A program made the translations under genes and the position numbers. From Phycisphaerales bacterium (GTDB lineage: Bacteria > Planctomycetota > Phycisphaerae > Phycisphaerales > UBA1924): DNA of 64,000 nucleotides. Below are positions 1 to 64,000 of the stretch, in pieces. Position 1 is the first letter of the stretch, and every line of letters begins with the position of its first letter. Under the pieces are notes generated by a model. That model was not told the DNA's origin, did not search any database, and worked only from the letters and a program-made list of their open reading frames with translations. The stretch is taken from contig JAVJVK010000001.1 in assembly GCA_040221175.1 (NCBI GenBank), forward strand, positions 1-64,000. The letters run 5' to 3'.

Positions 1-54
1 GCGCATGCGCTCCGCTCGCGGACTCGCTGCGCGGATGCTCCGGCGCCACCGTGC
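1..54 (-). repeat. Inverted partial copy of the 84-515 repeat
   Basis: The reverse complement of this segment reads gcacggtg...gcatccgc...gcgagt...gcgcatgcg. It aligns with few mismatches to the head of the direct repeat at about 308-359, and to 84-123 for the shared part. It may continue leftward beyond the window. It could pair with the nearest direct copy to form a long hairpin. No coding function is apparent. Confidence 0.6.
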
Positions 55-83
55 ACGCCCACGCTCACCCTGCCCCCCGCGCC

Positions 84-319
84 GCAGCATCCGCCGAGCG
101 AGTCTTCGAGCGAAAGCGCATGCGGAGGCGAGGCGGCCCCCGGCCGCCCGGGCGTCAGCCCGCAAGCGAGTCTTCGAGCGCCTCAAGAACACTACCTTTG
201 AGCGAGCCCCGGCGCAGCCGACCCGTCTTCGGGGCGGCTCCGCCGGGGCGTCGAACTTCGGCGCACCCCCACAGCACGGTGCGCCCAACCCACCGCGCAC
301 TCCCGCAGCACGGTGCGCC
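84..319 (+). repeat. Diverged direct repeat, copy 1
   Basis: This is a 236-bp unit starting gcagcatccgccgagcgag that recurs at 320. It carries a small stem-loop at 222-233 (cccg-tctt-cggg) followed by ggcggctccgccgggg. Short open frames here are GC-driven and look non-coding. The unit is extragenic, lying downstream of the leftward gene that ends at 530. Confidence 0.65.
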
Positions 320-515
320 GCAGCATCCGCCGAGCGAGTCTTCGAGCGACAGCGCATGCGGAGGCGAGGCGGCCCCGGCCGCCCGGGCGCAGCCCGCAAG
401 CGAGCGAAGCGAGCGCCTCAAGAAAACTAATATTGGTCGAGCCCCGGCGCAGCGTCCCTGTCTTCAGGGGCGCTCCGCCGGGGCGTCGAACTTCGGCGCA
501 CCGCTATAGAACGGT
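320..515 (+). repeat. Diverged direct repeat, copy 2
   Basis: Second copy of the unit at 84-319, shorter because the tail of copy 1 is not fully repeated. The stem-loop is retained at 456-469 as ccctg-tctt-caggg. The extra T on the left arm is matched by an extra A on the right arm relative to copy 1, so the hairpin is preserved while the sequence changes. This favours a structured element over plain low complexity. Confidence 0.65.
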
Positions 516-529
516 GCGAGCCTTTCCGC

Positions 530-1210
530 CTAGGCGACCTCCTCGTCCCCGCTGGGCGCGGTGACGAGCTGGGCCTGACCGTTGGAGACGTAGACGAAGT
601 GGGCCGTGCCCTGCGACCCGCTGGTCTGCTGCCCGTTCTTGAGCGCGCTGACCCGGTAGGTCGCCGTCACCGTGCCCAACGGCACTGTCTTGTCGACGAA
701 CTTGCGTTCGCTGACCGTGGCGATGCGCGCAAAACCAGTAGGCTGGCCCGAGCCGTCCCAGGTCGAGCGGTCGACCAGGTAGCTCGTGCCCGCGTAGGTG
801 CGCCCGTCCCAGCGGACCTCCAGTTCCCCGTTGGTATCGAGGTGGAAGGTGACGTTGCTGGGGTTGACCGGGGCGATGGGCGCCGGCTTCTTGGGCTCGG
901 GGATGAGCGCGGTGGCGAAGACGCTGGGGTCATCGGTGGCGATGCCGAAGGCACGGATGATCTTGATCATCTGGGCGCCGAAGGTGTCCATCGCCTCGAA
1001 GGCCTCGTCCTGCAGCACGGTCGCCGCTTTCGCCTGGTTGCGCTTTGCGATGGCGTTGTCGTACGCCGCCCGGCATGCCTGAACCAAGCTCTGCGCCTGG
1101 CCGGATTGCTCGATCGAAAGCCCGATCGCCGCGGCGTTCTCCACCCACACGGGCACGCGCTGCTCGTAGAACTCGAGTCGTTGCAACAGTTGTTTTGGTG
1201 TCACGGACAT
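530..1210 (-). CDS. Hypothetical protein, helical N-terminus and fibronectin-like C-terminus
   Basis: A 226-residue protein of unknown function. The start chosen is the ATG at 1210 (MSVTPKQLLQRLEFYEQ); the open frame continues upstream, but that part is Arg/Pro-rich and looks non-coding. Residues 1 to about 110 are predicted helical with many Ala and Gln, as in a helical bundle. After a Pro-rich linker (PEPKKPAPIAPVNPSN), about residues 135-220 contain alternating strand-like segments such as GELEVRWDGRTYAGTSYLVDRS, shortened here to GELEVRW and SYLVDRS, and ATYRVSALKNGQ, which resemble a fibronectin type III fold. There is no signal peptide or membrane segment. It stands alone between the repeat region and a 384-bp non-coding gap, so context gives no hint of function. 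Confidence 0.7.
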   Translation of the reverse strand: MSVTPKQLLQRLEFYEQRVPVWVENAAAIGLSIEQSGQAQSLVQACRAAYDNAIAKRNQAKAATVLQDEAFEAMDTFGAQMIKIIRAFGIATDDPSVFATALIPEPKKPAPIAPVNPSNVTFHLDTNGELEVRWDGRTYAGTSYLVDRSTWDGSGQPTGFARIATVSERKFVDKTVPLGTVTATYRVSALKNGQQTSGSQGTAHFVYVSNGQAQLVTAPSGDEEVA

Positions 1211-1594
1211 TGTGGAATCTTTTCCTGCCCCCGCCGCCAACCATGGCGATGGCGAGCAATCGTGTCGGCGGGCCGCCGCACCGTGCCTTGGCCCGATTGG
1301 ATCATCGAAAGATTCCGAGGGCGACTTCAGTTGGCATAAGAAAGTTTTTCGATGCCGAGGTGTGCGAGGCGCGCCGCCGGCGGTGCGGAGCCGTTCGAAG
1401 TGCATTTCTGGCAATAACTTACGGCGTCTTGGGGCCCGAGGCGGCTCGGGTCGAGCATCAGGCCCGCAGGCCCCTGTTCGAGGGGGGGCGCCCTTCGCGG
1501 CGGGGGTGGCGGTGGCGCCGCGGTGCCCGACCATCGCCGGATCCGTAGCATCCGACCGACCCGATCCGCCGTTGCCAGCACGCAGGAGGCCCCC
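1211..1594. other. Intergenic gap, divergent genes on each side
   Basis: This 384-bp stretch separates the leftward gene starting at 1210 from the rightward lipoprotein gene starting at 1595, so it should hold both promoters. Open frames crossing it are shadows of GC-rich sequence without a convincing start or protein. A slightly AT-richer patch lies at about 1330-1350 (cataagaaagtttttcgat). I could not pick a -35/-10 pair with confidence. Confidence 0.4.
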
Positions 1595-2074
1595 ATGGCG
1601 CGCTCCGCGCACAACCGCCGCGCCGCCGCGATCATCGCCGCGCTGGGCGCGTGCGTGCTCCCGGGCTGCTATGCGCGCCTGGCCCCCTCGCCCGATCCCG
1701 GGCCGCAGGTCTGGGCCGGCGTCCTCACCGGCGAGGATTTCCTGGGGCGCTACGAGGTCTACCTCGACCAGCGGCCCGACGGCGCCGCCTTCCTGTCCGT
1801 CGCCCCGGGCGACAATCCCCATGTCACCGACGCAGGGCCGATGCCGACCTGCACCGTGCACCACGGGCGGTGGTTCGTCGAGCACGACGAGCGCGGGCTG
1901 GAGCGCTGGGTGCTGGAGGTCGAGGGCTGGCCGACCATGACGCTGCGCCGCAACTTCTACTGGACGCGGTACGAGACGCACGCGCGGTTCCTCGAGCCGC
2001 AATCGCCGCCCGCCCCCTGCAACGACTGGGGCACGGTGTTCGCGCTGGTGTCGAGCGATCCGGCCCGACGCTGA
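1595..2074 (+). CDS. Putative lipoprotein, unknown function
   Basis: A 159-residue secreted protein. The ATG at 1595 is set by an aggagg ribosome binding site at 1584-1589. The N-terminus is basic (MARSAHNRR), followed by a hydrophobic stretch (AAAIIAALGACV) and a lipobox-like LPGC, predicting lipid attachment at Cys 23. The mature part is rich in Trp and Tyr (RWVLEVEGWPTM, NFYWTRYETHARF) and looks like a compact beta domain. No catalytic motif or known family was recognised. It is monocistronic, flanked by a large gap upstream and the 21-bp tandem array downstream. Confidence 0.75.
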   Translation: MARSAHNRRAAAIIAALGACVLPGCYARLAPSPDPGPQVWAGVLTGEDFLGRYEVYLDQRPDGAAFLSVAPGDNPHVTDAGPMPTCTVHHGRWFVEHDERGLERWVLEVEGWPTMTLRRNFYWTRYETHARFLEPQSPPAPCNDWGTVFALVSSDPARR

Positions 2075-2194
2075 CCGCGCCATCGAGGATGCGCCCGGGC
2101 AGGGCGCTGCGGATCACCTCCAGATTTCCTCGCCCACCCCGCCGGATCGCGCAACCCCTGCGCATTTCGCGTCCGAGAACGCGGCCAAGGTCCG

Positions 2195-2469
2195 CGGAAC
2201 CGAACGTCAGAATCCTCCGGAACAGCCACCGAGGCCTTCGGAACAACCACGGAAGCCTCCGGAACAGCTTCCGGAGGCTTCGGGACAACTACGGAATCGT
2301 TCGGAACAGCTTCCAGAACCGTCGGAACAACCACCGAATACTTCGGAGCAGCTTCCAAAGCCTCCGGAACAACCACGGGATCTTCCGGGGTAGTTCCCGA
2401 ACGCTTCGGGGCTACCTCCGGGGGATTCGGTTGCACCGCCGGGGCCTCCGAAAGCGCTTCGGCGGCGGC
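2195..2469. repeat. 21-bp tandem array with 42-bp dimeric structure
   Basis: From 2218 onward units begin every 21 bp with cgg (2218, 2239, 2260, 2281, 2302, 2323, 2344, 2365, 2386, 2407, 2428, 2449), and a looser unit lies at 2195. Two unit types alternate between 2239 and 2406: cggaacaaccac... and cggaacagcttcc..., giving a 42-bp dimer. The array ends directly against the stop codon (2470-2472) of the leftward gene. Because 21 is a multiple of three, frames on both strands read as heptapeptide repeats. A perfect 11-bp inverted repeat with an 8-nt loop lies at 2252-2281. Units diverge most near the edges. Confidence 0.85.
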
Positions 2470-3630
2470 CTACGAGGTGCTTCCGGGGGCGTCTGTTGGC
2501 TGCTTGTCCTCGATGAAGCCGCCCGCCGTACCCCAGAACATGTTCATGGGATCGATGTCGAAGACGCGCGTGTCCTTCGAGTGGCACGCGCGACCACGAA
2601 AGCCTCGTTCTGCGTCCCAGCTGAGCAGCGGGTCGGGCAGGAGCCCCGGTAGGCTATCGCCATCGTCACCGGTCAGGGCATTGAATTCGTTGACGAGTTC
2701 ATCGAAGCGATCGTGTCCGCGGAGGGCAATCTCGATGCCCGCCGGGCATGTGAATCGCCGGGCCGCCGGCACGTTGCCCGGATGGCCCTGGAAGAGGTCC
2801 GAGGCCCGGTCGGCAGAGCGTTCCTCGGTCTTGCACGCCACGTCGCCCTCGAAGAGCGTCATGCGCTGTGGCAACGCTTCACCGCACGGCGCGCCCTGGA
2901 AGCAATAGACGTTCAGCGATGCACAGCTCTTGTTCTTGCCAAGGTCCAGCGTGGCCGGCAGGCTCCAGAGAAATTCCATCGTGCCGAGCACTTCGGCGGC
3001 CTCGGGCACTTCCGCGCCGCCGGGCTCGGGGCCGGGCAGCATGGACGGACGCTGGGGATCGCTCAGGTAGATGTCGATGCGTAGCGGGTGCTTGTGCTTG
3101 ATCAGGGAGCGGACGACGGGCTTGAGCCACTGTCCGGTGTGGGCGATGAACGCCACGCGCGGGGGCAACGGCGACTCGTCGGGGTGGTCGTTGGCATGAC
3201 GGATGGCCCGCATCAGCCCGCGTTTGTAGGCCGACACGGGCACGTGATCGTCGTACAGGAAATCGAGCGAGGCGTTGGCTTCGGGCTTGGGCTGCACGCC
3301 GTGGAGCAAAACGCCCGTATAGCGCTGGGCGTGGTGCCGCATGAGGCCGTCCTCGTCCTGCTTGCGGCGGTAGGCGGCCAGCTTGCCGGATCGCGACGAC
3401 AGGAACCGCCGAATATCGGCGATCGTCGTCGCGGCGCTGTTGCCCGATCCGTCCATGGCCCTCTTGACGGTTCGCCAGCTGAGCGTGTACGTAACCCCGC
3501 CCGCCTCCCTGATGGCGGCGCACAGCGCCTCACGCGATTGCAATCGCTCCAGGTGTTCCCGTAGTGCGGCTTGCTCGGATGGATCGAGCGAGCGATCGGA
3601 CGGCGATGGAAGCTTCCCTTCGGCGTTCAT
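2470..3630 (-). CDS. Hypothetical protein, 386 residues
   Basis: Unrecognised protein with no signal peptide or membrane helix, so probably cytoplasmic. The N-terminal 100 residues are helical and basic (LREHLERLQSREALCAAIREAG, quoted in part: LREHLERLQ; WRTVKRAMDG; TTIADIRRFLSSRSGK). The spacing of these suggests a helix-turn-helix-like region, perhaps DNA binding. The middle part (RVAFIAHTGQWLKPVVRSLI, shortened: VAFIAHTGQW; HPLRIDIYLSDPQ) looks alpha/beta. The C-terminal third holds several Cys (SCASLNVYCFQGAPCGE; FTCPAG; GRACHS). The start ATG at 3630 follows a weak ggggg-type site. It is divergent from the gene at 3867. The stop abuts the tandem repeat array. A regulator or effector is possible but unproven. 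Confidence 0.65.
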   Translation of the reverse strand: MNAEGKLPSPSDRSLDPSEQAALREHLERLQSREALCAAIREAGGVTYTLSWRTVKRAMDGSGNSAATTIADIRRFLSSRSGKLAAYRRKQDEDGLMRHHAQRYTGVLLHGVQPKPEANASLDFLYDDHVPVSAYKRGLMRAIRHANDHPDESPLPPRVAFIAHTGQWLKPVVRSLIKHKHPLRIDIYLSDPQRPSMLPGPEPGGAEVPEAAEVLGTMEFLWSLPATLDLGKNKSCASLNVYCFQGAPCGEALPQRMTLFEGDVACKTEERSADRASDLFQGHPGNVPAARRFTCPAGIEIALRGHDRFDELVNEFNALTGDDGDSLPGLLPDPLLSWDAERGFRGRACHSKDTRVFDIDPMNMFWGTAGGFIEDKQPTDAPGSTS

Positions 3631-3702
3631 GGCACCCCCAGCGGCCGCGATGACGGCCCTTCCAGACTACGCACATTGCACTTCGATGACCAACTTTCCA
3701 GG

Positions 3703-3714
3703 GTTGCGCGCAAC
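3703..3714. promoter_or_regulatory. 12-bp perfect palindrome between divergent genes
   Basis: gttgcgcgcaac is a perfect palindrome placed between the divergent starts at 3630 and 3867. It could be an operator for a dimeric regulator of either gene. No other copy was noticed in the window, and a 12-bp palindrome of G and C can arise by chance. Confidence 0.25.
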
Positions 3715-3866
3715 GCGATCCATGGCGCTCGACACCGCTAAGTTTCTCTGCATCAACGGGTTCTGGCAAACTCGTGGAACCGGCGCACGAAGAAGAGGTC
3801 AGCACGCCGGCGGCGCGGACCGCCGGGCTGACGCACGGACGACCTCGGGCAAAGGTGGAACCACGC

Positions 3867-4808
3867 ATGAGCGCCAACCAACAACAAAACCCCCAGAACG
3901 CCTGCAGCTTCGGCGATCGCCCGTACGGGCAAGGCCACTGGCTTCGCGCCGTTTCCGGCGCCGCCGAGATCAGCCTGGGATGGGTGCTGCTGGCCCAGCC
4001 GGTGGCCCGGAGCCATCCACTGATGCGCCAGCTGCGCGCCGCGCGAATTGAGGTCCTCGGCCAGTTCCAGTATCGCAGCGGTCGATCGGCCTTGCTCGTC
4101 CGCGGTCCGATCGACGCCATCGCGGGCATGGCCCGCGTCCAGGCAAACGGAGATCTGCATCCCGGGCTGGCCGAGGGCGTGTGGCGCGGGGCCCTCCCCG
4201 TCCCCGACCGCGTGCTGGCCAACGAGCCCCTGGGCGGGCCCCGGTTCATGCAACTCATCGCCCTGGACCAGAACGGCGAGCCCAGGCAGGAACTAATGGT
4301 CCAGCTGTCCCGTGACGCGGCAATCAACCTCAGCGTCGTGCGACGCGAGCCGCTGCCGCTGGGCGTGCACATCGTCATGGCCGGCCGTGGTCGCCCGGAT
4401 GCCATCGCCGCAATCGAGGCGATCCACCAGATGGGCCGCCTGCCCTCGCCTGGCCGCGCCTCGATGATCCTGTCGCTGGAGAGCGACGACGTCGCCGAAC
4501 CACCCTCACGCTATCCCGCCAAGCTGGTCGTGGAGTTCGTCGATAGCTCGGCGGACCAGCTCAGCCGCTTCTACCACGACGTGCTGGGTGGCCTGCCGAT
4601 CGACCACCGCATCCGCGGCGACGAGCTGGCGCCCGACGCGGGGTGTCATGTCAATGGTCGCGTCGAGATCGCCATGCGTCGCTGCCCGGCACGCGATCGT
4701 GAGAAGCTCGAGCAGCTGGCCCGCCGGGCGATCGAACTTCTCGGCATGGACGCCCGTCTGTGGTGGGAGCTGCGCGACTCCGAGCAGGAGGATCCGCAAG
4801 CGGCGTAG
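3867..4808 (+). CDS. Hypothetical protein, 313 residues
   Basis: Unrecognised soluble protein. The ATG at 3867 is preferred because aaaggtgg at 3851-3858 precedes it; the upstream in-frame extension is low complexity. The sequence alternates strands and helices (FMQLIALDQNGEPRQELMV, in part: LIALDQNGE; LGVHIVMAGRGRPDAIAAIE; KLVVEFVDSSADQLSRFYHD). A late segment CHVNGRVEIAMRRCPA precedes a C-terminal helix ending LWWELRDSEQEDPQAA. There is no signal peptide, transmembrane segment or recognisable catalytic motif. It has its own terminator at 4839-4866 and is convergent with the RluD gene. Confidence 0.7.
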   Translation: MSANQQQNPQNACSFGDRPYGQGHWLRAVSGAAEISLGWVLLAQPVARSHPLMRQLRAARIEVLGQFQYRSGRSALLVRGPIDAIAGMARVQANGDLHPGLAEGVWRGALPVPDRVLANEPLGGPRFMQLIALDQNGEPRQELMVQLSRDAAINLSVVRREPLPLGVHIVMAGRGRPDAIAAIEAIHQMGRLPSPGRASMILSLESDDVAEPPSRYPAKLVVEFVDSSADQLSRFYHDVLGGLPIDHRIRGDELAPDAGCHVNGRVEIAMRRCPARDREKLEQLARRAIELLGMDARLWWELRDSEQEDPQAA

Positions 4809-4838
4809 GCTCCGAGGAACTGGGCACGGCAGTTGATC

Positions 4839-4866
4839 GGGGCGGTCGAGAGGCCGCCCCATTTTT
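4839..4866 (+). terminator. Rho-independent terminator
   Basis: Perfect 7-bp stem ggggcgg (4839-4845) with ccgcccc (4854-4860), an 8-nt loop, then attttt at 4861-4866. It sits 30 bp after the stop of the rightward gene ending at 4808 and before the convergent gene ending at 4885. Confidence 0.8.
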
Positions 4867-4884
4867 CGTGCGCCCCGACGATAC

Positions 4885-6069
4885 TCACTTGCTGCGATCT
4901 ATCGCCTCGACGCCCAGCCTTCCCAGCGGCACGCACCCGTCCGGATTGCTCGCGGCCGTCGCGTGCTCCCTCAAGTGCGCCAGCAGCGCGAGCATGTCCT
5001 CGCGCGGGGGGGCGGTGAGCACCAGGGGCTCGCCGGTGATGGGGTGCTCGAGGGCGAGCAACGCCGCGTGGAGCATCTGGCGCTGGATCGACGTGCCGTC
5101 GGGCAGATCGAAGAACCTGCCGCCGTACATGTCGTCGCCGACGATGGGCCAGCCGCGATGCGCACAATGCACGCGGATCTGGTGGGTGCGGCCGGTCTTC
5201 AGTTCGAGTTCTACTAAGGCGAAGTGCTGGTCGCCCACGGGGCGGTCGTGCAGGCGGTAGCGTTCCCGTACTCTGGCGATGGTCAGGCTGGGCTTGCCCA
5301 GTTGATCGTGGCGGACGACCTGCTTCTCCCGGTACCCCTTCTCCTTGCTGGGGTGGGGGCCCAGGGGCTCGTCGATGGCCTCGATGTCGGGGTCGAGCGC
5401 GCCCTTCGGTTCGCCATGCCCCCCACAATGAACGATCGCGAGGTACCGCTTGTCGGTGGTCCGCTTCTCGAACTGCTGGCCGAGCTTCCAGTGGGCCTCT
5501 TCGGTCTTGGCGAAGACGATGACGCCGGTGGTGTCGCGGTCGAGGCGGTGCACGACGCCGGGGCGCGCGAGGTCGGCGCCGACGGGGGACAGCTCGCCAT
5601 CGCTCGAATGCTGGAAGTGCCACGCCAGGGCGCCCAGCATCGTGCCCGTGTTGTGGCTGCGCGCCGGATGCACGATGATGTCGGCCCGCTTGTTGAGCAC
5701 GATCAGGTGCGCATCCTCGTAGAGCACGTCGATGGGGATGTCTTCGGGGGCGATCTCGCCGCTGGGCGGGGGCGGCAGCACGATCTCGAGGCGATCGTTC
5801 AAACGCAGCTTGGTCGACGCCCGCGCGGGCTGGCCGTTGACCATCGCCGCGCCGTCGTCGATCATCCGCTGGATCTGGCTGCGGCTCATGAAGGGGATGC
5901 GGCTGGTGAGGTACTTGTCGAGCCTGTCCCTGATGTCGCGCTGCAAGACAAGTTCGACGCGGCGGGCGTCGGCGTCGTCGGGGCCATAGCGCTCGACGGC
6001 GGCGCGCAGGGCGTCGGGATCGATCTTGCCGCCGGGGTCGATGAGCGGGGGGAGCGCGTCGCCGGTCAC
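4885..6069 (-). CDS. rluD: RluA/RluD-family 23S rRNA pseudouridine synthase
   Basis: Predicted to isomerise uridines in rRNA to pseudouridine. An S4 RNA-binding domain spans about residues 45-95 (RDRLDKYLTSRI...MVNGQPAR). The catalytic domain follows, with the family signature GVVHRLDRDTTG, in which Asp 177 would be the nucleophile, and the later TGRTHQIRVHCAHRGWPIVGD motif (in part TGRTHQIRVH). At 394 residues it is longer than E. coli RluD (about 326), mainly from an acidic N-terminal extension and small insertions. It starts with GTG at 6069, overlapping the upstream TPR gene as GTGA. It is the last gene of a leftward operon with the TPR membrane protein and the MnmE-like GTPase. The exact target uridines cannot be read from sequence; RluA or RluC-like specificity is possible. 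Confidence 0.9.
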   Translation of the reverse strand: MTGDALPPLIDPGGKIDPDALRAAVERYGPDDADARRVELVLQRDIRDRLDKYLTSRIPFMSRSQIQRMIDDGAAMVNGQPARASTKLRLNDRLEIVLPPPPSGEIAPEDIPIDVLYEDAHLIVLNKRADIIVHPARSHNTGTMLGALAWHFQHSSDGELSPVGADLARPGVVHRLDRDTTGVIVFAKTEEAHWKLGQQFEKRTTDKRYLAIVHCGGHGEPKGALDPDIEAIDEPLGPHPSKEKGYREKQVVRHDQLGKPSLTIARVRERYRLHDRPVGDQHFALVELELKTGRTHQIRVHCAHRGWPIVGDDMYGGRFFDLPDGTSIQRQMLHAALLALEHPITGEPLVLTAPPREDMLALLAHLREHATAASNPDGCVPLGRLGVEAIDRSK

Positions 6070-6995
6070 TGGCCGGGGTCTTGCGGGGGGTCGGTGGGGT
6101 CGGTGGGGGTGGGCTCGGTGGTGGGCTCGGGGTCCGGCGTCGGCGCATCGCCTGGTTCATCGCCCGGTTCACCGAACAGGCCGCCGCCCAGGGGCGTGTC
6201 CATGCCCGAGCCCTCGCCCTGGCCCTCGTCGCCGACACCGAAGCCGCCCAGGTCGAGCCCGCCCAGGCCGAAGGGGTCGTCCTCGTCGCGTTCGCCGGCG
6301 TCGGGCGTCTCGGGCTGGGGCAGCTGGGCGGTCGAGGGCAGGCTGGTGCGCGTCGCCAGGGCGTCCAAGCTGTTCAGCCGGGCCTCGGCCAGCTGGGCCA
6401 TCGCGCCGTAGCCCGCGTCGCGATCGATCGTCGCCGCCCGCTGGTAGTGCGTGCGCGCCTGGTCGATCTCGCCCATGGCCTCGGCGACGGCGGCCAGGCC
6501 CATGTGGGCCCGCACGAGGTGGATGTCCGCCGGCTCGGCGTCGACCACCTGCTGGAAGGCCTGGCGGGCCTGGCCCAGGTAGCTGGTGCGCAGCTCGTCG
6601 TCGAGCAGTTCTTCGGCCGGAAACTCGCCGGTGGGCCCGGGCTGGGCTCCGATGACCACGCCGCGTCGGACGGCCGCCAGGTAGGCCTCGCCGGCGGTCA
6701 GTCGGGCCACGTGGGGTACGGCGCCGACGTCGTCGTACTGCCGGGCCAGGCTCAGTAGCGTGTCGGGGCTGGTGGCGTCGCTGCCGGTCGCCAGGGCCAG
6801 CTGGACGAACGCTTCGTCGGTGCGCTCGTCGGCCTTCTGGTTGAGGTATCGCCGGCCGCTGAAGGCCAGGGCCACCAGGGCGACGATGATCAGCAGGCGC
6901 GGGCCCCACTTGACCAGGAAGTCCCGGAATTCCTCGTTGATGCGCGACTCGTCGAGGCCGGCCTTGTCCTTGAGCTGTCCGTGGCGTTCGTCCAT
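6066..6995 (-). CDS. Single-pass membrane protein with TPR-like periplasmic domain
   Basis: A 309-residue protein with a charged cytoplasmic N-terminus, one transmembrane helix at about 33-46 (LLIIVALVALAFSG) and a helical repeat region at about 50-205 containing TPR-like units (YLGQARQAFQQVVDAEP; AHMGLAAVAEAMGEIDQARTHYQRA, in part AMGEIDQARTHYQ). The last 80 residues are Gly, Asp and Pro-rich (DDPFGLGGLDLGG; PTPDPEPTTEPTPTDP) and likely disordered. The architecture resembles YfgM, a TPR protein that works near SecYEG and periplasmic chaperones, but identity is too unclear to assign it. It is coupled to rluD by overlap and lies 9 bp after the GTPase gene. Confidence 0.75.
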   Translation of the reverse strand: MDERHGQLKDKAGLDESRINEEFRDFLVKWGPRLLIIVALVALAFSGRRYLNQKADERTDEAFVQLALATGSDATSPDTLLSLARQYDDVGAVPHVARLTAGEAYLAAVRRGVVIGAQPGPTGEFPAEELLDDELRTSYLGQARQAFQQVVDAEPADIHLVRAHMGLAAVAEAMGEIDQARTHYQRAATIDRDAGYGAMAQLAEARLNSLDALATRTSLPSTAQLPQPETPDAGERDEDDPFGLGGLDLGGFGVGDEGQGEGSGMDTPLGGGLFGEPGDEPGDAPTPDPEPTTEPTPTDPTDPPQDPGQ

Positions 6996-7004
6996 AGGGC
7001 GAGT

Positions 7005-7946
7005 TTAGGGGCCCGGCCGCCAGAACGCCCAGGCCCCCGGGTGGGCCAGCGCCTCGTCGCTCACCAGGTGCAGGCGGACCAGGCGCGTGAGGTCGGCCAG
7101 CCCGTCGCTGGTAACGGTCGAGACGGCCGCGTCGGCCCAGGCCGGGGCAGCGCCAGGGTGGCGGTCGGCGCGGGTGGCGATCTTCGGGCCTTTGGCCCGG
7201 GGCGGAGCCGAGCCCGCGTCCTGGCACCAGAGGACAAGGTCGGCCGCGTCGATGGCCTGGCGTGCCAGCGCCTGGGCCTCGGCCAGCACCTCGTCATCGG
7301 ACAGATCGATCCCAGGGGCGTCCAGCCAGCGGACGAGCAGGCCGTCGAGCTCGAGGTCCACCGCGACGGCGTCGCGGGTGACGCCGGGGCGGTCGGCCAC
7401 GCGTGCGACGGTGCGGCCGGCCAGGGCGTTCATGAGGCTCGACTTGCCGACGTTGGCCGGGCCGGTGGCGACGACCAGCGGCGGGTGGAGCAGGCGGGCG
7501 AGTTCTCGCGCGATGTGGGCGGGCACTTCGTCTTGATCGGACGCCCAGCGCGCCGGCTGGCTCAGCAGGTGGGCCACGGCGCGCTCGCCGCGGACGCCCG
7601 AGAGCGCGGTGAGCATGCGGGCCTCGACCTCGCTGGCGGCCTCGGGCCACGCGGGCTCGGCGTCGGTGCGTGTGAGCCCGGCGTCGAGCAACGCCCGGGC
7701 CAGCGATCGGCAGACCTGCACGCCGCCGTGGGGGGTGAGCAGGAGGACGGAATCGCTGGGACGGATGGCGAGCAGTGTGTCGACGTGTGGCACCGTGCGC
7801 AGCGCGGCCTTGCCCACCTCGGGGGCGGTGAAGCCGAGGGCCTCGCACGCGGCGTCGATGTCACCGCCACCCTCCCCACGAATCTCGAACACGGCGACGG
7901 CCGAGGCGATGCCGGGGGTGGAGCGCTCTGCGAAGGTGGCGGGCAC
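7005..7946 (-). CDS. MnmE-like GTPase lacking the C-terminal FCIGK region
   Basis: A 313-residue P-loop GTPase. The N-terminal part keeps traces of the MnmE folate-binding domain (IASAVAVFEIRGEGG; TPHGGVQV at about 71-78). The G domain has G1 GPANVGKSS at 162-170, switch region DRPGVTRD at 185-192, G3 DAPG at 209-212 and a G4-like TRAD. MnmE proteins are about 450 residues, with helical segments flanking the G domain and a C-terminal FCIGK cysteine motif needed for tRNA U34 modification. Here the protein ends shortly after the G domain, so that chemistry should be missing. It starts with GTG at 7946. It may be a paralogue in ribosome or tRNA metabolism, in keeping with rluD two genes downstream. 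Confidence 0.8.
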   Translation of the reverse strand: MPATFAERSTPGIASAVAVFEIRGEGGGDIDAACEALGFTAPEVGKAALRTVPHVDTLLAIRPSDSVLLLTPHGGVQVCRSLARALLDAGLTRTDAEPAWPEAASEVEARMLTALSGVRGERAVAHLLSQPARWASDQDEVPAHIARELARLLHPPLVVATGPANVGKSSLMNALAGRTVARVADRPGVTRDAVAVDLELDGLLVRWLDAPGIDLSDDEVLAEAQALARQAIDAADLVLWCQDAGSAPPRAKGPKIATRADRHPGAAPAWADAAVSTVTSDGLADLTRLVRLHLVSDEALAHPGAWAFWRPGP

Positions 7947-7979
7947 GCGTGAGCGTATGGGCCCGACGCGTGCGCAGTG

Positions 7980-9209
7980 TCAACGGGGATTCTGCAGGCG
8001 CTCCAGCAGCGCATCGGCGTCCCAGCTGGGCGGGGGATGGTCGTAGACCACGCACGGCGCTCTGCCGTCCTCGACGAGTAGTGCGATGCGCATGGTGTCG
8101 AGGGACGCGACGTAGATGCCGCGGGAGTGGTTGCCAATGAGGTTGCCCACCTGGAACACAAGGACGTCCCCTGGAACGCGGCTGGCCGAGATCGGCCCGC
8201 TGAAGAACACCAAGGGCGACGAGAGCCAGAAGTGTCGCTCCTGCATGCCTGTGCCAGAAATCCGCAAGCCATACGCCGGACTGGCGTGGATGTCGTTGTA
8301 CAAATCTTGTGAGCCATCAAGCGGAGCAACCCATGGAGCATGATCGTCAAACACGCTCGCCGCAGCACCCACGTTTCGCAGTAAGATTGAGTCGCGTTCG
8401 TAGAAGTCCCGGTAGGCTGTCTGCGACCAGTCCTGCGACTGGCCAAGTTCCTTGAACTCGTGCGCACGCACCAGCAGATCGACGCCGCCATCGTGCCGCA
8501 GTCCGCCGTTGAGCCAGCCGTTTTCAACAGCCTCGGGCAACTCGACAACCCGTTCATCCTCGCTGCCATCCAGCCGGACGCGCCGCACCGTCTGCCCATC
8601 GCGCGCGATGTAATACACCCACGGAAACGCGCCGCCCGCGCCGTCCTCGGTCTTCGCCTCGCGCGTTCCCTCCAGCCCGACCATCGCCGGCTCCTTCACC
8701 GAGTCGAACCGGCTGGCAAGCGACAGATCGCTCGCTACGCCGTACCAGCAGATGAGGCCGAGCGCGGTCGCCGCGTTGGCCAGGGCGATGGCGGCCAGGA
8801 CGCGCCCGGGCTTGCGGTGTTTGTCGAAGGCCAGCCACAGCAATGGCAGCTCGATCACGAAGCCCGCGAGCGTAAACGCCGCGAACACCAGCCAGTGCGC
8901 GGCGACGAGCTTGGAGAGGTAGTCCCCAGGCAGCCAGTCCATCGTCAGGTCCCACGCACCCACAACGAGAAGCAGCCCGGCCCAGGCCGACAGGTAGTTT
9001 GCTGTGATCGCCAGCCCCAACGCCCGTCGCCGGGCGCCGAGCTTCATCAGGATGCCGCCCTCAATCAAGCCAATGAAGAGGTTGCCTACGAGGAGGTGCG
9101 CGACTCCCGCCAGCATGGCCACGCTGCCCGCGTTGGCCAGCGCGGGAGTCGCAGCGATCAGCACCACGATCGTGATCAGCGTGAGCCGGTGGCGATGTGT
9201 CGCAAACAT
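7980..9209 (-). CDS. Multi-pass membrane protein with extracytoplasmic C-terminal domain
   Basis: A 409-residue protein. The ATG at 9209 follows a ggagg site. An N-terminal hydrophobic segment (LITIVVLIAATPALANAG) is signal-like, followed by about four further membrane helices to residue 165 (VAHLLVGNLFIGLIEGGI; YLSAWAGLLLVVGAW; HWLVFAAFTLAGFVIELPLL; AAIALANAATALGLICW). The C-terminal 230 residues are hydrophilic with repeated strand patterns (WVYYIARDGQTVRRVRLDGS; GVDLLVRAHEF), like a propeller-type or lectin-like domain. No family was recognised. It lies 33 bp upstream of the GTPase gene on the same strand and may be co-transcribed with it. Confidence 0.7.
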   Translation of the reverse strand: MFATHRHRLTLITIVVLIAATPALANAGSVAMLAGVAHLLVGNLFIGLIEGGILMKLGARRRALGLAITANYLSAWAGLLLVVGAWDLTMDWLPGDYLSKLVAAHWLVFAAFTLAGFVIELPLLWLAFDKHRKPGRVLAAIALANAATALGLICWYGVASDLSLASRFDSVKEPAMVGLEGTREAKTEDGAGGAFPWVYYIARDGQTVRRVRLDGSEDERVVELPEAVENGWLNGGLRHDGGVDLLVRAHEFKELGQSQDWSQTAYRDFYERDSILLRNVGAAASVFDDHAPWVAPLDGSQDLYNDIHASPAYGLRISGTGMQERHFWLSSPLVFFSGPISASRVPGDVLVFQVGNLIGNHSRGIYVASLDTMRIALLVEDGRAPCVVYDHPPPSWDADALLERLQNPR

Positions 9210-9266
9210 GCGCGTGCCTCCGGCTTGCCTTGTACGCGTGTCGTTCTCGAGGGATCCCCAGTAAAC

Positions 9267-10055
9267 TCAGAGACCCACAAGCCTCCCCAGCACGATCATC
9301 GCCACCACGCCCCCCACAAACGCGACGCTCACCGCCGTGCTGCTGGCCTTCTCGAGCGCCTCGGGGATGAGGTCGTCGACGACCAGGAACACCATCGCCC
9401 CCGCGGCCAGGCCCATGCCGAAGGGCAGGAGCGGCTCGAAGATCCAGATGAACCACGCGGCGAAGGGGGCGGCCAGTGGCTGGGGCAGGCTGGTGAAGAG
9501 CGCCCAGAAGAGACACGCCCTGACGCTCAGCCCCGCGGCCATGAGCGCGAGCGTGATGGCGATGGCCTCGGGGATGTTGTGCACGGCCAGCGCGCTGGCG
9601 ATGCTCACGCCAAGCGTCGGTAAGGTTCCATCGGCCCGGAAGTCGGCCCCGAAGGCCACGCCGATGGCCACCCCCTCGGGCAGGCTATGCACGGTCATGG
9701 CGGCGACGATGAGCAGGGCCCGCTTGCCGCCGGACTTTCTTAAGTTGGCAATATCGAAGTCGCCGTTGCCGCTGATCCACTTCACGGCCATCCAGTAGAA
9801 GGCCGCCCCCGCCCCGAGCCCGGCGGCCACCTCCCAGCCCTGCCAGCCCGGGGCCCGGTCGAGCCCCTCGCCCACGAGCTGCACCAAGCTGGCGGCGGCC
9901 ATCATGCCCCCCGCGGCGGCGGAGAACATGCCGGTGAGCTTCTGGGACATGTTCTTGATGAAGAAGAAGGGGATGACGCCGAAGGCCATGCTGACGTCGG
10001 CGATGATCGCGGCGACGAAGGTGATGAGCAGCAGGTTGAGAAGGTTGTGGTCCAT
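9267..10055 (-). CDS. ZIP-family divalent metal transporter
   Basis: A 262-residue inner membrane protein predicted to import Zn or a related divalent cation. It has about eight hydrophobic segments and the two ZIP signatures in the central helices: TVHSLPEGVAIG and AVHNIPEAIAI, whose His and Glu line the metal path. A short polar loop near residue 105 separates the halves. The family length (ZupT about 257) fits. The start ATG at 10055 (MDHNLLNLLL) lacks a clear Shine-Dalgarno. It is divergent from the AST operon with 159 bp between starts; there is no obvious Zur-like site. Confidence 0.88.
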   Translation of the reverse strand: MDHNLLNLLLITFVAAIIADVSMAFGVIPFFFIKNMSQKLTGMFSAAAGGMMAAASLVQLVGEGLDRAPGWQGWEVAAGLGAGAAFYWMAVKWISGNGDFDIANLRKSGGKRALLIVAAMTVHSLPEGVAIGVAFGADFRADGTLPTLGVSIASALAVHNIPEAIAITLALMAAGLSVRACLFWALFTSLPQPLAAPFAAWFIWIFEPLLPFGMGLAAGAMVFLVVDDLIPEALEKASSTAVSVAFVGGVVAMIVLGRLVGL

Positions 10056-10214
10056 AGGTCGGCGCGGCTCGCTCCCGGGTTGTCGGTCGAGGCTAGCCGG
10101 ACCCTGCCGTTGCGGCTTTGGTCGGGGGGAAATGCGGCCGATAGAAGGGCATGGAGCCCCCCGGCCGTCCCTACCCTCTTTGAGCCCCACGATCGCCTTT
10201 CCAGGGAGAATCGC

Positions 10215-11684
10215 ATGACCCGCCTCGAATCGCAGCCATCGCCCCGGGACCTCCCCCTTGCCCCCGGCCTGGGGGGCCATGATCTGGCCACCGACCCGGC
10301 CATCGAGGGGGCCATCGACACGATCGTCCAGCGCGTGGGCGAGCACAGCCGGGCCATCACCGATGTTCGCCCGCCCCGCGGCGAGATGGCCGCCAGTTTC
10401 GAGGAGATGGTCAAGCGAGCCGAGGCCATGAAGGGCCGGCCCTTGCTCTATAAGTACATCGGCAGCGGACTGGGCAATGGGGCCCTGGTCGAACTGGCCG
10501 ATGGATCGGTCAAGTGGGACATGATCATCGGCATCGGCGTGCACTTCTTCGGGCACAGCCATCCCGAGATCGTGCGCGCCCAGGCCCGGGCATCGATCGA
10601 AGACGTCGCCAAGAGCGGCAACCTGATGAGCAACTTCGAGGCCTACCGCTTCGGCGAGAAGCTGATCGAGTTGGCCGGCCGCAACAGCCGCCTGAGCGAA
10701 GCGTTCATCACCACCAGCGGCGCGGTGGCGAACGAAAGCGCCTTGAAGATCTGCTACCAGAAGAACCACCCGGCCAGCCGCGTGATCGCCTTCAAGCACT
10801 GCTTCATGGGCCGGACGGTCACGATGGCCCAGATCGGCGACTCCGCCGCGGGTCGGGACGGCATCCCGCTGACCACGCAGGTCGACTACATGCCCTTCTG
10901 GAACGAGAAGGCGGCCGAAGAGGTCGGCGGCACGACGCGGTTCATCGATCACTGCGTGTGGCGTCTGAACCAGTTCATCGAGCGCTACCCCAAGCAGCAC
11001 GCGTGCTTCATCTTCGAGCTCGTGCAGGGCGAGGGTGGCTTCAACACCGCGCCGAGGGAGTTCTTCACCGCCCTGATGGACGTGTGCCGCGACAAGGGCA
11101 TCGCCATCTGGGACGATGAGATCCAGAGCTTCGGCCGCACGCGCGAGATGTTCGCCTACGAGACACTGGACCTGGGCGACTACGTCGACGTCTTCTGCGT
11201 CGGCAAGATGACCCAGGCCTGCGCCACGCTTTGGACCGAGGAGTACAAGCCGCGCCCGGGCCTCTTGAGCGGCACCTTTACCGGCAGCGCGACGGACTTC
11301 ACCGTGGGCACCCGCATGCTCGAGATGCTCGACGACGGGGACTACTACGGCGAGAACGGCCTGATCGCCCAGCACCATAAGGCGTTCCGCGAGCAGGCCC
11401 AGGCCATGATCGACCGGCATCCGGATTGGTTCCCGCCTGCCCTGTTCGTCAACGATCTCATCGCCGGCGAGGGCGGCATGATGCGCTTCACGCCCTTCGG
11501 CGGGGATAAGCAAAAGGTCATGGCCGCCTGCAAGGCCTGCTTCGACGAGGGCGTCGTCCTCTTCTGGTGCGGCCACGGCCCATACCACGTCCGCATGCTG
11601 CCGCCCCTGGGCGCCATGAAGCTCGAAGACTGGCCGCGGGTGTTCGAGGTGGTGGAGCGGGCGCTGGCGAAGGTCGCGGGCTGA
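10215..11684 (+). CDS. Class III aminotransferase, probable succinylornithine aminotransferase of the AST operon
   Basis: PLP-dependent aminotransferase of 489 residues, longer than AstC/ArgD (about 400). The fold signature is visible: GSGLGNGALVELADGS, TTSGAVANESALK for phosphate binding, WDDEIQSFGRT with Asp 301 contacting the PLP ring nitrogen, and CVGKMTQ with the Schiff-base Lys 331. The start ATG at 10215 follows agggaga. Directly downstream are astA and astD, which supports a role in arginine/ornithine catabolism by the succinyl route, taking the AstC step. However, the sequence is of a divergent branch (DDEIQ instead of DEVQ, cysteine before the PLP lysine), reminiscent of lysine-epsilon-type enzymes, so substrate is inferred from context. 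Confidence 0.82.
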   Translation: MTRLESQPSPRDLPLAPGLGGHDLATDPAIEGAIDTIVQRVGEHSRAITDVRPPRGEMAASFEEMVKRAEAMKGRPLLYKYIGSGLGNGALVELADGSVKWDMIIGIGVHFFGHSHPEIVRAQARASIEDVAKSGNLMSNFEAYRFGEKLIELAGRNSRLSEAFITTSGAVANESALKICYQKNHPASRVIAFKHCFMGRTVTMAQIGDSAAGRDGIPLTTQVDYMPFWNEKAAEEVGGTTRFIDHCVWRLNQFIERYPKQHACFIFELVQGEGGFNTAPREFFTALMDVCRDKGIAIWDDEIQSFGRTREMFAYETLDLGDYVDVFCVGKMTQACATLWTEEYKPRPGLLSGTFTGSATDFTVGTRMLEMLDDGDYYGENGLIAQHHKAFREQAQAMIDRHPDWFPPALFVNDLIAGEGGMMRFTPFGGDKQKVMAACKACFDEGVVLFWCGHGPYHVRMLPPLGAMKLEDWPRVFEVVERALAKVAG

Positions 11685-11707
11685 TTGAATCTGAAGCAAG
11701 GACCTGT

Positions 11708-12910
11708 ATGCACATCATTCGTCGTGCGAAAATCGAGGACGCAGACACGCTGCTGAAGCTGGCCAAGATGGTCCACTTCATCAACCTGCCGCCCGACCGC
11801 GACATCATCATGGAGAAGATCCTCCGCAGCCGCGAGTGCTTCAAGCACGTGGCGCGCGGCGAACCGCTGGAGGACGATCCCAGGACGCTGCGTCGCAGCG
11901 GCGCGGGCAGCGGCCTGAAGCAGAGCCTCAGCGAGAGCGAACTGTTCGTCTTCGTGCTCGAAGACACCGAGACAGGCTCGCTTCTGGGCTCGAGCCAACT
12001 CGTCAGTTCCATGGGTGGCCCGGGCAACCCCAACGTCGGCTTCAAGATCTCCGAGCGGCGGTTCTTCAGCGAGAGCCTGCACACGGGCATGACCCACACC
12101 ATCGCCACGCTCCACCTCGATGAGTCGAGCCCCACCGAGATCGGCGGCTTGATCCTCCAGCCGGCCTACCGGGCGCACAAGGAGAAGCTGGGCCGCCTGC
12201 TGAGCTTCGTGCGATTCCACTTCATGGGCGTGAACCGCAAGAACTTCGCCGACCACGTGCTGGCCGAGATGATGGCGCCCATCAGCGACGCGGGCGACAA
12301 CCTGTTCTGGGACGCGCTCGGCCGGCGGTTCATCAACCTGAGCTACGACGAGGCCGACCGCTTCTGCCAGTACAGCCGCGAGTTCATGTTCAGCCTGCTG
12401 CCGCGCGAGGACATCTACCTGAGCCTGCTGCCGCCCAAGGCGAGGCAGGGCGTGGGCCAGGTGGGCAAGGACACCGTGCCCGCCCGGAAAATGCTCGAGA
12501 AGCTCGGGTTCAAGTACCAGGGCGTCATCGATCCGTTTGACGGCGGACCGCACCTCCAGGCTGTGACCGATGAGATTCCGCTCGTGCGGGCGACCGAGTC
12601 CATCGTGCTGGGCAAGGCCGCGTCTCCATCGGCCTGCAAGGGCATGGCGATCATCAGCACGCTCGACAACGAGGGCGAATACGTCGCGTTGCAGTCGCCC
12701 TTCGTGCGCAAGGGCGGGTCGTTGTGCCTGCCGCGGGAGGTGATGGCGGCGTTGCATGCCGACGAGGGCGATGAGGTAGCCTGCACGGTGATCAACCCGA
12801 TGCCCACGCTCGATGCGCCCGCGGAGCCGCCCAAGACGCGCAGCACGCACAAGAAGAAGCCCACGGCAAAGAAGACGGCCAAGACGACTCGGAGGAAGAA
12901 GACCGGATGA
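11708..12910 (+). CDS. astA: Arginine N-succinyltransferase
   Basis: Transfers succinyl from succinyl-CoA to the alpha-amino group of arginine, the first step of the AST pathway. The N-terminus IIRRAKIEDADTLLKLA and the following GNAT-like core match the family: SSQLVSSMGGPGNPNVGF, HLDESSPTEIGGLILQP (in part TEIGGLILQPAYR), RHFMGVNRKNFADHVLAEM in part, and KMLEKLGFKYQGVIDPFDGGP near residues 260-280. The first 345 residues correspond to the usual length. A further tail of about 25 residues (KTRSTHKKKPTAKKTAKTT...) is strongly basic and histone H1-like, which is unusual for this enzyme. The start ATG is at 11708. It overlaps astD by ATGA. Confidence 0.9.
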   Translation: MHIIRRAKIEDADTLLKLAKMVHFINLPPDRDIIMEKILRSRECFKHVARGEPLEDDPRTLRRSGAGSGLKQSLSESELFVFVLEDTETGSLLGSSQLVSSMGGPGNPNVGFKISERRFFSESLHTGMTHTIATLHLDESSPTEIGGLILQPAYRAHKEKLGRLLSFVRFHFMGVNRKNFADHVLAEMMAPISDAGDNLFWDALGRRFINLSYDEADRFCQYSREFMFSLLPREDIYLSLLPPKARQGVGQVGKDTVPARKMLEKLGFKYQGVIDPFDGGPHLQAVTDEIPLVRATESIVLGKAASPSACKGMAIISTLDNEGEYVALQSPFVRKGGSLCLPREVMAALHADEGDEVACTVINPMPTLDAPAEPPKTRSTHKKKPTAKKTAKTTRRKKTG

Positions 12911-14457
12911 CCACGCTCGCAGCCCTGTCGAACCCACCCAGCAACCTCGTCGGCGGCGTCTACCACGTCATCGAGGGCGATTCGCTCCAGTCCTTCGATC
13001 CTTCGCAGCGCGGCCGCGTCATCTGGTCGGGCGCGCCGACGATCGAGCACGTCGACCAGGCCGTTGCCGCGGCGCGCGATGCCCTGCGCACCTGGAGCCG
13101 ATGGGACATCGAGAAGCGTGCGGACGTGCTGCTGAAGTACAAGGCCCTGGTGCAGGAGCGTGGCGGCGACATCGCTGATCTGATCGCCCAGGAAACCGGC
13201 AAGGCCATGTGGGATTGCAAGGGCGAGGCCGCCGCGCTGGCCGGCAAGGTCGACATCACGCTCGAGCAGGGCGCCCACACGGGCCGCCAGCGCGTGAGCG
13301 GCTTCTCGCTCGACCTGGGCGAGAAGAAGGAAGGCCGCTGCTGGTTCCGTCCCCACGGCGTGATGGCGGTGGTGGGGCCGTTCAACTTCCCGGCGCACCT
13401 GCCCAACGGCCACATCGTGCCCGCCCTACTCATGGGCAACACGGTTGTCTTGAAGCCTAGCGACAAGGTGCCCGCCGTCGGCCAACTCATCATCGAGCTC
13501 TTCCAGCAGGCGCTTGACGAGAGTGGCGCGCCAAAGGGCGTGGTCAACCTCGTGCAGGGCAAGGCCGACGTAGCCCAGAAGCTCGTCAACCACGATGGCG
13601 TCGACGGCATCCTCTTTACCGGCTCCTGGCCCGTGGGTCGCAAGATCCTCGAGAGCAATCTGGACACGCCGGGCCGCATCGTCGCGCTCGAGATGGGCGG
13701 CAACAATGGCGTCCTGGTCATGCCCGACGCCGACCTGAAGCAGGCGGCCATCGAGATCGCCCGCGGCGCGTTCGTGACGACCGGTCAGCGTTGCACGTGC
13801 GGTCGGCGGCTGGTTGTCCATGAACAGGTCGCTGATCGCCTTATCCCCGCAATCCTCAAGGCCGCCGCCGCGATGGTCATCGGCCCGCCCCGCAGCGAGG
13901 CGCCCGTGTTCATGGGGCCGATCATCGACGATAACGCGCGCGACGCCGTGCTCGATTTCCAAACCCGTGCGGCCAAGAGCGGCGGAGAGATCCTGATGCA
14001 GGCGACCAAGCCCGCCTCACTCGAGGGCGGCTCCTACATCAGCCCCGGTGTTATCCGCGTCGACAAGTTCACGGCAGGCGATGGGGACGATGCCGGATGC
14101 GATGTCGAGGTCTTCGGCCCGATGCTCCGAATCACCACGGTCAGCTCGTACGAAGAGGGCATCCAGCAGGTCAACGCCACCCGCTACGGCCTGGCCGCCA
14201 GCATCTTCACGCACGACAACGACATCATCGCCGATTTCCTGGCCGACGCCCGCGCGGGCTGCGTAAACCTCAACTGCGCGACCGCCGGCGCCAGCAGCAA
14301 GCTGCCCTTCGGCGGCCTTGGCACCAGCGGCAACCACCGCCCCGCGGGCGCTTTCGCGCTGGACTATTGCGCATATCCCGTTGCCGGCATGCTGGAGCGC
14401 GGCGATGCGGCGGTGGTGGCTCCGGGCATGGCGTTCGAGGATTCGTGGCTGGGCTGA
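12907..14457 (+). CDS. astD: Succinylglutamate-semialdehyde dehydrogenase
   Basis: NAD-dependent aldehyde dehydrogenase of 516 residues, oxidising N-succinylglutamate semialdehyde to N-succinylglutamate, the fourth AST step. Visible ALDH features are GPFNFPAHLPNGHI with the catalytic-site Asn, TVVLKPSDKVP for cofactor binding, the FTGSWPVG Rossmann turn, general base Glu 262 in ALEMGGNNG, nucleophile Cys 296 in TTGQRCTCGR, and the late EVFGPMLRI motif. It is about 25 residues longer than E. coli AstD. It is translationally coupled to astA (ATGA at 12907-12910). astB and astE were not found nearby. It is convergent with the dockerin-type gene with a 13-bp gap. Confidence 0.9.
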   Translation: MTTLAALSNPPSNLVGGVYHVIEGDSLQSFDPSQRGRVIWSGAPTIEHVDQAVAAARDALRTWSRWDIEKRADVLLKYKALVQERGGDIADLIAQETGKAMWDCKGEAAALAGKVDITLEQGAHTGRQRVSGFSLDLGEKKEGRCWFRPHGVMAVVGPFNFPAHLPNGHIVPALLMGNTVVLKPSDKVPAVGQLIIELFQQALDESGAPKGVVNLVQGKADVAQKLVNHDGVDGILFTGSWPVGRKILESNLDTPGRIVALEMGGNNGVLVMPDADLKQAAIEIARGAFVTTGQRCTCGRRLVVHEQVADRLIPAILKAAAAMVIGPPRSEAPVFMGPIIDDNARDAVLDFQTRAAKSGGEILMQATKPASLEGGSYISPGVIRVDKFTAGDGDDAGCDVEVFGPMLRITTVSSYEEGIQQVNATRYGLAASIFTHDNDIIADFLADARAGCVNLNCATAGASSKLPFGGLGTSGNHRPAGAFALDYCAYPVAGMLERGDAAVVAPGMAFEDSWLG

Positions 14458-14470
14458 GCCGATCCCGGCC

Positions 14471-15847
14471 TCAGCAGCCGGCGGCGAACTCGTTCTGGAA
14501 CGCGAGGAAGTCAAACAGCGTCAGGTTGCCGTCGTTATCGAAGTCGGCGGTCGGGTCGCCCAGGCTGAAGAGGTTCTGGAACTGGAGGAAGTCGAAGATC
14601 GTCAGCGAGCCGTCGCCGTCGAGGTCGGCCCTGCATGCGCTTGTGAAGGCGAACAGGTACGCCGCGCCGGCATCGGTGGCGCGCGAGTCATCGCCGCTGG
14701 CGCCGACGATAAGGCGATCACCATCGAGGGCAACCGCCCCGCCATAGAGGGCGTCGCTCACCGGCATGTCGGGCGCGGCCTCGCCGATCAGCGCCCCGGA
14801 TTGGGCATCGAAGGCGAGCACCCTGCCCGCGTCGTTGAAGGTCGTATCGACGCCGACGACCACGATCTCGCCATTGATGGCCACTGCGCCGCCGAAGCGA
14901 TCAAACTCCTGGCCGGCTGGATCCACCAGTTCGGCAATCTGGACCGGGTTCGCGGAATCGCTGATGTCATACAGGAATGCAGCGCCGGCGCTGACGATGT
15001 CGCCCACGTTCCGAGTTGGCGATCCGACGACCGCAAGGTCGCCTGCGATGGCAAGAGCGGCGCCAAACAGGCCACCGCTGCCAGTGCCCGGAGGGGTCAT
15101 CTTCACGAGTTCGATCGGTGCCGCGGGATCGGTGATGTCGAAGAGGTATGCGGCCCCGGCGACCCCTTTTCGGGGAGCGCCGACGAGCACCAGATTCCCG
15201 TCGATGGCGACGGCGGTACCGATCTCATCGGAGAATCGGCCATCGGCCGGATCCAGTTGGGACAGTTCCTGCGGATCCGTCGGGTCGGTCAGGTCGATCA
15301 AGAACGCCGCACCCGAGTTGGTTTGTACGCCATCGGCGCGGATCGCGCCGACAACGGCAACCTCGCCGTCGATGGCGACAGCGCCGCCGAAGTCATCGGT
15401 CGCGTCCAGGCCACCGACACGATACAAATCCTGTAGCGTGCCGTCCCGCGCGTCGTAGATGAAGATCAGCCCATCGGAGCCGCCGAGGTCACCGTTCGGA
15501 GCGCCGACGATCGCCACCGTCGGTCCGAGCGCGACCGACGCTCCGTAATCCTCGAACAGGCCGAAGCCTGCATCGGCGAGTCTGGCCACGAGCGTTCGCG
15601 TCGCGACGTCGAACAGGTACGCCGCGCCCTGCCTGTCGCCCGATCCCGGCGTGCCATCGGCGCCCGGGGCGCTGATGAGCAATCGATCGTCCAGGAGCGC
15701 GACAGCGGATCCGAATTCGTCGGATTCTTCGAGGTCTCCCGGCCGCAGTGCAGCGACTTCTTCGAACTGCGCCAGTACCGGCGCCGACAGGCACAAAGCC
15801 ACGATCACCCCGATGACACAGCAACGGCTTCCGGTACATCCTCGCAT
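14471..15847 (-). CDS. Secreted seven-bladed FG-GAP-like propeller with GC-terminal dockerin-like domain
   Basis: A 458-residue exported protein. The ATG at 15847 is chosen because ggggaggt lies just upstream. After a signal peptide (CVIGVIVALCLSAPVLAQ), seven repeats of the type FGSAVALLDDRLLISAPGA, YGASVALGPTVAIVGAPNG and FGGAVAIDGEVAVVGA follow at about 50-residue spacing, as in FG-GAP/integrin-alpha-like beta propellers. The last 55 residues carry two EF-hand-like calcium loops (ADLDGDGSLTIFDFLQF; ADFDNDGNLTLFDFLAF) bracketed by a Cys and a terminal Gly-Cys. This C-terminal module recurs in the next gene and probably anchors or sorts the protein at the cell surface. Confidence 0.85.
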   Translation of the reverse strand: MRGCTGSRCCVIGVIVALCLSAPVLAQFEEVAALRPGDLEESDEFGSAVALLDDRLLISAPGADGTPGSGDRQGAAYLFDVATRTLVARLADAGFGLFEDYGASVALGPTVAIVGAPNGDLGGSDGLIFIYDARDGTLQDLYRVGGLDATDDFGGAVAIDGEVAVVGAIRADGVQTNSGAAFLIDLTDPTDPQELSQLDPADGRFSDEIGTAVAIDGNLVLVGAPRKGVAGAAYLFDITDPAAPIELVKMTPPGTGSGGLFGAALAIAGDLAVVGSPTRNVGDIVSAGAAFLYDISDSANPVQIAELVDPAGQEFDRFGGAVAINGEIVVVGVDTTFNDAGRVLAFDAQSGALIGEAAPDMPVSDALYGGAVALDGDRLIVGASGDDSRATDAGAAYLFAFTSACRADLDGDGSLTIFDFLQFQNLFSLGDPTADFDNDGNLTLFDFLAFQNEFAAGC

Positions 15848-15959
15848 GGCTGACCTCCCCGAGCTTCCCACGAACGGTCGCGTGGGCCCTGCACATAGTT
15901 CTACAGTAGAACATCCGCGCGAGGGCCCATCGCCTTTGATGCGACCGATAATTTCAGCA

Positions 15960-17483
15960 TTAGCAGCCAGCGTTGAACGCGCTCTGGAACGCGAGGAAGT
16001 CGAAGAGCGTCAGTTCACCGTCGCCGTCGAAATCCGCGGCCAGATCGCCTGCGTCGAATAAGTTCTGGAAGGCCAGCAAGTCGAACACGGTCAGCCCGCC
16101 GTCGCCATCGAGGTCGGCCGCACATGCCACGATCTCGCCCACCACGCGTACCGACCGAACGGGCTCATCGGGGTCGTTGCTCTCGATGCGGACCGTCGCT
16201 TCGAAACGGCCAATGGAGGATGTGTCGATCGAGATCGCGTGGCCGTTGCCCGCGCCGCCGGCATCCTCGGTGAATTCGCCCGCCGGCACGCCAATAGGGC
16301 CATCGCCCACGAGTGTGTAACGCAGCGGCTGGAGTCCACCGGGCGGCGCGGCGATCGTGTCGTTGCGCTGCCAGCGATCAACGTCGCCGGCGTGCGAGAC
16401 GGTCAGCGAAACTTGAAGTTCCGTGCCGATGGCGACCCGCCCGAAGTTCAATCGCGGTGCGCTGGTTACGCTTGCGGGCAGCAGGAGATCGCAGTACACG
16501 GGAAGATGGCCGCTCTCGCCGCCGCACGAGTCGAACAGGGCGCTGGCGATGGCCTCGCCGACCATGCGGTTGCCCCGCCGTCGGATGATCTGGTTGAAGC
16601 TGGTGCCGTCGTTGCCCCAGGTGCGGTAGCTGTGGTTCGGGTCGTCAAAGGTCCTCGTGCTGAAGGGTGTGGTCCAATCGCCCAGATAGTCCAGCCCCTG
16701 GCCGTCGATCAGGTCGTCGCAGACCAGGATCTGGTCCATCCGGTCGTCCATCTGCGTGAACGGGTCCTGGGTGTGCACGAACACGAACGCCGGGTTGTTC
16801 ACCCACTCTCCCGGCGTGGCGATGGGATCGAACACGCGGCCATGATTGTTCGCGCGGTCCTCTGTGATCTCGATGTACACCGGCTCGGTCGACCGCTTGA
16901 CGTTCAGATCCCCGCCGATGAGGAAGTGCGTGCCCTCGGGCAACGATTGGGCATCCTCGCGAAACTCGATGCCCTCGTCAAGGCGCCGCTGCTCGTCCAG
17001 TGCGGTGCTGCCCGCCTGCATGTGCGTGTTATACACCACCAGGTGCGTCGTGGCGTCGGAGTAGCCCTCGAGTTCGAGCGTGTACCGGGCAAGGTGCCGC
17101 GGGTGTCCGGGCGACGCCTTGGCCGCCGAGGCGATGATGCCCGTGGCGCTGCGGATCTTGCTCGTTCGGTAGTAGAGGGCCGTGTCGGTGATGCGCGGCC
17201 CATCGAAGAACGCCGCCCGCGCCCAGTCCTGCCCACCGCGAGGGTCGCTGTTGAGCACGTCCAGGAAATGCCGCGTCGCCGCTGCCGCGTTGATTTCCTG
17301 GATCAGCAACACGTCGGGCCGGAAGCTGCGGCCGTCGAATTCGTCGAAAAGGGCCGTACGGAAAACGCCGTCCAACTCGGGCTCGCCGTCGTAGTGGGTG
17401 ATATTCCAGATGCCAACGCGCAGCTGGGCGTGGGCCAGGGAAGACGCAGCGAAGAGTGCACACAGTGCAATTGGCTTGTGCAT
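15960..17483 (-). CDS. Secreted endonuclease/exonuclease/phosphatase-fold protein with GC-terminal dockerin-like domain
   Basis: A 507-residue protein. Signal peptide MHKPIALCALFAASSLAHA starts at the ATG at 17483. Residues of about 20-320 form an EEP (DNase I-like) domain: GIWNITHYDGE, LLIQEINAAA with the metal-binding Glu, YNTHMQAGS, LIGGDLNVKRS (GDxN), and a final SGHLPVYCDL matching the SDHxPV site with Gly replacing the Asp. About 325-435 is a beta-sandwich resembling Hydin/ASPM-type domains (NFGRVAIGTELQVSLTVS). The tail has two EF-hand-like loops (ADLDGDGGLTVFDLLAF; ADFDGDGELTLFDFLAF) and ends in GC. It may be a surface nuclease or phosphodiesterase; substrate unknown. Confidence 0.85.
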   Translation of the reverse strand: MHKPIALCALFAASSLAHAQLRVGIWNITHYDGEPELDGVFRTALFDEFDGRSFRPDVLLIQEINAAAATRHFLDVLNSDPRGGQDWARAAFFDGPRITDTALYYRTSKIRSATGIIASAAKASPGHPRHLARYTLELEGYSDATTHLVVYNTHMQAGSTALDEQRRLDEGIEFREDAQSLPEGTHFLIGGDLNVKRSTEPVYIEITEDRANNHGRVFDPIATPGEWVNNPAFVFVHTQDPFTQMDDRMDQILVCDDLIDGQGLDYLGDWTTPFSTRTFDDPNHSYRTWGNDGTSFNQIIRRRGNRMVGEAIASALFDSCGGESGHLPVYCDLLLPASVTSAPRLNFGRVAIGTELQVSLTVSHAGDVDRWQRNDTIAAPPGGLQPLRYTLVGDGPIGVPAGEFTEDAGGAGNGHAISIDTSSIGRFEATVRIESNDPDEPVRSVRVVGEIVACAADLDGDGGLTVFDLLAFQNLFDAGDLAADFDGDGELTLFDFLAFQSAFNAGC

Positions 17484-17532
17484 CGGCCAGCGTATCGGCA
17501 ATGGCGGCTGCTCGCGAGGTCTTTGCAGACTC

Positions 17533-18699
17533 TTAAAAGTCCCGGCGTTTGAAGATGAAGGCCGCGATCCCGAGCACGATTGCCTCGAAGAGCAGGCTCG
17601 TGCCGAGAATCCACCAGAGCGGTCGGTTGCCCAACTCATCGGCGGTGGCCTGCTGGCCCTCTTCCCGTGCGCGCAGCTCTTCATCTTCCGGGACGTCGCC
17701 GCCGATCTCCCGCAAAGCTTCCCGGTCGACCGTCCAGCGTTCGAGCAGGTTGATGGTCTCCTGCGTTTTGGGCAGCAGCGTCTTGGCGGCGTAGATGCCC
17801 TGGCGCCAGCGGCTGGCGAGCTTCTCGCCCGACCGCAACTCTTCGAGCTCGAGCTTGTTCGATGCGAGCCGGATGTCCTTGCCTTCGAGTTCGTCGGCGG
17901 TCGGCGGCGGGTCGAGCGCTGCGAGGGGCTCAAGCCCCTGGTCGGTCCGCTCGGCGTTGCGCTCTTCGAGCAACACCTGCGTTGCGTTTCGCTCCATTCG
18001 CTCGACGCGGGCGACCTGGACGCGTTCCTGGGCTCTGATGTTCTCGTGGATGCTCACGGCGATGGCGTCGCCCATGTTCACGATGAAGATCACCATCCAG
18101 ATCAGCACCGTCAACAGCAATGCCGCAATCGTTGATCGCGTGATCATGCCCAGCAACACGCATATCGCGAAGAGGTAGCTGAACATCAGCACCACGATCG
18201 GTACGGCCAGGAAGACTTCGAACGCCCATGCCCCGCCGCGGATGCCGATGACCAGGAACGCCAGGAGGCTGAACACGCCGACTTGCAGCGTCATGAACAG
18301 CAGTCCGCCGGCAAACTTGGTCAGGAGCAGGCGGATGCGTCCGATCGGGCGGCTGAGAACCGCCTCGATGGTGCCGCTCTGGATGAGGTCTGGAATCATC
18401 CCTGCCGTCGAGACTAACCCGAGGATGATGGCGATCCAACTCAGCCAATACGGGACGGCCAGGCTCGAGAACATCGTAAGATACAGCAGGCCCGGCGGCA
18501 GCGTCTCGCTGGTCAGCGGCACGCCGAAGGCGTCGGCGGGAATCTGGAACCACAGGAACGTGAGTCCCTTCTCGTTGATGCCCACCATGGCGAACGCGGC
18601 CACGACCAGCACGCTCAGGATCATGGTGATCCAGAACAGCTTCTTGGCGCACAACTCGCGGTACGCATCGACGAGCAGTGCCATCGTCTGGGTCATCAT
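17533..18699 (-). CDS. ABC-2 type transporter permease
   Basis: A 388-residue inner membrane permease with about six hydrophobic helices. One is near the N-terminus (LFWITMILSVLVVAAFAMVG), a cluster lies between about 75 and 225 (YWLSWIAIILGLVSTAGMIPDLI, in part; GGLLFMTLQVGVFSLLAFLV), and a last one is close to the C-terminus (WILGTSLLFEAIVLGIAAFIF). Between the last two is a soluble, highly charged helical insert of about 150 residues (RVQVARVERMERNATQ; ELEELRSGEKLASRW), larger than usual. IQSGTIEAVLSRPIGRIRLL is typical of ABC-2 permeases. The start ATG at 18699 overlaps the ATPase stop as ATGA, so the two are one transporter. Substrate unknown. Confidence 0.85.
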   Translation of the reverse strand: MMTQTMALLVDAYRELCAKKLFWITMILSVLVVAAFAMVGINEKGLTFLWFQIPADAFGVPLTSETLPPGLLYLTMFSSLAVPYWLSWIAIILGLVSTAGMIPDLIQSGTIEAVLSRPIGRIRLLLTKFAGGLLFMTLQVGVFSLLAFLVIGIRGGAWAFEVFLAVPIVVLMFSYLFAICVLLGMITRSTIAALLLTVLIWMVIFIVNMGDAIAVSIHENIRAQERVQVARVERMERNATQVLLEERNAERTDQGLEPLAALDPPPTADELEGKDIRLASNKLELEELRSGEKLASRWRQGIYAAKTLLPKTQETINLLERWTVDREALREIGGDVPEDEELRAREEGQQATADELGNRPLWWILGTSLLFEAIVLGIAAFIFKRRDF

Positions 18700-19682
18700 G
18701 ATCGGCTCCCCCCCCTGGCCTGCTGGGCCGCGCCCGGGCTGTCGTCGTCGGCGACGGCCTGCATGAACAAGTCCTCCAGCGAGGGCCGATGCGTGCGTAC
18801 TTCCTTGATGATGCCGCCCTTGGTCCGGATGGCGTCGAGCACGGGCTGGATGGCGGCCGCGTCGGTCGTACCAATCCACAGTCGATTCGCGTTCGCCTCA
18901 ACGGACTCGCCCGACGGAAGCGTGCCCTTCTCGTTGAGGACGCTGCGCACGAGCGACATGGGTTCAGTCTTGTCAACCTCGATCTCGTAGCGCAGCATGC
19001 CCTCGGTCAGGCTGTCGATCGATCCCATCGAGACGACCTCGCCCTTGTGCATGATCGCCACGGTGTCGCACACCATTTCGAGTTCGCCCAGCAGGTGGCT
19101 GTTGATGAAGACCGTGCGGCCCTCGTCGCGCATCTGCTGAAGCACCAGCCTGATGTCGCGCCGGCCCACCGGGTCAACGCCGTCGGTCGGCTCATCGAGG
19201 ATCACCAGGTCCGGATCGGCCACCAGGGCCTGGGCGATGCCGATCCGCTGACGCATGCCCTTGGAATAGCCGCCGACCTTCTTGTTGTGCCAGTCGCTCA
19301 TGCGGACCAGTTCAAGCAGTTCGTTGGCCCGTCGCTTGCGGTCGGCGCGCGGCATCCTGGTCATGGCGCCGAAGAACTCGATGACCTGTCGCCCGGTCAG
19401 GTGCTTGGGCATGTTGTGGTGCTCGGGGAGGTAGCCCACGCGAGCGAGCACGTCCTTTCGGCCAATGGGCTTGCCCAGCAGCGTTCCCTCTCCACCGCTC
19501 CGCTTGACGGCGGTGATGAGGATCTTGACCAGCGTGCTCTTGCCGGCGCCGTTGGGCCCCAACAGGCCGAAGATCGAGCCCTTGGGCACGTCCATCGAGA
19601 CGCCGCGCAGGGCATGCACCTTCCTGCCCAGGCCCCCATAGCGCTTCTGGATGTCGCGGACCGAGACGACGGCTTCGCTCAT
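18696..19682 (-). CDS. ABC transporter ATP-binding protein
   Basis: A 328-residue ATPase that pairs with the permease downstream. Walker A is GPNGAGKSTLVK, the Q-loop region is VGYLPEHHNMPKHLTGRQ, the signature GGYSKGMRQRIG is close to LSGGQ, Walker B is LVILDEPTDGVDP, and the switch His lies in INSHLLGELE. The C-terminal 100 residues form the extra domain often seen in drug, lipid or polysaccharide exporters of the CcmA/NatA type. The start ATG at 19682 has a gggggag site; the codon overlaps the methyltransferase stop as ATGA. Confidence 0.92.
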   Translation of the reverse strand: MSEAVVSVRDIQKRYGGLGRKVHALRGVSMDVPKGSIFGLLGPNGAGKSTLVKILITAVKRSGGEGTLLGKPIGRKDVLARVGYLPEHHNMPKHLTGRQVIEFFGAMTRMPRADRKRRANELLELVRMSDWHNKKVGGYSKGMRQRIGIAQALVADPDLVILDEPTDGVDPVGRRDIRLVLQQMRDEGRTVFINSHLLGELEMVCDTVAIMHKGEVVSMGSIDSLTEGMLRYEIEVDKTEPMSLVRSVLNEKGTLPSGESVEANANRLWIGTTDAAAIQPVLDAIRTKGGIIKEVRTHRPSLEDLFMQAVADDDSPGAAQQARGGSRS

Positions 19683-20440
19683 GGGCAACTCCCCCCGGGC
19701 GTCGTTGTTGGGTGTTCGCCGCCCGGGTTTGCAGCGGCATTGGGGCATCGGCGTGCAACCACGTGGAACACGTGCCAGTGCTTGGAGTTGCCCCGGGCAT
19801 CCTGGCCATCGCGCTCGACCTCTTCAAAGTGCTCGAGCTTGTAGCGACCGCGGAACAACTCGCCCACCCGTCGACGCGTCTGGTGGCTCCGATCGGGCAA
19901 CGTCGCCCAGGTGTCCTTATCGCCGAACAGCTGGCCCGCGAACACCCCGCCGGGCCGGATCGCCGCATGGATGCGGCCCCAGAGTTCGTCGAACTTTTCT
20001 GGCCGGCAGAAGGGCAAGCTGAAGCTGGCGTTCAGCAGGTCGCACGCGGGGAGGTCGACAACTTCCATCTCGGCGTGGCGGATCTCCAGCCGCTCGCGTG
20101 CCCCGGCTGGCAGGCGCGGGTGATGGTGCGTCAGGTCGACGGCCATTTCGTGACCGTCGATCGCCAGCACCCGCCAGCCTCGGTCCAGCAGTTCGACGGT
20201 GTCGCGCCCCTCGCCACAGCCAAGATCGATGGCGAAGCCCGGGGCCTCGAAGAGCTCGAGGGCCTTCAGCAGCGTCTCGCGGGGTTCCTTGCCCGCAACG
20301 GCCTTGAAGTAGCCCGGCCAGTCTCGGGTGTGGGCGCAGGCGAAGGCCGACGGCGGACCGTCCATGCGAGAAAGTTCGTCCCACGGATGGCGCACGCGGG
20401 GCTCCCCGTCAACCCGGCGAGTGGGAGGCTCGGTCGACAT
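19679..20440 (-). CDS. SAM-dependent methyltransferase
   Basis: A 253-residue class I methyltransferase. Motif I FAIDLGCGEGRDTVELLDRG binds SAM (DLGCGEGRD), motif post-I VLAIDGHEMAV follows, and motif IV-like DLLNASFSLPFC is present. Phe-rich SLPFC and later GQLFGDKDTW are seen in TehB-like methyltransferases, so detoxification or small-molecule methylation is possible. The C-terminus is Pro/Gly-rich. The start ATG at 20440 (MSTEPPTRR) has no clear Shine-Dalgarno. It is the first gene of a three-gene unit with the ABC exporter and lies only 12 bp from the divergent ubiD-family start. Confidence 0.82.
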   Translation of the reverse strand: MSTEPPTRRVDGEPRVRHPWDELSRMDGPPSAFACAHTRDWPGYFKAVAGKEPRETLLKALELFEAPGFAIDLGCGEGRDTVELLDRGWRVLAIDGHEMAVDLTHHHPRLPAGARERLEIRHAEMEVVDLPACDLLNASFSLPFCRPEKFDELWGRIHAAIRPGGVFAGQLFGDKDTWATLPDRSHQTRRRVGELFRGRYKLEHFEEVERDGQDARGNSKHWHVFHVVARRCPNAAANPGGEHPTTTPGGSCP

Positions 20441-20452
20441 AGGGTTGAGGGT

Positions 20453-22504
20453 ATGTACGGCGACCTCCGCAGTTTCGTTGATGCCCTCCGCGAATCGGGG
20501 GAACTTCTGGAGATCAGTCGGCCGATCTCGCCGGTGGAAGAACTCGCGGGCCTGGCCAGCCTTGCCAGCAAGGCGGCCGCCCCCGGCCCGTGCGCCGCCG
20601 CCACCCAGCGAAACGATCCGCGCTTCCATGATCGCGGCGGGCCAGCCTTGCTCTTCTCAAGCGTCCAGGGCAGCGACTTTCCGGTCCTGATCAATGCGTT
20701 CGGGAGCTATCGCAGGATGGAGATGGCCCTGGGCCACCACGCGAGCGTCCATGGCCTGGAAGACATCGCGACACTGATCGGCGAACTCACTAAACCGCAA
20801 CCGCCGCGGTCATTGGGCGAGGTCGTTGCGAAGGCCAAGCAGTTCGCGCCGCTGCTCAAGATCCCACCCCGAAGGATGAAAAAAGCTGGCCTGGTGCAGG
20901 AAGTCGTGCGCACGGGGAGCGATATCGACCTGACGCGGCTGCCGATCCTGCGATGCTGGCCCTTGGACGGCCAATTCGAGGCCGTGGGCTATCCGGCCGG
21001 CATCAACGACGGCATCGCGGACCTTGGCCATCCAGACATTTCCGAAGAGGATTGGAACGCCAAGTATCGCGGACGCTACATCACGCTGGCGGGCATCCAC
21101 ACCATCCACGCCGACGACGTCGACGACAAGCGACCCGCGAGCCACAACATCGGCATGTACCGCGTGCAACTGCTGGGCAAGGACCGCGTGGCCATGCACT
21201 GGCACCTGCACCACGACGGGGCGAGCCACTGGCGGAGTTGGAAGAAGCTGGGCAAGCCGATGCCGGTGGCGATCGCGCTTGGTGGGCCGAGCGTGCTGCC
21301 CTATGCCGCCACCGCGCCGCTGCCCCCGGGCATCAGCGAGTTGCTCATGGCCGGCTTCCTCAACGGCAAGGGCATCCGCATGTGCCGTGGCAAGACCGTA
21401 CCGCTGTGGGTGCCAGCAGATGCGGAGTTCGTGATCGAGGGCGAGGTGAGCACCGAGGCGGGCTATCCAGGCTGGGACCCGCGCGAGACCGACGAGCCGC
21501 TCGGTCCGGGCGCCGTCTTCGAGGGTCCCTTTGGCGACCACACGGGGTTCTACAGCATGCCCGATCGCTACCCCATCGTGAAGGTCACGGCGCTGACGCA
21601 CCGCAAGAACGCGATCTATCCGACCACGGTCGTGGGCCTGCCGCCGCAGGAGGACTATTTCCTTGGCAAGGCCACCGAGCGCCTGTTCCTGCCTCTGCTG
21701 AAGACCATCGTCCATGACATCGAGGACTACGACCTGCCGCTGTTCGGCGCGTTCCACAACTGCGCCATGATCAAGATCAAGAAGGCTTATGCCATGCAGG
21801 GCCGCCGCGTGATGGCCAGCATCTGGGGCGCGGGGCAGATGGCATGGACCAAGTGCCTGTTCATCGTTGATGACGATGCCGACGTGCACGATGCTCAGGC
21901 CGTCCTCAGGCTCGCCGCCGAACGCTGCGATCCGATCGCCGACGTCGTGCTCGCCCGGGGGCCGCTGGACATCCTCGACCACGCCGCCCCGGCACTGGGA
22001 GCCGGCACGAAGATCGGCTTCGATTGCACGCGGAAGATGCCAGGTGATCGCCTGGAAGCCGACCCGCCGATTCGTACGCTGCCCGATCCGCAACGCATCG
22101 TTTCGGGCGTCGAGGGCGCCGCCATGCCCGTGCCCGGCTGGCTGTTCATCGCGACGGCCGCACGAGGCGAGGCGGTCGAAGATCTCTGGCGCCGCGTTTG
22201 TGAAGCCATCGGCAGTGCCGTGCCATACGTGGTCTTCCTCGGTGAGGGCGTCAACGTCCACCAGACCGACGAGGCGATGTTCCACTTCCTGGCAAACTGC
22301 GACCCTGGCCGCGACGCCCTCCCCGTCAGCGGTGGTGCCCGGGTGCGGGCCTGGGATGCCACGGCAAAGACTACCGGTACGCTCCGGGGCCAGGCCGTTC
22401 GCGCGTGGCCGCCGGTCATACGCGAAGGTGTCGACGCGACGCAACGCACGGCAGACTTTTCGAGTTCGTTCGAGGACGTCAAGACCGTTGTTGGCCCGGG
22501 CTGA
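20453..22504 (+). CDS. ubiD: UbiD-family prenylated-FMN-dependent decarboxylase
   Basis: Decarboxylase of 683 residues in the UbiD family, which uses prenylated FMN to remove carboxyl groups from aromatic or unsaturated acids, for example in ubiquinone or menaquinone synthesis. Recognisable segments are the N-terminal MYGDLRSFVDALRESGELLEI, LPILRCWPLDGQ, NIGMYRVQLLGKDRVAMHWHLHHDG in part, TAPLPPGISELLMAGFL, and GPFGDHTGFYSMPDRYPIVKV (in part FGDHTGFYS), plus the C-terminal GTKIGFDCTRK. It is longer than E. coli UbiD (497 residues) because of insertions near residue 50 and a longer C-terminus. The true substrate is not evident. No ubiX-like flavin prenyltransferase gene is in the window. Confidence 0.9.
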   Translation: MYGDLRSFVDALRESGELLEISRPISPVEELAGLASLASKAAAPGPCAAATQRNDPRFHDRGGPALLFSSVQGSDFPVLINAFGSYRRMEMALGHHASVHGLEDIATLIGELTKPQPPRSLGEVVAKAKQFAPLLKIPPRRMKKAGLVQEVVRTGSDIDLTRLPILRCWPLDGQFEAVGYPAGINDGIADLGHPDISEEDWNAKYRGRYITLAGIHTIHADDVDDKRPASHNIGMYRVQLLGKDRVAMHWHLHHDGASHWRSWKKLGKPMPVAIALGGPSVLPYAATAPLPPGISELLMAGFLNGKGIRMCRGKTVPLWVPADAEFVIEGEVSTEAGYPGWDPRETDEPLGPGAVFEGPFGDHTGFYSMPDRYPIVKVTALTHRKNAIYPTTVVGLPPQEDYFLGKATERLFLPLLKTIVHDIEDYDLPLFGAFHNCAMIKIKKAYAMQGRRVMASIWGAGQMAWTKCLFIVDDDADVHDAQAVLRLAAERCDPIADVVLARGPLDILDHAAPALGAGTKIGFDCTRKMPGDRLEADPPIRTLPDPQRIVSGVEGAAMPVPGWLFIATAARGEAVEDLWRRVCEAIGSAVPYVVFLGEGVNVHQTDEAMFHFLANCDPGRDALPVSGGARVRAWDATAKTTGTLRGQAVRAWPPVIREGVDATQRTADFSSSFEDVKTVVGPG

Positions 22505-22507
22505 TCG

Positions 22508-24079
22508 TCAAGGCGTCCCGGGCTCGACCACGACCGCGCCCGAGCGCATTCGGGCGACCTCGCGATCGATCAGCCTGACCATCTCGTTGCGAAGTTCGCG
22601 GCTGCGCAGGCTATCGTTGGAGCGAAAGCCATTCATCAGGATCGAAAACGCCGCGATCGGCTCGCTGCCGCCCTTGGGCACGATATAGCCCGAGATTGTT
22701 CGCACGTGATTCAGGTACCCCGTCTTGGCCAGGACGTCGTGGCGCAGGTCGCGCGTCTCGATGAAGCCACGCCGCAGCGTGCCCTCGCCCGAACGGGCCA
22801 GCGAATCCCGGAACAACTGCCGGGCCGATTCGTCGCCGAGGACGTGCATATGGGCCAGCAGGGCCGTCAGCGTGGCCGGCGACACCTGGTTCTGCCGGCT
22901 CATGCCGCTGCCATCGGAAACACGCAGCCCATCGAGCGACGAGGGGCCGAGTGCATCGGTCAGCGTGGACCGCATCGCCGCGGCGCCCAGCACCCAACTT
23001 CCGGGCTGGTTGGCGACTTCGTGGCCAACGCGCTTGAAGAGTGCTTCGGCGTGCATGTTGTAGCTATCGGTGTTGCAGCGTCGCAACACCTCGGGCATGG
23101 GCGTCTTGATGACCAGCACCGTCGTGCCCTGATGTGTTTCGTCCATGCCGGTGCGACGTACGGCCTCGGCAGGCAGGGCGTGCGCCGCGCCGATCTCGAC
23201 CCCGCGGCTCTCGAGCCGCTCGGCCAGCAACTCGCCAAACACAATGGCAGTGTCACGCAGCGCGGTGGGGGCGCCGACGGAGCGTGAAACCTCGCCCGAA
23301 ATGCGCCACCGGTTGCCCTGCTCGGAACGGTGGATGGAGATGCTGCTGGGGTGCGGACGGCCCGACGGTGTGCGTGTGGCCGCCGTCTGCGTCGTATTCT
23401 CGATCTCGATGCTACTTGCGTCGGGTTCCAGCACGATGCGGGCTGGCTGGTTCAGCGAGGTCGGCCGGGCGAACACGTTGGCGATGTTCAGGTGGAAGTT
23501 CAGACCCCCGACCTCGGTGCAGTAGTAGTACTGCAACTGATCGTGCGGCCAGTCTTCGTGCACCGTGTTCCGGTCGAACACCCGGTCATCGATCACGATC
23601 TCGCGGATCGTCGTCGGGCCCGCTCGCACGATCGCGTCGGCGATGAAGTCCAGCAGCGTCTCGACGTCCATCGGCTCGGGCAGGTCGGCAAGCAGAGCAG
23701 GGTCGCCCAGGCCCGGATCGCCCGAGCCCACGATCACGAGCGTGTCGCCGGCCAGCACAAACCGGGTCTCGAACATGAAGTCATCGCCCAGCGTGATCAA
23801 GGCCGTCGCGCTGGTCAGCAGCTTCATGTTCGAGGCGGGAATCAAGGGGTCGAACGCGTCGATATCGGCCACCCGCCGCCCCGTGCGGAGATCCACCACG
23901 CTGACGCCCACGTCAAGGCCATCGAGCCCTGCCTGGGCGATGGCCCGCTCCAGGTCTCGCTGGAGATCGGCCAGCGAGGGCAGTGCCGCGATGAGCACGG
24001 CCAGCACCGCAATCCTCGATCGGGCCCAGGCGCCCGTGCCGTCCCAAGACCATCCCCGCCGAACAACAGCCGATGCCAT
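22508..24079 (-). CDS. dacB: D-alanyl-D-alanine carboxypeptidase, peptidase S13
   Basis: Periplasmic penicillin-binding protein (PBP4 type) that trims or cleaves peptidoglycan cross-links. Hydrophobic N-terminus RIAVLAVLIAALPSLA is the export signal. Catalytic motifs are present: SxxK as SNMK (Ser 83, Lys 86), SxN as SYN in TDSYNMHAEALFKRV, and KTG in VLAKTGYLNHVRT. Between motifs one and two lies the large insertion typical of S13 enzymes. At 523 residues it fits the family. The ATG at 24079 is preceded by ggagg. The gene indicates that peptidoglycan is made, which matters because planctomycetes were long thought to lack it. It is convergent with ubiD, 3 bp apart. Confidence 0.92.
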   Translation of the reverse strand: MASAVVRRGWSWDGTGAWARSRIAVLAVLIAALPSLADLQRDLERAIAQAGLDGLDVGVSVVDLRTGRRVADIDAFDPLIPASNMKLLTSATALITLGDDFMFETRFVLAGDTLVIVGSGDPGLGDPALLADLPEPMDVETLLDFIADAIVRAGPTTIREIVIDDRVFDRNTVHEDWPHDQLQYYYCTEVGGLNFHLNIANVFARPTSLNQPARIVLEPDASSIEIENTTQTAATRTPSGRPHPSSISIHRSEQGNRWRISGEVSRSVGAPTALRDTAIVFGELLAERLESRGVEIGAAHALPAEAVRRTGMDETHQGTTVLVIKTPMPEVLRRCNTDSYNMHAEALFKRVGHEVANQPGSWVLGAAAMRSTLTDALGPSSLDGLRVSDGSGMSRQNQVSPATLTALLAHMHVLGDESARQLFRDSLARSGEGTLRRGFIETRDLRHDVLAKTGYLNHVRTISGYIVPKGGSEPIAAFSILMNGFRSNDSLRSRELRNEMVRLIDREVARMRSGAVVVEPGTP

Positions 24080-24230
24080 CCACGCCTCCGTGCCGCTGAT
24101 GTGTACCGTTCCTGCCCACCATCGGCACGCGGGCCTGCCCGGTGTGAGCGGTGGGCGTATAAGTCAGCGTAGACCACGCGGGGCCCACCGATAACCCCCA
24201 TAGGCCGTGGCACAGACTTCCGGAGGCGAC

Positions 24231-24710
24231 ATGACCACCAAGCCAGATCCACAAGCCCATGCCGGCGCCGAAGAGCCGCTGACCGGCACCGTGCTCGTGG
24301 TCGATGACAACGCCCAGAACGCCGAACTGCTCGAGGCCTACCTGGACGACCTGGGCATCACCGTCCAGGTCGCCCACGACGGCCAGGCCGCCCTGGATGC
24401 AGTCGCCACCCAGCCCCCCGATCTCATCCTGATGGACATCATGATGCCGCGCATGAGCGGCTATCAGGCCACCGAGCGGCTCAAGGGCAACCCGACCACG
24501 CGCGACATCCCCATCATCATGGTTACGGCCCTGGGGGAGGTCGGCGACGTTGAGCGGGCTGTTGATTGCGGGGCCGACGACTTCCTGACCAAGCCGGTCA
24601 ACAAGCTCGAACTGCTTACCCGGGTCCGCTCGCTGCTCCGCGTGCGCAAGCTCCAGACCGACCTGAACAAGGCACAGGCCCAGCTCCGCAAGTTCCTTCG
24701 CGAAGACTGA
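24231..24710 (+). CDS. Single-domain response regulator with C-terminal coiled coil
   Basis: A 159-residue receiver protein. The ATG at 24231 is set by ggagg at 24222-24226; a GTG further upstream is less likely. Acidic pocket Asp 25/Asp 26 (VLVVDDN), phospho-acceptor Asp 69 (LILMDIMMP), Thr 99 (MVTA) and Lys 121 (LTKPVN) are all intact. There is no output domain, only a C-terminal helix (VRKLQTDLNKAQAQLRKFL) likely to form a coiled coil. It resembles DivK/CheY-like relay or adaptor proteins. No histidine kinase is adjacent, so its partner is unknown. Confidence 0.9.
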   Translation: MTTKPDPQAHAGAEEPLTGTVLVVDDNAQNAELLEAYLDDLGITVQVAHDGQAALDAVATQPPDLILMDIMMPRMSGYQATERLKGNPTTRDIPIIMVTALGEVGDVERAVDCGADDFLTKPVNKLELLTRVRSLLRVRKLQTDLNKAQAQLRKFLRED

Positions 24711-24720
24711 TCATTCAATG

Positions 24721-24745
24721 AAAAACCCACGCCTTGCAGCGTGGG
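24721..24745 (-). terminator. Rho-independent terminator of rplT
   Basis: Perfect 7-bp stem cccacgc (24726-24732) with gcgtggg (24739-24745) and a 6-nt loop. On the minus strand the hairpin is followed by TTTTT (complement of 24721-24725). It lies 28 bp after the rplT stop at 24774. Confidence 0.85.
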
Positions 24746-24773
24746 GTCAGCGTGTCGGTTGATCTGATACGTC

Positions 24774-25166
24774 TCAGGCCGCCGCGGGCTTGAACTCGCC
24801 CGGGTTGCCCGCGCGAGTGTTCTTGATCGCGGTTTCGACCAGCGAGTCAAACAGCTTGGGGTCTTCGATGGCGATCTGGCTGAGCATCTTGCGGTTCAGC
24901 GAGATGCCGGCCATCTTCAGGCCGCTGATGACGACGCTGTACCGCGTGCCGCGCATCTTGCAGGCAGCAGTGATGCGGGTGATCCAGAGCTTGCGCATGT
25001 CGCGCTTGCGCAGGCGGCGGTGGGCGTAGGCAAACGCGCCGCCGCGGATGATCGCGTCCTTGGCCAGGTAGCGGTGGTTCTTGCGGGCGCCGTAGTAGCC
25101 GCGGGCCTGCTTGAGAAGACGCTTGCGGGAACGGTTACGAGCAGAGCCGATGCGAACGCGGGGCAT
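24774..25166 (-). CDS. rplT: 50S ribosomal protein L20
   Basis: A 130-residue L20, an assembly-essential protein that binds 23S rRNA early. The family sequence is clear throughout: RNRSRKRLLKQARGYYGARK, AYAHRRLRKRDMRKLWITRI, and SLNRKMLSQIAIEDPKLFDSLV in part. It is about ten residues longer than usual because of a C-terminal GEFKPAAA tail. It follows rpmI with a 120-bp gap and ends at a clear terminator. In many bacteria L20 represses its own operon; no pseudoknot leader could be assigned by eye. Confidence 0.97.
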   Translation of the reverse strand: MPRVRIGSARNRSRKRLLKQARGYYGARKNHRYLAKDAIIRGGAFAYAHRRLRKRDMRKLWITRITAACKMRGTRYSVVISGLKMAGISLNRKMLSQIAIEDPKLFDSLVETAIKNTRAGNPGEFKPAAA

Positions 25167-25286
25167 GGTCAGAATCTCCTGCCTCGGCGAGGGGCGGCTG
25201 GGTCATCCAGCCGGCTTATGGCCCGGGCCGAGGGCCTACACGGTTGTCAATTCACGGTCGGGCGTCATGCCCGGGAAGAGGCGGAC

Positions 25287-25577
25287 TCAGCTTTCCTTCG
25301 TGGCGGCCTCGCGCTCGGCGCGACGCTGCTCGGGGCTGGGGCTCCGCTTCATGGTGCTCTTGGGCTGGTTGCGGCCGCGCAGGCGGCGGAACAGCAGCTT
25401 CTCCAGACGCTTGGCGTCCGGGTTGGCCATGATCGGGTCCTTGCGCAGGTGGCGCAGGCGCTTGGCCGACTTGTGCGAGCTCAAGTGCTTGTGGTTCGCC
25501 GAGCGGTGGCGGACCTTGCCCGTCTTGGAGATACGGATTCGCTTGAGCGTGCCCTTGTGAGGCTTGGTCTTCGGCAT
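25287..25577 (-). CDS. rpmI: 50S ribosomal protein L35 with C-terminal extension
   Basis: A 96-residue L35. The N-terminal 60 residues follow the family (MPKTKPHKGTLKRIRISKTG; KHLSSHKSAKRLRHLRKD). Typical L35 is about 65 residues; here about 30 extra residues (RGRNQPKSTMKRSPSPEQRR...) extend the C-terminus and are basic and Ser/Pro-rich. The ATG at 25577 is chosen because MPKTK is the conserved start. infC, which usually precedes rpmI-rplT, is not upstream; the preceding gene is an anti-sigma-like protein. The extension may contact rRNA or be unstructured. Confidence 0.95.
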   Translation of the reverse strand: MPKTKPHKGTLKRIRISKTGKVRHRSANHKHLSSHKSAKRLRHLRKDPIMANPDAKRLEKLLFRRLRGRNQPKSTMKRSPSPEQRRAEREAATKES

Positions 25578-25670
25578 GGCAATCAACCCTTTCCAGGCTC
25601 CGGGCCCAGAGGCCATCGGAGCGGGGATGCTAGGCGCTGAGCCTTGGGATGAAAAGCAAGTGGCCCGCCC

Positions 25671-26885
25671 TCACGGCACCAGAAACGCATCCTCGGGCCC
25701 GTCGGCCGTCTCCCGGCCGCGGAGGGTCGCCCGCCCGTCGCGGGCCAGGTCGCGCTCGATCGTGCCGGGCAGCCAGATGTTGTCCCCGTTCTCCAGCACG
25801 GGGCTGGTCAGCCACGCTACCGAGCCGTCGCCGAACAGCACGTGCTGGCCCCGGCCGCCGAAGTTGGTCGAGTTGGCGTCTGCCCGGGCGGCCTCCCCGC
25901 GCTTGCTGGGGGGCACGATGGGCGAGCGGTCGGCCAGCACCGCGCTGCGGGGCGTTAGCAGCGAGGCCCCGCCGTCGCGGCCGCCCCGGCCGAACATGTT
26001 CAGGTAGCTGTACGACACCTCGTCCAGCGAGCCCCAGTCGGTGGCGTCCTCACCCTTCACGCTCGTGGGGGCCTGCGGGTTGGTCGGGCTGGCCAGCTGG
26101 GCGAGTTCCACGAACCGGTCGCGCGCCAGCGTGAACAGGTTGGCCGAGTTCGAGTGGTCTGGGTTTTGGCCCACCTCCCACCAGGGATTGCCCGCCAACG
26201 AGGCCGAAGCCTGCGGCAAGGCGCCGTAGCTGCCGGCATACGCGGCCATGCCGTTGCCCACCGAAGCCATGCGAGCCGAACTGACGGTGCGATAGTGGGC
26301 GTCCCGCATGGAGCTGAGCATTGGCCAGATGACCGACACGCCCACCACCAGTACCGCCGCGATCGACATCAGATCGGCCAGGCGGATCCGGCCGGCGATC
26401 TCGGGCTGAGCTTCGGTTTGACGCGTTGTCGGCGTCTGGGCAACCCGGGTCATCAGGCGATCCACCAGGTCAGGGGACGACTCTGGCACGGGGCCCTGGC
26501 TTACCAGCGTTGCCATTGCGTGGAGCCGATCGGCCCGCTCCCGCAATGCCACCGGCACTCGGTCGACGGCGCCGCCGGCCAGCATCCAGGCGTCCAGCGC
26601 CTCGGCGTCCATGGGCGCCAGTTCGGACTGCGGCTCGGCCTCGCTCGACACGCCCGACCCGCTGGCGCGCAGGACCCGGAGCATTGTCAGATCGGTCAGC
26701 GTCGCATCGGCCGAGATCGCACTCTCGGCGTTGAGCAGGCCCAGCAGCGCCGCAAGTTGATGCTCGCGCGCATCGGCGGGGGGCTCGCCATCCATCCAGC
26801 GATCGAGGGCCCGGGCATCGGCGTCGCCCATTCGAGCCTCGCTGGCTGCCGTGGGATTGACTTGTGCGCCGTCCTCGTGCGTCAT
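25671..26885 (-). CDS. Anti-sigma-like membrane protein fused to a pseudopilin-like periplasmic domain
   Basis: A 404-residue protein coupled to the ECF sigma gene by ATGA. The N-terminal 165 residues are acidic and helical and contain two related modules (ALDRWMDGEPPADAREHQL at about 26-44; ALDAWMLAGGAVDRVP at 97-111) plus SSPDLVDRLMTRVAQ, as in planctomycete anti-sigma proteins. One transmembrane helix at about 168-190 (RLADLMSIAAVLVVGVSVIW) continues into SARMASVGNGMAAYAGSYGALP, and the domain ends with GRGQHVLFGDGSVAWL. The helix, the asking N-G-M-A-A-Y pattern and HVLFGDGSV closely follow planctomycete type II secretion pseudopilins. No zinc-binding HxxxCxxC was seen. It may hold the sigma factor at the membrane and sense an envelope signal. 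Confidence 0.8.
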   Translation of the reverse strand: MTHEDGAQVNPTAASEARMGDADARALDRWMDGEPPADAREHQLAALLGLLNAESAISADATLTDLTMLRVLRASGSGVSSEAEPQSELAPMDAEALDAWMLAGGAVDRVPVALRERADRLHAMATLVSQGPVPESSPDLVDRLMTRVAQTPTTRQTEAQPEIAGRIRLADLMSIAAVLVVGVSVIWPMLSSMRDAHYRTVSSARMASVGNGMAAYAGSYGALPQASASLAGNPWWEVGQNPDHSNSANLFTLARDRFVELAQLASPTNPQAPTSVKGEDATDWGSLDEVSYSYLNMFGRGGRDGGASLLTPRSAVLADRSPIVPPSKRGEAARADANSTNFGGRGQHVLFGDGSVAWLTSPVLENGDNIWLPGTIERDLARDGRATLRGRETADGPEDAFLVP

Positions 26886-27529
26886 TGTCCCGCTCCCCCC
26901 GTCTGGCCGCCCGTCCGCTTGAGGTCATGGCCCTTCTCGGTCAGGCTGTTCTCGTGCATCACGGCCTTCCAGTGCTTGGCGAACGACGCCACGGCCGCGT
27001 GCAGCCGGCTCTTGACCGTCCCCAGGGGGATCTCCAAGTCGTCGGCGATCTGGGCGTAGCTGAGCCGCTGGAAGTAAGCCAAGAGCAGAATCTCCCTGAG
27101 CGTTGGCGAGAGCCGCTGCACCGCGTCCTGCACGAGGCGCTCCAGTTCCGCCCGCTCCAGTCCCGCGTCGGGAGGGGGAATCTCGACCTCGAGCAGGTCG
27201 ATGAAGGTGGCCCCTTCGCCGTCGCTGGCGATCGGCGCGTTCAGTTCGCTTGCCGGCCGCCTGCCCTTCTTACGCAGGTAGTCACGCCCCTTGTTCGCCG
27301 CGATCGTGAATAACCACGGTTTGAACCTCCGAGAAGTGTCGAAACTGGCCGCCGACGTGTGCACCTGGAGGAAGGTGTCCTGGAACACGTCCTCGGCGGC
27401 GTGGGCCGAGCCGGTCAGGCGGTAGAGGAACCGGACCAGGTCGTTCCGATAACGATCGACCAACTCCCGGAACGCCTCCAGATCACCCGCTCGATACTGC
27501 TCGAATAGCCGCTCGTCGGGTTCTGGCAC
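26882..27529 (-). CDS. ECF sigma factor
   Basis: A 215-residue sigma-70 family ECF factor. The start is the GTG at 27529 (VPEPDERLFEQYRAG) with cggag six bases upstream; the frame continues upstream but reads as Arg/Pro-rich filler. Region 2 spans RAGDLEAFRELVDRYRNDL to EDVFQDTFLQVHTSAASFD with the RRFKPWLFTIAANKGRDYLR core-binding and -10 recognition helix (in part WLFTIAANKGRDYLR). Region 4 is LSPTLREILLLAYFQRLSYAQIADDLEIPLGTVKSRLHAA (in part LSYAQIADDLEIPLGTVKSR). It is coupled to the anti-sigma-like gene downstream, which supports control by sequestration. Confidence 0.92.
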   Translation of the reverse strand: MPEPDERLFEQYRAGDLEAFRELVDRYRNDLVRFLYRLTGSAHAAEDVFQDTFLQVHTSAASFDTSRRFKPWLFTIAANKGRDYLRKKGRRPASELNAPIASDGEGATFIDLLEVEIPPPDAGLERAELERLVQDAVQRLSPTLREILLLAYFQRLSYAQIADDLEIPLGTVKSRLHAAVASFAKHWKAVMHENSLTEKGHDLKRTGGQTGGAGQ

Positions 27530-27644
27530 GTGTGGCTCCGGCGATAGACAGGGCTGCCCGGCGGCGCGCGGGCATTGGCGGGTGTCTACGGACTTCGGCC
27601 ACCCGGCGTTCGCGATTCGATCAGCCCGGGACGCCCCGGAGAGG

Positions 27645-27995
27645 CTATCGGGCCTCGCCGGCCTCCACCACCACCTCGCCAACGGTGCGGACGAGCTTCA
27701 AAGGCCCGTCGGGCGGGAACAGCTCCCGCCCCTCGGCACGCAGAGGCACGGCTGGGCCGTTCTCGTAGGCGGCGAATGCTTCGGCCGACTCGAACAGATA
27801 GCGGCAGTCGACCACGATGGGCTCGCCGGGCGTCTTGGGGTCGATCCGTACGATCTGGGCGCTGTGGCCGCCCGAACTGACGACATCGGCAGCGTGGCCT
27901 GCGGTGCCCTTGGCCGGGTCTGGTGAGAGCCAGTCGATGAATCGCTGGGCCTCGGCCGGGTCGGTGGTGGTGGCGGTGACGGTGAAGGCGAGCAT
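27645..27995 (-). CDS. DUF4286-like small protein
   Basis: A 116-residue protein starting at the ATG at 27995 (MLAFTVTATT); an in-frame ATG at 28013 is equally possible because neither has a clear Shine-Dalgarno. It looks like a ferredoxin-like alpha/beta-barrel dimer fold: AFTVTATTTDPAEAQRFIDWL, SAQIVRIDPKTPGEP, IVVDCRYLFESAEAFAAYEN. The pattern resembles DUF4286 or stress-responsive barrel proteins. Function unknown. It lies between two divergent ECF sigma loci, 115 bp upstream of the leftward sigma gene and on its strand. Confidence 0.65.
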   Translation of the reverse strand: MLAFTVTATTTDPAEAQRFIDWLSPDPAKGTAGHAADVVSSGGHSAQIVRIDPKTPGEPIVVDCRYLFESAEAFAAYENGPAVPLRAEGRELFPPDGPLKLVRTVGEVVVEAGEAR

Positions 27996-28084
27996 GGTGC
28001 TGAGGCTAGCCATCGGCCGATGCAGTCGGAATTGCAATGGGAAGCGCGCCTTGGGCGTTCACTCCGGGCGGGGACCAAGCCGGC

Positions 28085-28678
28085 ATGCCCAGCCACGACC
28101 GAGAACCTCTCGATGCATCTGCCGACAGCGAGGCCCAGACTCGTGCGCTCGTGCTGCGCGCTGCGGTGGGCGACGAGGATGCCTGGCGCGAGTTGGTCAA
28201 CGCCTACGCCCGCCGGGTCTACGGCTTGCTCCGCAGCAGGGGCTGCGACCAGGCGCGGGCTGAGGAGATCACCCAGAGCGTGTTCGTGACGGTGGCACGG
28301 GTGCTCGGGCAAGGTGGGTATCAGGAGCAGGGCCGATTCGACGCGTGGCTGTTCCGCATCGCCATGAACCGCCTGCGCGACGACGCCCGGGCCCGCAAAC
28401 GCCGGGCGACGCACGAGTTGGGCGATGCGGCCGCGGGCCTGGAGGCTCACCAGCCGGCCGAACATGACGACACCGATGGACTGCATGCCGCCCTGGCCGG
28501 GCTGCCCGAGGCCGACCGGCAGGTCATCGAGCTGCGCCACCGTGCCGACATGAGCTTCAAGCAGATCGCCGAGATGCTCGGTCAGCCCCTTGGCACGGTG
28601 CTGGCGCGGCACCATCGGGCCCTGCGGAAGCTCCGGGCCGTGCTGGAAGCGACCAAGACCACGGAATCGACGGCGTAG
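28085..28678 (+). CDS. ECF sigma factor
   Basis: A 197-residue ECF sigma factor. Region 2 includes AVGDEDAWRELVNAYARRVYGLL (in part DEDAWRELVNAYARRVYG), EEITQSVFVTVARVLG and FDAWLFRIAMNRLRDDARARKR; region 4 is LPEADRQVIELRHRADMSFKQIAEMLGQPLGTVLARHHRA (in part MSFKQIAEMLGQPLGTVLAR). The ATG at 28085 is chosen because homology begins soon after; an in-frame ATG at 28037 is also possible. It is followed 73 bp later by a membrane regulator and then a periplasmic coiled-coil protein, forming a likely signalling unit. Confidence 0.9.
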   Translation: MPSHDREPLDASADSEAQTRALVLRAAVGDEDAWRELVNAYARRVYGLLRSRGCDQARAEEITQSVFVTVARVLGQGGYQEQGRFDAWLFRIAMNRLRDDARARKRRATHELGDAAAGLEAHQPAEHDDTDGLHAALAGLPEADRQVIELRHRADMSFKQIAEMLGQPLGTVLARHHRALRKLRAVLEATKTTESTA

Positions 28679-28751
28679 GGTGTTTTCGGACGCCCGCAAG
28701 TGCATTAAACGACGGACAGGTGCGTTAGACAGGTGGATCGGAGGGGCTTTC

Positions 28752-29216
28752 ATGGCAACGACACGCACGCACGAATCCGAGCACATTCCAGAGGACGTCC
28801 GCGACGTGGCCGAGCGTTTGCGCTCGCTGCCGACGGATGTACCCGAGGGACTCGAAGCACGCACGTTCGAGGCATCGGTCGTGGCGCTGCGCGAAGGACG
28901 CGCGCGGCGATCGGGCGTGCTGGCCCGGATCGGACCGGTGCGATGGATGGCGCCGGTCGCGGCCGCGGCGGCCGTGGGCTTGCTGGCCTGGGCCGGCGCA
29001 ACGCTCATGGCGCCCGCCACCACGCCCAGCGAGCAGCCGAGCGTGGTGACAACGGTGGCCCTGGACGAGCAAGTGTCCGCCGCGCTCGAGTACGCCGACC
29101 TGTTCGCCGATGCATCGTGGAGCGAAACGCTGGCCGAAGACGTCGAGTCGCTGGACGAATCGTGGGAACCCACGGTGGAGTCCTGGTCATTCGAGAGCGA
29201 GTTGGGGGCCGGTTGA
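28752..29216 (+). CDS. Putative anti-sigma or membrane regulator
   Basis: A 154-residue single-pass protein. A strong ggagggg site precedes the ATG at 28752. The cytoplasmic N-terminus (residues 1-62) is helical (EDVRDVAERLRSLPTDVPEGLEART, in part VPEGLEARTFEAS), a common anti-sigma layout. The transmembrane helix is at about 66-86 (MAPVAAAAAVGLLAWAGATL). The periplasmic tail of 65 residues is very acidic and Trp-containing (ADASWSETLAEDVESLDESW). It has no zinc finger. It overlaps the next gene by TGATG, so the pair is coupled. It probably restrains the sigma factor encoded just upstream. Confidence 0.75.
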   Translation: MATTRTHESEHIPEDVRDVAERLRSLPTDVPEGLEARTFEASVVALREGRARRSGVLARIGPVRWMAPVAAAAAVGLLAWAGATLMAPATTPSEQPSVVTTVALDEQVSAALEYADLFADASWSETLAEDVESLDESWEPTVESWSFESELGAG

Positions 29217-30118
29217 TGGCACGTCTGCATCGAACATCCATGGGAGTCAGCGCCGCGCTGCTGGCGTCGCTCGTGCTCGTACCGCTTGCGTTTGGGCAGG
29301 ACGATCCTCCCGAAGCGCCGCCCGCCGATCGCGGCCAGTCCGACCCGGGCCGATTGAGTGCCCTGGTGGAGCGACGGCTCGATCAGGCCGAGCGACAACA
29401 GGAACGCCTGCGCGAGATCAAGCGTCGGCTGGATGCGGGCGAATCGCCCGCCGCCATTCTCGCGGAGCTGCGCGAGCGTGGAGAACTCGGCGTGCTCGGC
29501 GAGTGGGGACGGGGCTCCGACCGCGACGGGCCGCGCAGGTTCCGAGATGGCGAGGAATCACGCGACCCGCAGGATCTTCCGCCGGAGGCCTATGAACTCT
29601 GGCGTACCCGGATCCTGGACTTCTTTGATCGCCACGCGCCCGAGATGGCCGAGCGTCTCCGGGCCGAAGGCGAGAACGAGGAAAGCCGCCGAGCGGTGCT
29701 CCGCTTGCGTCGCGAGGTCGAGAGGCTGATCGAGTTGCGTGAGCAGGGCTCCGACGAGTTCGAGCCCGCGCTGGCTCGGCTGCGCAACGGCATCCGAATC
29801 GCCGATCTTCTGGGCGAGGTACGAGCCGAAGCGCAGGCCGGCACGCTCTCGCCCGAGAAGCTGCGCACGATGCGGCGCGACTTGACCGAACTGGTGGTCA
29901 CCCAATTCGACGCGCAGCTGACCGCCCGGGCAAAGTGGCTCGATCGGATGGGCGACCGGCTGCGCGGCGCACGAGAGAAGCTCGAACGCGAGCGGGCCGA
30001 GCGTTCGCAGCGTATCGAGGCCGAGGTGCAGGCCATGCTGGATCGTGCCATGAAGCCCGGCGAAGATCGGCGCGATGGTGGCCCCCGTCCGGGCGGCCCG
30101 CGGAACGGTCCGCGCTAG
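29216..30118 (+). CDS. Secreted charged coiled-coil protein
   Basis: A 300-residue exported protein. Signal peptide is ASLVLVPLAFGQ after MARLHRTSMGVSAALL. The mature part is almost entirely Arg/Glu-rich helix (ERRLDQAERQQERLREIKRR; RLRREVERLIELREQGSDEF; REKLERERAERSQRIEAEVQ) and ends in a Gly/Pro/Arg-rich tail (GGPRPGGPRNGPR). It looks like an elongated periplasmic coiled coil. Context with an ECF sigma and a membrane regulator suggests a periplasmic sensor or effector, loosely analogous to helical CpxP/ZraP-type partners, though no sequence motif of those was seen. Confidence 0.75.
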   Translation: MARLHRTSMGVSAALLASLVLVPLAFGQDDPPEAPPADRGQSDPGRLSALVERRLDQAERQQERLREIKRRLDAGESPAAILAELRERGELGVLGEWGRGSDRDGPRRFRDGEESRDPQDLPPEAYELWRTRILDFFDRHAPEMAERLRAEGENEESRRAVLRLRREVERLIELREQGSDEFEPALARLRNGIRIADLLGEVRAEAQAGTLSPEKLRTMRRDLTELVVTQFDAQLTARAKWLDRMGDRLRGAREKLERERAERSQRIEAEVQAMLDRAMKPGEDRRDGGPRPGGPRNGPR

Positions 30119-30124
30119 TGGCGG

Positions 30125-30526
30125 TCAACTGACGATCGAACCGGGCGGCAGGTCGGCCATCGGGCTCAGGAGCACGACCGTGCGCTCTTCCTGGCCCTTG
30201 GCCGCGTCGCTGCCTGCCAGCAGCATACCGCGGCTTTCCTCGCCGCGCAGCTGCCGAGGCGCGAGGTTCGCCACGATCACGATGCTGCGACCAACCAACT
30301 CCTCGGGCGTGTAGTGGCCCTTGATGCCCGCACAGATCTGGCGGTGCGTGCCGCTGCCGTCGTCCAAGGTGAGCTTCAGCAGCCGGTCGGCCTTGGGGTG
30401 ATCGACCGCCTCAAGCACCTTGGCCACGCGAAGGTCGACGCGGGCGAAGTCCTCGAACACGATCTCGGGCTTGAAGGGCGACTCGCTCTGGGCGGGTGCA
30501 TCGGCGGGCGGGGCTTGTTCGGACAT
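30125..30526 (-). CDS. Free-standing tRNA-binding (EMAP/OB-fold) domain, MetG C-terminal type
   Basis: A 133-residue OB-fold protein: IVFEDFARVDLRVAKVLEAVDHPKADRLLKLTLD (in part DLRVAKVLEAVDHPKADRLL), RQICAGIKGHYTPEELVG, VIVANLAPRQLRGEESRGM. It matches the C-terminal tRNA-binding domain of methionyl-tRNA synthetase and the related CsaA/Arc1p family. In some bacteria this domain is encoded apart from MetG and acts in trans to improve tRNA binding. It has an extra acidic N-terminal tail (about 20 residues). It lies 28 bp after the last envelope-operon gene on the same strand but is functionally unrelated. Confidence 0.88.
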   Translation of the reverse strand: MSEQAPPADAPAQSESPFKPEIVFEDFARVDLRVAKVLEAVDHPKADRLLKLTLDDGSGTHRQICAGIKGHYTPEELVGRSIVIVANLAPRQLRGEESRGMLLAGSDAAKGQEERTVVLLSPMADLPPGSIVS

Positions 30527-30554
30527 GCTGCGGCTCCTTGGTGAAGAAGCCAGT

Positions 30555-31613
30555 CTACGGGCCCGAAGGCGGCTCTTCCGAGATTTGCCCGGGCTCGGCC
30601 GGCTCTACGGGCTGGTCGGGCGCCGCCGGTGGCTCGACCCATCGACCATCGCGCCACAGCGTGTGTTCAACCAGGATTCCGTACCGCGCCGCCAGTAGTT
30701 CGGGCACGCGGTCGGGGTCGGGGTCCAGCAGGGGCGCGCCGCCGTCGGCTGCGATCTGGGCGCCCCAGCTCTGGTGGATGCCTCGCAGCAGCCGGCTCTC
30801 GAATCGGAGATGATTGAGAAACTCCTGCTCGCTCATCGGCGGGCCCGGATTGCCGCGGCAGGTTGGGCAGATCAGCGTCTGGACGCCGTCCTCGCCGCGC
30901 CTGGTGATCACCCTTGAACCGCCGCACTCCAGGTCGGGCCAGTCTCGCAGCGCCCGCTCGAAACGGCTGAGTCCGCTCAGCCCGCCGCTGCCGCCGAGAA
31001 GCCGACCATACCGCTCGAAGACTTCGCGGACCGCTTCATCCTCGTACAGCCTTGCGGCGCGTCTTCCTTCGCCCGCTCGGGCCAGGCCCAGCGCATTGGC
31101 CGCGGCAAGGGCGACCTCAGGCGCCACGGTCAGCGTGGTGACGCCTGCGCCCGCTCCGCGAGTTGCGCGAGGGTCCACCAAGCCAGCCACGGCATAGAGC
31201 CAGGCCGAACCCTCGTCCGATGCTTCCAGCGATGCCAGGCCCAGGCAGGCGCCGGCCATGACCTCAGGACGGGCGCGCGTGCGTCGCTCCAGGTCGTAGG
31301 CGACGGCAAACAGGTGGCGCGCCAGGTCGCGGTCTTCGGGCGATCCGGTCTCGCTGGAGACCTCTTCGGCCAGTTCGAGGTACGCCATGGCATCGCTGGC
31401 GTCGAGGGCGGTGAGTCGCTCTTCGAGCCGAGGAACGCGTTGCATGGCCGTGCGCAGGGGTTTGCGCTCGGGCTCCGACTCGGCCGGTGTTTCGGGCTGG
31501 GGTTCAGCCTGGGGCTGGGTCTCGGGCTCGGTGGGCTCCACCGGGGGCGCGAACTGGGCGCGTGCGACAGCGGCACACACCAGGGGCAGCATGATGGTCA
31601 CCAGCTTGCTCAT
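30555..31613 (-). CDS. Periplasmic protein of the VWA-ExbBD operon
   Basis: A 352-residue exported protein. A short signal (MSKLVTIMLPLVCAAVARA) precedes a Pro/Glu-rich linker (PVEPTEPETQPQAEPQPE), then helical repeats at about 55-220 with Ala/Glu patterns (AYLELAEEVSSETGSPEDRD; GACLGLASLEASDEGSAWLY) that resemble TPR or Sel1-type arrays. A pair of cysteines in LICPTCRGNPG and another Cys in LECGGSR may bind metal or form disulphides. The C-terminus is Pro/Glu-rich. The ATG at 31613 overlaps the upstream gene stop as ATGA. It is the last gene of the envelope operon. Function unknown. Confidence 0.75.
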   Translation of the reverse strand: MSKLVTIMLPLVCAAVARAQFAPPVEPTEPETQPQAEPQPETPAESEPERKPLRTAMQRVPRLEERLTALDASDAMAYLELAEEVSSETGSPEDRDLARHLFAVAYDLERRTRARPEVMAGACLGLASLEASDEGSAWLYAVAGLVDPRATRGAGAGVTTLTVAPEVALAAANALGLARAGEGRRAARLYEDEAVREVFERYGRLLGGSGGLSGLSRFERALRDWPDLECGGSRVITRRGEDGVQTLICPTCRGNPGPPMSEQEFLNHLRFESRLLRGIHQSWGAQIAADGGAPLLDPDPDRVPELLAARYGILVEHTLWRDGRWVEPPAAPDQPVEPAEPGQISEEPPSGP

Positions 31614-34414
31614 TGGGGGCCTCCGCTCGCTGCCTCGGCCAGCTTCAGGCGCCAGGCCTCGAGGCGAGCGCGTTCGACGATGGCGATCTGCTCCAGAACA
31701 CCCTTGGCCGCCCGTCGATCTTCCTGGAGCTTCGCAAGCTGGTCGGCCAGCCGCATCGAGAGCGAGGGGCGCTCGGCGGCGGTGTTGTACAACGTGATCT
31801 CCGTCAGTGCCGACTGGTATGCCGCGAACCACTGCACCCGGCCTTGTGCGAGCCGCGTTCGCCCGGCGAGCCGGCGATCAACCTCGCCGGGGCTCATCGG
31901 CCAGATCGATGGCGGGACGACGCGGTCGGCCCGCTGGCGAGCGCGATTCCAGAGCAATTCGGCCGAGAGTTCGGGCGGGTTGTCCGACTGGGCCGAACTG
32001 GTCGACGAGATCGATAAGTTTCTTGCGTATGCGTCGGCGATGACGTCGGCGGCGCGGTCAATCTGAGCCAACTCGCCCTCGGCCGCGAGCAGGTGCAACA
32101 GGCGTTCAACGAGCGTGCGGCGCGCGACCAACTCCCATGATTCGCCGGCGGGCAGACGCTGCCCGGTCACCATCTCCACCATCTCTCGACGTCGCAGTTC
32201 GCCGCCGGGCAGTGGGAACGCTTCGAGCACGGCCGCGATGACGACGGGCTTGCCCGCGTGGCTCGTGAGCACGGCGCTTGCCTTGTCTCGCACGCTGGCG
32301 GTTGTTCCGCGCAAGTACGCAAGTGCGACCAATTCCGCCTCCACGGCGTGCTGTGGCCCGGACCGCATGAGTTCATCCAGCAGGTCGGCCTGCAATTCGG
32401 GCCGACGTTGCTCGAGGTATCGCAGGGCCCATGGGCTCGGGTCGCTGTGGCTTGCCATGTAGATCGAGCGGGTGCCGGCGGTAGCTTGCGATGCCTGCGA
32501 ATCGAGCCCGCTGCGCAACTGGAGCAGCTCGACATCGGCCTCGTTGGCCAAGCCCTGCCACAACAACTCGGCAGCGGTGTTGAGGCGCGCCGAGACTGCC
32601 GCGTCGACGGCGTGGGCTACCTGTGAGGATCCCAGCGGCGCCTCAAGATGGCGTCGCGCCTCGCCCAGCCAACGGTTGGTGACCTCGCCATGGGCCAGGG
32701 CCGACTGCACGTTCCACGCGGCGGCGAACCGATCGCGCACTTGAGATCGCTGGGACTGGCTCGCGAGGACAGGCAAGACCATGGTCGGATCGACACCCGG
32801 CGCACCCGAAGCCGTCGCCAGCACGTTGGTGACCGCATGCAGGTCTGCAATCGTGATCGCCGGATCGTCGAACCACGCCAGCAGACGGGATCGTGACTCG
32901 TCTTCGGGCCGCCAGGGCAGCGCCACGACGAGCCGGCGCACGATCTGGAAGACGCGCTCGTCCGTGGGCTCGGGGCCGCGCATCAACACGCCCTCGAGGC
33001 CGGCCAGGAGCATCCGATGCCCCAGTTGCGGCTCGCTCGCGGCCAGCCCTTCGACGGCCTGCAACCACGCGATCCAGGACTGCGGTTCGGAATCGAACGG
33101 CTCGCCGACCAGGGCTTCGAGTTCGGCTCGCAGCGCGACCGTCACGCCGGCGTTGAAGTCGCCGACGGCTCGCGCCTCGACGGGCGCCTGGGCCAGCAGG
33201 TAGCCTCGCAGGCCCTCGACGGCCGGGCCCGGGAGGTTCTGTTCCTTGTTCAGGCGGACGAGTGCGCCGACCTGCCAGGTGCGGGCGGCCAGTGTCGGCG
33301 AGGCCTCGCCTGCGCGCAGCGGTGCGGTCAGGAAGCCGATGACCCGACGCGTTGCGGCCTCGTCTTCTCGCACGAGGTAGAGATGGTCGATGACCAGCCC
33401 CAACGCCGCCTGCCGCTGGTCCGGCCTCACGCGTGGCCAATTGTCGGCGAGCGTCAGCACGGCACGCTCGAATACGGCCTGGGCGGAAGGCTCGCCCTTG
33501 CGGCGCCGGTCGGCCGCGAGGCGGAGATCCGTGACGATCGTGTCGATACGCGTGTCGGGCGTTGCGGCGGCACCTCGCTCGAGTTCGGCCTGGCGTTCGG
33601 CCTCCGCTACGGCCCGGGCCTGTTGTTCGGGCGTTAGGCCTTCGGACGTGGTGGGCGCCGTGGGTTGTTCGGCTTGTGCTGCCTGCTGGGCCGCCTGGCC
33701 CGAGCTGCGCATGACCGGAATGGCAATGAGCACTGCGGCGGCGGCGACGAGCGTCAGCACCACGGCCACGGCCATGGCACCGAGCAATGCGAAGTCATTC
33801 GCGCCGCTATGAGATGGGCCCGACTCGGCTGGAGAGAACCGGCCGGGGTCGGTCACGCCATCGTCACCGTCGCTTGCGCCATTACCCGCCGCCGGCAGTG
33901 CCGGACCACTCTGTCGTGCCAGACGCGTCAACGCGACGGCAAGGTCATCGCCGGTCAACCCGCGGGCGTGGGCGAGCATCGATAGATGGCGCATGGTCGT
34001 GGCGTTCCAGCCGCCGTGCGCGCCAAGTGCGAGCACCGCGTCCTGCTGGAGCGCCAGGTGGGCCGGTGGCAACTGGTGCGGCCGGCTCCACCGCGCGGGT
34101 AGATCGGAGGGCTGATCTTCTTCGATCGCAAAGCCGGTCGAGCGCCGGCGACTGCCCAGCAGTTGTGCGGCGGCGGCGTGCAAGGCCAACCTGGCTTCGT
34201 CGCCCAGTGGCGTGCCGCCGTACCGGTGCGCGTTGACGCGGGCCAGCCGCTCGTTGAGCGCGGCGACGATCTCGCCGTCGTCGGCGTGCTCGGTATCGAT
34301 GCCCAGCAGGCCGGCGGCGCCGGTGTTGGGCTCCAGGCCCAGGATGCCCGCGATGGCGGCCTCGCGCGGGGTTGGTTGCGGGCGCCCCGGTGGTGGGGGA
34401 GGTGCGTTGGTCAT
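31610..34414 (-). CDS. Membrane-anchored giant helical-repeat protein of the VWA-ExbBD operon
   Basis: A 934-residue protein. The cytoplasmic N-terminus of about 205 residues contains a region (AGILGLEPNTGAAGLLGID; IVAALNERLARVNAHRYGG) with a conserved-looking small helical domain. A single transmembrane helix spans about 208-234 (FALLGAMAVAVVLTLVAAAAVLIAIPV). The periplasmic part of about 700 residues is an alpha-helical array, HEAT/TPR-like (AVFERAVLTLADNWPRVRPD; VEAELVALAYLRGTTASVRD). No catalytic motif. The topology, with a large body on the periplasmic side and a cytosolic domain, suits a scaffold linking both sides of the inner membrane. It is ATGA-coupled to both neighbours. Confidence 0.78.
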   Translation of the reverse strand: MTNAPPPPPGRPQPTPREAAIAGILGLEPNTGAAGLLGIDTEHADDGEIVAALNERLARVNAHRYGGTPLGDEARLALHAAAAQLLGSRRRSTGFAIEEDQPSDLPARWSRPHQLPPAHLALQQDAVLALGAHGGWNATTMRHLSMLAHARGLTGDDLAVALTRLARQSGPALPAAGNGASDGDDGVTDPGRFSPAESGPSHSGANDFALLGAMAVAVVLTLVAAAAVLIAIPVMRSSGQAAQQAAQAEQPTAPTTSEGLTPEQQARAVAEAERQAELERGAAATPDTRIDTIVTDLRLAADRRRKGEPSAQAVFERAVLTLADNWPRVRPDQRQAALGLVIDHLYLVREDEAATRRVIGFLTAPLRAGEASPTLAARTWQVGALVRLNKEQNLPGPAVEGLRGYLLAQAPVEARAVGDFNAGVTVALRAELEALVGEPFDSEPQSWIAWLQAVEGLAASEPQLGHRMLLAGLEGVLMRGPEPTDERVFQIVRRLVVALPWRPEDESRSRLLAWFDDPAITIADLHAVTNVLATASGAPGVDPTMVLPVLASQSQRSQVRDRFAAAWNVQSALAHGEVTNRWLGEARRHLEAPLGSSQVAHAVDAAVSARLNTAAELLWQGLANEADVELLQLRSGLDSQASQATAGTRSIYMASHSDPSPWALRYLEQRRPELQADLLDELMRSGPQHAVEAELVALAYLRGTTASVRDKASAVLTSHAGKPVVIAAVLEAFPLPGGELRRREMVEMVTGQRLPAGESWELVARRTLVERLLHLLAAEGELAQIDRAADVIADAYARNLSISSTSSAQSDNPPELSAELLWNRARQRADRVVPPSIWPMSPGEVDRRLAGRTRLAQGRVQWFAAYQSALTEITLYNTAAERPSLSMRLADQLAKLQEDRRAAKGVLEQIAIVERARLEAWRLKLAEAASGGPQ

Positions 34415-37101
34415 GGCGCATCCTCCAAGGCCGGCCCGGGCAGGTCGCGACCGGTCTCGAGCGATTCCAGCAGCGTGTTCAGCCGCGACGCCCATGGTTC
34501 GGGCGTCCCGGGATAGAGCAAGAGGTGCTGACGCAACGCGTCGATTGCTCGGGGCGCGTCGCTCCTTCCCAGCAACCGCGCTGATTCGTAGCGAGCCCGA
34601 AGGGCCATGGCCGAACCATCGGCGGCGCCGGCGAGCAGGCGGCGCCACGCGTCCAGCGCGTCGTCGTTGCGGCCGACGAGTTCGCTGGCATACGCGAAGC
34701 GAGCAAGCGAGAACGCGTCCGCCACGTCGGCCGCCTTCAGGCGTCCGTCGATCGCCACGACGAGATCGAGCATCTCGCGTTGCTGGCTTTCTGATCCTGC
34801 CGCGCGGCCGAGCGTCCATGCCGCACGGGCGACGCTGGTGTGCACGCCGAAGGCCTGCGGGCTGGCGAGCGTGCCCTCATCGCTGCCCATCTGCGCGATG
34901 ACGGGTCGACCGAACTCGACAACTTGCCTTGCATAGTCCGCGTTGTCCGGAGCATCGGCAAATCGCTGGGCGGCCCAGGCATACATGGCACGATCGGCCA
35001 GCGCATCGAAGACGCCGTCTTCTTCGTCGAACGTCTCGGCGATTCGCTGAGCCTCGTTGGCATCGTTGCGGGCAAGGGCAACCTGCAGCCGACGAAACGC
35101 GATCTCGGACTCGATCGACTCGGGAGGCGCACCAACCCGAAGCCGGAGTTCTTGGACCATCTCCAGCAGCGCATCGGCTCGCTCGGTATCGGGTACCGGA
35201 GAAGCCAGGATGACCTGGAGCATCGCTCGCGCCAACGCGAGCGCACGATCGGCCGACTGCGACGCCGTTTCAAGGTCCCCAGTTGCCGCTCGCCGGCGAT
35301 CGATCGTGAGCAACTCGTCGGCCACGGTCAGGTAACGCAGGGCCGCGGCTGAACGGGCGTCGCCGGTCAGCCGACGCAGCCGGGCGTACAGCAGTCGTTC
35401 GGCCCGGCGGCGTGCGGCTTCATACAGCGGCGAATCCGGTTCGACGTTCAGCAGGATCTCGACGGCTTTGGGGTCGTCGGCCGAGGCCGCCCCGGCGCGG
35501 GCAACGAGAAGGCGTGCGGCACGCTCGGTTCCCGGGAAGCTCTGGAGGTAGAGCGTGACGAGCCGATCCCGCCGGGGTCCGATGCCGTCGGCGCCCTCTC
35601 GGATGGCCGCATCGAGCGCGACGATCGCGTGCCATAAGGCGCGTTCGGCCTGTTCTGTGTCGCTCGCGGCCTCGTGGGCGCGCTCGAAACGATCGGCCGC
35701 GTCGAGCATGGCTCCACCCATGTATGCCGACATCGCCGCCAGTTGCATGGCCTGGGCGCGCTCGTCGGGAAAGCGGTCGGCATCGTCGGCCTGGAGGGCT
35801 GCGTCGAGCGCGCGGACTGCCGCGGCGTACAGGTTTGCGACCGTGTCGTCCGTGGCGATCTGGCCCTCTTCGTATCCTGCCGCGTCGTATGCCTCGGTTG
35901 CGCGCTGGTAGGCGTTCTGCCCACGCACGAAGGCGAATATGAAGCCTTCGCCCTCGAGCGAGGACGTCCCGTACTGCTCGACCAGCGATCGAAGCACCGA
36001 GACCTGGTTCTGGCGGACGATGTCCTGGATCGCCGCGTGTGCGATCTCCTCGAGGATGGATTGATCCCTCGGATTCAATCGCTGGCGGGTCAACGCCTCC
36101 CACGCCACGTTGGCAAGCAGCTGCGCTTCAAGTGGCTCAAGCCCCAGCTTGCCATCGGCACGACGCGAACGCCGCATGCGATCGCTGTGATAGGCCAGGT
36201 CCCGCCAGCGCCCGGCTTCGCCCAGCACCAGCAGCCGACAGACGAACAGCCGATCTCGGATGCTTTCCGAGAGCGTCGGGGCAGACTCGATCTTGTCGAT
36301 CCATCGCAGCGCGGTGTCGGCATTACCCAAGAGGGATTCGCAGAATGCCGCGGCGATTGCAGCGTCGGCCACGTGGTCGAACCGCATCAGCCGCTCGTCG
36401 GCCCGTTCGACACTGGCGGCACGGTTCTCCTCGGCGCCCAGCAGCACGCCGAGGTCCTTCAGCGCATCCATGGCGTAGCGCTCGCTACCGGTCATCACCG
36501 CCAGGTAGTAGCGCGTCCAGCCGAGCAGGTAGTGCGCCGTCGATCGAACCCGGGCCGCTTCCTCGTATGCGTCCTGCTCCTGCTCATCCAGACCGACGGC
36601 CGAGCGGCGGCGTTCGAGTCGATAGGCGGCTTCCGAGGCCGTCTGTGCGACCGACGAGAGCTCGGGCGCCAGCGAGCGCAGCGTCCGTTCGGCTTCGGCG
36701 AGTTCGTCGGTGGGGACGTTGTTCAGCCGGGCGCGCTCGGCGACTTCCTTGGCCCATTGATATCGCGCGCGAACGAGCGCCAAACGCAGGTCGCCGGCGT
36801 CCTCTTCGGGGAGCTGACGCGTCAAGCGCTGGCCGAGTTGCTCGATGCGCTGGCGGTCCTCCGCGGTCGTGGCACGCGCGAGCAATTCGACGTACAGATC
36901 TGCCAGCCGCTTGGCAAGGGCCCGGCGGTCATCGACCGACGCATTCTCGAATTGATACCGCAGATCTGCGGCCTCGACCTCGCGCAATTCGTGCTGTTCC
37001 AGGTATGCTTCGAACCGCTGTTCGTCTTGTGCGTGCGATGCCCGGCCGGCCAGGACCAGCAGCGAGCATGCGAGCAGAATGGCGCTAGTCGGCGGGAACA
37101 T
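34411..37101 (-). CDS. Periplasmic helical-repeat protein of the VWA-ExbBD operon
   Basis: An 896-residue protein with a signal peptide (ILLACSLLVLAGRASHAQ) and then an all-helical body of TPR-like repeats (ALRWIDKIESAPTLSESIRDR; RALDAALQADDADRFPDERA; ALDAWRRLLAGAADGSAMAL; AIDALRQHLLLYPGTPEP). No enzyme motif was seen. It starts at the ATG at 37101, 17 bp inside the end of the ExbD gene, and overlaps the next gene as ATGA, so it is part of the same coupled unit. It is likely a periplasmic scaffold or partner-binding protein for the ExbBD-VWA machine. Confidence 0.8.
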   Translation of the reverse strand: MFPPTSAILLACSLLVLAGRASHAQDEQRFEAYLEQHELREVEAADLRYQFENASVDDRRALAKRLADLYVELLARATTAEDRQRIEQLGQRLTRQLPEEDAGDLRLALVRARYQWAKEVAERARLNNVPTDELAEAERTLRSLAPELSSVAQTASEAAYRLERRRSAVGLDEQEQDAYEEAARVRSTAHYLLGWTRYYLAVMTGSERYAMDALKDLGVLLGAEENRAASVERADERLMRFDHVADAAIAAAFCESLLGNADTALRWIDKIESAPTLSESIRDRLFVCRLLVLGEAGRWRDLAYHSDRMRRSRRADGKLGLEPLEAQLLANVAWEALTRQRLNPRDQSILEEIAHAAIQDIVRQNQVSVLRSLVEQYGTSSLEGEGFIFAFVRGQNAYQRATEAYDAAGYEEGQIATDDTVANLYAAAVRALDAALQADDADRFPDERAQAMQLAAMSAYMGGAMLDAADRFERAHEAASDTEQAERALWHAIVALDAAIREGADGIGPRRDRLVTLYLQSFPGTERAARLLVARAGAASADDPKAVEILLNVEPDSPLYEAARRRAERLLYARLRRLTGDARSAAALRYLTVADELLTIDRRRAATGDLETASQSADRALALARAMLQVILASPVPDTERADALLEMVQELRLRVGAPPESIESEIAFRRLQVALARNDANEAQRIAETFDEEDGVFDALADRAMYAWAAQRFADAPDNADYARQVVEFGRPVIAQMGSDEGTLASPQAFGVHTSVARAAWTLGRAAGSESQQREMLDLVVAIDGRLKAADVADAFSLARFAYASELVGRNDDALDAWRRLLAGAADGSAMALRARYESARLLGRSDAPRAIDALRQHLLLYPGTPEPWASRLNTLLESLETGRDLPGPALEDAP

Positions 37102-37495
37102 ACGTCCTCTTCACGAATCCGGCGTCCAGTGCGTCCTGCATGACGCCGGCCACGGCCGCCCACGGCGCCCGGTCGGTCACCCGAACAAACAAACCACCCT
37201 CCTTGGGCAGTTGTTCGAGGGCCACCGCGAGTGCTTCGCGATCCGCGAAAACCCGCGTGCCCATGCGATACGTCACGGCGCCGTCGGTCTGATCGATCGT
37301 GACGATCTGCGGCTTCAGGTCACGCGCCTGTCCGGCCCCGCGCTCGCCTTGCAGCGTAGAGGCCACCCGGCTCTCGGGCGGCGTGATCGTGGCCGTCACC
37401 ATGAAGTAGATCAGCAGCAGGAAGACCACGTCGATCAGCGGCGTCAGCGGGAGGTCGCCCGCGTCGTCTCGATAGCTCGGGGGACGCACGCGCAC
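37085..37495 (-). CDS. exbD: ExbD/TolR-family protein 2
   Basis: A 136-residue ExbD/TolR protein. Short cytoplasmic N-terminus (RVRPPSYRDDAGDLPLT), then the conserved transmembrane helix PLIDVVFLLLIYFMVTATI, whose Asp 22 corresponds to the proton-conducting aspartate of ExbD/TolR. The periplasmic domain is about 85 residues (LKPQIVTIDQTDGAVTYR; LFVRVTDRAPWAAVAGVMQD). It starts with GTG at 37495, directly behind the first exbD. Two ExbD subunits of different sequence next to one ExbB suggest a heterodimeric rotor or plug. Confidence 0.9.
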   Translation of the reverse strand: MRVRPPSYRDDAGDLPLTPLIDVVFLLLIYFMVTATITPPESRVASTLQGERGAGQARDLKPQIVTIDQTDGAVTYRMGTRVFADREALAVALEQLPKEGGLFVRVTDRAPWAAVAGVMQDALDAGFVKRTYVPAD

Positions 37496-37498
37496 GGC

Positions 37499-37927
37499 TC
37501 AGCCCCGCCCCGATCGATTGACCGTGGCATGGCTCCACTGGCGCACGCCCATGCCCGTAAGCCGCCGGGCCAGTTCATTGACCGGGCCCGCCGCCGCCCC
37601 CTGGTCGGCTCGCAAGAGCACACGCAGGTTCTCCGGCCCGCCCGCGCGGTCGGCCTGTTCCTGCACGATCTCGATCACCCGCTCGAGCGAGCGCATGCGC
37701 CCGGAAACGAGGAAGGCACCGTCGGCGCGAACGTCGATCATCAGCGCTTCGGGATCGCTTACCGACTCCTCGGCCCCAGGCTCGTCTGGAAGGTCGACGC
37801 TGGTGCGGCTGACTTCGGCAAAGCGCGCCGTGTACAGGAAGAAGATGATCACCAGCAACACGACATCGATCATCGGCGTCATGTTCACCGTAAATCGCAC
37901 GCGTGCTGGCTTGGACCCAAAGAGCAT
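37499..37927 (-). CDS. exbD: ExbD/TolR-family protein 1
   Basis: A 142-residue ExbD/TolR protein. The transmembrane helix TPMIDVVLLVIIFFLYTARF carries Asp 21, equivalent to the proton-path aspartate. The periplasmic domain (SDPEALMIDVRADGAFLVSG; LRVLLRADQGAAAGPVNELA) has the typical dimeric ExbD pattern of strands and helices. The ATG at 37927 lies 24 bp after exbB. It differs strongly from the second ExbD, so the two are not recent duplicates. Confidence 0.9.
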   Translation of the reverse strand: MLFGSKPARVRFTVNMTPMIDVVLLVIIFFLYTARFAEVSRTSVDLPDEPGAEESVSDPEALMIDVRADGAFLVSGRMRSLERVIEIVQEQADRAGGPENLRVLLRADQGAAAGPVNELARRLTGMGVRQWSHATVNRSGRG

Positions 37928-37951
37928 CGTGTCAGTCCGTTCCGTGGGCCA

Positions 37952-38743
37952 TCAGCGGGCGCCCGCGGTGGTGGGGGCGGGCGCCCGGCCGGCCGGGGTG
38001 GGCGACTGTCCGCCGGCGGGCTTGGCACTCTGGATGCGCGCGGCGAGTTCCTCGGTCAGTTCGGCGATGCCCTGAGCCAGGGCATCGACCCGGTTGCGGA
38101 AGAAGCTGTGCAGCGCCGTCGCCGGGATGGCCACGATGAGGCCAAGCACCGTCGTGATCAGGGCGACGGAGATGCTCGATGCGAGCGCTTCGGGTCGCAC
38201 GCCCTCGCTTACGCTGAGCGTCTCGAACGCGCCCACCAGGCCCACGACCGTGCCCAGCAGCCCGAGCATGGGCGCGACCGCGGCGATCAGGCCCATCGGG
38301 TCGGTCTTGCGCTGGAGCTTGGCGAATCGCTCCTGGCCCGCCTCTTCCAGCGCTGAACGAAGCTCCAGCAAGCCGAAGGGCGACCGAAGGCACCGCGTGA
38401 GCGCCGCGGCAAACATGCCCGTCAGCAGGCAGCGGTTCTCCTCGGCCTGGCAGAACGCCAAGGCGCCGCGCACGTCGTTGGCCGCCAGCAGCCGGTCGAG
38501 ACCTTCGACCACGCGGGGTGGCGCCAGTCGGGGCAATCGGATCTCGGCAAATAGCCAGACGGTCATCAGCACCGCCGTGAATGACAGCAAGATGATCACG
38601 ATGCCGATGGGGCCACCCGAGAGGATGTGCTGGAGCAGCGTCTTGCCGTCGTCGGTCGCGGGCGTCGCGGCCGGGGCGGCCTGGGCCACCAGGCTGGCGA
38701 CCTGGGAAATCAGCGGGGCGAACGCGCCCGGTACAAGGCTCAT
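37952..38743 (-). CDS. exbB: ExbB/TolQ/MotA-family proton channel subunit
   Basis: A 263-residue inner membrane protein. Helix one is near residues 45-67 (GGPIGIVIILLSFTAVLMTVWLF). A cytoplasmic stretch is followed by the two conserved helices GLIAAVAPMLGLLGTVVGLVGAF (in part APMLGLLGTVVGLVGAFETL) and SISVALITTVLGLIVAIPATAL (in part ALITTVLGLIVAIPA), with the Thr residues that line the ion path in ExbB/TolQ. The C-terminus is an Ala/Pro tail. The N-terminus carries an extra Ala-rich hydrophobic stretch. A ggagag site precedes the ATG at 38743; it overlaps the upstream gene as ATGA. Works with the two ExbD proteins to use the proton motive force. Confidence 0.93.
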   Translation of the reverse strand: MSLVPGAFAPLISQVASLVAQAAPAATPATDDGKTLLQHILSGGPIGIVIILLSFTAVLMTVWLFAEIRLPRLAPPRVVEGLDRLLAANDVRGALAFCQAEENRCLLTGMFAAALTRCLRSPFGLLELRSALEEAGQERFAKLQRKTDPMGLIAAVAPMLGLLGTVVGLVGAFETLSVSEGVRPEALASSISVALITTVLGLIVAIPATALHSFFRNRVDALAQGIAELTEELAARIQSAKPAGGQSPTPAGRAPAPTTAGAR

Positions 38744-39900
38744 GGGGTCTCTCCGGCCGTCAATGGTTCCGGCGCCGTTGTGGCGGCGCTCTGATCGCCG
38801 CGCAAGAGGGGTGTCAATGCAGGCCACGATAGCGCAGGCGACTGCGGGCTCACGCGGACGAGTTCATCGGCCAGCGATCCTGCCACGACGGCCTGGCCGA
38901 GCTTCGCCAGCGTGACGGCAGCCTCGGCAAGCGCAATGTCCGCCAGTGCGGGGGCGTCGGCTCGGTGCAACACGTGGACCCGCAACAGTTGGGCCACGCC
39001 CCGAAGCTGGAGTTCTTCCTCATCTTCGAGCACCATCGAACGACCGATGGCGGCGCGGATCCAAGCCGCCAGCCAGGGCGAGCCGGCGTTGTTCAGGGCG
39101 GCCTCCAGCCGAGCTCTGGCGGACGTGCGCGCCGGCGGCGCAAGCACGCGAGCGGCGACGATATCGCGTACGAGTTCGCTCGCCGGTTCGCGTGGAACCT
39201 CGGGCAACTCGTCGATGGTCTGCCCGAGTTCGTATCGGGCCGCGGCCTGGTACAGCGCACGCATGGCGGCCGCCTTGTCGCGCTCGCCTTCGACAGGTTC
39301 CAACTGCGTGACAAGCTGGAGCGAAGGCGTCGCCACCCACATGGGCGGAAGCAGGTGGCATAGCTCGGTACCCGCATCAATGACCTGCGGCAGGCCGGCC
39401 TCGCGCGCCCATTGCCGATGCGCGAAAGTCGTGCGTGGCTGGCGCACGATGGACGCGTCGAGCCACGCCAACCATGGTTCGATCGCCGCTGCCGTGGCGC
39501 CGCGCGCCAGCCGGCACCGGAGCAGTCCTTCAGTCACCACCAGTCCCGTCGGCCCACGCAACCTCTGGCCATCGGATCGGGCCCGATCGAACACCTGCTG
39601 GAGCAGGGGTTCGGCCAGGACCAAGTCGCCGCGTTCCACGCGCGATCGGGCCCGCCACGAATTCATCGCAAGCGCATCGAACGGTTCCGATGCCTCGGCC
39701 AGCGATGCCGGCGGCCGGAGCACGCGATCCCACCCGACGATCACGACGTCGCCTTGGGAGGTCCGCACCTGGACGCCCTGCGGCCCGACACCCATGGCGC
39801 GTCCGGGCGGTGGCTGCTCGAACCCTCGCAGCACCAGTTCGTCCTGTGCTGCCAGGGGCGACGCCAACGAGAGGCATATGGCCACGACCGCCAGCCTCAA
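38740..39900 (-). CDS. Periplasmic protein between VWA and ExbB genes
   Basis: A 386-residue exported protein starting with TTG at 39900; its start overlaps the VWA gene stop as TTGA. Signal peptide RLAVVAICLSLASPLAAQ. Residues of about 20-60 look like a small strand-rich domain (ELVLRGFEQPPPGRAMGVGP; VQVRTSQGDVVIVGWDRVL) that resembles SH3-like modules. The rest is helical repeat (PLLQQVFDRARSDGQRLRGP; AAMRALYQAAARYELGQTID; ADIALAEAAVTLAKLGQAVV). No catalytic motif. Its place in the coupled operon suggests it binds the VWA protein or ExbBD in the periplasm. Confidence 0.75.
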   Translation of the reverse strand: MRLAVVAICLSLASPLAAQDELVLRGFEQPPPGRAMGVGPQGVQVRTSQGDVVIVGWDRVLRPPASLAEASEPFDALAMNSWRARSRVERGDLVLAEPLLQQVFDRARSDGQRLRGPTGLVVTEGLLRCRLARGATAAAIEPWLAWLDASIVRQPRTTFAHRQWAREAGLPQVIDAGTELCHLLPPMWVATPSLQLVTQLEPVEGERDKAAAMRALYQAAARYELGQTIDELPEVPREPASELVRDIVAARVLAPPARTSARARLEAALNNAGSPWLAAWIRAAIGRSMVLEDEEELQLRGVAQLLRVHVLHRADAPALADIALAEAAVTLAKLGQAVVAGSLADELVRVSPQSPALSWPALTPLLRGDQSAATTAPEPLTAGETP

Positions 39901-40853
39901 CGCGGGCCCTCGATGTGCGTATAGGTGCCGCGCGTGGACGTGGCGATGCGCCGCATGAGGGCCTCGCCCTCGCGGCTGCGGAAGGTGATGCAGTGAATCG
40001 GAATATTCACGCGCTCGAACATGGAGAGAATTTGCTCGGCTTCATCGTCGGAAAATTCTCCGTCGGTCATGAAGTAGATTGCGTCGGGCCGGGGCTCGAG
40101 CATGGCCACCAGCTCGAAGCCCGCGGCGGGTCGCGTGGCGCCCTCGGCGCGGGTCGCGAGCACGTGCGCCCGCGCCCAGTTCTTCCCGCTGTCGGTCGCC
40201 TCGGCCCAGACAACGCCGCGATCGCCCAGCGGCCGCGCGCCCGAGTTGAAGAACGCAACGAAGAAATTGGAGGAACTGAACAACCCCGTGATGGATCGGA
40301 TGAGCTCCTGCTGCAGCGATTGCAGGCGACCGTCGTTGACCATCGAGCCCGACGTGTCGACCACGAACGCGAAGTTATTCCCACGGGCCTCGACGCCGAA
40401 GAAGCTGGCGCCGGCGCCCACGCTGTCTCCGCCGCCCAGCCCGACGCCTTCAAGGTCTCCGCCGCCCAGCTGCAATGACACGTCGCCCATCGATTCGGCG
40501 AGGTCGGACATGTCGACTTCCAGCGCGCCCAGGTCGAGCTCGGCCTGCATCTCCAGGGCCGAACTGGACGCATCGGTATCGGGGGCCTCCAGCGCCAGTT
40601 CCTCCGCGGCGATCTCGGCCAGCTCCGCGTCGGTCATCACCGCAAATTCGACCTCCGGCGAGGCCGAGCCCAGTTGGGCGACGGGCTGATTCATGCGGAT
40701 CAGGGCGGCGATGAGCAGGATGACCACGTGCACCAGCAACGACACCGCCGCGCTGCTGGCCAGCAGGGGCACCTTGTGGCGATTGACCCACGCCAGCACG
40801 CCCGTCCGCTCTTCGTCGGCCTGGGATGTATCGGGTTGATCCGGGGGAGTCAT
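39897..40853 (-). CDS. TonB/TolA-like membrane helix fused to a von Willebrand A domain
   Basis: A 318-residue protein, first gene of the operon. The cytoplasmic N-terminus (about 1-28) is followed by one helix at about 29-53, LLASSAAVSLLVHVVILLIA, with Ser 38 and His 42 in the same SxxxH spacing as the TonB and TolA energy-transducing helices. Then comes an acidic Ala/Glu/Asp linker (TDAELAEIAAEELALEAPDT) and Gly-rich spacer. The VWA domain occupies about 160-318, with MIDAS residues D166, S168 and S170 in FVVDTSGSM, and later YFMTDGEFSDDEAEQ. The start is the ATG at 40853. A TTG two codons upstream is unlikely. It should receive force from ExbBD and bind ligands through the MIDAS metal. Confidence 0.85.
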   Translation of the reverse strand: MTPPDQPDTSQADEERTGVLAWVNRHKVPLLASSAAVSLLVHVVILLIAALIRMNQPVAQLGSASPEVEFAVMTDAELAEIAAEELALEAPDTDASSSALEMQAELDLGALEVDMSDLAESMGDVSLQLGGGDLEGVGLGGGDSVGAGASFFGVEARGNNFAFVVDTSGSMVNDGRLQSLQQELIRSITGLFSSSNFFVAFFNSGARPLGDRGVVWAEATDSGKNWARAHVLATRAEGATRPAAGFELVAMLEPRPDAIYFMTDGEFSDDEAEQILSMFERVNIPIHCITFRSREGEALMRRIATSTRGTYTHIEGPR

Positions 40854-41069
40854 CGCCAAGGGTTGTACTCACGAAAGGGCGACCGAGATCGCTTCCCGTT
40901 CATCGACCGGACGGCCACGGCCGCCCGAAACCGTGTGCCTACCCTGACTCCGCTACCAGGGGTCGAGGCCGGAGGTTGCAGACAGCCGTCCGCGATATTG
41001 GTTTTCCCTAAAGCTCGCCCGATGCCGGGGCCGCCTCTGCGTATGCACGATCGGGGTTTGCCGAGCCAC

Positions 41070-41837
41070 ATGCACACCGTTGATGACCCCAGCCCCGCTC
41101 CCAAGCTCCAAGCGCCCGATGGCGATCGGGAGCCGAACCGCTTGCTGCTCAAGCTGAGCGGCGAGGCCTTCGGACGCTCGGGCGCGGGCGTCGACCCCAA
41201 CCTGCTCACCGACATCTGCAAGGAAATCGCCCAAGCGACCACGCATGGCGCCCAGTTGGCGATCGTGGTCGGCGGTGGCAACATCATCCGAGGGGCCCAA
41301 CTGGCCGCCGCTGGCCTGGTGCAACGGGCGACCGCCGACCACATGGGCATGCTCGGCACGGTCATCAACGCCCTGGCGCTCCGCGAGGGGCTGACCTCGG
41401 TGGGCGTCGACAGCCGCGTGATGAGTGCCATCGAGATCCGCGCCGTTGCCGAAACATTCATCCGCGGGCGGGCGATTCGCCACCTCGAGAAGGGCCGCGT
41501 CGTCATCCTGGCCGGCGGCACGGGCAATCCGTACTTCTCGACCGACACCTGCGCATCGCTGCGGGCGATGGAACTGGGCTGCCGGGTCTTGTTGAAGGCC
41601 ACCAAGGTCGACGGCGTGTACTCGGCCGACCCGAACATCGATCCGAAGGCGACCAAGTACGACCACCTGACCTTCTCCCAGGCCATCGACAAGGGCCTGG
41701 GCGTAATGGACATGACCGCTCTTGCCATGTGCCAGGAGCAGGACATGCCCGTCGTCGTGTTCAATTTCCAGAAGCCCGGCAACATCGCGGCGGTCATTCG
41801 CGGCGAGAACATCGGCACCCGCCTTTCCGTGCGATAA
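41070..41837 (+). CDS. pyrH: UMP kinase
   Basis: A 255-residue uridylate kinase of the amino acid kinase fold that phosphorylates UMP to UDP. Family motifs are present: LLLKLSGEAFG, IAIVVGGGNIIRG (LAIVVGGGNIIRGAQ), ATADHMGMLGTVINALAL, VILAGGTGNPYFSTDT, LKATKVDGVYSADP. The ATG at 41070 is chosen; an in-frame ATG at 41043 adds nine residues and has no better ribosome binding site. It carries a longer acidic N-terminus (about 25 residues) than E. coli PyrH (241). It is followed by frr with a 58-bp gap, the common pyrH-frr order. Confidence 0.95.
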   Translation: MHTVDDPSPAPKLQAPDGDREPNRLLLKLSGEAFGRSGAGVDPNLLTDICKEIAQATTHGAQLAIVVGGGNIIRGAQLAAAGLVQRATADHMGMLGTVINALALREGLTSVGVDSRVMSAIEIRAVAETFIRGRAIRHLEKGRVVILAGGTGNPYFSTDTCASLRAMELGCRVLLKATKVDGVYSADPNIDPKATKYDHLTFSQAIDKGLGVMDMTALAMCQEQDMPVVVFNFQKPGNIAAVIRGENIGTRLSVR

Positions 41838-41895
41838 TCTCTCCGGCGGCGAGCCATTCGGCCTCGCCCGACCGGCGGCTGAAGAGGACGTTCAC

Positions 41896-42468
41896 ATGTC
41901 AACCGACCCCGACACCATCTTGTTCGAAGCCGAAGACGCCATGGAGAAGGGCGTGGAGTACCTCAAGCAGGAACTCCGCGGCATCCGTAGCGGCCGCGCG
42001 AGCACGGCCCTGATCGAGTTCCTGAAGGTCGAGTACTACGGCGCGAGTACGGACCTGAAGGCTCTGGCTGCCATCAGCGTGCCCGAGCCTACGCAGCTGC
42101 TCATCAAGCCCTTCGACCAGGGCGCGGTGGGCGACATTCGCCGGGCCATCGAGGCGGCCAACCTGGGACTGAGCCCGGTGGTCGAGGACAAGTCCATTCG
42201 CATCAACGTGCCGGCCCTGACCTCCGAGCGTCGCCAGCAGCTCGTCGCGCGGTGCAAGAAAGTGGGCGAGGAAACGAAGGTCGTGCTCCGCAACGCGCGG
42301 CGCGACGCCAACAAGCACGCCGACGCCCTGGCCAAGGATTCCAGCGCCCACATCTCCGAGGATCAGGTCGCCGACCTCAAGGACCAGATCCAGGAGATGC
42401 TCAAGAAGCACGAAGCCGAGGTCGACCGCCGCGTAGCCGAGAAGAGCAAGGAAGTGCTCGAGGTTTAA
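41896..42468 (+). CDS. frr: Ribosome recycling factor
   Basis: A 190-residue ribosome recycling factor that, with EF-G, splits post-termination ribosomes. The family pattern is clear: AMEKGVEYLKQELRGIRSGRA, IKPFDQGAVGDIRRAIEAAN, DKSIRINVPALTSERRQQLV, CKKVGEETKVVLRNARRDAN. The ATG at 41896 follows agagga. It is the last gene of the pyrH-frr unit and is followed by a strong terminator at 42496-42522. Confidence 0.97.
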   Translation: MSTDPDTILFEAEDAMEKGVEYLKQELRGIRSGRASTALIEFLKVEYYGASTDLKALAAISVPEPTQLLIKPFDQGAVGDIRRAIEAANLGLSPVVEDKSIRINVPALTSERRQQLVARCKKVGEETKVVLRNARRDANKHADALAKDSSAHISEDQVADLKDQIQEMLKKHEAEVDRRVAEKSKEVLEV

Positions 42469-42495
42469 GCCCTCGGCGGCAATCGCACCGACACG

Positions 42496-42522
42496 AAAAA
42501 ACCCGGGTAGCCCCGGGTTTTT
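42496..42522. terminator. Bidirectional rho-independent terminator
   Basis: A-rich arm and acccggg (42501-42507) pair with cccgggt (42512-42518) around the loop tagc; A5 on the left and T5 on the right extend the stem to about 12 bp. It reads as a terminator on both strands, ending frr (+) and the convergent sppA gene (-). Confidence 0.93.
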
Positions 42523-42548
42523 CTTTGTTCGGGTGGTCTGGTGCGCCG

Positions 42549-44330
42549 CTAGCGGAAGGTCACCACCGTGGGCGCCGTCAGCACGACGGGCTCTTCGCGT
42601 AACAGGGTGATCGAGTTGAGCGAATGTACCATCTGCGTCCAGGTTTGCTCGCCGACGGCGGCGCGCACGGCCCGAACCATCGGCAGGGCAGACGCATCGG
42701 CCGCGGTCGGCGCGTTGGCGCCCATGAATCCGCCAAGCGACTCTTCAAGGATTTCGGTGAGCGACTTCGGGCCCGGGTAGTGCCGCACGTCGTAGCTGGC
42801 CAATCCGACCTGATCGGCCAGATCGGCGACGGCGTCGTCCAGTGTGCCGATTTCATCGGCCATCTTGAGCCGCACAGCGTCGGTGCCCAGGAAGAGCCGC
42901 CCCTCGGCGGTTTTGGAAAGGTCGATGCCGGGCCGCCCCTGGGTCACGCGGCCGGTGAACTGCTCATAGGTGTCGGCCATCTTACTGCGCACGATCTCGA
43001 CCTGCTGCTCGTTCCATGGCTGGGTCGATGCGAACATGTCGGCGCGCGGTCCGCGTGCTCGACCCACCACGTTGATCTTCAACGTGTCGTAGAGCTCGCT
43101 CATGCTGATCTTGCCGCCGACGACGCCGATCGACCCGAGGATGCTCGACTCATTGGCATAGATCTTCTGGCCACCCACGGCGATGTAGTACCCGCCCGAG
43201 GCGGCCATGTTTCCGATGCTGACCCAGACGGGCTTCTCCTTGGCCAGATCCTGCACGCCCTGCCAGATGATCTCGCTGGCCGTGGCCGACCCACCGGGCG
43301 AATCGATGCGGAGCACCACGCCCTTGACCAGGTCGTTCGAGGCCAACTCGGCCAGTTCGTTGCGGACGCTTCGGCTGCCGATGCTCTGCCCGCCGAACAG
43401 CCCGCCGGTTCCCGAGTCGCCGGTCATGATGGTCCCGGTCATGTGCAGCACGGCGATGGTGGGGCCGGTGAGCTTGACGTCGGGCTCCTGGGCCAGCATC
43501 TGGAACATGGCAAACGGGTTGCTGGTATCGAGCTTGTTGCCTTGCTTGCCAGCGGTCAGCGTGATCCACCGCGGATTGGCGTCTTCGCCCACCAGATGGG
43601 CCCCCAGATCGGGAAGATCGATCGCGGCGTCGACCATGCCCGCCTGCACGGCATCCTCGGCGCTGGCCATCCACAGGGTTTCCATGGCCGATTCCACGCC
43701 CTGCGTGTTCGTGCCGCGACCGCTGGCCAGCGTGGAGACCATGTGTCCATACAGGCTGTCGAGCAGGCCGCTGATGTTCTCGTTCCACGCCTCACTGGGC
43801 GTCGATCGCGTGAGCTGTTCGTTGGCGCCCTTGTACTGGCCCACCTGGATGAGCTGCGCGTTCAGACCAACCCAGTCGAGCGTGCTCGCGAGGAACATCT
43901 CTTCCATGTACAGGCCCGGCAGCGAGACGTCGCCCGCCTTCTGGATCACGGCGCGATCGGCGTGGCTGGCCAGCATCAGGTCCGTCGGCCCCATCTGCTC
44001 GGCGAAGACCGTCACCGGAATGCCCGCCGACTCGATTGCCTGGCCGAGTTCATCCACGATGGCCCAGCTCAGCGCCGCGTCCTTCAGCCGAACGACCAGG
44101 TGGTCCAGGTTGTGCTCGCCCGGTGCGCTCTGGATGGCGCTCACGAGATCGCTCAGCGTGGGCTCGGCCTCACCGAAGAGCCACGCCAGGGGGCTGGGGG
44201 CATCCGATGGCGTGCCAGTGATCTCGAGCAAGCCGATGCGCTCGCGCGCCTGGGCCAGGGCATGGGTGGCGCCGGCCGAAAGCATCATCAGGCCAGCAGC
44301 AAAATACGTGAGCGTGCGGTTCGGGCGCAT
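42549..44330 (-). CDS. sppA: Signal peptide peptidase SppA, 67-kDa type
   Basis: A 593-residue exported or membrane-anchored serine protease that degrades cleaved signal peptides. It has the duplicated fold of the long SppA form. The catalytic lysine lies in the N-terminal half (VGQYKGANEQ, Lys 167) and the catalytic serine in the C-terminal half (SIGNMAASGGYYIA, Ser 378), as in E. coli SppA. An N-terminal hydrophobic segment (LTYFAAGLMMLSAGATHALA) looks like a cleavable signal rather than a membrane anchor. The ATG at 44330 follows aaggagg. It is monocistronic and shares the bidirectional terminator with frr. Confidence 0.93.
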   Translation of the reverse strand: MRPNRTLTYFAAGLMMLSAGATHALAQARERIGLLEITGTPSDAPSPLAWLFGEAEPTLSDLVSAIQSAPGEHNLDHLVVRLKDAALSWAIVDELGQAIESAGIPVTVFAEQMGPTDLMLASHADRAVIQKAGDVSLPGLYMEEMFLASTLDWVGLNAQLIQVGQYKGANEQLTRSTPSEAWNENISGLLDSLYGHMVSTLASGRGTNTQGVESAMETLWMASAEDAVQAGMVDAAIDLPDLGAHLVGEDANPRWITLTAGKQGNKLDTSNPFAMFQMLAQEPDVKLTGPTIAVLHMTGTIMTGDSGTGGLFGGQSIGSRSVRNELAELASNDLVKGVVLRIDSPGGSATASEIIWQGVQDLAKEKPVWVSIGNMAASGGYYIAVGGQKIYANESSILGSIGVVGGKISMSELYDTLKINVVGRARGPRADMFASTQPWNEQQVEIVRSKMADTYEQFTGRVTQGRPGIDLSKTAEGRLFLGTDAVRLKMADEIGTLDDAVADLADQVGLASYDVRHYPGPKSLTEILEESLGGFMGANAPTAADASALPMVRAVRAAVGEQTWTQMVHSLNSITLLREEPVVLTAPTVVTFR

Positions 44331-44416
44331 GGGGCCTCCTTGGTGCCGCGCTTGGAACGCGTTCGGGTCTTCTTCGTACGGATGCTAGATCCGCCTGTTC
44401 GCAGAGTCGGCCCGCT

Positions 44417-44836
44417 TCAGGCGTACCCCAACTGGTCGAGGTCGTCCTCTTCGAGCCCGAAATGGTGCCCGATCTCATGCAACAGGGTTATGCGGATCTG
44501 CTCGGCCACCGTTTCGTCATCGGCGTTCCAGCCGCCGGAGATCAGGGCGATCCCTCGCCGGAACAGGTGGATCTCGTTCGGCAGGACAGCGTCGAGTTCG
44601 ATCGGCCGCTCGGTCAGCATAAACCCGGTGTGCAAGCCACAAAGTTCCTCCGTGGCTTCGTCGATGTCGCCTGCTTCCACGCCCAGGTCCCGCAAGATGA
44701 CCGGGTCGGGCTCGTCCATCACGTGCAGGGGCACCTCATCGAGCACGGCCCGGACGCGATCGGGCAATGCCTCGAGTTCCCGCTCCAGCAACGCATCGAA
44801 TCGTTCGCGAAATGCGGTCGGCACGGGTTCGCTCAC
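44417..44836 (-). CDS. Zincin-like metallopeptidase domain protein
   Basis: A 139-residue protein with the HExxH motif in TLLHEIGHHFGLEEDDLDQLG (in part HEIGHHFGLEEDDL; His 120, Glu 121, His 124), matching the small zincin-like family (formerly DUF1025) common in actinobacteria and planctomycetes. Residues 84-105 (AVLPNEIHLFRRGIALISG) form the strand before the active helix. There is no export signal. It starts with GTG at 44836, overlapping the zinc-ribbon membrane gene as GTGA. Substrate unknown. Confidence 0.88.
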   Translation of the reverse strand: MSEPVPTAFRERFDALLERELEALPDRVRAVLDEVPLHVMDEPDPVILRDLGVEAGDIDEATEELCGLHTGFMLTERPIELDAVLPNEIHLFRRGIALISGGWNADDETVAEQIRITLLHEIGHHFGLEEDDLDQLGYA

Positions 44837-45792
44837 GACGGCGCGTTCCCGGTGCGCTCGGCCCGTGCCACGTCGACCATCGACACCAGGCTGGTAATTC
44901 GTCGGCCCGATCGCCACAGGGCGCGGGCAATGCGGGCGCAGTCCAGCGTGGCGCCAGCCAGCCCCATGGTCAGCAGGGCCGAGGCGATCACCACGATGGA
45001 AACGCCCGCGATGCTCAGCACGTCGGCCAATACGCCATCGACTGAGGTGGCCGCCAGGCGAACCAGGTCGCCCGCGATGCCGATGCCCGCCGCGAGCGCC
45101 ACGGCGTACAGGGTCTGTCGATCCACGCGCCCGGTTCGCAGGATGGCGCTGCGGGCCGCGAGTGATCGTGCGTTGGTGCGCAGCAGGAGCACGACGCACG
45201 TGATCAGTCCGAGTTCGACGGCGCGGGCGAGCACGCGATTCACGTCGGGCAGTCGCTCAAAATACGGGCTGGCCGCCGAACTGTCGATGTGCGCGTGCAG
45301 GTACCAGAAGGCCGCGGCGAGTGGAAGGTACAACGCCACGCCAATCATCGCCATTCGCACGCCGCGCGGCGGCATGCTGCGGGCGGGCCGAACCAGCGCG
45401 ATGGCGCCGACGCCGGAAAGCAGGATGAGCCCTGCGCCCACGATGGCGATGATCCGGGCGGTGTCGGGTGCAATCAGATGCGGATCGTTCCGCAGTGCGG
45501 GGAGTTCGGCGGCCCGAAGCAGCCAGGCACACGCGGCCGCCAGCAAGCCGCTGATCGACCACACCATCAGGCCGATCGCCGTGTGGCGCGGACGGCGGAT
45601 GGGTTCGAACTCTTGCGCTCGCGGATCCACGATCGCGAGGATGCTCGTGGCGATGCGCAGGCCGCACTCCGGGCAACGATCCAGGACGCTCAACCCGCGC
45701 AGGTCGTATCCGCACGCCACGCAGGTCAGCCGCTCGGTGAGGGTCGCGGCAACCAGCGGTTCATCGGCGTGTGGACTCGGCGTCTGGTTCAA
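44833..45792 (-). CDS. Multi-pass membrane protein with zinc ribbon
   Basis: A 319-residue protein. The start is taken as the TTG at 45792, which overlaps the AtpI-like gene stop as TTGA with cggag upstream; the longer open frame lies entirely inside that neighbour. The N-terminus carries a zinc ribbon (CVACGYDLRG...CPECG), a planctomycete trademark. It is followed by about seven to eight transmembrane helices (GLMVWSISGLLAAACAWLL; IIAIVGAGLILLSGVGAIAL; IGVALYLPLAAAFWYLHA; VVIASALLTMGLAGATL). Function unknown. Its coupling to a zincin gene downstream suggests a shared membrane process. Confidence 0.75.
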   Translation of the reverse strand: MNQTPSPHADEPLVAATLTERLTCVACGYDLRGLSVLDRCPECGLRIATSILAIVDPRAQEFEPIRRPRHTAIGLMVWSISGLLAAACAWLLRAAELPALRNDPHLIAPDTARIIAIVGAGLILLSGVGAIALVRPARSMPPRGVRMAMIGVALYLPLAAAFWYLHAHIDSSAASPYFERLPDVNRVLARAVELGLITCVVLLLRTNARSLAARSAILRTGRVDRQTLYAVALAAGIGIAGDLVRLAATSVDGVLADVLSIAGVSIVVIASALLTMGLAGATLDCARIARALWRSGRRITSLVSMVDVARAERTGNAPS

Positions 45793-46028
45793 CGCTTCGA
45801 ACTCCGGTTCAGCCGAAGGCCCGTACGGATGAATGCGACGAACCCGCCAACGACGCCCACGCACAGGAAGATGAGCAGGAACAGCGGGCTGGTGCCCGCA
45901 ACGTAGTCGATGCCAAAGCCGATGAGCACGCAGGTGATGGTCGTGGCCGCAAAATCGACACCGGCCGACCATCCGCCCATGCGTTGGCGCCAGGCGGCGA
46001 TGCGCGGGCTGCTCTTGGGGTCTGCCAC
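45789..46028 (-). CDS. AtpI/AtpZ-like small membrane protein
   Basis: A 79-residue protein with two transmembrane helices (GVDFAATTITCVLIGFGIDYVAG and LFLLIFLCVGVVGGFVAF, in part). The spacing and the GIDYVAGTSPLF turn match F0F1 ATP synthase subunit I (AtpI/AtpZ) or related AtpZ/magnesium-uptake proteins. It starts with GTG at 46028, 10 bp after alaS. It is not next to atp genes here. Confidence 0.75.
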   Translation of the reverse strand: MADPKSSPRIAAWRQRMGGWSAGVDFAATTITCVLIGFGIDYVAGTSPLFLLIFLCVGVVGGFVAFIRTGLRLNRSSKR

Positions 46029-46037
46029 GACAGAGTT

Positions 46038-48980
<2,943 letters not shown>

Positions 48981-49004
48981 AAATGCGGCGGGAGGAAGGG
49001 ATTG

Positions 49005-49247
49005 TTAGCCCGCAGAGTGCGGGGGTTTTTCGTGCTCGGGCAGGTCGGGGTCGGCCTGCACCAGCGAGCCGAGCCGCTCCTCCATCGCGGCCAGCCGCTG
49101 TTCGATGGCCAGCACCCGACGAAGCGCTTCCTCGGCGGCCTCGCGTGCATCGCCCGTGGCTTGTTCGTGGAACATGGCGGCCTCTTCCAGGCTGGTCAGT
49201 CGGCGGTGGGTCTTGGGGTCGGATCGGTCAGGCTGTGGGTCGGTCAT
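49005..49247 (-). CDS. slyX: SlyX-family protein
   Basis: An 80-residue protein. The ATG at 49247 (MTDPQPDRSD) has aagga eight bases upstream. It has a central helix rich in Glu, Ala and Arg (EQATGDAREAAEEALRRVLA; AIEQRLAAMEERLGSLVQA) with heptad spacing, as in the small coiled-coil SlyX family. The tail DPDLPEHEKPPHSAG follows. Function is unknown. It is the leader gene before alaS and divergent from the PagL-like gene with only 18 bp between starts. Confidence 0.75.
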   Translation of the reverse strand: MTDPQPDRSDPKTHRRLTSLEEAAMFHEQATGDAREAAEEALRRVLAIEQRLAAMEERLGSLVQADPDLPEHEKPPHSAG

Positions 49248-49265
49248 GGTGGTATCCTTGGGCCC

Positions 49266-49892
49266 ATGCGCAAGGACGCGGTGAAATCCTGGCTCGCGAT
49301 CTGCGTGTTGTCGGTGCTGACCTCGCCCGTGGTCGCCCGGGGCCAGGCGGAACCGCTGCGATTCATCCACGAACCGTGGTCCACTCAATCGAATGATGAA
49401 TTCGAGGCAGTCTCGCCCGGTTACTGCTCGGAGGCGTGCGAGACCTGGGTCATCTCGTACTCGGCCGCCTTCGAGTCCGAGGCGCTCGATCAGGGCCTCA
49501 CGCTCAGCTACAACCGCTTCCTGGTGGACGACATCGAGTGGTTTCTCGAAGGCGGGCTGTGGTCGTTCTACGACAAGGGGGCCGACGCGGCCTTCGGCCT
49601 GAGCGCCACCCTGGGCTTCCGTTGGCACTTCGTGGCCCGCGAGAACTGGAGCCTGTTTGCAGACATCGGCATCGGCGTGCTCGGCACCACCGACCACGTG
49701 CCGCCCGATGGCACGAGCTTCAATTTCATGCCCCGTGCAGGCCTGGGCTTCACCAGGCAACTCGACGAAAACGTCCGTCTGATCGGCGGCGTCCGCTGGC
49801 ACCACATCTCCAACGCCCGCACGCGGGGGGACAGCCGAAACCCGGCTCGCGATGCCCCGCAGCTGTACGTCGGACTGGTGGTCCCGTTCTAG
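49266..49892 (+). CDS. PagL-like lipid A 3-O-deacylase
   Basis: A 208-residue outer membrane barrel protein. Signal peptide SWLAICVLSVLTSPVVARG precedes beta-strand-rich barrel segments (WFLEGGLWSFYDKGADAAFG; GFRWHFVARENWSLFADIGI; FNFMPRAGLGFTRQLDENVR). The active-site motif HHISNA carries His 180 and Ser 182, followed by NPARDAPQLYVGLVVPF with a terminal Phe. Both agree with PagL, which removes the 3-O acyl chain from lipid A. The family is mostly proteobacterial. It starts 18 bp from slyX. Convergent with the REC-GGDEF gene by 1 bp. It suggests a lipid-A-bearing outer membrane. Confidence 0.8.
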   Translation: MRKDAVKSWLAICVLSVLTSPVVARGQAEPLRFIHEPWSTQSNDEFEAVSPGYCSEACETWVISYSAAFESEALDQGLTLSYNRFLVDDIEWFLEGGLWSFYDKGADAAFGLSATLGFRWHFVARENWSLFADIGIGVLGTTDHVPPDGTSFNFMPRAGLGFTRQLDENVRLIGGVRWHHISNARTRGDSRNPARDAPQLYVGLVVPF

Positions 49893-49893
49893 G

Positions 49894-50853
49894 TCAGCCC
49901 GCGGCGGCGAGCTTCGGCCCGTTCTTCGAGAGCGTGGTCAGCATGACGCGGTTGCGCCCACTCTCCTTGGCCTTGTAAAGCGTCGCATCGGCGTGGGCGA
50001 CCCACTGCTCGGCAGGCAGGCCCGTGGAACCCTCGGCCCCGGCCACGCCGATGGAAACCGTGATCTTGCGGTCCGGATGGGACGGCCAGTCTCGGGCGGC
50101 CAGCGCTTCTCGGATGCGCTCGCACAAAATACTGGCTTGTTCGGGCGTCGTCTCGGGCATGATGATGGCGAATTCCTCACCGCCATAGCGACACGGAATA
50201 TCGGATCCACGGGCCGAGCCGCTGAGGATCTCGGCCGCCCCCTGGAGCGCTGCGTCGCCGGCCGGGTGCCCGTAATTATCGTTGATGCTCTTGAAGTGAT
50301 CCAGGTCCAGGAGTGCCAGCGACAGCGGGCGATTGCTCCGCTCGGCGGAGCTGATGAGTTGGGCCAGCCGGTCGTCGAAGTGCCTCCGATTCCACAACGC
50401 CGTCAAGCCGTCCAGTTGGGCGCGCTCGCTGAGCATGCGGACCAGGCGATGCATCCGAAGCGACGAACGCAGGCGAGCGCGGAGTTCAGCCAGGTCGAAG
50501 GGCTTGGTGATGTAGTCGATGGCGCCCAGGGCGAAGGCCATGACCTTGTCCTGGGAGTCCTGCTGGCCGCTCAGGACGATGACCGGCACATGCACGGTGT
50601 CTTCCCTGGCCGCCAGTTCGCGCAGGACCTCAAAGCCATCCATGCCCGGCATGCTCAGATCCAGCAGCACGGTGGCCACGTCGGTGGAGCTGATCGCCTC
50701 GAGGGCTTCGGCGCCAGAATGGGCGTGCCGAAGCTCGATCGTCTCGTCGCGCAGACGCGCCTTGAGCAGCCGGTGTACCAACGGCGAATCGTCGACCACC
50801 AGCACGATCGGTCGTGCCGCGGGCGTTGGGAATTGTTCAGCGTTCTCGCTCAA
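49894..50853 (-). CDS. Receiver-GGDEF diguanylate cyclase
   Basis: A 319-residue response regulator. Receiver domain about 15-130 with Asp pocket DDS, phospho-acceptor Asp 65 (VLLDLSMPG) and TKPFD. GGDEF domain about 145-310 with LALLDLDHFKSINDNYGHPAGD, the intact active loop GGEEF at 224-228 and an inhibitory I-site RxxD (RGSD, 215-218) spaced five residues upstream. So it should make c-di-GMP when phosphorylated and be product inhibited. The start codon is TTG at 50853 with taggag upstream. Hpt gene lies 31 bp upstream on the same strand. Confidence 0.93.
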   Translation of the reverse strand: MSENAEQFPTPAARPIVLVVDDSPLVHRLLKARLRDETIELRHAHSGAEALEAISSTDVATVLLDLSMPGMDGFEVLRELAAREDTVHVPVIVLSGQQDSQDKVMAFALGAIDYITKPFDLAELRARLRSSLRMHRLVRMLSERAQLDGLTALWNRRHFDDRLAQLISSAERSNRPLSLALLDLDHFKSINDNYGHPAGDAALQGAAEILSGSARGSDIPCRYGGEEFAIIMPETTPEQASILCERIREALAARDWPSHPDRKITVSIGVAGAEGSTGLPAEQWVAHADATLYKAKESGRNRVMLTTLSKNGPKLAAAG

Positions 50854-50884
50854 GGGCGGCTCCTACGCGTAGTTCCCAGCCCGG

Positions 50885-51235
50885 TCAGGCTGCGGCCTCG
50901 GAATTGGCAAGCCGGACTCGATCGCATGCATCGATCAATGGCGCGGCGGCCGCGTACAGCGACGACGAATCGAAGTTTCCCGATCGGCCAAGATCGACCA
51001 GCGCGTGCTCGGCTGCCGCGGCAAACTGCCCGAGCGTCTCAAACCCATACCCGCCGGCGGCGCCCTTCAACTGGTGCGCCAGCCTGACGGCCTGGGAAAG
51101 ATCGCCGGCTTCGATCGCGCGGACAAAGTCGGCGCGTCGCTTGGGCATCTCGGCGACGAACTCCGCCACGATCTCGCCGACGTCGGGATCGTTCTCGTAC
51201 ACACTGAGCAGTGGCTCTGGACCTGGACTTGCCAT
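50885..51235 (-). CDS. Stand-alone histidine phosphotransfer (Hpt) protein
   Basis: A 116-residue Hpt domain. The phospho-accepting helix is AVRLAHQLKGAAGGYGF with His 54. The four-helix layout continues with ETLGQFAAAAEHALVDLG and PLIDACDRVRLANSEAAA. The ATG at 51235 follows aggagg. It is followed by the REC-GGDEF gene at 50853, so it likely relays phosphate to that receiver; the hybrid kinase is not in the window. Confidence 0.9.
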   Translation of the reverse strand: MASPGPEPLLSVYENDPDVGEIVAEFVAEMPKRRADFVRAIEAGDLSQAVRLAHQLKGAAGGYGFETLGQFAAAAEHALVDLGRSGNFDSSSLYAAAAPLIDACDRVRLANSEAAA

Positions 51236-51336
51236 CTCTCCGCCTCCTGTGCGTGGCTGCACCACGGTCATCGGCGGTTTTGAAAGGCAGATTCATCGCC
51301 AGATCAGCGAATGCCCCAAAAACTGTCGGCAATTGC

Positions 51337-52671
51337 TCAGGTGGTCTCGCGCAAGAGCCGGTCCGACAGCCGGCCACGGATGGCCTGAAGACCAATAAAG
51401 AGGGCCGTGTTGGCCGACCAGCGTCGGACCGAGTCTCGATCCCCGGCAAACAAAAACCGTTTGGCCACTGGACGTTGCCCCTGAATCGCGCAGCCGATCC
51501 AGACCGTACCAACCGGCTTCTCGGACGTACCGCCCCCCGGCCCGGCGACTCCTGTCACGGAGAGGGCCAGGTTTGAACCCGACCGTTCCAGGGCACCTTG
51601 AGCCATCGCCTCGGCCACGGCTCGACTGACGGCGCCGTGCTGCTGCAAGAGATCGCAGGAGACCCCAAGTTGCCGTTCCTTCATGGTATTGCTATATGTC
51701 ACCCAGCCGCCCGCGTACGCATCGGAGCTGCCGGGCTGGCTGGTGAGCAATTCTCCGACCAACCCACCCGTACACGACTCGGCGGTTGCGATCGTCATGG
51801 ATCGCTCGATCGCTTCCCGGAGCAGGAAGGCGGCCAGCGGCTCTTCCACGTAGCCGACAACATACGAGCCCGTGGCCTGCTCAATCGCCGCAACAGCTTC
51901 TTCGGCGGCGTCTGCCGCGTCCTCAGTCTCGTAGGGCCCGCATACCGGCTGAGATGGATCGACGCGGACGCGGCAGGTGACCATGCCCGACGACGCGGTC
52001 GTGCCCACGGCCGGGTTGTTGTCACGTTGCATGAAGTCGTTGATCCGGCTGGCGACCTCGCTCTCGCCCAATCCGAAGACCTGCACGAAGCGAAGCGGTG
52101 CGTGCGTGATGCCGGGTAGGGTTCGAAGCCGGGGCTCGACATGAGCCTCGAACATCGGCCGCATCTCGCGCGGCGGTCCTGGAAGGCATGCGATGACGCG
52201 GGCGAAGCCGGCATTCGCCGATGAATAAGCCATCCCCGGAGCCGTGCCTTGGGCATTCGGCAGCCTGACGGCGCCCTTGGGTCGTAGAGCCTGAACGCGG
52301 TTGGATTCCGGCATCGCTCGGCCGGCTTGGGCAAAACGGGCTTGGATCTCCGCGAGTGAGTCGGCATCCTCAACCAGCGGCTGGGCCCTGCCGGTCAAAC
52401 GCTCAAGGGCCGTGGCGAATGCCTGACGGGTCAGGTCGTCGGCGGTGGGGCCCAGCCCACCGCCGACCAGCAGGGCGTCGCTCGAAAGGGCCATTTCCTG
52501 CAGCACGCCGGCAAGCTGGTCGAGATTGTCAGGAACCGTGCGATGCTCGGTCACCAGCAGTCCAATGCATCCCAGTTGATCGGCCAGCCACTTGGAGTTT
52601 GTGTCCAGCTTTTCGCCCAGGACCAGTTCATCACCAACGGACAAGATCGCCGCTCGAGGTCGGGGTGTCAT
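51337..52671 (-). CDS. cinA: CinA-like protein, NMN deamidase and ADP-ribose pyrophosphatase domains
   Basis: A 444-residue CinA. The N-terminal COG1058 domain (SVGDELVLGEKLDTNSKWLA; GGLGPTADDLTRQAF; LPGPPREM) is the ADP-ribose pyrophosphatase half. The C-terminal NMN amidohydrolase half carries TIATAESCTGGLVGELLTSQPGSSDAYAGGW (in part ATAESCTGGLVGELLTS), YSNTMKERQLGV and TGVAGPGGGTSEKPVGTVW. CinA recycles NMN from NAD breakdown and in some species is tied to competence. It has full length. A terminator for the next gene lies upstream at 52713-52748. Confidence 0.95.
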   Translation of the reverse strand: MTPRPRAAILSVGDELVLGEKLDTNSKWLADQLGCIGLLVTEHRTVPDNLDQLAGVLQEMALSSDALLVGGGLGPTADDLTRQAFATALERLTGRAQPLVEDADSLAEIQARFAQAGRAMPESNRVQALRPKGAVRLPNAQGTAPGMAYSSANAGFARVIACLPGPPREMRPMFEAHVEPRLRTLPGITHAPLRFVQVFGLGESEVASRINDFMQRDNNPAVGTTASSGMVTCRVRVDPSQPVCGPYETEDAADAAEEAVAAIEQATGSYVVGYVEEPLAAFLLREAIERSMTIATAESCTGGLVGELLTSQPGSSDAYAGGWVTYSNTMKERQLGVSCDLLQQHGAVSRAVAEAMAQGALERSGSNLALSVTGVAGPGGGTSEKPVGTVWIGCAIQGQRPVAKRFLFAGDRDSVRRWSANTALFIGLQAIRGRLSDRLLRETT

Positions 52672-52712
52672 AGTCGCAGACGCTAGCGGTTGAGCGGTGC
52701 CTCAGCGCATGC

Positions 52713-52748
52713 AAAACCGCATGCCGGCGGGAAGCCAGCATGCGGTTT
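52713..52748 (-). terminator. Terminator-like hairpin
   Basis: Perfect 11-bp stem aaaccgcatgc (52714-52724) with gcatgcggttt (52738-52748) and a 13-nt loop. On the minus strand it is followed by a short TTTT tract (complement of 52713-52716). It should end the PEP-CTERM gene transcript (stop at 52789) before cinA. Confidence 0.75.
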
Positions 52749-52788
52749 CGGTTTATCGTACGATCACACCGTCGGGGAGGGCGGTGGT

Positions 52789-53475
52789 TCAGACCACGCG
52801 GCGACGGCGGACGGCTGCCACGCCGAACAAGCCGGCCATGGCAAGGGCGCCCGCACCCGGAAGCGGGATGGCGACCATGTACAGGATGCTCTGGCGATCG
52901 GCGCCGGTCATGACGCTGGTCAGGTTCAGGGCACGCACGCGGCCCACGGAGGCGGTGGTGCCCCAGACCGAGTCAACCAGCGACTGGGCGGTGGCGCTCA
53001 GGAACGCGAAGTTCGCGCTCGAGTCGCTGGCCGAGGCGGCCGAAAAATCGACCGCGCCCAGTTCCTCTTCAAGGTACCAGAACGCGTCCTGGACGGCGTT
53101 GTTGAACTCGCGATCGGTCATCCCGCCCATCGGGCCAATGGCGCCCGAAAGAAACTGCCGATACAGTTCGGCGGTCTCGGCGCTCAGCGGGTCGGGGCTG
53201 CCGCCGCCAACGCCGCCGGAGCGAACCGACGTGCTGATATCGTAGTTGTACGTCGATTCGGCGATCGTCTCGTCGTACTCAAGGCAGAAAGAACTGAAGC
53301 TGCCCAACGAACCGGTGACGAGGAACTCGCCGCCACGGTTGCGCTCGACGGTGCCGGGCGCGCCGGGAAGCGGGTCATGGCGACTTCCAGGACCAAACTC
53401 GATGGTGACGGTGCTGGCGCTTGCAGCCACGGCCGTCAGGGCGACCGCCAGGCCGCCGATGATCGTCTTCTTCAT
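52789..53475 (-). CDS. PEP-CTERM protein with candidate Cys-Gln thioester
   Basis: A 228-residue exported protein. Signal peptide MKKTIIGGLAVALTAVAASAS. The C-terminus is a PEP-CTERM-type sorting signal: IPLPGAGALAMAGLFGVAAV and then RRRR, the substrate mark for exosortase. The centre resembles a common PEP-CTERM class in which FCLEYDE (Cys 64) and later NNAVQDAFWYLEEE (Gln 129) sit around DPLSAETAELYRQFLSG; that Cys and Gln may form an internal thioester as in adhesins. A promoter-like pair precedes it at 53569-53598. The gene sits just beyond the long TPR gene of the exosortase locus. Confidence 0.88.
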   Translation of the reverse strand: MKKTIIGGLAVALTAVAASASTVTIEFGPGSRHDPLPGAPGTVERNRGGEFLVTGSLGSFSSFCLEYDETIAESTYNYDISTSVRSGGVGGGSPDPLSAETAELYRQFLSGAIGPMGGMTDREFNNAVQDAFWYLEEELGAVDFSAASASDSSANFAFLSATAQSLVDSVWGTTASVGRVRALNLTSVMTGADRQSILYMVAIPLPGAGALAMAGLFGVAAVRRRRVV

Positions 53476-53568
53476 TTTGAAACTCCCTCCGGACGGAAAC
53501 CGCAAATCTCTTCTTTCCCGTTCGACGCAAACACGGCACCCGATGCACGCGGCACACCGAACACTCAA

Positions 53569-53598
53569 AGAATACCACAGGATTGTGGTCCTTTGCAA
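53569..53598 (-). promoter_or_regulatory. Sigma-70-like promoter with spacer palindrome
   Basis: On the minus strand -35 TTGCAA (53593-53598), an 18-bp spacer and -10 TATTCT (53569-53574). It lies about 95 bp ahead of the PEP-CTERM start, inside an AT-richer 198-bp gap. The spacer contains the inverted repeat CCACA-ATCC-TGTGG, a candidate operator. Confidence 0.5.
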
Positions 53599-53673
53599 GC
53601 GCAAGTACGTGTATTTAGTCACGCTTATCTGCGACCAACACGAGTCTTCACGCTTTGTTTGGGTTTAAATAGG

Positions 53674-56600
53674 TTATCCTGTCCCGAGAACCCGTTGCAG
53701 GGCTTCATAGCGATCGGCGTTCGTCTTGGTCCACGTGCTGTCCGGGCGCAGACGATTCAGTTCCAGCCGGGCCTCGGACTGCTGCTCGTTGGCCACGAGG
53801 GCCTCGATACGGCCCAGGCGCAGCGACGTCGTGCTGGCGATGCGGAGCCCCGAGTCGAACGCCCGCAGAGCCCCCTGGGCATCTCCCGTAGCAAGAAGCG
53901 CCATACCCAGCGTGTGGTGGTACGTGGCCAGGTTCCCCGTAGGTTCATTCCGACCCTGCGATGCCACAATGGCTTCACGGGCCATGGTGATCGCTCTGGT
54001 GTGCTCGCCAAGGTGATTCGTCAGCAGCCACGCCGCATTGTTCAGCAACGCGGGAATCCGCCGGCCGGCCATCTGCATGGCCTGCTCGTACGCGGCGACG
54101 GCCTGTTCGTAGGCCCCGGTCGCCTCGAGCGCTGTGGCGAGGATCGCTCGGAGTTGCCAGGTATCCCTTTCCGTGCCCTTGGCCGACTCGGCCATCGCAA
54201 TAGCGTAGTTGGCAAACTCTGGGTTGCTCGTGCGATTGGCAAGGCTCATCCACGACGAGGCCAAGGTCGCCACGCCGGTTGCCGAGTCGGCCAACCGTGG
54301 CTCGACTTGTTCCAGCCACGCCTTCGCCCGTGCGACGTTCTCGCTGTTGGGGGGCGCAACCGCCGCCATCGAAGCCTTGAACTCGGCCCATCGGGCCTCG
54401 CTCCCGGGCAACTGGTCCAGAAGATCGCCTGCCGCTGCCATCTGGTCGTTGAGCGTCAGCGATTCGATCAACGTCTGCAATGCGATCGCGTTTGTGACAG
54501 GATCCGCGAGCATCTGATCGGATAGCGGCTGCAAGAGGTTGATGGCTCGTCCGATGTTGCCGCGACGGAACTCTGCGATGCCCAAGGCGATCGAAGCGTC
54601 GGCCTGACCCTTGGCGTCTTGAGCCAGGGATCGCCAGCGATCGGCCATCCCCGCCGCATCGTCGTAGCTCTCAAGCCGGAAGAGCAATTGCGTCGCGTCA
54701 CGTGCCGGACGCGCATCGCCCGGCATCGCACCGACCGCATCGCGAGCACGCTGCACGGCCCGCTGGGGCTGGTTCAGTTCCTCATATGCGGCGATGATGA
54801 GTGGCCATACTGGATAGAGCGTCGCGCGACGCTTTGAGAGTTCGTCCAGTTGGGCCGCTGCCTGAACCAGATCGATGTCGCCCTTGACGTATCTGTCAGC
54901 GATCGCGCTCAGTTCGGCCATGCCGGGGTCGGCGTCGTCTCGGTTCCCCGTCGATGCCGCAAAGCGCGCCATTCTCGTGAAGGGAGACATCTCTCCCGAT
55001 TGCGTGATCGAGTCGCGGAATGTGGTCAGCGATGCACTTTCGGGCAGCGCCGAGATGCCTTGCTCGAGCACCGACACCGCCTCGTCGATCCGTTCGGCAC
55101 CCACCAGCAGTCGGGCGGCCTCCTGCCACAGATCGGCGTCGTTCGACGCCTCAGCCTCGGCGACGAGGTATTGGACTGCCTCGTCGGTCCGCTCATGCTC
55201 GGCGAGGAATCTCGCCACCACGAGTTGCCGTTTGCCCGCGTCGGATTCCGCCGGCAGCGCCTGGAGACGCTCCAGCCCTTCATCGAATCGGCCGACACGT
55301 GCCAGCAAGCGGGCAGCGAAGATCTCCGCTTCGGGCGGCAACTCCACCTGAAGGGCTGCGATCTCATCTTCACGAAGTGGAATCCCAGAGCCCATCGCCC
55401 GGGTTTCGACGCCGGCGCGAAGCACGTAGCGTGGCACCCCCGCGTCGGCCAGCGCAGCGACGTCGCGCGATGCAAGATCCCGCATGCCCTGCCGGTCCAG
55501 CAGGCGCAGACGCACCTGGCGTTGCGACAGCGAAACATTGCCCTGGTCGGCGAACTTCCGTAACAGGGTGGCAGCCTCGTTGGCGCGGCCCGTATCCTGG
55601 AGCCGAAGGATCAGTCGTGGCAGTGCGGCCAGCGGATCGTTGCCATCAGCGGCCCGACGCAGTGCGTCCAGTTCCGACTCGAGCGGGCCAAGTCGCTCGT
55701 AGGCGTCGGCCGCAAGCAGAAACGCCCGGGTGTCCCTCTTGCCGCGATCGGTGCGGAAGACCTCGCCCAACAGGGCCACGGCGGCGCTGGCCCCTTCAGC
55801 CGAATCGTCTCGCTCCAGGAGACGGCGTGCCTCGAAGATGCGACCCTCGGTGCCCGCTTCACCCTGGGTCTCGCGAAGCCGGTTGATAACCAACCCCGCG
55901 CGATCCAGGTCGTTCCAGATCACCGGGCTGTTGAGGATCGCAAGTTGGATCTGCTGATCGCCGGAATTTGCAGCCGAAATGCGATCCAGCGTTTCGAGGC
56001 TCTGCGCGTCGTCGATCGTGTTGGCCAACTGCACGCGTGCCAGCGCCCACTGCTGCTCCGTGCCACCCACAGGGTCGCCGGCGCGCTGCTCCAACAGTGC
56101 ACGACCCGCGGCCGCATCACCGAGGATGGCAAGGCCCGAGGCAGCCGCGGCGACCTGTGGAGCCGTGGTGGCCGTCTCGGCGACGCGATCGACCACGGCT
56201 CGCGCGACGGCCGGATCGAACGGCTCAAGGCCAGCCGCAAACTGGATGGCCGACATCGCAGCTTGGGCCGCTTCGGTCTCGGCCAAACGGTTGCCCAGTT
56301 CGACCGCGAACTCAAGATCACGCGTCGCGACGGCAAAACGTCCGGCCATTGCAAGTGCAATCGGATTCTCGGGTTGCTTGGTGAGCACCTCGTCGATTTT
56401 CTCGGCGAACTTCGGGTCGAGGTTGTCGGCCTTCTCGGCAATCCGCGAGACGATCTCCGAGAACAACTGGCTGCCGCCGGGTACGTCCTTCAAGCGATCA
56501 TCAGCGCTAAACACACGAAGAGCATCCTCGACGCGATCCATGAGCACCAGCGTGCTGGCGAGCATGAATCGAGCGCGCCTCCAACTTGGCTGCTGCCCCA

Positions 56601-57879
56601 AGCCGGCAAGACGATCGGTCGCGTCACGGAGATTCCGGCGATCGATGTCAGCCAGCGCGTCGTAGTAAACCGCGACCGCGTCGGGCCCGAGCATATTGGA
56701 CACCGTGGCGCCGTCGGTCACCAGGGGCTGCTCGTCCGCGGGCAGGCCGGCCGCACGTCGTTCCGCGGCAGTGAACACCATCCGCCAGCCCTCGGCGCGA
56801 GCGCGATCCTCGTCCGTCACGAGATCCTCGAATGCTGCACGCAACTCGGCCGCTTCGGCGTGGTAGCCGAGATCGATGGCGCCCAGCACGCCCCAGGCAA
56901 ACACCGCTTCGGTTTCGGGCGTGGTGTTCAGCGCTCGAAGCGCATGGTCGACGGCGCCCTGAGGGTCTCCATCGCGCCAGGCCCGGCCCGCGGCGACGAC
57001 CGAGAGCGACGGCGCCATCGCGTCGTCTTCCAGCCAGCGCACGAGCCATGTCTGGGATTGATCGTACAGCGACCAGTTCCTCGTGACGGCCGCGATAAGC
57101 TCCGTGGACTCCAGCAGCATGCGGGCCCCCGAACCTTCGGTCGGGCCGGACTCGGCTGCCTGCGTGAGCAGGTCGGTCGCCTCGGCCACTCGGCCCGCGT
57201 CGAACTCGACCGAAGCACGGAGCACCGCTAGAGACGTTGTGCCCTCGTGCTGGGGCGCAACCTCCTGCTCGATGTACTCTCGCTGCAGCCGTGCGTTCCG
57301 CTGGAGTCTTCGATAGACCCGCAACATCTCCAGATGAGACTCGATCGAGCCCTCCTGCGCTTCCACGAACGCACGGGCCGCTTCCAGAGCATCCTCGCTG
57401 GCATTTCGCTGGAGGTGTGCTTCGATTCGATTGCGAGCAAAGCGGGCATTGGCAGGCTGGCGTTCCAGCAACTCGGTGGCACGCTGGGCGAGTTCTCGCC
57501 AGTTGCCAAGCTGCGCATGGATGTCGAGCAGGATCTCACGGGCCTTGTCGTTCTCCGGATCGAGTTCGATTGCACGATCCAGGTAGCTCCGGGCCGCGAT
57601 CAGGTGCTTGCCGTTCGGCTCCACCACGTGCCGCTGCGCATCGCCCAGCGCGGTGAGCGCCTCGGCTTGCGGGCCCTTGATGCGCAGGTGGGTGCCCAGC
57701 TTGCGACGCGCAAGCGGATAGTCGCCCGCCTCGTACGCGGCCAGCCCCTCGGTCAGCGAGGTCTCGGCCAAGCGCTCCCGCTGCATCTTGCGTACGGCGG
57801 TGCCGCCCACACCGGCCGCGACGACCGTGCCGCCCACGATTCCAAGAACGATCAAGCGACGCCTGGTTCGCCGGTTCAT
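53674..57879 (-). CDS. Very large TPR-repeat protein of the exosortase locus
   Basis: A 1401-residue protein. Basic N-terminus MNRRTRRR is followed by a signal anchor (LIVLGIVGGTVVAAGVGGTAV). The rest is an array of TPR-like helices (EGLAAYEAGDYPLARRKLGT; AARSYLDRAIELDPENDKAR; GAYEQAVAAYEQAMQMAGRR; DAQGALRAFDSGLRIASTTS). This matches PrsT-type TPR proteins of PEP-CTERM/exosortase EPS loci (usually 900 residues), but no lipobox is seen, and it is longer. Ggaggg precedes the ATG. Downstream is the PEP-CTERM gene; upstream, 61 bp away, is the Wzz-CpsD gene. Confidence 0.85.
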   Translation of the reverse strand: MNRRTRRRLIVLGIVGGTVVAAGVGGTAVRKMQRERLAETSLTEGLAAYEAGDYPLARRKLGTHLRIKGPQAEALTALGDAQRHVVEPNGKHLIAARSYLDRAIELDPENDKAREILLDIHAQLGNWRELAQRATELLERQPANARFARNRIEAHLQRNASEDALEAARAFVEAQEGSIESHLEMLRVYRRLQRNARLQREYIEQEVAPQHEGTTSLAVLRASVEFDAGRVAEATDLLTQAAESGPTEGSGARMLLESTELIAAVTRNWSLYDQSQTWLVRWLEDDAMAPSLSVVAAGRAWRDGDPQGAVDHALRALNTTPETEAVFAWGVLGAIDLGYHAEAAELRAAFEDLVTDEDRARAEGWRMVFTAAERRAAGLPADEQPLVTDGATVSNMLGPDAVAVYYDALADIDRRNLRDATDRLAGLGQQPSWRRARFMLASTLVLMDRVEDALRVFSADDRLKDVPGGSQLFSEIVSRIAEKADNLDPKFAEKIDEVLTKQPENPIALAMAGRFAVATRDLEFAVELGNRLAETEAAQAAMSAIQFAAGLEPFDPAVARAVVDRVAETATTAPQVAAAASGLAILGDAAAGRALLEQRAGDPVGGTEQQWALARVQLANTIDDAQSLETLDRISAANSGDQQIQLAILNSPVIWNDLDRAGLVINRLRETQGEAGTEGRIFEARRLLERDDSAEGASAAVALLGEVFRTDRGKRDTRAFLLAADAYERLGPLESELDALRRAADGNDPLAALPRLILRLQDTGRANEAATLLRKFADQGNVSLSQRQVRLRLLDRQGMRDLASRDVAALADAGVPRYVLRAGVETRAMGSGIPLREDEIAALQVELPPEAEIFAARLLARVGRFDEGLERLQALPAESDAGKRQLVVARFLAEHERTDEAVQYLVAEAEASNDADLWQEAARLLVGAERIDEAVSVLEQGISALPESASLTTFRDSITQSGEMSPFTRMARFAASTGNRDDADPGMAELSAIADRYVKGDIDLVQAAAQLDELSKRRATLYPVWPLIIAAYEELNQPQRAVQRARDAVGAMPGDARPARDATQLLFRLESYDDAAGMADRWRSLAQDAKGQADASIALGIAEFRRGNIGRAINLLQPLSDQMLADPVTNAIALQTLIESLTLNDQMAAAGDLLDQLPGSEARWAEFKASMAAVAPPNSENVARAKAWLEQVEPRLADSATGVATLASSWMSLANRTSNPEFANYAIAMAESAKGTERDTWQLRAILATALEATGAYEQAVAAYEQAMQMAGRRIPALLNNAAWLLTNHLGEHTRAITMAREAIVASQGRNEPTGNLATYHHTLGMALLATGDAQGALRAFDSGLRIASTTSLRLGRIEALVANEQQSEARLELNRLRPDSTWTKTNADRYEALQRVLGTG

Positions 57880-57940
57880 GGAGCGAACCTCCCTTCCATG
57901 AAGTCCTGCGTCCTGGCCGGACGAATTGTGTTATTCGCGT

Positions 57941-60073
57941 TCATGCGCTTGACGAGACGCTCTGGGCCTGCTCGGCCTCGGGCCGCGATGCCATCCGCGA
58001 GCGGAAGCTGATGGACGCCGCGCTCGTGCTGCGTTCGATGTCAGCCCGGGCCGCCCGATTGAAGACCATTCCGATACGACCGGCGTGGAATCGGTGCAGG
58101 CGATCGATGGCCACCTTCACCAGCCGCGTGTTCTGCCCGCGCGACACGACCAGCACCACCTGATCGACGTGGGGAACCACCGCGTTGGCCTCCAGGCTGC
58201 CAAGGATCGGTCCCGTGTCGACCACGATTGCGTCGTAGCGGGTCCGCAGCGATGCCAGCAGATCGCCCATCGCCTGGCTGGACAGACGCTCGGCATCGAA
58301 GCCTTCGGCCACGCCGGCGGGCATCAGATCCAGGTTTTCTCGGCCCTCGACCTCGTGGATCTGGCCGTTGTCGTGCGCACTGGCGATGCGATCGGTCAGG
58401 CCCGCCAGACGCCGAGCCGAGAGCCGGCCCGTCACGCCACGACCGATCAGATCGGCATCGATCAGCAAGGTCGAGCGACCGGCCCTGGCCATCGATGCAG
58501 CCAGGGCCGCTGCCAGCGTGCTCTTGCCCTCGGCAGCCATGGCGCTGGTCACGACGATCACCCGTGCGTTGCCCTTGTGTGGCACCGACTCGAGCAGGCT
58601 GCGGATCTGGTGCACGCCGGCCTGCGCGGCTTCGTCGTCTTCGATACGGCCTTCCTCCACCTGTGGCACGAGCCCGAGGACCGGCGGAGCCGCCGACTCT
58701 TCTTCGAGGTCGGCCACGTAGCGATAACGCGGGTGCAGCAGGCCATATCCGGCAAAAGCGGCCAGAGACAGCCCGAATCCACCCATCGCGCCCACGGCCG
58801 CCAGTGGCAGTCGGCGGTCTTCGCTGGGCTGGAAGGGCGTCTCGGCCTGCTGGGCGATGCGGATGCGGCCCTCGTTTGAGGCTTGCCGCTCGGTCGTCAA
58901 CGCCTCGATTTCCTTCGCCGCCAGGTCGAATCGCTCCTGGGCGGCTTGAGCCTCGACCTCGTATGTGCGGATATCCAGCGCTACCTCGGCCAGGTTCTTT
59001 GCTTCCGCTGCGCGTTCGGCCTTGATTTTCCTGAGCGATTCAAGGCGGATGCCAAGCCCGCCCAGCCCGGCGCCGTTGCCAATGCCCAGATCCATCTCTT
59101 CCAGGACGATCATGCGCTCATTGATGCGCTTGTTCACTGAAGCCAATTCATCGCTGGCCGCAAGATAGTCGGGATGGCGGTCCGTCACGCGGCTGAGCAT
59201 GGCCGACATCGATTGCTCGAGATCCCGTCGCTGGCTCACCAGCGCGGCCATGTCAGGATCGATCTGGGCATAGTCGTTGGGCGTCAGTTCACGCTCGGGC
59301 TCGCCGTCCTGGGCTGCGGCTGGTTCGACGAGCGTTGGGCGCTCGATCTCGAGCGCCTGGATCTGCCTTTCGATCGCCTCGAGTTGTTGCTGCACGAACA
59401 GCCGGCGACGATCCAGGTCGACCGTACCCTGGCCCTCGGCGAGCCGGCGTGCCTGGGCCAGCGCGGCATCGCGATCACGCCGTGCGATGTCCCGAATTCC
59501 CTCCAACTGCGTTATCTGTCGATCCCAGACCTCATTGCCTTCTTCTTTAGCGATTGTTGCGTAAGAGTTAAGGATCGTCTCGGCCGCGTCCTTGGCCAGC
59601 CGGGGGTCTCGCATCGTGACCCGCAGGTAGATCTCGCGGCTGCCCCTGGGTACGGAGACTTCCGAGGCGCGTTGAAGCCGGATCCAGTTGGGCTGGCCCG
59701 CGGGCAACTTGCCCACCTTGGTCAACTCGTCGGCCGCGGCCTGCATCACACGCGGGCTCTGCAGCGTCGTTGCCTGCGAACGCACGAACGAGTCGAACGA
59801 AGCGATCTGCTCATTGAACTCGGTGTCGTAGATCAGGCGACGCCCGGCTGGGTCGATGCTGATCACTCCCGTGCTCGTGTACACCGGCGCCATTAGGTTG
59901 TAACCAACCAGCGCACCGGGCACCGCCAGGATGGCGCCAATCGCAGCGGCGAGCAGGTACCGACCGCGCAGGGCGCGGTGCACCATCAGGATCGGGTTGC
60001 TGGTCTGCCCGTGGCGCGGAGCCTCCTCGGGCTCCATCCACGCGTCCAGATGCGGATCCTGCTGGCTGCTCAC
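57941..60073 (-). CDS. Wzz-type chain-length regulator fused to CpsD-like ATPase
   Basis: A 710-residue polysaccharide co-polymerase. Wzz domain: transmembrane helix near 37-58 (RYLLAAAIGAILAVPGALVG), periplasmic coiled coils, and a second helix after ERRLPLAAVGAMGG. The C-terminal ATPase of the BY-kinase family has Walker A TSAMAAEGKST (509-519), A-prime LLIDADL (Asp 539/541) and Walker B IVVDTGPI (Asp 619). The usual C-terminal tyrosine cluster is missing; the tail is Ser/Gln-rich. It starts with GTG at 60073, overlapping the EpsI gene as GTGA. Likely controls exopolysaccharide length. Confidence 0.88.
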   Translation of the reverse strand: MSSQQDPHLDAWMEPEEAPRHGQTSNPILMVHRALRGRYLLAAAIGAILAVPGALVGYNLMAPVYTSTGVISIDPAGRRLIYDTEFNEQIASFDSFVRSQATTLQSPRVMQAAADELTKVGKLPAGQPNWIRLQRASEVSVPRGSREIYLRVTMRDPRLAKDAAETILNSYATIAKEEGNEVWDRQITQLEGIRDIARRDRDAALAQARRLAEGQGTVDLDRRRLFVQQQLEAIERQIQALEIERPTLVEPAAAQDGEPERELTPNDYAQIDPDMAALVSQRRDLEQSMSAMLSRVTDRHPDYLAASDELASVNKRINERMIVLEEMDLGIGNGAGLGGLGIRLESLRKIKAERAAEAKNLAEVALDIRTYEVEAQAAQERFDLAAKEIEALTTERQASNEGRIRIAQQAETPFQPSEDRRLPLAAVGAMGGFGLSLAAFAGYGLLHPRYRYVADLEEESAAPPVLGLVPQVEEGRIEDDEAAQAGVHQIRSLLESVPHKGNARVIVVTSAMAAEGKSTLAAALAASMARAGRSTLLIDADLIGRGVTGRLSARRLAGLTDRIASAHDNGQIHEVEGRENLDLMPAGVAEGFDAERLSSQAMGDLLASLRTRYDAIVVDTGPILGSLEANAVVPHVDQVVLVVSRGQNTRLVKVAIDRLHRFHAGRIGMVFNRAARADIERSTSAASISFRSRMASRPEAEQAQSVSSSA

Positions 60074-60783
60074 GTCGGCTCCCCTTCTCCCACGCGGGGC
60101 GATGCCACCGCGTCGATCAATCCTTGCAGTTCTTCGGCCACGGCGCGTTCGATCTCGCGACGCGTTTGCGGGTCCATCTGGGCTTCGGTGATGATCTGCA
60201 CCTGGGCCGCCCCCAGACCCGAACTCCACCTGGTGCGCGTCACCCGATCCAGGATGCTGTCATCGCGCCCCAAGGGGCTATCGGCTCGTGGCACCACAAA
60301 CGTGTTCGCGATTACCCGTACATTCCGGTCAGGTTCTTCGCCGCGGCTGACCACGTAGCGGGTTATGGGAATGGGCCCGCCGGTGGAACGCTCGATCGTC
60401 TCGGGCGTGGTCTCCTCGACCGTCCAGCCGCTGCTTGGGTAGCACTCCGGCGGATAGTGGCCCTGCATGTCTCGCACGTCCCCGCAATGCACAATCAGGA
60501 TGGAGAACCCTTCTCCGCTGAGAGCATCCTCATATCGACGCTGGAGCAGCTTATTGGGGCGCAGCAGTTCGATCGACGCCGGCAGAGGAGGCTGATCAGC
60601 CCCCTGGAACCGCCCGATGTGCCTGGGCAGCGACTCGATGACCGTCTCGACCCGCTTGAAGTACGCGTCCTGCCCGGTCGGCCGAATCGAGAAGATCGTG
60701 TACAGCGACATCGCCGCCAGCACGAAGGCCGTGAGTCCGACCGCCAGGGCGGCGATGACGAGTTGACGCGGGTGTACGGACAT
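60070..60783 (-). CDS. EpsI-like exosortase-associated protein (DUF3485)
   Basis: A 237-residue protein with an N-terminal membrane helix (LVIAALAVGLTAFVLAAMSL) and a periplasmic domain of the EpsI/DUF3485 family, recognisable by the GHYPPECYPSSGW segment with Cys and Trp and by the preceding LIVHCGDVRDMQ. In other species EpsI is fused to or next to the exosortase. The ATG at 60783 lies 15 bp after the exosortase stop. The C-terminal QTRREIERAVAEELQGL is helical. Confidence 0.82.
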   Translation of the reverse strand: MSVHPRQLVIAALAVGLTAFVLAAMSLYTIFSIRPTGQDAYFKRVETVIESLPRHIGRFQGADQPPLPASIELLRPNKLLQRRYEDALSGEGFSILIVHCGDVRDMQGHYPPECYPSSGWTVEETTPETIERSTGGPIPITRYVVSRGEEPDRNVRVIANTFVVPRADSPLGRDDSILDRVTRTRWSSGLGAAQVQIITEAQMDPQTRREIERAVAEELQGLIDAVASPRVGEGEPT

Positions 60784-60798
60784 GCCCCTCCAAAAATA

Positions 60799-61695
60799 CT
60801 AACGTGGCTTCGATGCCTCGGGTTCGATCGGCAGTTCCAGCCATCGAGCCAGGGCGACCGAGCCCCACAGCACGCCCAGGGCGACCACGAGCACGAGCCA
60901 GCCGCTCACGTCGTGAACAAAGTCGGCCAACTCCAGATCGAGGTAGCCGTAGGAGAGCACCGTCGGCCCCAGCCGAAGCACGTTGGCGAGAACGGCGATC
61001 AGCGGGCTGGCCACCAGGATCACCACGCGCGCCCAGGGCCGCAAGGGCATCGAGAAGGCAAACGCGTATGCCACCAGCGCCAGGGCCACGACCATGCGCA
61101 TGCCATTACACGCTTCTGCGACGGCCACCTCGATGCCGTTGATCTCAAGGACGTTGCCCCACCGCACTACCGGCTGACCCAGCAATCCGAGGATCCATTC
61201 GGTGATGGAAGCGGAGACCTCCTGCAACGGCTTGGCAATCTGCTGCCGCAGCCGCCCGGGTACCGGCACCAGGAACAGCAGAACTCCAAAGGCCGGCAGC
61301 GCCGCCAGCGGCCAGCGCCACCCCGCGACGGCCACGACGGCCGCCACGAGCATGACCACCATGCCCAGGTCCTTGATCGCGTCGATCTGGCTTGCGAAGC
61401 CAATGAAGTCCATCGCCACGCCCGCCACCGCCAGCACGGCGCCCCAAAGGCTGTAGTTGGGTGCGACCGCCGCGAGCCGAGACCGACGTTGCCACAGCAG
61501 CAGCCCGAAGACGGGCAACACCAGCAGCATGTGCGAGTATTCATCGCTGCGAAGCGCCAGGTCCAGCACGTTGTGCCAACTCGGCAGCGCGGCGACCACG
61601 GCGAGCCCCAGCAGCACGACCAGCCACGAGATACGGCCCGCAGTCCAGCCCGAACGCGCTTCATGCACCGGGATGGATGCTGCTACCGAGGTCAT
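60799..61695 (-). CDS. Exosortase
   Basis: A 298-residue integral membrane transpeptidase of the exosortase/archaeosortase family that cleaves PEP-CTERM signals. About eight hydrophobic helices. Catalytic triad: Cys 196 in VAEACNGMRMV, Arg 241 in ANVLRLGPTVL and His 261 in DFVHDVSGWLV. The exosortase N-terminal motif (SDEYSHMLLVLPVFGLLLW) is also present. It overlaps the glycosyltransferase gene by ATGA. Its neighbours EpsI, Wzz-CpsD and TPR form the standard EPS-exosortase set; which Xrt subfamily it belongs to was not decided. Confidence 0.93.
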   Translation of the reverse strand: MTSVAASIPVHEARSGWTAGRISWLVVLLGLAVVAALPSWHNVLDLALRSDEYSHMLLVLPVFGLLLWQRRSRLAAVAPNYSLWGAVLAVAGVAMDFIGFASQIDAIKDLGMVVMLVAAVVAVAGWRWPLAALPAFGVLLFLVPVPGRLRQQIAKPLQEVSASITEWILGLLGQPVVRWGNVLEINGIEVAVAEACNGMRMVVALALVAYAFAFSMPLRPWARVVILVASPLIAVLANVLRLGPTVLSYGYLDLELADFVHDVSGWLVLVVALGVLWGSVALARWLELPIEPEASKPR

Positions 61696-62912
61696 GACGC
61701 ATCCACGCTCGCGATGCCGCGGTCACGCAGCACCTCCAGCACCGCATCGGCCTTGGCCGTCCACGTCTGGGCGCGGACTCGATCGCGGCCCGGCGTGGGA
61801 TCGAAGTCGTTCTCAAGTGCATGTCGCACATGCCGAGCGAATTCCTCGGCCGTCTCGCCCACGCGCACCAGGCCGTCGTACCGCCGTAGTTCTGGAAATG
61901 GCGTACTTACAATGGGCCTCCCCACGGCGAGATATTCCTTAAGCTTCACCGGGTTGCAGGCTCGGATCCACTCGCTCCGATTCCACGGCATGATCAACAC
62001 GTCGGCGGCGGCCATATAGCCGGGCACCTGTTCATAGGGTCGCTGGCCGAGCTGCCGCACGTTTGTCAGCGTGCACCAATCCTCGGGTAGGCTGCACCCG
62101 CCGACCAGCATGAACGTGGCTTCTGGAACAGCCTTGGCGACTTCGAGGAACAGCTCCGGATCGAACGTATGCGCATCGATGCCGCCCACGAAGCCCACCA
62201 GCGGGCGCGGCAGGTCGGTCGTGTCCGCCGGTGCAGGCGTCTCGCCGAGCCCGGCGGCCTCGAAGGGCTCGTAGTCCACGCCGTGGTCGACGAACGCCGA
62301 ACCCCGCGGCTGGTCGCGTTCCTGATCCATCAACCAACTCGAGCAGAAGAGCGTAACGTCCGCTCGCTCCTTCAACAGCCGATCAAATCGCGAGATCCGC
62401 TGGCGGTCGACGCCGCGGTACTCCTCGAAGCGATCCGTGCGCTGGTACACCACGCCCACGGGGTCTAGCGCATCGACGACCGGCTGCCCGGGCGGACAAG
62501 CGACCCACACCAGCGGATTGCGGATGCCCGCCTTGCGCGCGGCCCGGCGGACCTGCATCATGAGCGCTCGTTCATTCACGCTCGCGCCGAGCCCGGCGGG
62601 CGCCACGACCGGGCTGAGCACCCAGAACCCTTCGCGCACCCTGGTCAGCCCGTGGCTAAAGCTCTTGAGCTTGCGCAGCACGCGCTTGACGAACATGCCG
62701 CCTTTGCCCGGTCGGGGCACGCGCATGCCGATGGAGTTGACGTAGAGCACCGGCACGCGAGCGCTCAATTCCCGCATCATCTGCAGATCATAGTGCCCGC
62801 GATTGTGGTACCACCAGTCCACTCCGCCGAAGCAAATCACGCCGTCGAACGTGCGCACCGTGTCCGCGGCGGAGCTGAGCAGGGACGCTCTGGTGCTCGC
62901 GACGGCCGCCAC
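61692..62912 (-). CDS. Glycosyltransferase, GT4-like
   Basis: A 406-residue glycosyltransferase of GT-B fold. The C-terminal half has the nucleotide-sugar domain: PRPLVGFVGGIDAHTFDPEL, EATFMLVGGCSLPE, NVRQLGQRPYEQVPGYMAAAD (in part), and the donor-binding NPVKLKEYLAVGRPIVST with the glutamate of the EX7E-like motif. The N-terminal half contains FGGVDWWYHNRGHYDLQMM. It starts with GTG at 62912, 3 bp after the dehydrogenase stop. It probably adds a sugar to the exopolysaccharide of this locus. Confidence 0.88.
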   Translation of the reverse strand: MAAVASTRASLLSSAADTVRTFDGVICFGGVDWWYHNRGHYDLQMMRELSARVPVLYVNSIGMRVPRPGKGGMFVKRVLRKLKSFSHGLTRVREGFWVLSPVVAPAGLGASVNERALMMQVRRAARKAGIRNPLVWVACPPGQPVVDALDPVGVVYQRTDRFEEYRGVDRQRISRFDRLLKERADVTLFCSSWLMDQERDQPRGSAFVDHGVDYEPFEAAGLGETPAPADTTDLPRPLVGFVGGIDAHTFDPELFLEVAKAVPEATFMLVGGCSLPEDWCTLTNVRQLGQRPYEQVPGYMAAADVLIMPWNRSEWIRACNPVKLKEYLAVGRPIVSTPFPELRRYDGLVRVGETAEEFARHVRHALENDFDPTPGRDRVRAQTWTAKADAVLEVLRDRGIASVDAS

Positions 62913-62915
62913 CGG

Positions 62916-64000
62916 TCAGGCCTTCACGAGCCGGTCGCCCATGCCATCGGCGTAGGCCGCCATGGCGTTGCGGGTGTCGACGACCAGGCTCGCGTGCTGG
63001 GCGATCGCGGCGTAATCAAACGCCTTGTGGTTCGTCACCACGATCACGGCGTCGAACTTCTTCAGGTTGTCGGGCGTGAGTTCCACCGAGTGCATCTGGA
63101 GGTCGTGCTTGCGCACGGGCACGGTCTTGGGCACGTGCGGATCGCTGTAGTCCACGCTGGCTCCACGCTCGCGCAACAGCTCGATGACCTCGAACGACGG
63201 GCTCTCACGCGTGTCGTCCACATCGGGCTTGTACGCCAGGCCCAGCACCAGCACCTTCGAGCCGTGCACGGGCTTGCCGTGCTGGTTCAGGGCACTCGCC
63301 AAGCGATCGACGACGTACGCCGGCATGGCGTGGTTGATCTCGCCGGCCAGCTCGATGAACCGCGTCACGTGCCCGAACTCCCGCGCCTTCCACGTCAGGT
63401 AGAACGGATCGATCGGGATGCAGTGCCCGCCCAGGCCAGGGCCGGGGTAGAAGGGCATGAACCCGAAGGGCTTGGTGCTGGCCGCCTCGATGACCTTCCA
63501 CACGTCGATGCCCATGCGGGTCAGGATGAGCTTCATCTCGTTGACCATCGCGATGTTGACGGCGCGGAAGATGTTCTCCAGCAGCTTGGCAGCCTCGGCG
63601 ATCTCGGCGCTGTCCACGCGGTGCAGGTTCTCGATGCCCTTGGCGTACATCTGCATCGCCAAGTCAGTCGAGGTGTCGTCAAGTCCGCCCACCAACTTGG
63701 GGATGGTGCTGGTCGTATGGCTCTGGCGGCCCGGGTCCTCTCGCTCGGGCGAGTAGGCGACGAAGTAGTCCTTGCCGCATGCAAGGTTCACGCCGCGCTT
63801 GCGCGCCTCGCGTTCAATGGCCTCCAGGAACTCACCCCGCGTGGTTCCGGGGTACGTCGTCGATTCCAGCGCGATGAGTTGGCCGGCCCGCAGCGTGCGG
63901 CCAATCTGCTCGCCCGCGACCACGACGTAGCTCAGGTCTGGCTCGTGGTGCTTCCCAAGCGGCGTGGGCAGGCACACGATGATGACGTCCGCGTCGGCCA
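62916..64000 (-). CDS. Nucleotide-sugar dehydrogenase, WbpA-like, truncated by window end
   Basis: Only the last 361 or so codons are inside the window; the N-terminal Rossmann part lies beyond 64000. The visible frame starts in ADADVIIVCLPTPLG. It belongs to UDP-glucose/UDP-GlcNAc 6-dehydrogenases: TTYPGTTRGEF, YSPEREDPGR, KLVGG, the catalytic cysteine in GPGLGGHCIPIDPFYLTWK, and LGLAYKPDVDDTRESPS. GGHCIPIDPFY is of the WbpA/UDP-GlcNAc dehydrogenase type rather than Ugd. It likely supplies a uronic acid for the polysaccharide. Confidence 0.92.
   Translation of the reverse strand, partial: ADADVIIVCLPTPLGKHHEPDLSYVVVAGEQIGRTLRAGQLIALESTTYPGTTRGEFLEAIEREARKRGVNLACGKDYFVAYSPEREDPGRQSHTTSTIPKLVGGLDDTSTDLAMQMYAKGIENLHRVDSAEIAEAAKLLENIFRAVNIAMVNEMKLILTRMGIDVWKVIEAASTKPFGFMPFYPGPGLGGHCIPIDPFYLTWKAREFGHVTRFIELAGEINHAMPAYVVDRLASALNQHGKPVHGSKVLVLGLAYKPDVDDTRESPSFEVIELLRERGASVDYSDPHVPKTVPVRKHDLQMHSVELTPDNLKKFDAVIVVTNHKAFDYAAIAQHASLVVDTRNAMAAYADGMGDRLVKA

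Follow-up and report, generated by a model that had tools for sequence, protein, structure and literature searches.

A conserved eight-gene operon in Phycisphaerales that likely encodes a PMF-driven envelope machine with a candidate VWA force transducer

Do eight tightly packed genes, in which an ExbB and two ExbDs are flanked by a VWA protein and large helical-repeat proteins, encode one PMF-driven machine, or are they merely adjacent? The question arises at positions 30555-40853 of the window, by which we mean the whole 64,000-nucleotide stretch of Phycisphaerales DNA that was analysed. Eight minus-strand ORFs were confirmed there, as given in the preliminary description, and their features are as follows:

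39897..40853 (-): VWA force-transducer candidate, 318 aa, with N-terminal membrane helix, motor-box linker and periplasmic VWA domain
40728..40742 (-): SxxxH motif (S38...H42) of the VWA membrane helix, invariant in 13/13
40620..40652 (-): motor box, a D-box-like segment, V68-L78 (VEFAVMTDAEL), 26 residues past H42
40344..40358 (-): MIDAS DxSxS (D166, S168, S170), intact
38740..39900 (-): P386, probably exported, with a small beta domain (about residues 34-62) and a TPR-like helical array
37952..38743 (-): ExbB/TolQ homologue of an operon-specific clade (Pfam MotA_ExbB, E 1e-26)
37499..37927 (-): ExbD1, Pfam ExbD match, membrane Asp21
37085..37495 (-): ExbD2, Pfam ExbD match, membrane Asp22
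34411..37101 (-): H896, probably an exported TPR protein, its profile matching designed TPR proteins in the PDB
31610..34414 (-): H934, with a probable topology of N-terminal cytosolic segment, single membrane helix and large periplasmic alpha-solenoid
34133..34369 (-): degenerate J-domain-like segment, residues 16-94 of H934, lacking HPD
30555..31613 (-): P353, probably exported, with the Cys motif CxxC...CxxCxG

The reported tight packing also held, with junctions of 4-17 nt overlaps or 3-24 nt gaps: 4 nt overlaps at VWA/P386, P386/ExbB, H896/H934 and H934/P353, a 17 nt overlap at ExbD2/H896, and gaps of 24 nt (ExbB-ExbD1) and 3 nt (ExbD1-ExbD2). The divergent neighbour of the operon is pyrH; downstream, 28 nt away on the same strand, lies a tRNA-binding-domain gene.

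The conserved-neighbourhood check that had been proposed for this locus was run on 82 distinct loci, that is, 89 H896-bearing loci minus seven judged to be duplicates. It returned a single gene order, the order and strand of the detected genes being identical at 82/82. The full eight-gene set occurs at 53 of the 82, and the others are cut by a contig end or are without the motor genes. The H896 TPR gene is present in 154/163 genomes of the window's family, and in 111/112 of those of good quality. Gene fusions were found between H934 and P353 (4 loci) and between P386 and H896 (2 loci). The eight-gene operon is one real conserved gene set.

Transducer, motor and companion proteins

The VWA protein matches Pfam VWA_3 above cut-off (E 1e-7), the VWA fold being its C-terminal domain. 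The preliminary description had called it TonB/TolA-like, and both hallmarks are present: the SxxxH helix and a juxtamembrane motor box. In an automatic count, SxxxH was found in 59/60 assessable VWA proteins whose operon includes the motor, one reading T...H instead, and in 13/13 of those whose operon lacks it. The motor box is similar to the TonB D-box peptide QPISVTMVTPAD, reported to bind the ExbD dimer (PMC10907165). Besides the MIDAS triad, Thr240 and Asp264 are likewise invariant in 13/13, and among homologues the MIDAS patterns D.[ST].S and TDG were found in 74/74 and 73/74, respectively.

The motor consists, as had been claimed, of one ExbB and two ExbDs, the latter matching Pfam ExbD with E values of 4e-18 and 1e-12. 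Against solved structures, ExbB scores highest with TolQ (E 1.5e-15), narrowly above ExbB (4e-14). The claim that the ion-path residues are kept stands for the ExbD Asp, present in 129/130 ExbDs, and for the ExbB Thr, with a GxxGT-type motif in 63/63 ExbBs, but not for the TolQ-type Glu, which is mostly missing: Val193 of the window ExbB aligns with it, and a Glu directly precedes the AL[IV]TT-type motif in only 4 of the 61 ExbBs having that motif. An anti-phage, Zorya-like function was rejected, the ExbB-ZorA match being weak (E 0.0016).

P386, H896, H934 and P353 gave no match above cut-off in Pfam, NCBIfam, PHROGs or PADLOC, and a check of the eight products for MoxR and BatA found neither. 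The AlphaFold2 model of P386 has a mean pLDDT of 92.7, and TPR proteins make up most of its top Foldseek and VIA rows. We set aside kinship to YbgF, whose TPR domain is the top VIA row (Z 12.7, 2.8 A, 124 aligned), since unrelated TPRs score equally there, and kinship to a Campylobacter flagellar-motor periplasmic scaffold, which is the best Foldseek row but at E 0.024. Among PDB entries, the H896 profile matched designed TPR proteins (best E 2.2e-5); single-sequence PDB searches with H896 and H934 gave nothing useful. In P353, the Cys motif is complete in 8/13 homologues and is short by one Cys in four homologues of the window's genus.

The earlier description of the 934-residue protein holds for its helical solenoid but not for a wholly periplasmic location: H934 probably runs from the cytosol through one membrane helix into a periplasmic solenoid. 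Its AlphaFold2 model (mean pLDDT 82.8, pTM 0.48) drew only weak matches in Foldseek and VIA, to HEAT/ARM-like and other solenoids. For both P386 and H934, the folds that match best are repeat folds of common type. The profile of the J-like segment gave three PDB matches, all DnaJ2 and all weak (E 0.015 to 0.46). His63 is nearly invariant; at the site of the HPD motif, HPD is seen in 0/24 aligned H934 sequences (the window reads HRY), and the Pfam J domain matched 0 of 24 H934 members. A link between loss of the motor and loss of the J-like part was considered and dropped: G107, G084 and G328 are without the J-like part, but so are the motor-bearing G329 and G334.

Motor loss, relocation and the motor box

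The motor lies inside the operon at 65 of 80 judgeable loci. At 15/82 loci, ExbB-ExbD-ExbD is missing while the other on-contig genes are kept. The preliminary description had held that helical-repeat genes without ExbBD would mean mere adjacency; such loci thus exist, yet the motor box mostly follows motor presence. Where the operon includes the motor, the box is kept in 62/64 cases (60/61 plus 2/3 further loci). It is also kept in 8/8 genomes in which the motor has relocated (G279, G340, G345 (= L110), G350, G360, G379, G427 and G429), a set that leaves out L099, which has the box but could not be matched to any of the genomes searched, that takes in G427 and G429, whose ExbBs score 229 and 214 bits against 236 for the lowest in-operon one, and in which the presence of both ExbDs of the moved trio was checked in G279 and G340. 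Of the 11 cases in which a search of the genome did not find the operon motor type, 2 keep the box, 'lost' being assigned for G381 and G343 by one scoring that covered 16/22 and 16/20 candidates, respectively. The box is kept in G343 although an operon-type ExbB was not found there, and likewise, by the simple pattern, in G319. In these counts, G349 and L114 are one and were counted once, G359, G361 (= L108), G328, G426, G377 and G430 were left out for an unreadable VWA N-terminus, and motor status and ExbB type were tallied by hand for each genome.

The simple box pattern had been picked after viewing the sequences. A cross-validated box profile score, which is independent of that pattern, had medians of 46.3 with the motor present (61 proteins), 40.0 with it relocated (4, taking in L099 and L110 by kinship) and 10.8 with it lost (9), a difference among motor classes of p 7e-6 with kinship ignored. 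The same test on the VWA-domain profile score gave 217.6, 218.3 and 217.7 (p 0.79). One motor-containing locus, L125, has a box score as low as the lost-motor proteins. In a tree-aware comparison there were three independent motor-loss pairs, and the box had changed in 2.9/3 on average, a number of pairs too small to reach significance. Changed mostly where the motor type was not found and kept where it has relocated, the box appears to track the presence of the motor and not its adjacency. The pattern therefore supports coupling between the VWA protein and the motor, with few independent losses (three pairs) behind it.

Two alternatives bear on these data. The genes could be mere neighbours, an envelope complex of VWA, TPR and solenoid proteins working independently of an ExbBD trio inserted in its operon, a reading favoured by the 15 of 82 operons in which P386 and H896 are not separated by motor genes. 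We consider this improbable: most judgeable loci have the motor in the operon, SxxxH is kept throughout, the box mostly follows the motor, and the relocated motor persists as operon-type, its ExbBs scoring 244 (G279) and 249 bits (G340) versus at most 150 for the other scored ExbBs. The separation of the genes, taken with the behaviour of the box, favours coupling over mere adjacency. Alternatively, the box may simply decay, the VWA protein being left undriven after motor loss without a swap to another motor. The low scores of the nine lost-motor boxes (range 3.9 to 29.7) are consistent with decay, which we nevertheless find somewhat doubtful: SxxxH is present in 9/9 of these proteins, their VWA domains score as high as elsewhere, and several altered boxes, judged by eye, retain the hydrophobic alternation. 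A second ExbB type also occurs in 11/11 motor-less versus 26/44 motor-in-operon genomes of the family (Fisher p 0.010, kinship ignored; in the tree-aware version, 1/3 independent pairs is informative).

Where the operon motor type has been lost, another genomic ExbB-ExbD-ExbD trio probably drives the VWA protein. We tentatively put forward, as a joint claim that is quite possible, that the box was re-tuned to this second trio after loss of its cognate motor and left unchanged after relocation, and that the machine joins Ton and Tol as another major PMF-driven trans-envelope system, with a VWA arm, giant TPR/solenoid scaffolds and a J-like cytosolic domain. If true, motor swapping in periplasmic force transduction would have left a natural record here.

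Proposed mechanism and function

Taken together, the operon likely encodes a PMF-driven trans-envelope machine in which the VWA protein replaces TonB or TolA. An ExbB pentamer, a stoichiometry that we infer, would surround an ExbD1/ExbD2 pair moved by proton flow; the SxxxH membrane helix of the VWA protein would dock onto ExbB, and its D-box-like motor box onto the ExbDs. The motor could then pull or release the VWA domain in the periplasm, where its intact MIDAS may grip an acidic partner, most likely a co-encoded scaffold (H896, P386 or the H934 periplasmic part) or an element that the scaffolds hold. The load would terminate at the outer membrane or cell wall.

The reported absence of TonB and its receptors was borne out by searches of the window's own genome, in which TonB_C (PF03544) and the TonB-dependent receptor plug (PF07715) each had 0 matches at E 0.001. 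Near-universality in the family, together with this lack of Ton parts, suggests a housekeeping task and not nutrient uptake, and the role may be core envelope maintenance.

A Tol-Pal-like tether or constrictor of the outer membrane, with VWA as TolA, P386/H896 as CpoB and an unlinked OmpA-type anchor, would also fit near-universality in the family, and it draws on TolQ being the best structure match of ExbB, on the YbgF TPR domain heading the VIA rows of P386, tied with unrelated TPRs, and on three OmpA-domain proteins encoded elsewhere in the genome. It is possible but rather doubtful, as the eight products have no Pfam or NCBIfam match to TolA, TolB or Pal, VIA Z values under about 13 are common among helical repeats, and one of the OmpA matches adjoins a gene resembling flagellar motA. 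A surface-motility or adhesion machine akin to the Myxococcus Agl-Glt gliding motor seems unlikely: although Agl-Glt too has a PMF-driven ExbB/ExbD-type motor, a TonB-like GltG and TPR proteins (PMC3169522), and vWA transducers have been given a possible gliding role (PMC12204202), almost every member of one family has the operon, as for a core function, and no surface adhesin is predicted from the present data.

For the PMF-driven machine with a VWA transducer, the operon offers a large comparative set in which a motor kept in place, moved or lost provides built-in tests, and the evolution of the box is an independent argument that it contacts the motor. It also names candidate VWA partners (P386, H896, H934 and P353), and direct peptide-binding tests become feasible with box and ExbD sequences taken from lineages where the two match and where they do not. 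Such a machine would illustrate how inner-membrane energy is put to periplasmic use in bacteria that have neither TonB nor its receptors.

Comparison with known systems

The machine had been described as a candidate of an undescribed kind, but its general type was published in 2025 by Williams-Jones et al. (PMC12204202), who used gene context and predicted structures to propose vWA transducers of the PVC group with an SHLS helix and a motor box, encoded beside tolQ-like, two heterologous tolR-like and TPR genes; their description there reports no phenotype. The window operon shares with these transducers, those of Planctomycetes included, the conserved-His helix (the comparison scored the Ser and His of SHLS), the motor box, the C-terminal VWA domain and the adjoining tolQ-like, tolR-like and TPR genes. 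Unlike the set presented there, the VWA gene comes first here, P386, H934 and P353 are conserved besides the TPR gene, and the motor trio has repeatedly been lost or relocated. The second family of that paper, TPH-vWA/TolQ, also combines a VWA protein with a TolQ-like motor, but is described there as lacking ExbD and as carrying an Asp-bearing pore helix in the VWA protein, whereas the window operon has two ExbDs and SxxxH in its VWA protein.

Like Ton, the operon uses the same motor family and places a D-box-like box after an SxxxH helix; unlike Ton, it has a MIDAS-bearing VWA as end domain and two different ExbDs. With Tol-Pal it shares an ExbB nearest to TolQ, and TPR proteins that recall CpoB. 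AglRQS comprises one ExbB and two ExbDs, a composition that recurs in the window operon. Further likenesses to Agl-Glt (AglRQS, GltG) are the PMF motor, a TonB-like transducer, TPR proteins and gene linkages lost in evolution (PMC3169522). Against these systems, the eight-part version and its record of motor loss, and perhaps of motor swap, appear to be new.

The eight-gene operon and its distribution

The eight close-packed leftward genes of the preliminary description were confirmed, with overlaps of 4, 4, 17, 4 and 4 nt and gaps of 24 and 3 nt at their junctions.

Window 30555-40853, minus strand: eight-gene operon (VWA, P386, ExbB, ExbD1, ExbD2, H896, H934 and P353, in that order), open reading frames present and tightly packed

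Pfam searches of the eight products returned VWA_3, MotA_ExbB and, twice, ExbD; P386, H896, H934 and P353 gave no Pfam or NCBIfam family above cut-off and no PHROGs or PADLOC match. The AlphaFold2 model of P386 (pLDDT 92.7) has a small beta domain followed by TPR-like helices, and its PDB matches were mostly generic TPR proteins; H896 is a TPR protein by profile (best E 2.2e-5). Residues 16-94 of H934 form a helical unit whose PDB profile matches were solely DnaJ2 J domains, and weak (E 0.015 to 0.46), with a nearly invariant His63 and no HPD motif in this J-like segment; it is followed by a three-helix unit, by one membrane helix located within 207-247 and by an alpha-solenoid (AlphaFold2 model, topology by eye). 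The CxxC...CxxCxG motif of P353 is complete in 8 of 13 cases, one Cys short in the four from the window's genus and absent in genome G161. Signal peptides and topology of the operon proteins were read by eye.

The pyrH gene (window 40674-41837, plus strand) is divergent from the VWA gene, as is a pyrH-like gene, itself beside a ribosome-recycling-factor gene, at locus L124 (3212-4844); the chromosomal site of the operon, next to pyrH, may be conserved between the two. A gene for a tRNA-binding-domain protein resembling the methionyl-tRNA synthetase C-terminus (window 30125-30526, minus strand) starts 28 nt past the last stop codon of the operon and may be co-transcribed with it.

With H934 alone as query, we obtained matches in 14 of 198 class genomes, including the window's own; in the 13 others the operon neighbours on the fetched stretch recurred in order, two lacking the motor genes. 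A P386 profile was positive in 46 of 298 class genomes, all 46 with the gene order of the window: 27/27 in f1 (the window's family), 17/20 in f4 and 2/2 in f5, with 0/4 in f2, 0/12 in f3 and none in the remaining 233, one listed and 232 unlisted. H896 occurred in 154 of 163 f1 genomes, and in 111 of the 112 with completeness of at least 90% and contamination of at most 5%. The sole good-quality f1 genome without it, G330, yielded no operon-type ExbB either.

The gene-neighbourhood check proposed in the preliminary description showed synteny kept at 82 of 82 distinct loci, with identical order and strand throughout and all eight genes at 53; the other 29 either lose genes to a contig end or have no motor trio (ExbB-ExbD1-ExbD2). 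Single open frames joined H934 with P353 at four loci (G209, G327, G323 and G161) and P386 with H896 at two motor-less loci (G333 and G328), although draft-assembly error is possible in single cases. When GTDB contigs were scanned with a VWA profile, at least one further operon gene lay at 30 of the best 80 of at least 88 loci, mostly under record titles of Phycisphaerales or Planctomycetota, the remaining titles being Phycisphaerae, Phycisphaeraceae, Pirellulaceae, Planctomycetaceae and uncultured bacterium. One verrucomicrobial locus (L141:5793-10555) carries, by eye, a TPR-like gene and an N-terminal beta segment like that of P386, together with a VWA protein that has SxxxH (SVAVH); no ExbB was found in the fetched stretch.

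The operon-type motor and its separation from the operon

The ExbBs of the operon group in a single clade (11 rows, support 96/98), and their profile scored them at 236 bits or more vs at most 150 for every other ExbB/MotA-like protein scored. The earlier view that the ion-path residues are kept held for the membrane Asp (129/130 ExbDs) and the GxxGT-type motif (63/63 ExbBs), but not for the Glu aligning in TolQ, present in only 4 of the 61 ExbBs with an AL[IV]TT-type motif.

The own genome encodes four PF01618 proteins besides the operon ExbB, and three OmpA-domain proteins. Neither a TonB_C domain nor a TonB-dependent receptor plug was found there, in agreement with the reported lack of TonB and receptor. 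Downstream of another ExbB-ExbD pair lies the gene for a 927-aa protein (L034:11002-13785) whose PD40 match (TolB-type propeller, E 8e-16) is followed, by eye, by a membrane helix carrying SxxxH as SLLVH; this may be a TolB-TolA-like protein in one chain. A second ExbB-ExbD-ExbD trio lies by tsaE and a thiL-like AIRS-domain gene (L035:9065-12219), and no gene for a transducer was seen next to it.

By the preliminary description, helical-repeat genes occurring without ExbBD would mean that the genes are merely adjacent. They do occur without it at 15 of 82 loci, where P386 is directly followed by H896, whereas ExbB lies within the operon at 63 (ExbD at the contig edge at two, undecidable at two), and some motor-less genomes hold an operon-type motor elsewhere. 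Motor presence and absence required six changes on the H896 tree. Relocated motors comprised operon-type ExbB with both ExbDs (G279, G340) and, in genomes whose operon has no motor genes, an operon-type ExbB not linked to it (G345, G350, G360, G379, G427, G429). In the class taken as lost, operon-type ExbB was not found in G291, G333, G319, G335, G310, G301, G341, G107 and G084, where all PF01618 candidates were scored and placed on a tree and a second search was likewise negative, nor, from one scoring search alone, in G381 and G343.

Among ten motor-less genomes examined for remaining ExbBs, G333 and G310 had only one, of a second ExbB-ExbD-ExbD type, plus a protein grouping with flagellar MotA-like ones; G291, G319 and G335 likewise had one second-type ExbB, leaving aside additional MotA-like or weak distant matches. 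In a tally by hand, with three of 58 H896-bearing genomes not assignable, the second type occurred in 11/11 motor-less vs 26/44 motor-containing f1 genomes (Fisher p 0.010; one of three independent pairs informative). Two genomes that lost the motor, G084 and G107, contain an extra second-type trio:

L060:6807-11790: extra ExbB-ExbD-ExbD trio
L061:2134-10985: extra ExbB-ExbD-ExbD trio, ABC ATPase next

Each has on one side a glucose-6-phosphate dehydrogenase gene, which in G107 is not the direct neighbour, and on the other a gene for an FtsX-type permease that by eye looks lolC-like.

The VWA protein and its motor box

We aligned the VWA protein with homologues 30-88% identical to it (13 sequences, 12 besides the window's). 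After the start Met and up to residue 77, only two residues were invariant, Ser38 and His42, both of the membrane helix, and the next was Leu78. The MIDAS set (Asp166, Ser168, Ser170, Thr240 and Asp264) was invariant as well. Where motor genes lie in the operon, 59 of the 60 VWA proteins that could be assessed have SxxxH (the exception, G331, has T...H), as do 13/13 from operons without them. The motif was present at 8 of the 50 loci, among the best 80 of at least 88, at which no other operon gene was found beside VWA; one of these eight, L124, looks like a truncated operon.

A conserved segment, VEFAVMTDAEL (V68-L78), lies about 27 residues past the His (median, 64 proteins). By eye it is similar to the E. 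coli TonB D-box, QPISVTMVTPAD, which is caught as a beta strand by one ExbD dimer (PMC10907165); in PMC12204202 the element, as it occurs in TolA and TonB, is termed the motor box. On sequence evidence, a role of the VWA protein as a motor-driven transducer is well supported.

The box pattern was found in 60/61 proteins with the motor in the operon, plus 2/3 added loci (G428, the remaining one, carries a close variant), in 8/8 with a relocated motor and in 2/11 with the motor lost (G319 and G343). With profiles trained on motor-containing loci under ten-fold cross-validation, median box scores were 46.3 with motor (n=61, range 1.2-76.9), 40.0 relocated (n=4, including L099) and 10.8 lost (n=9, range 3.9-29.7), differing among classes (p 7e-6). 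VWA-domain scores of the same proteins were 217.6, 218.3 and 217.7, respectively (p 0.79), indicating that the end domain is equally constrained while the motor-contact segment changes. In these sequences, the box tracks the presence of the motor. Most of the lost genomes belong to two clades of the H896 tree, and tree-aware pairing left three independent pairs; on average the box had changed in 2.9 of them, and three pairs are too few for significance. Contrary to the pattern, G343 kept the box although no operon-type ExbB was found in it; this genome is 91% complete, however, and among its genus-mates the motor lies within the operon in G344 and outside it in G279 and G345.

Relation to known systems

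All eight proteins likely form one machine. Our best guess for its role is envelope maintenance, given that nearly all f1 genomes have the set and that no Ton uptake parts were detected.

The machine had been put forward as a candidate undescribed one, which no longer holds: vWA force transducers with an SHLS helix and a motor box, with one tolQ-like gene, a pair of tolR-like genes and one TPR gene as neighbours, have been described in the PVC group (PMC12204202). The operon shows every feature of that description examined, and we therefore regard it as a variant of these transducers. Neither the eight-gene arrangement nor a motor-box change accompanying motor loss was found in print in the open-access literature. 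A useful analogue is the Agl-Glt machine, in which the TonB-like GltG is bound by AglR and gene linkages, as with the motor here, were lost in evolution (PMC3169522).
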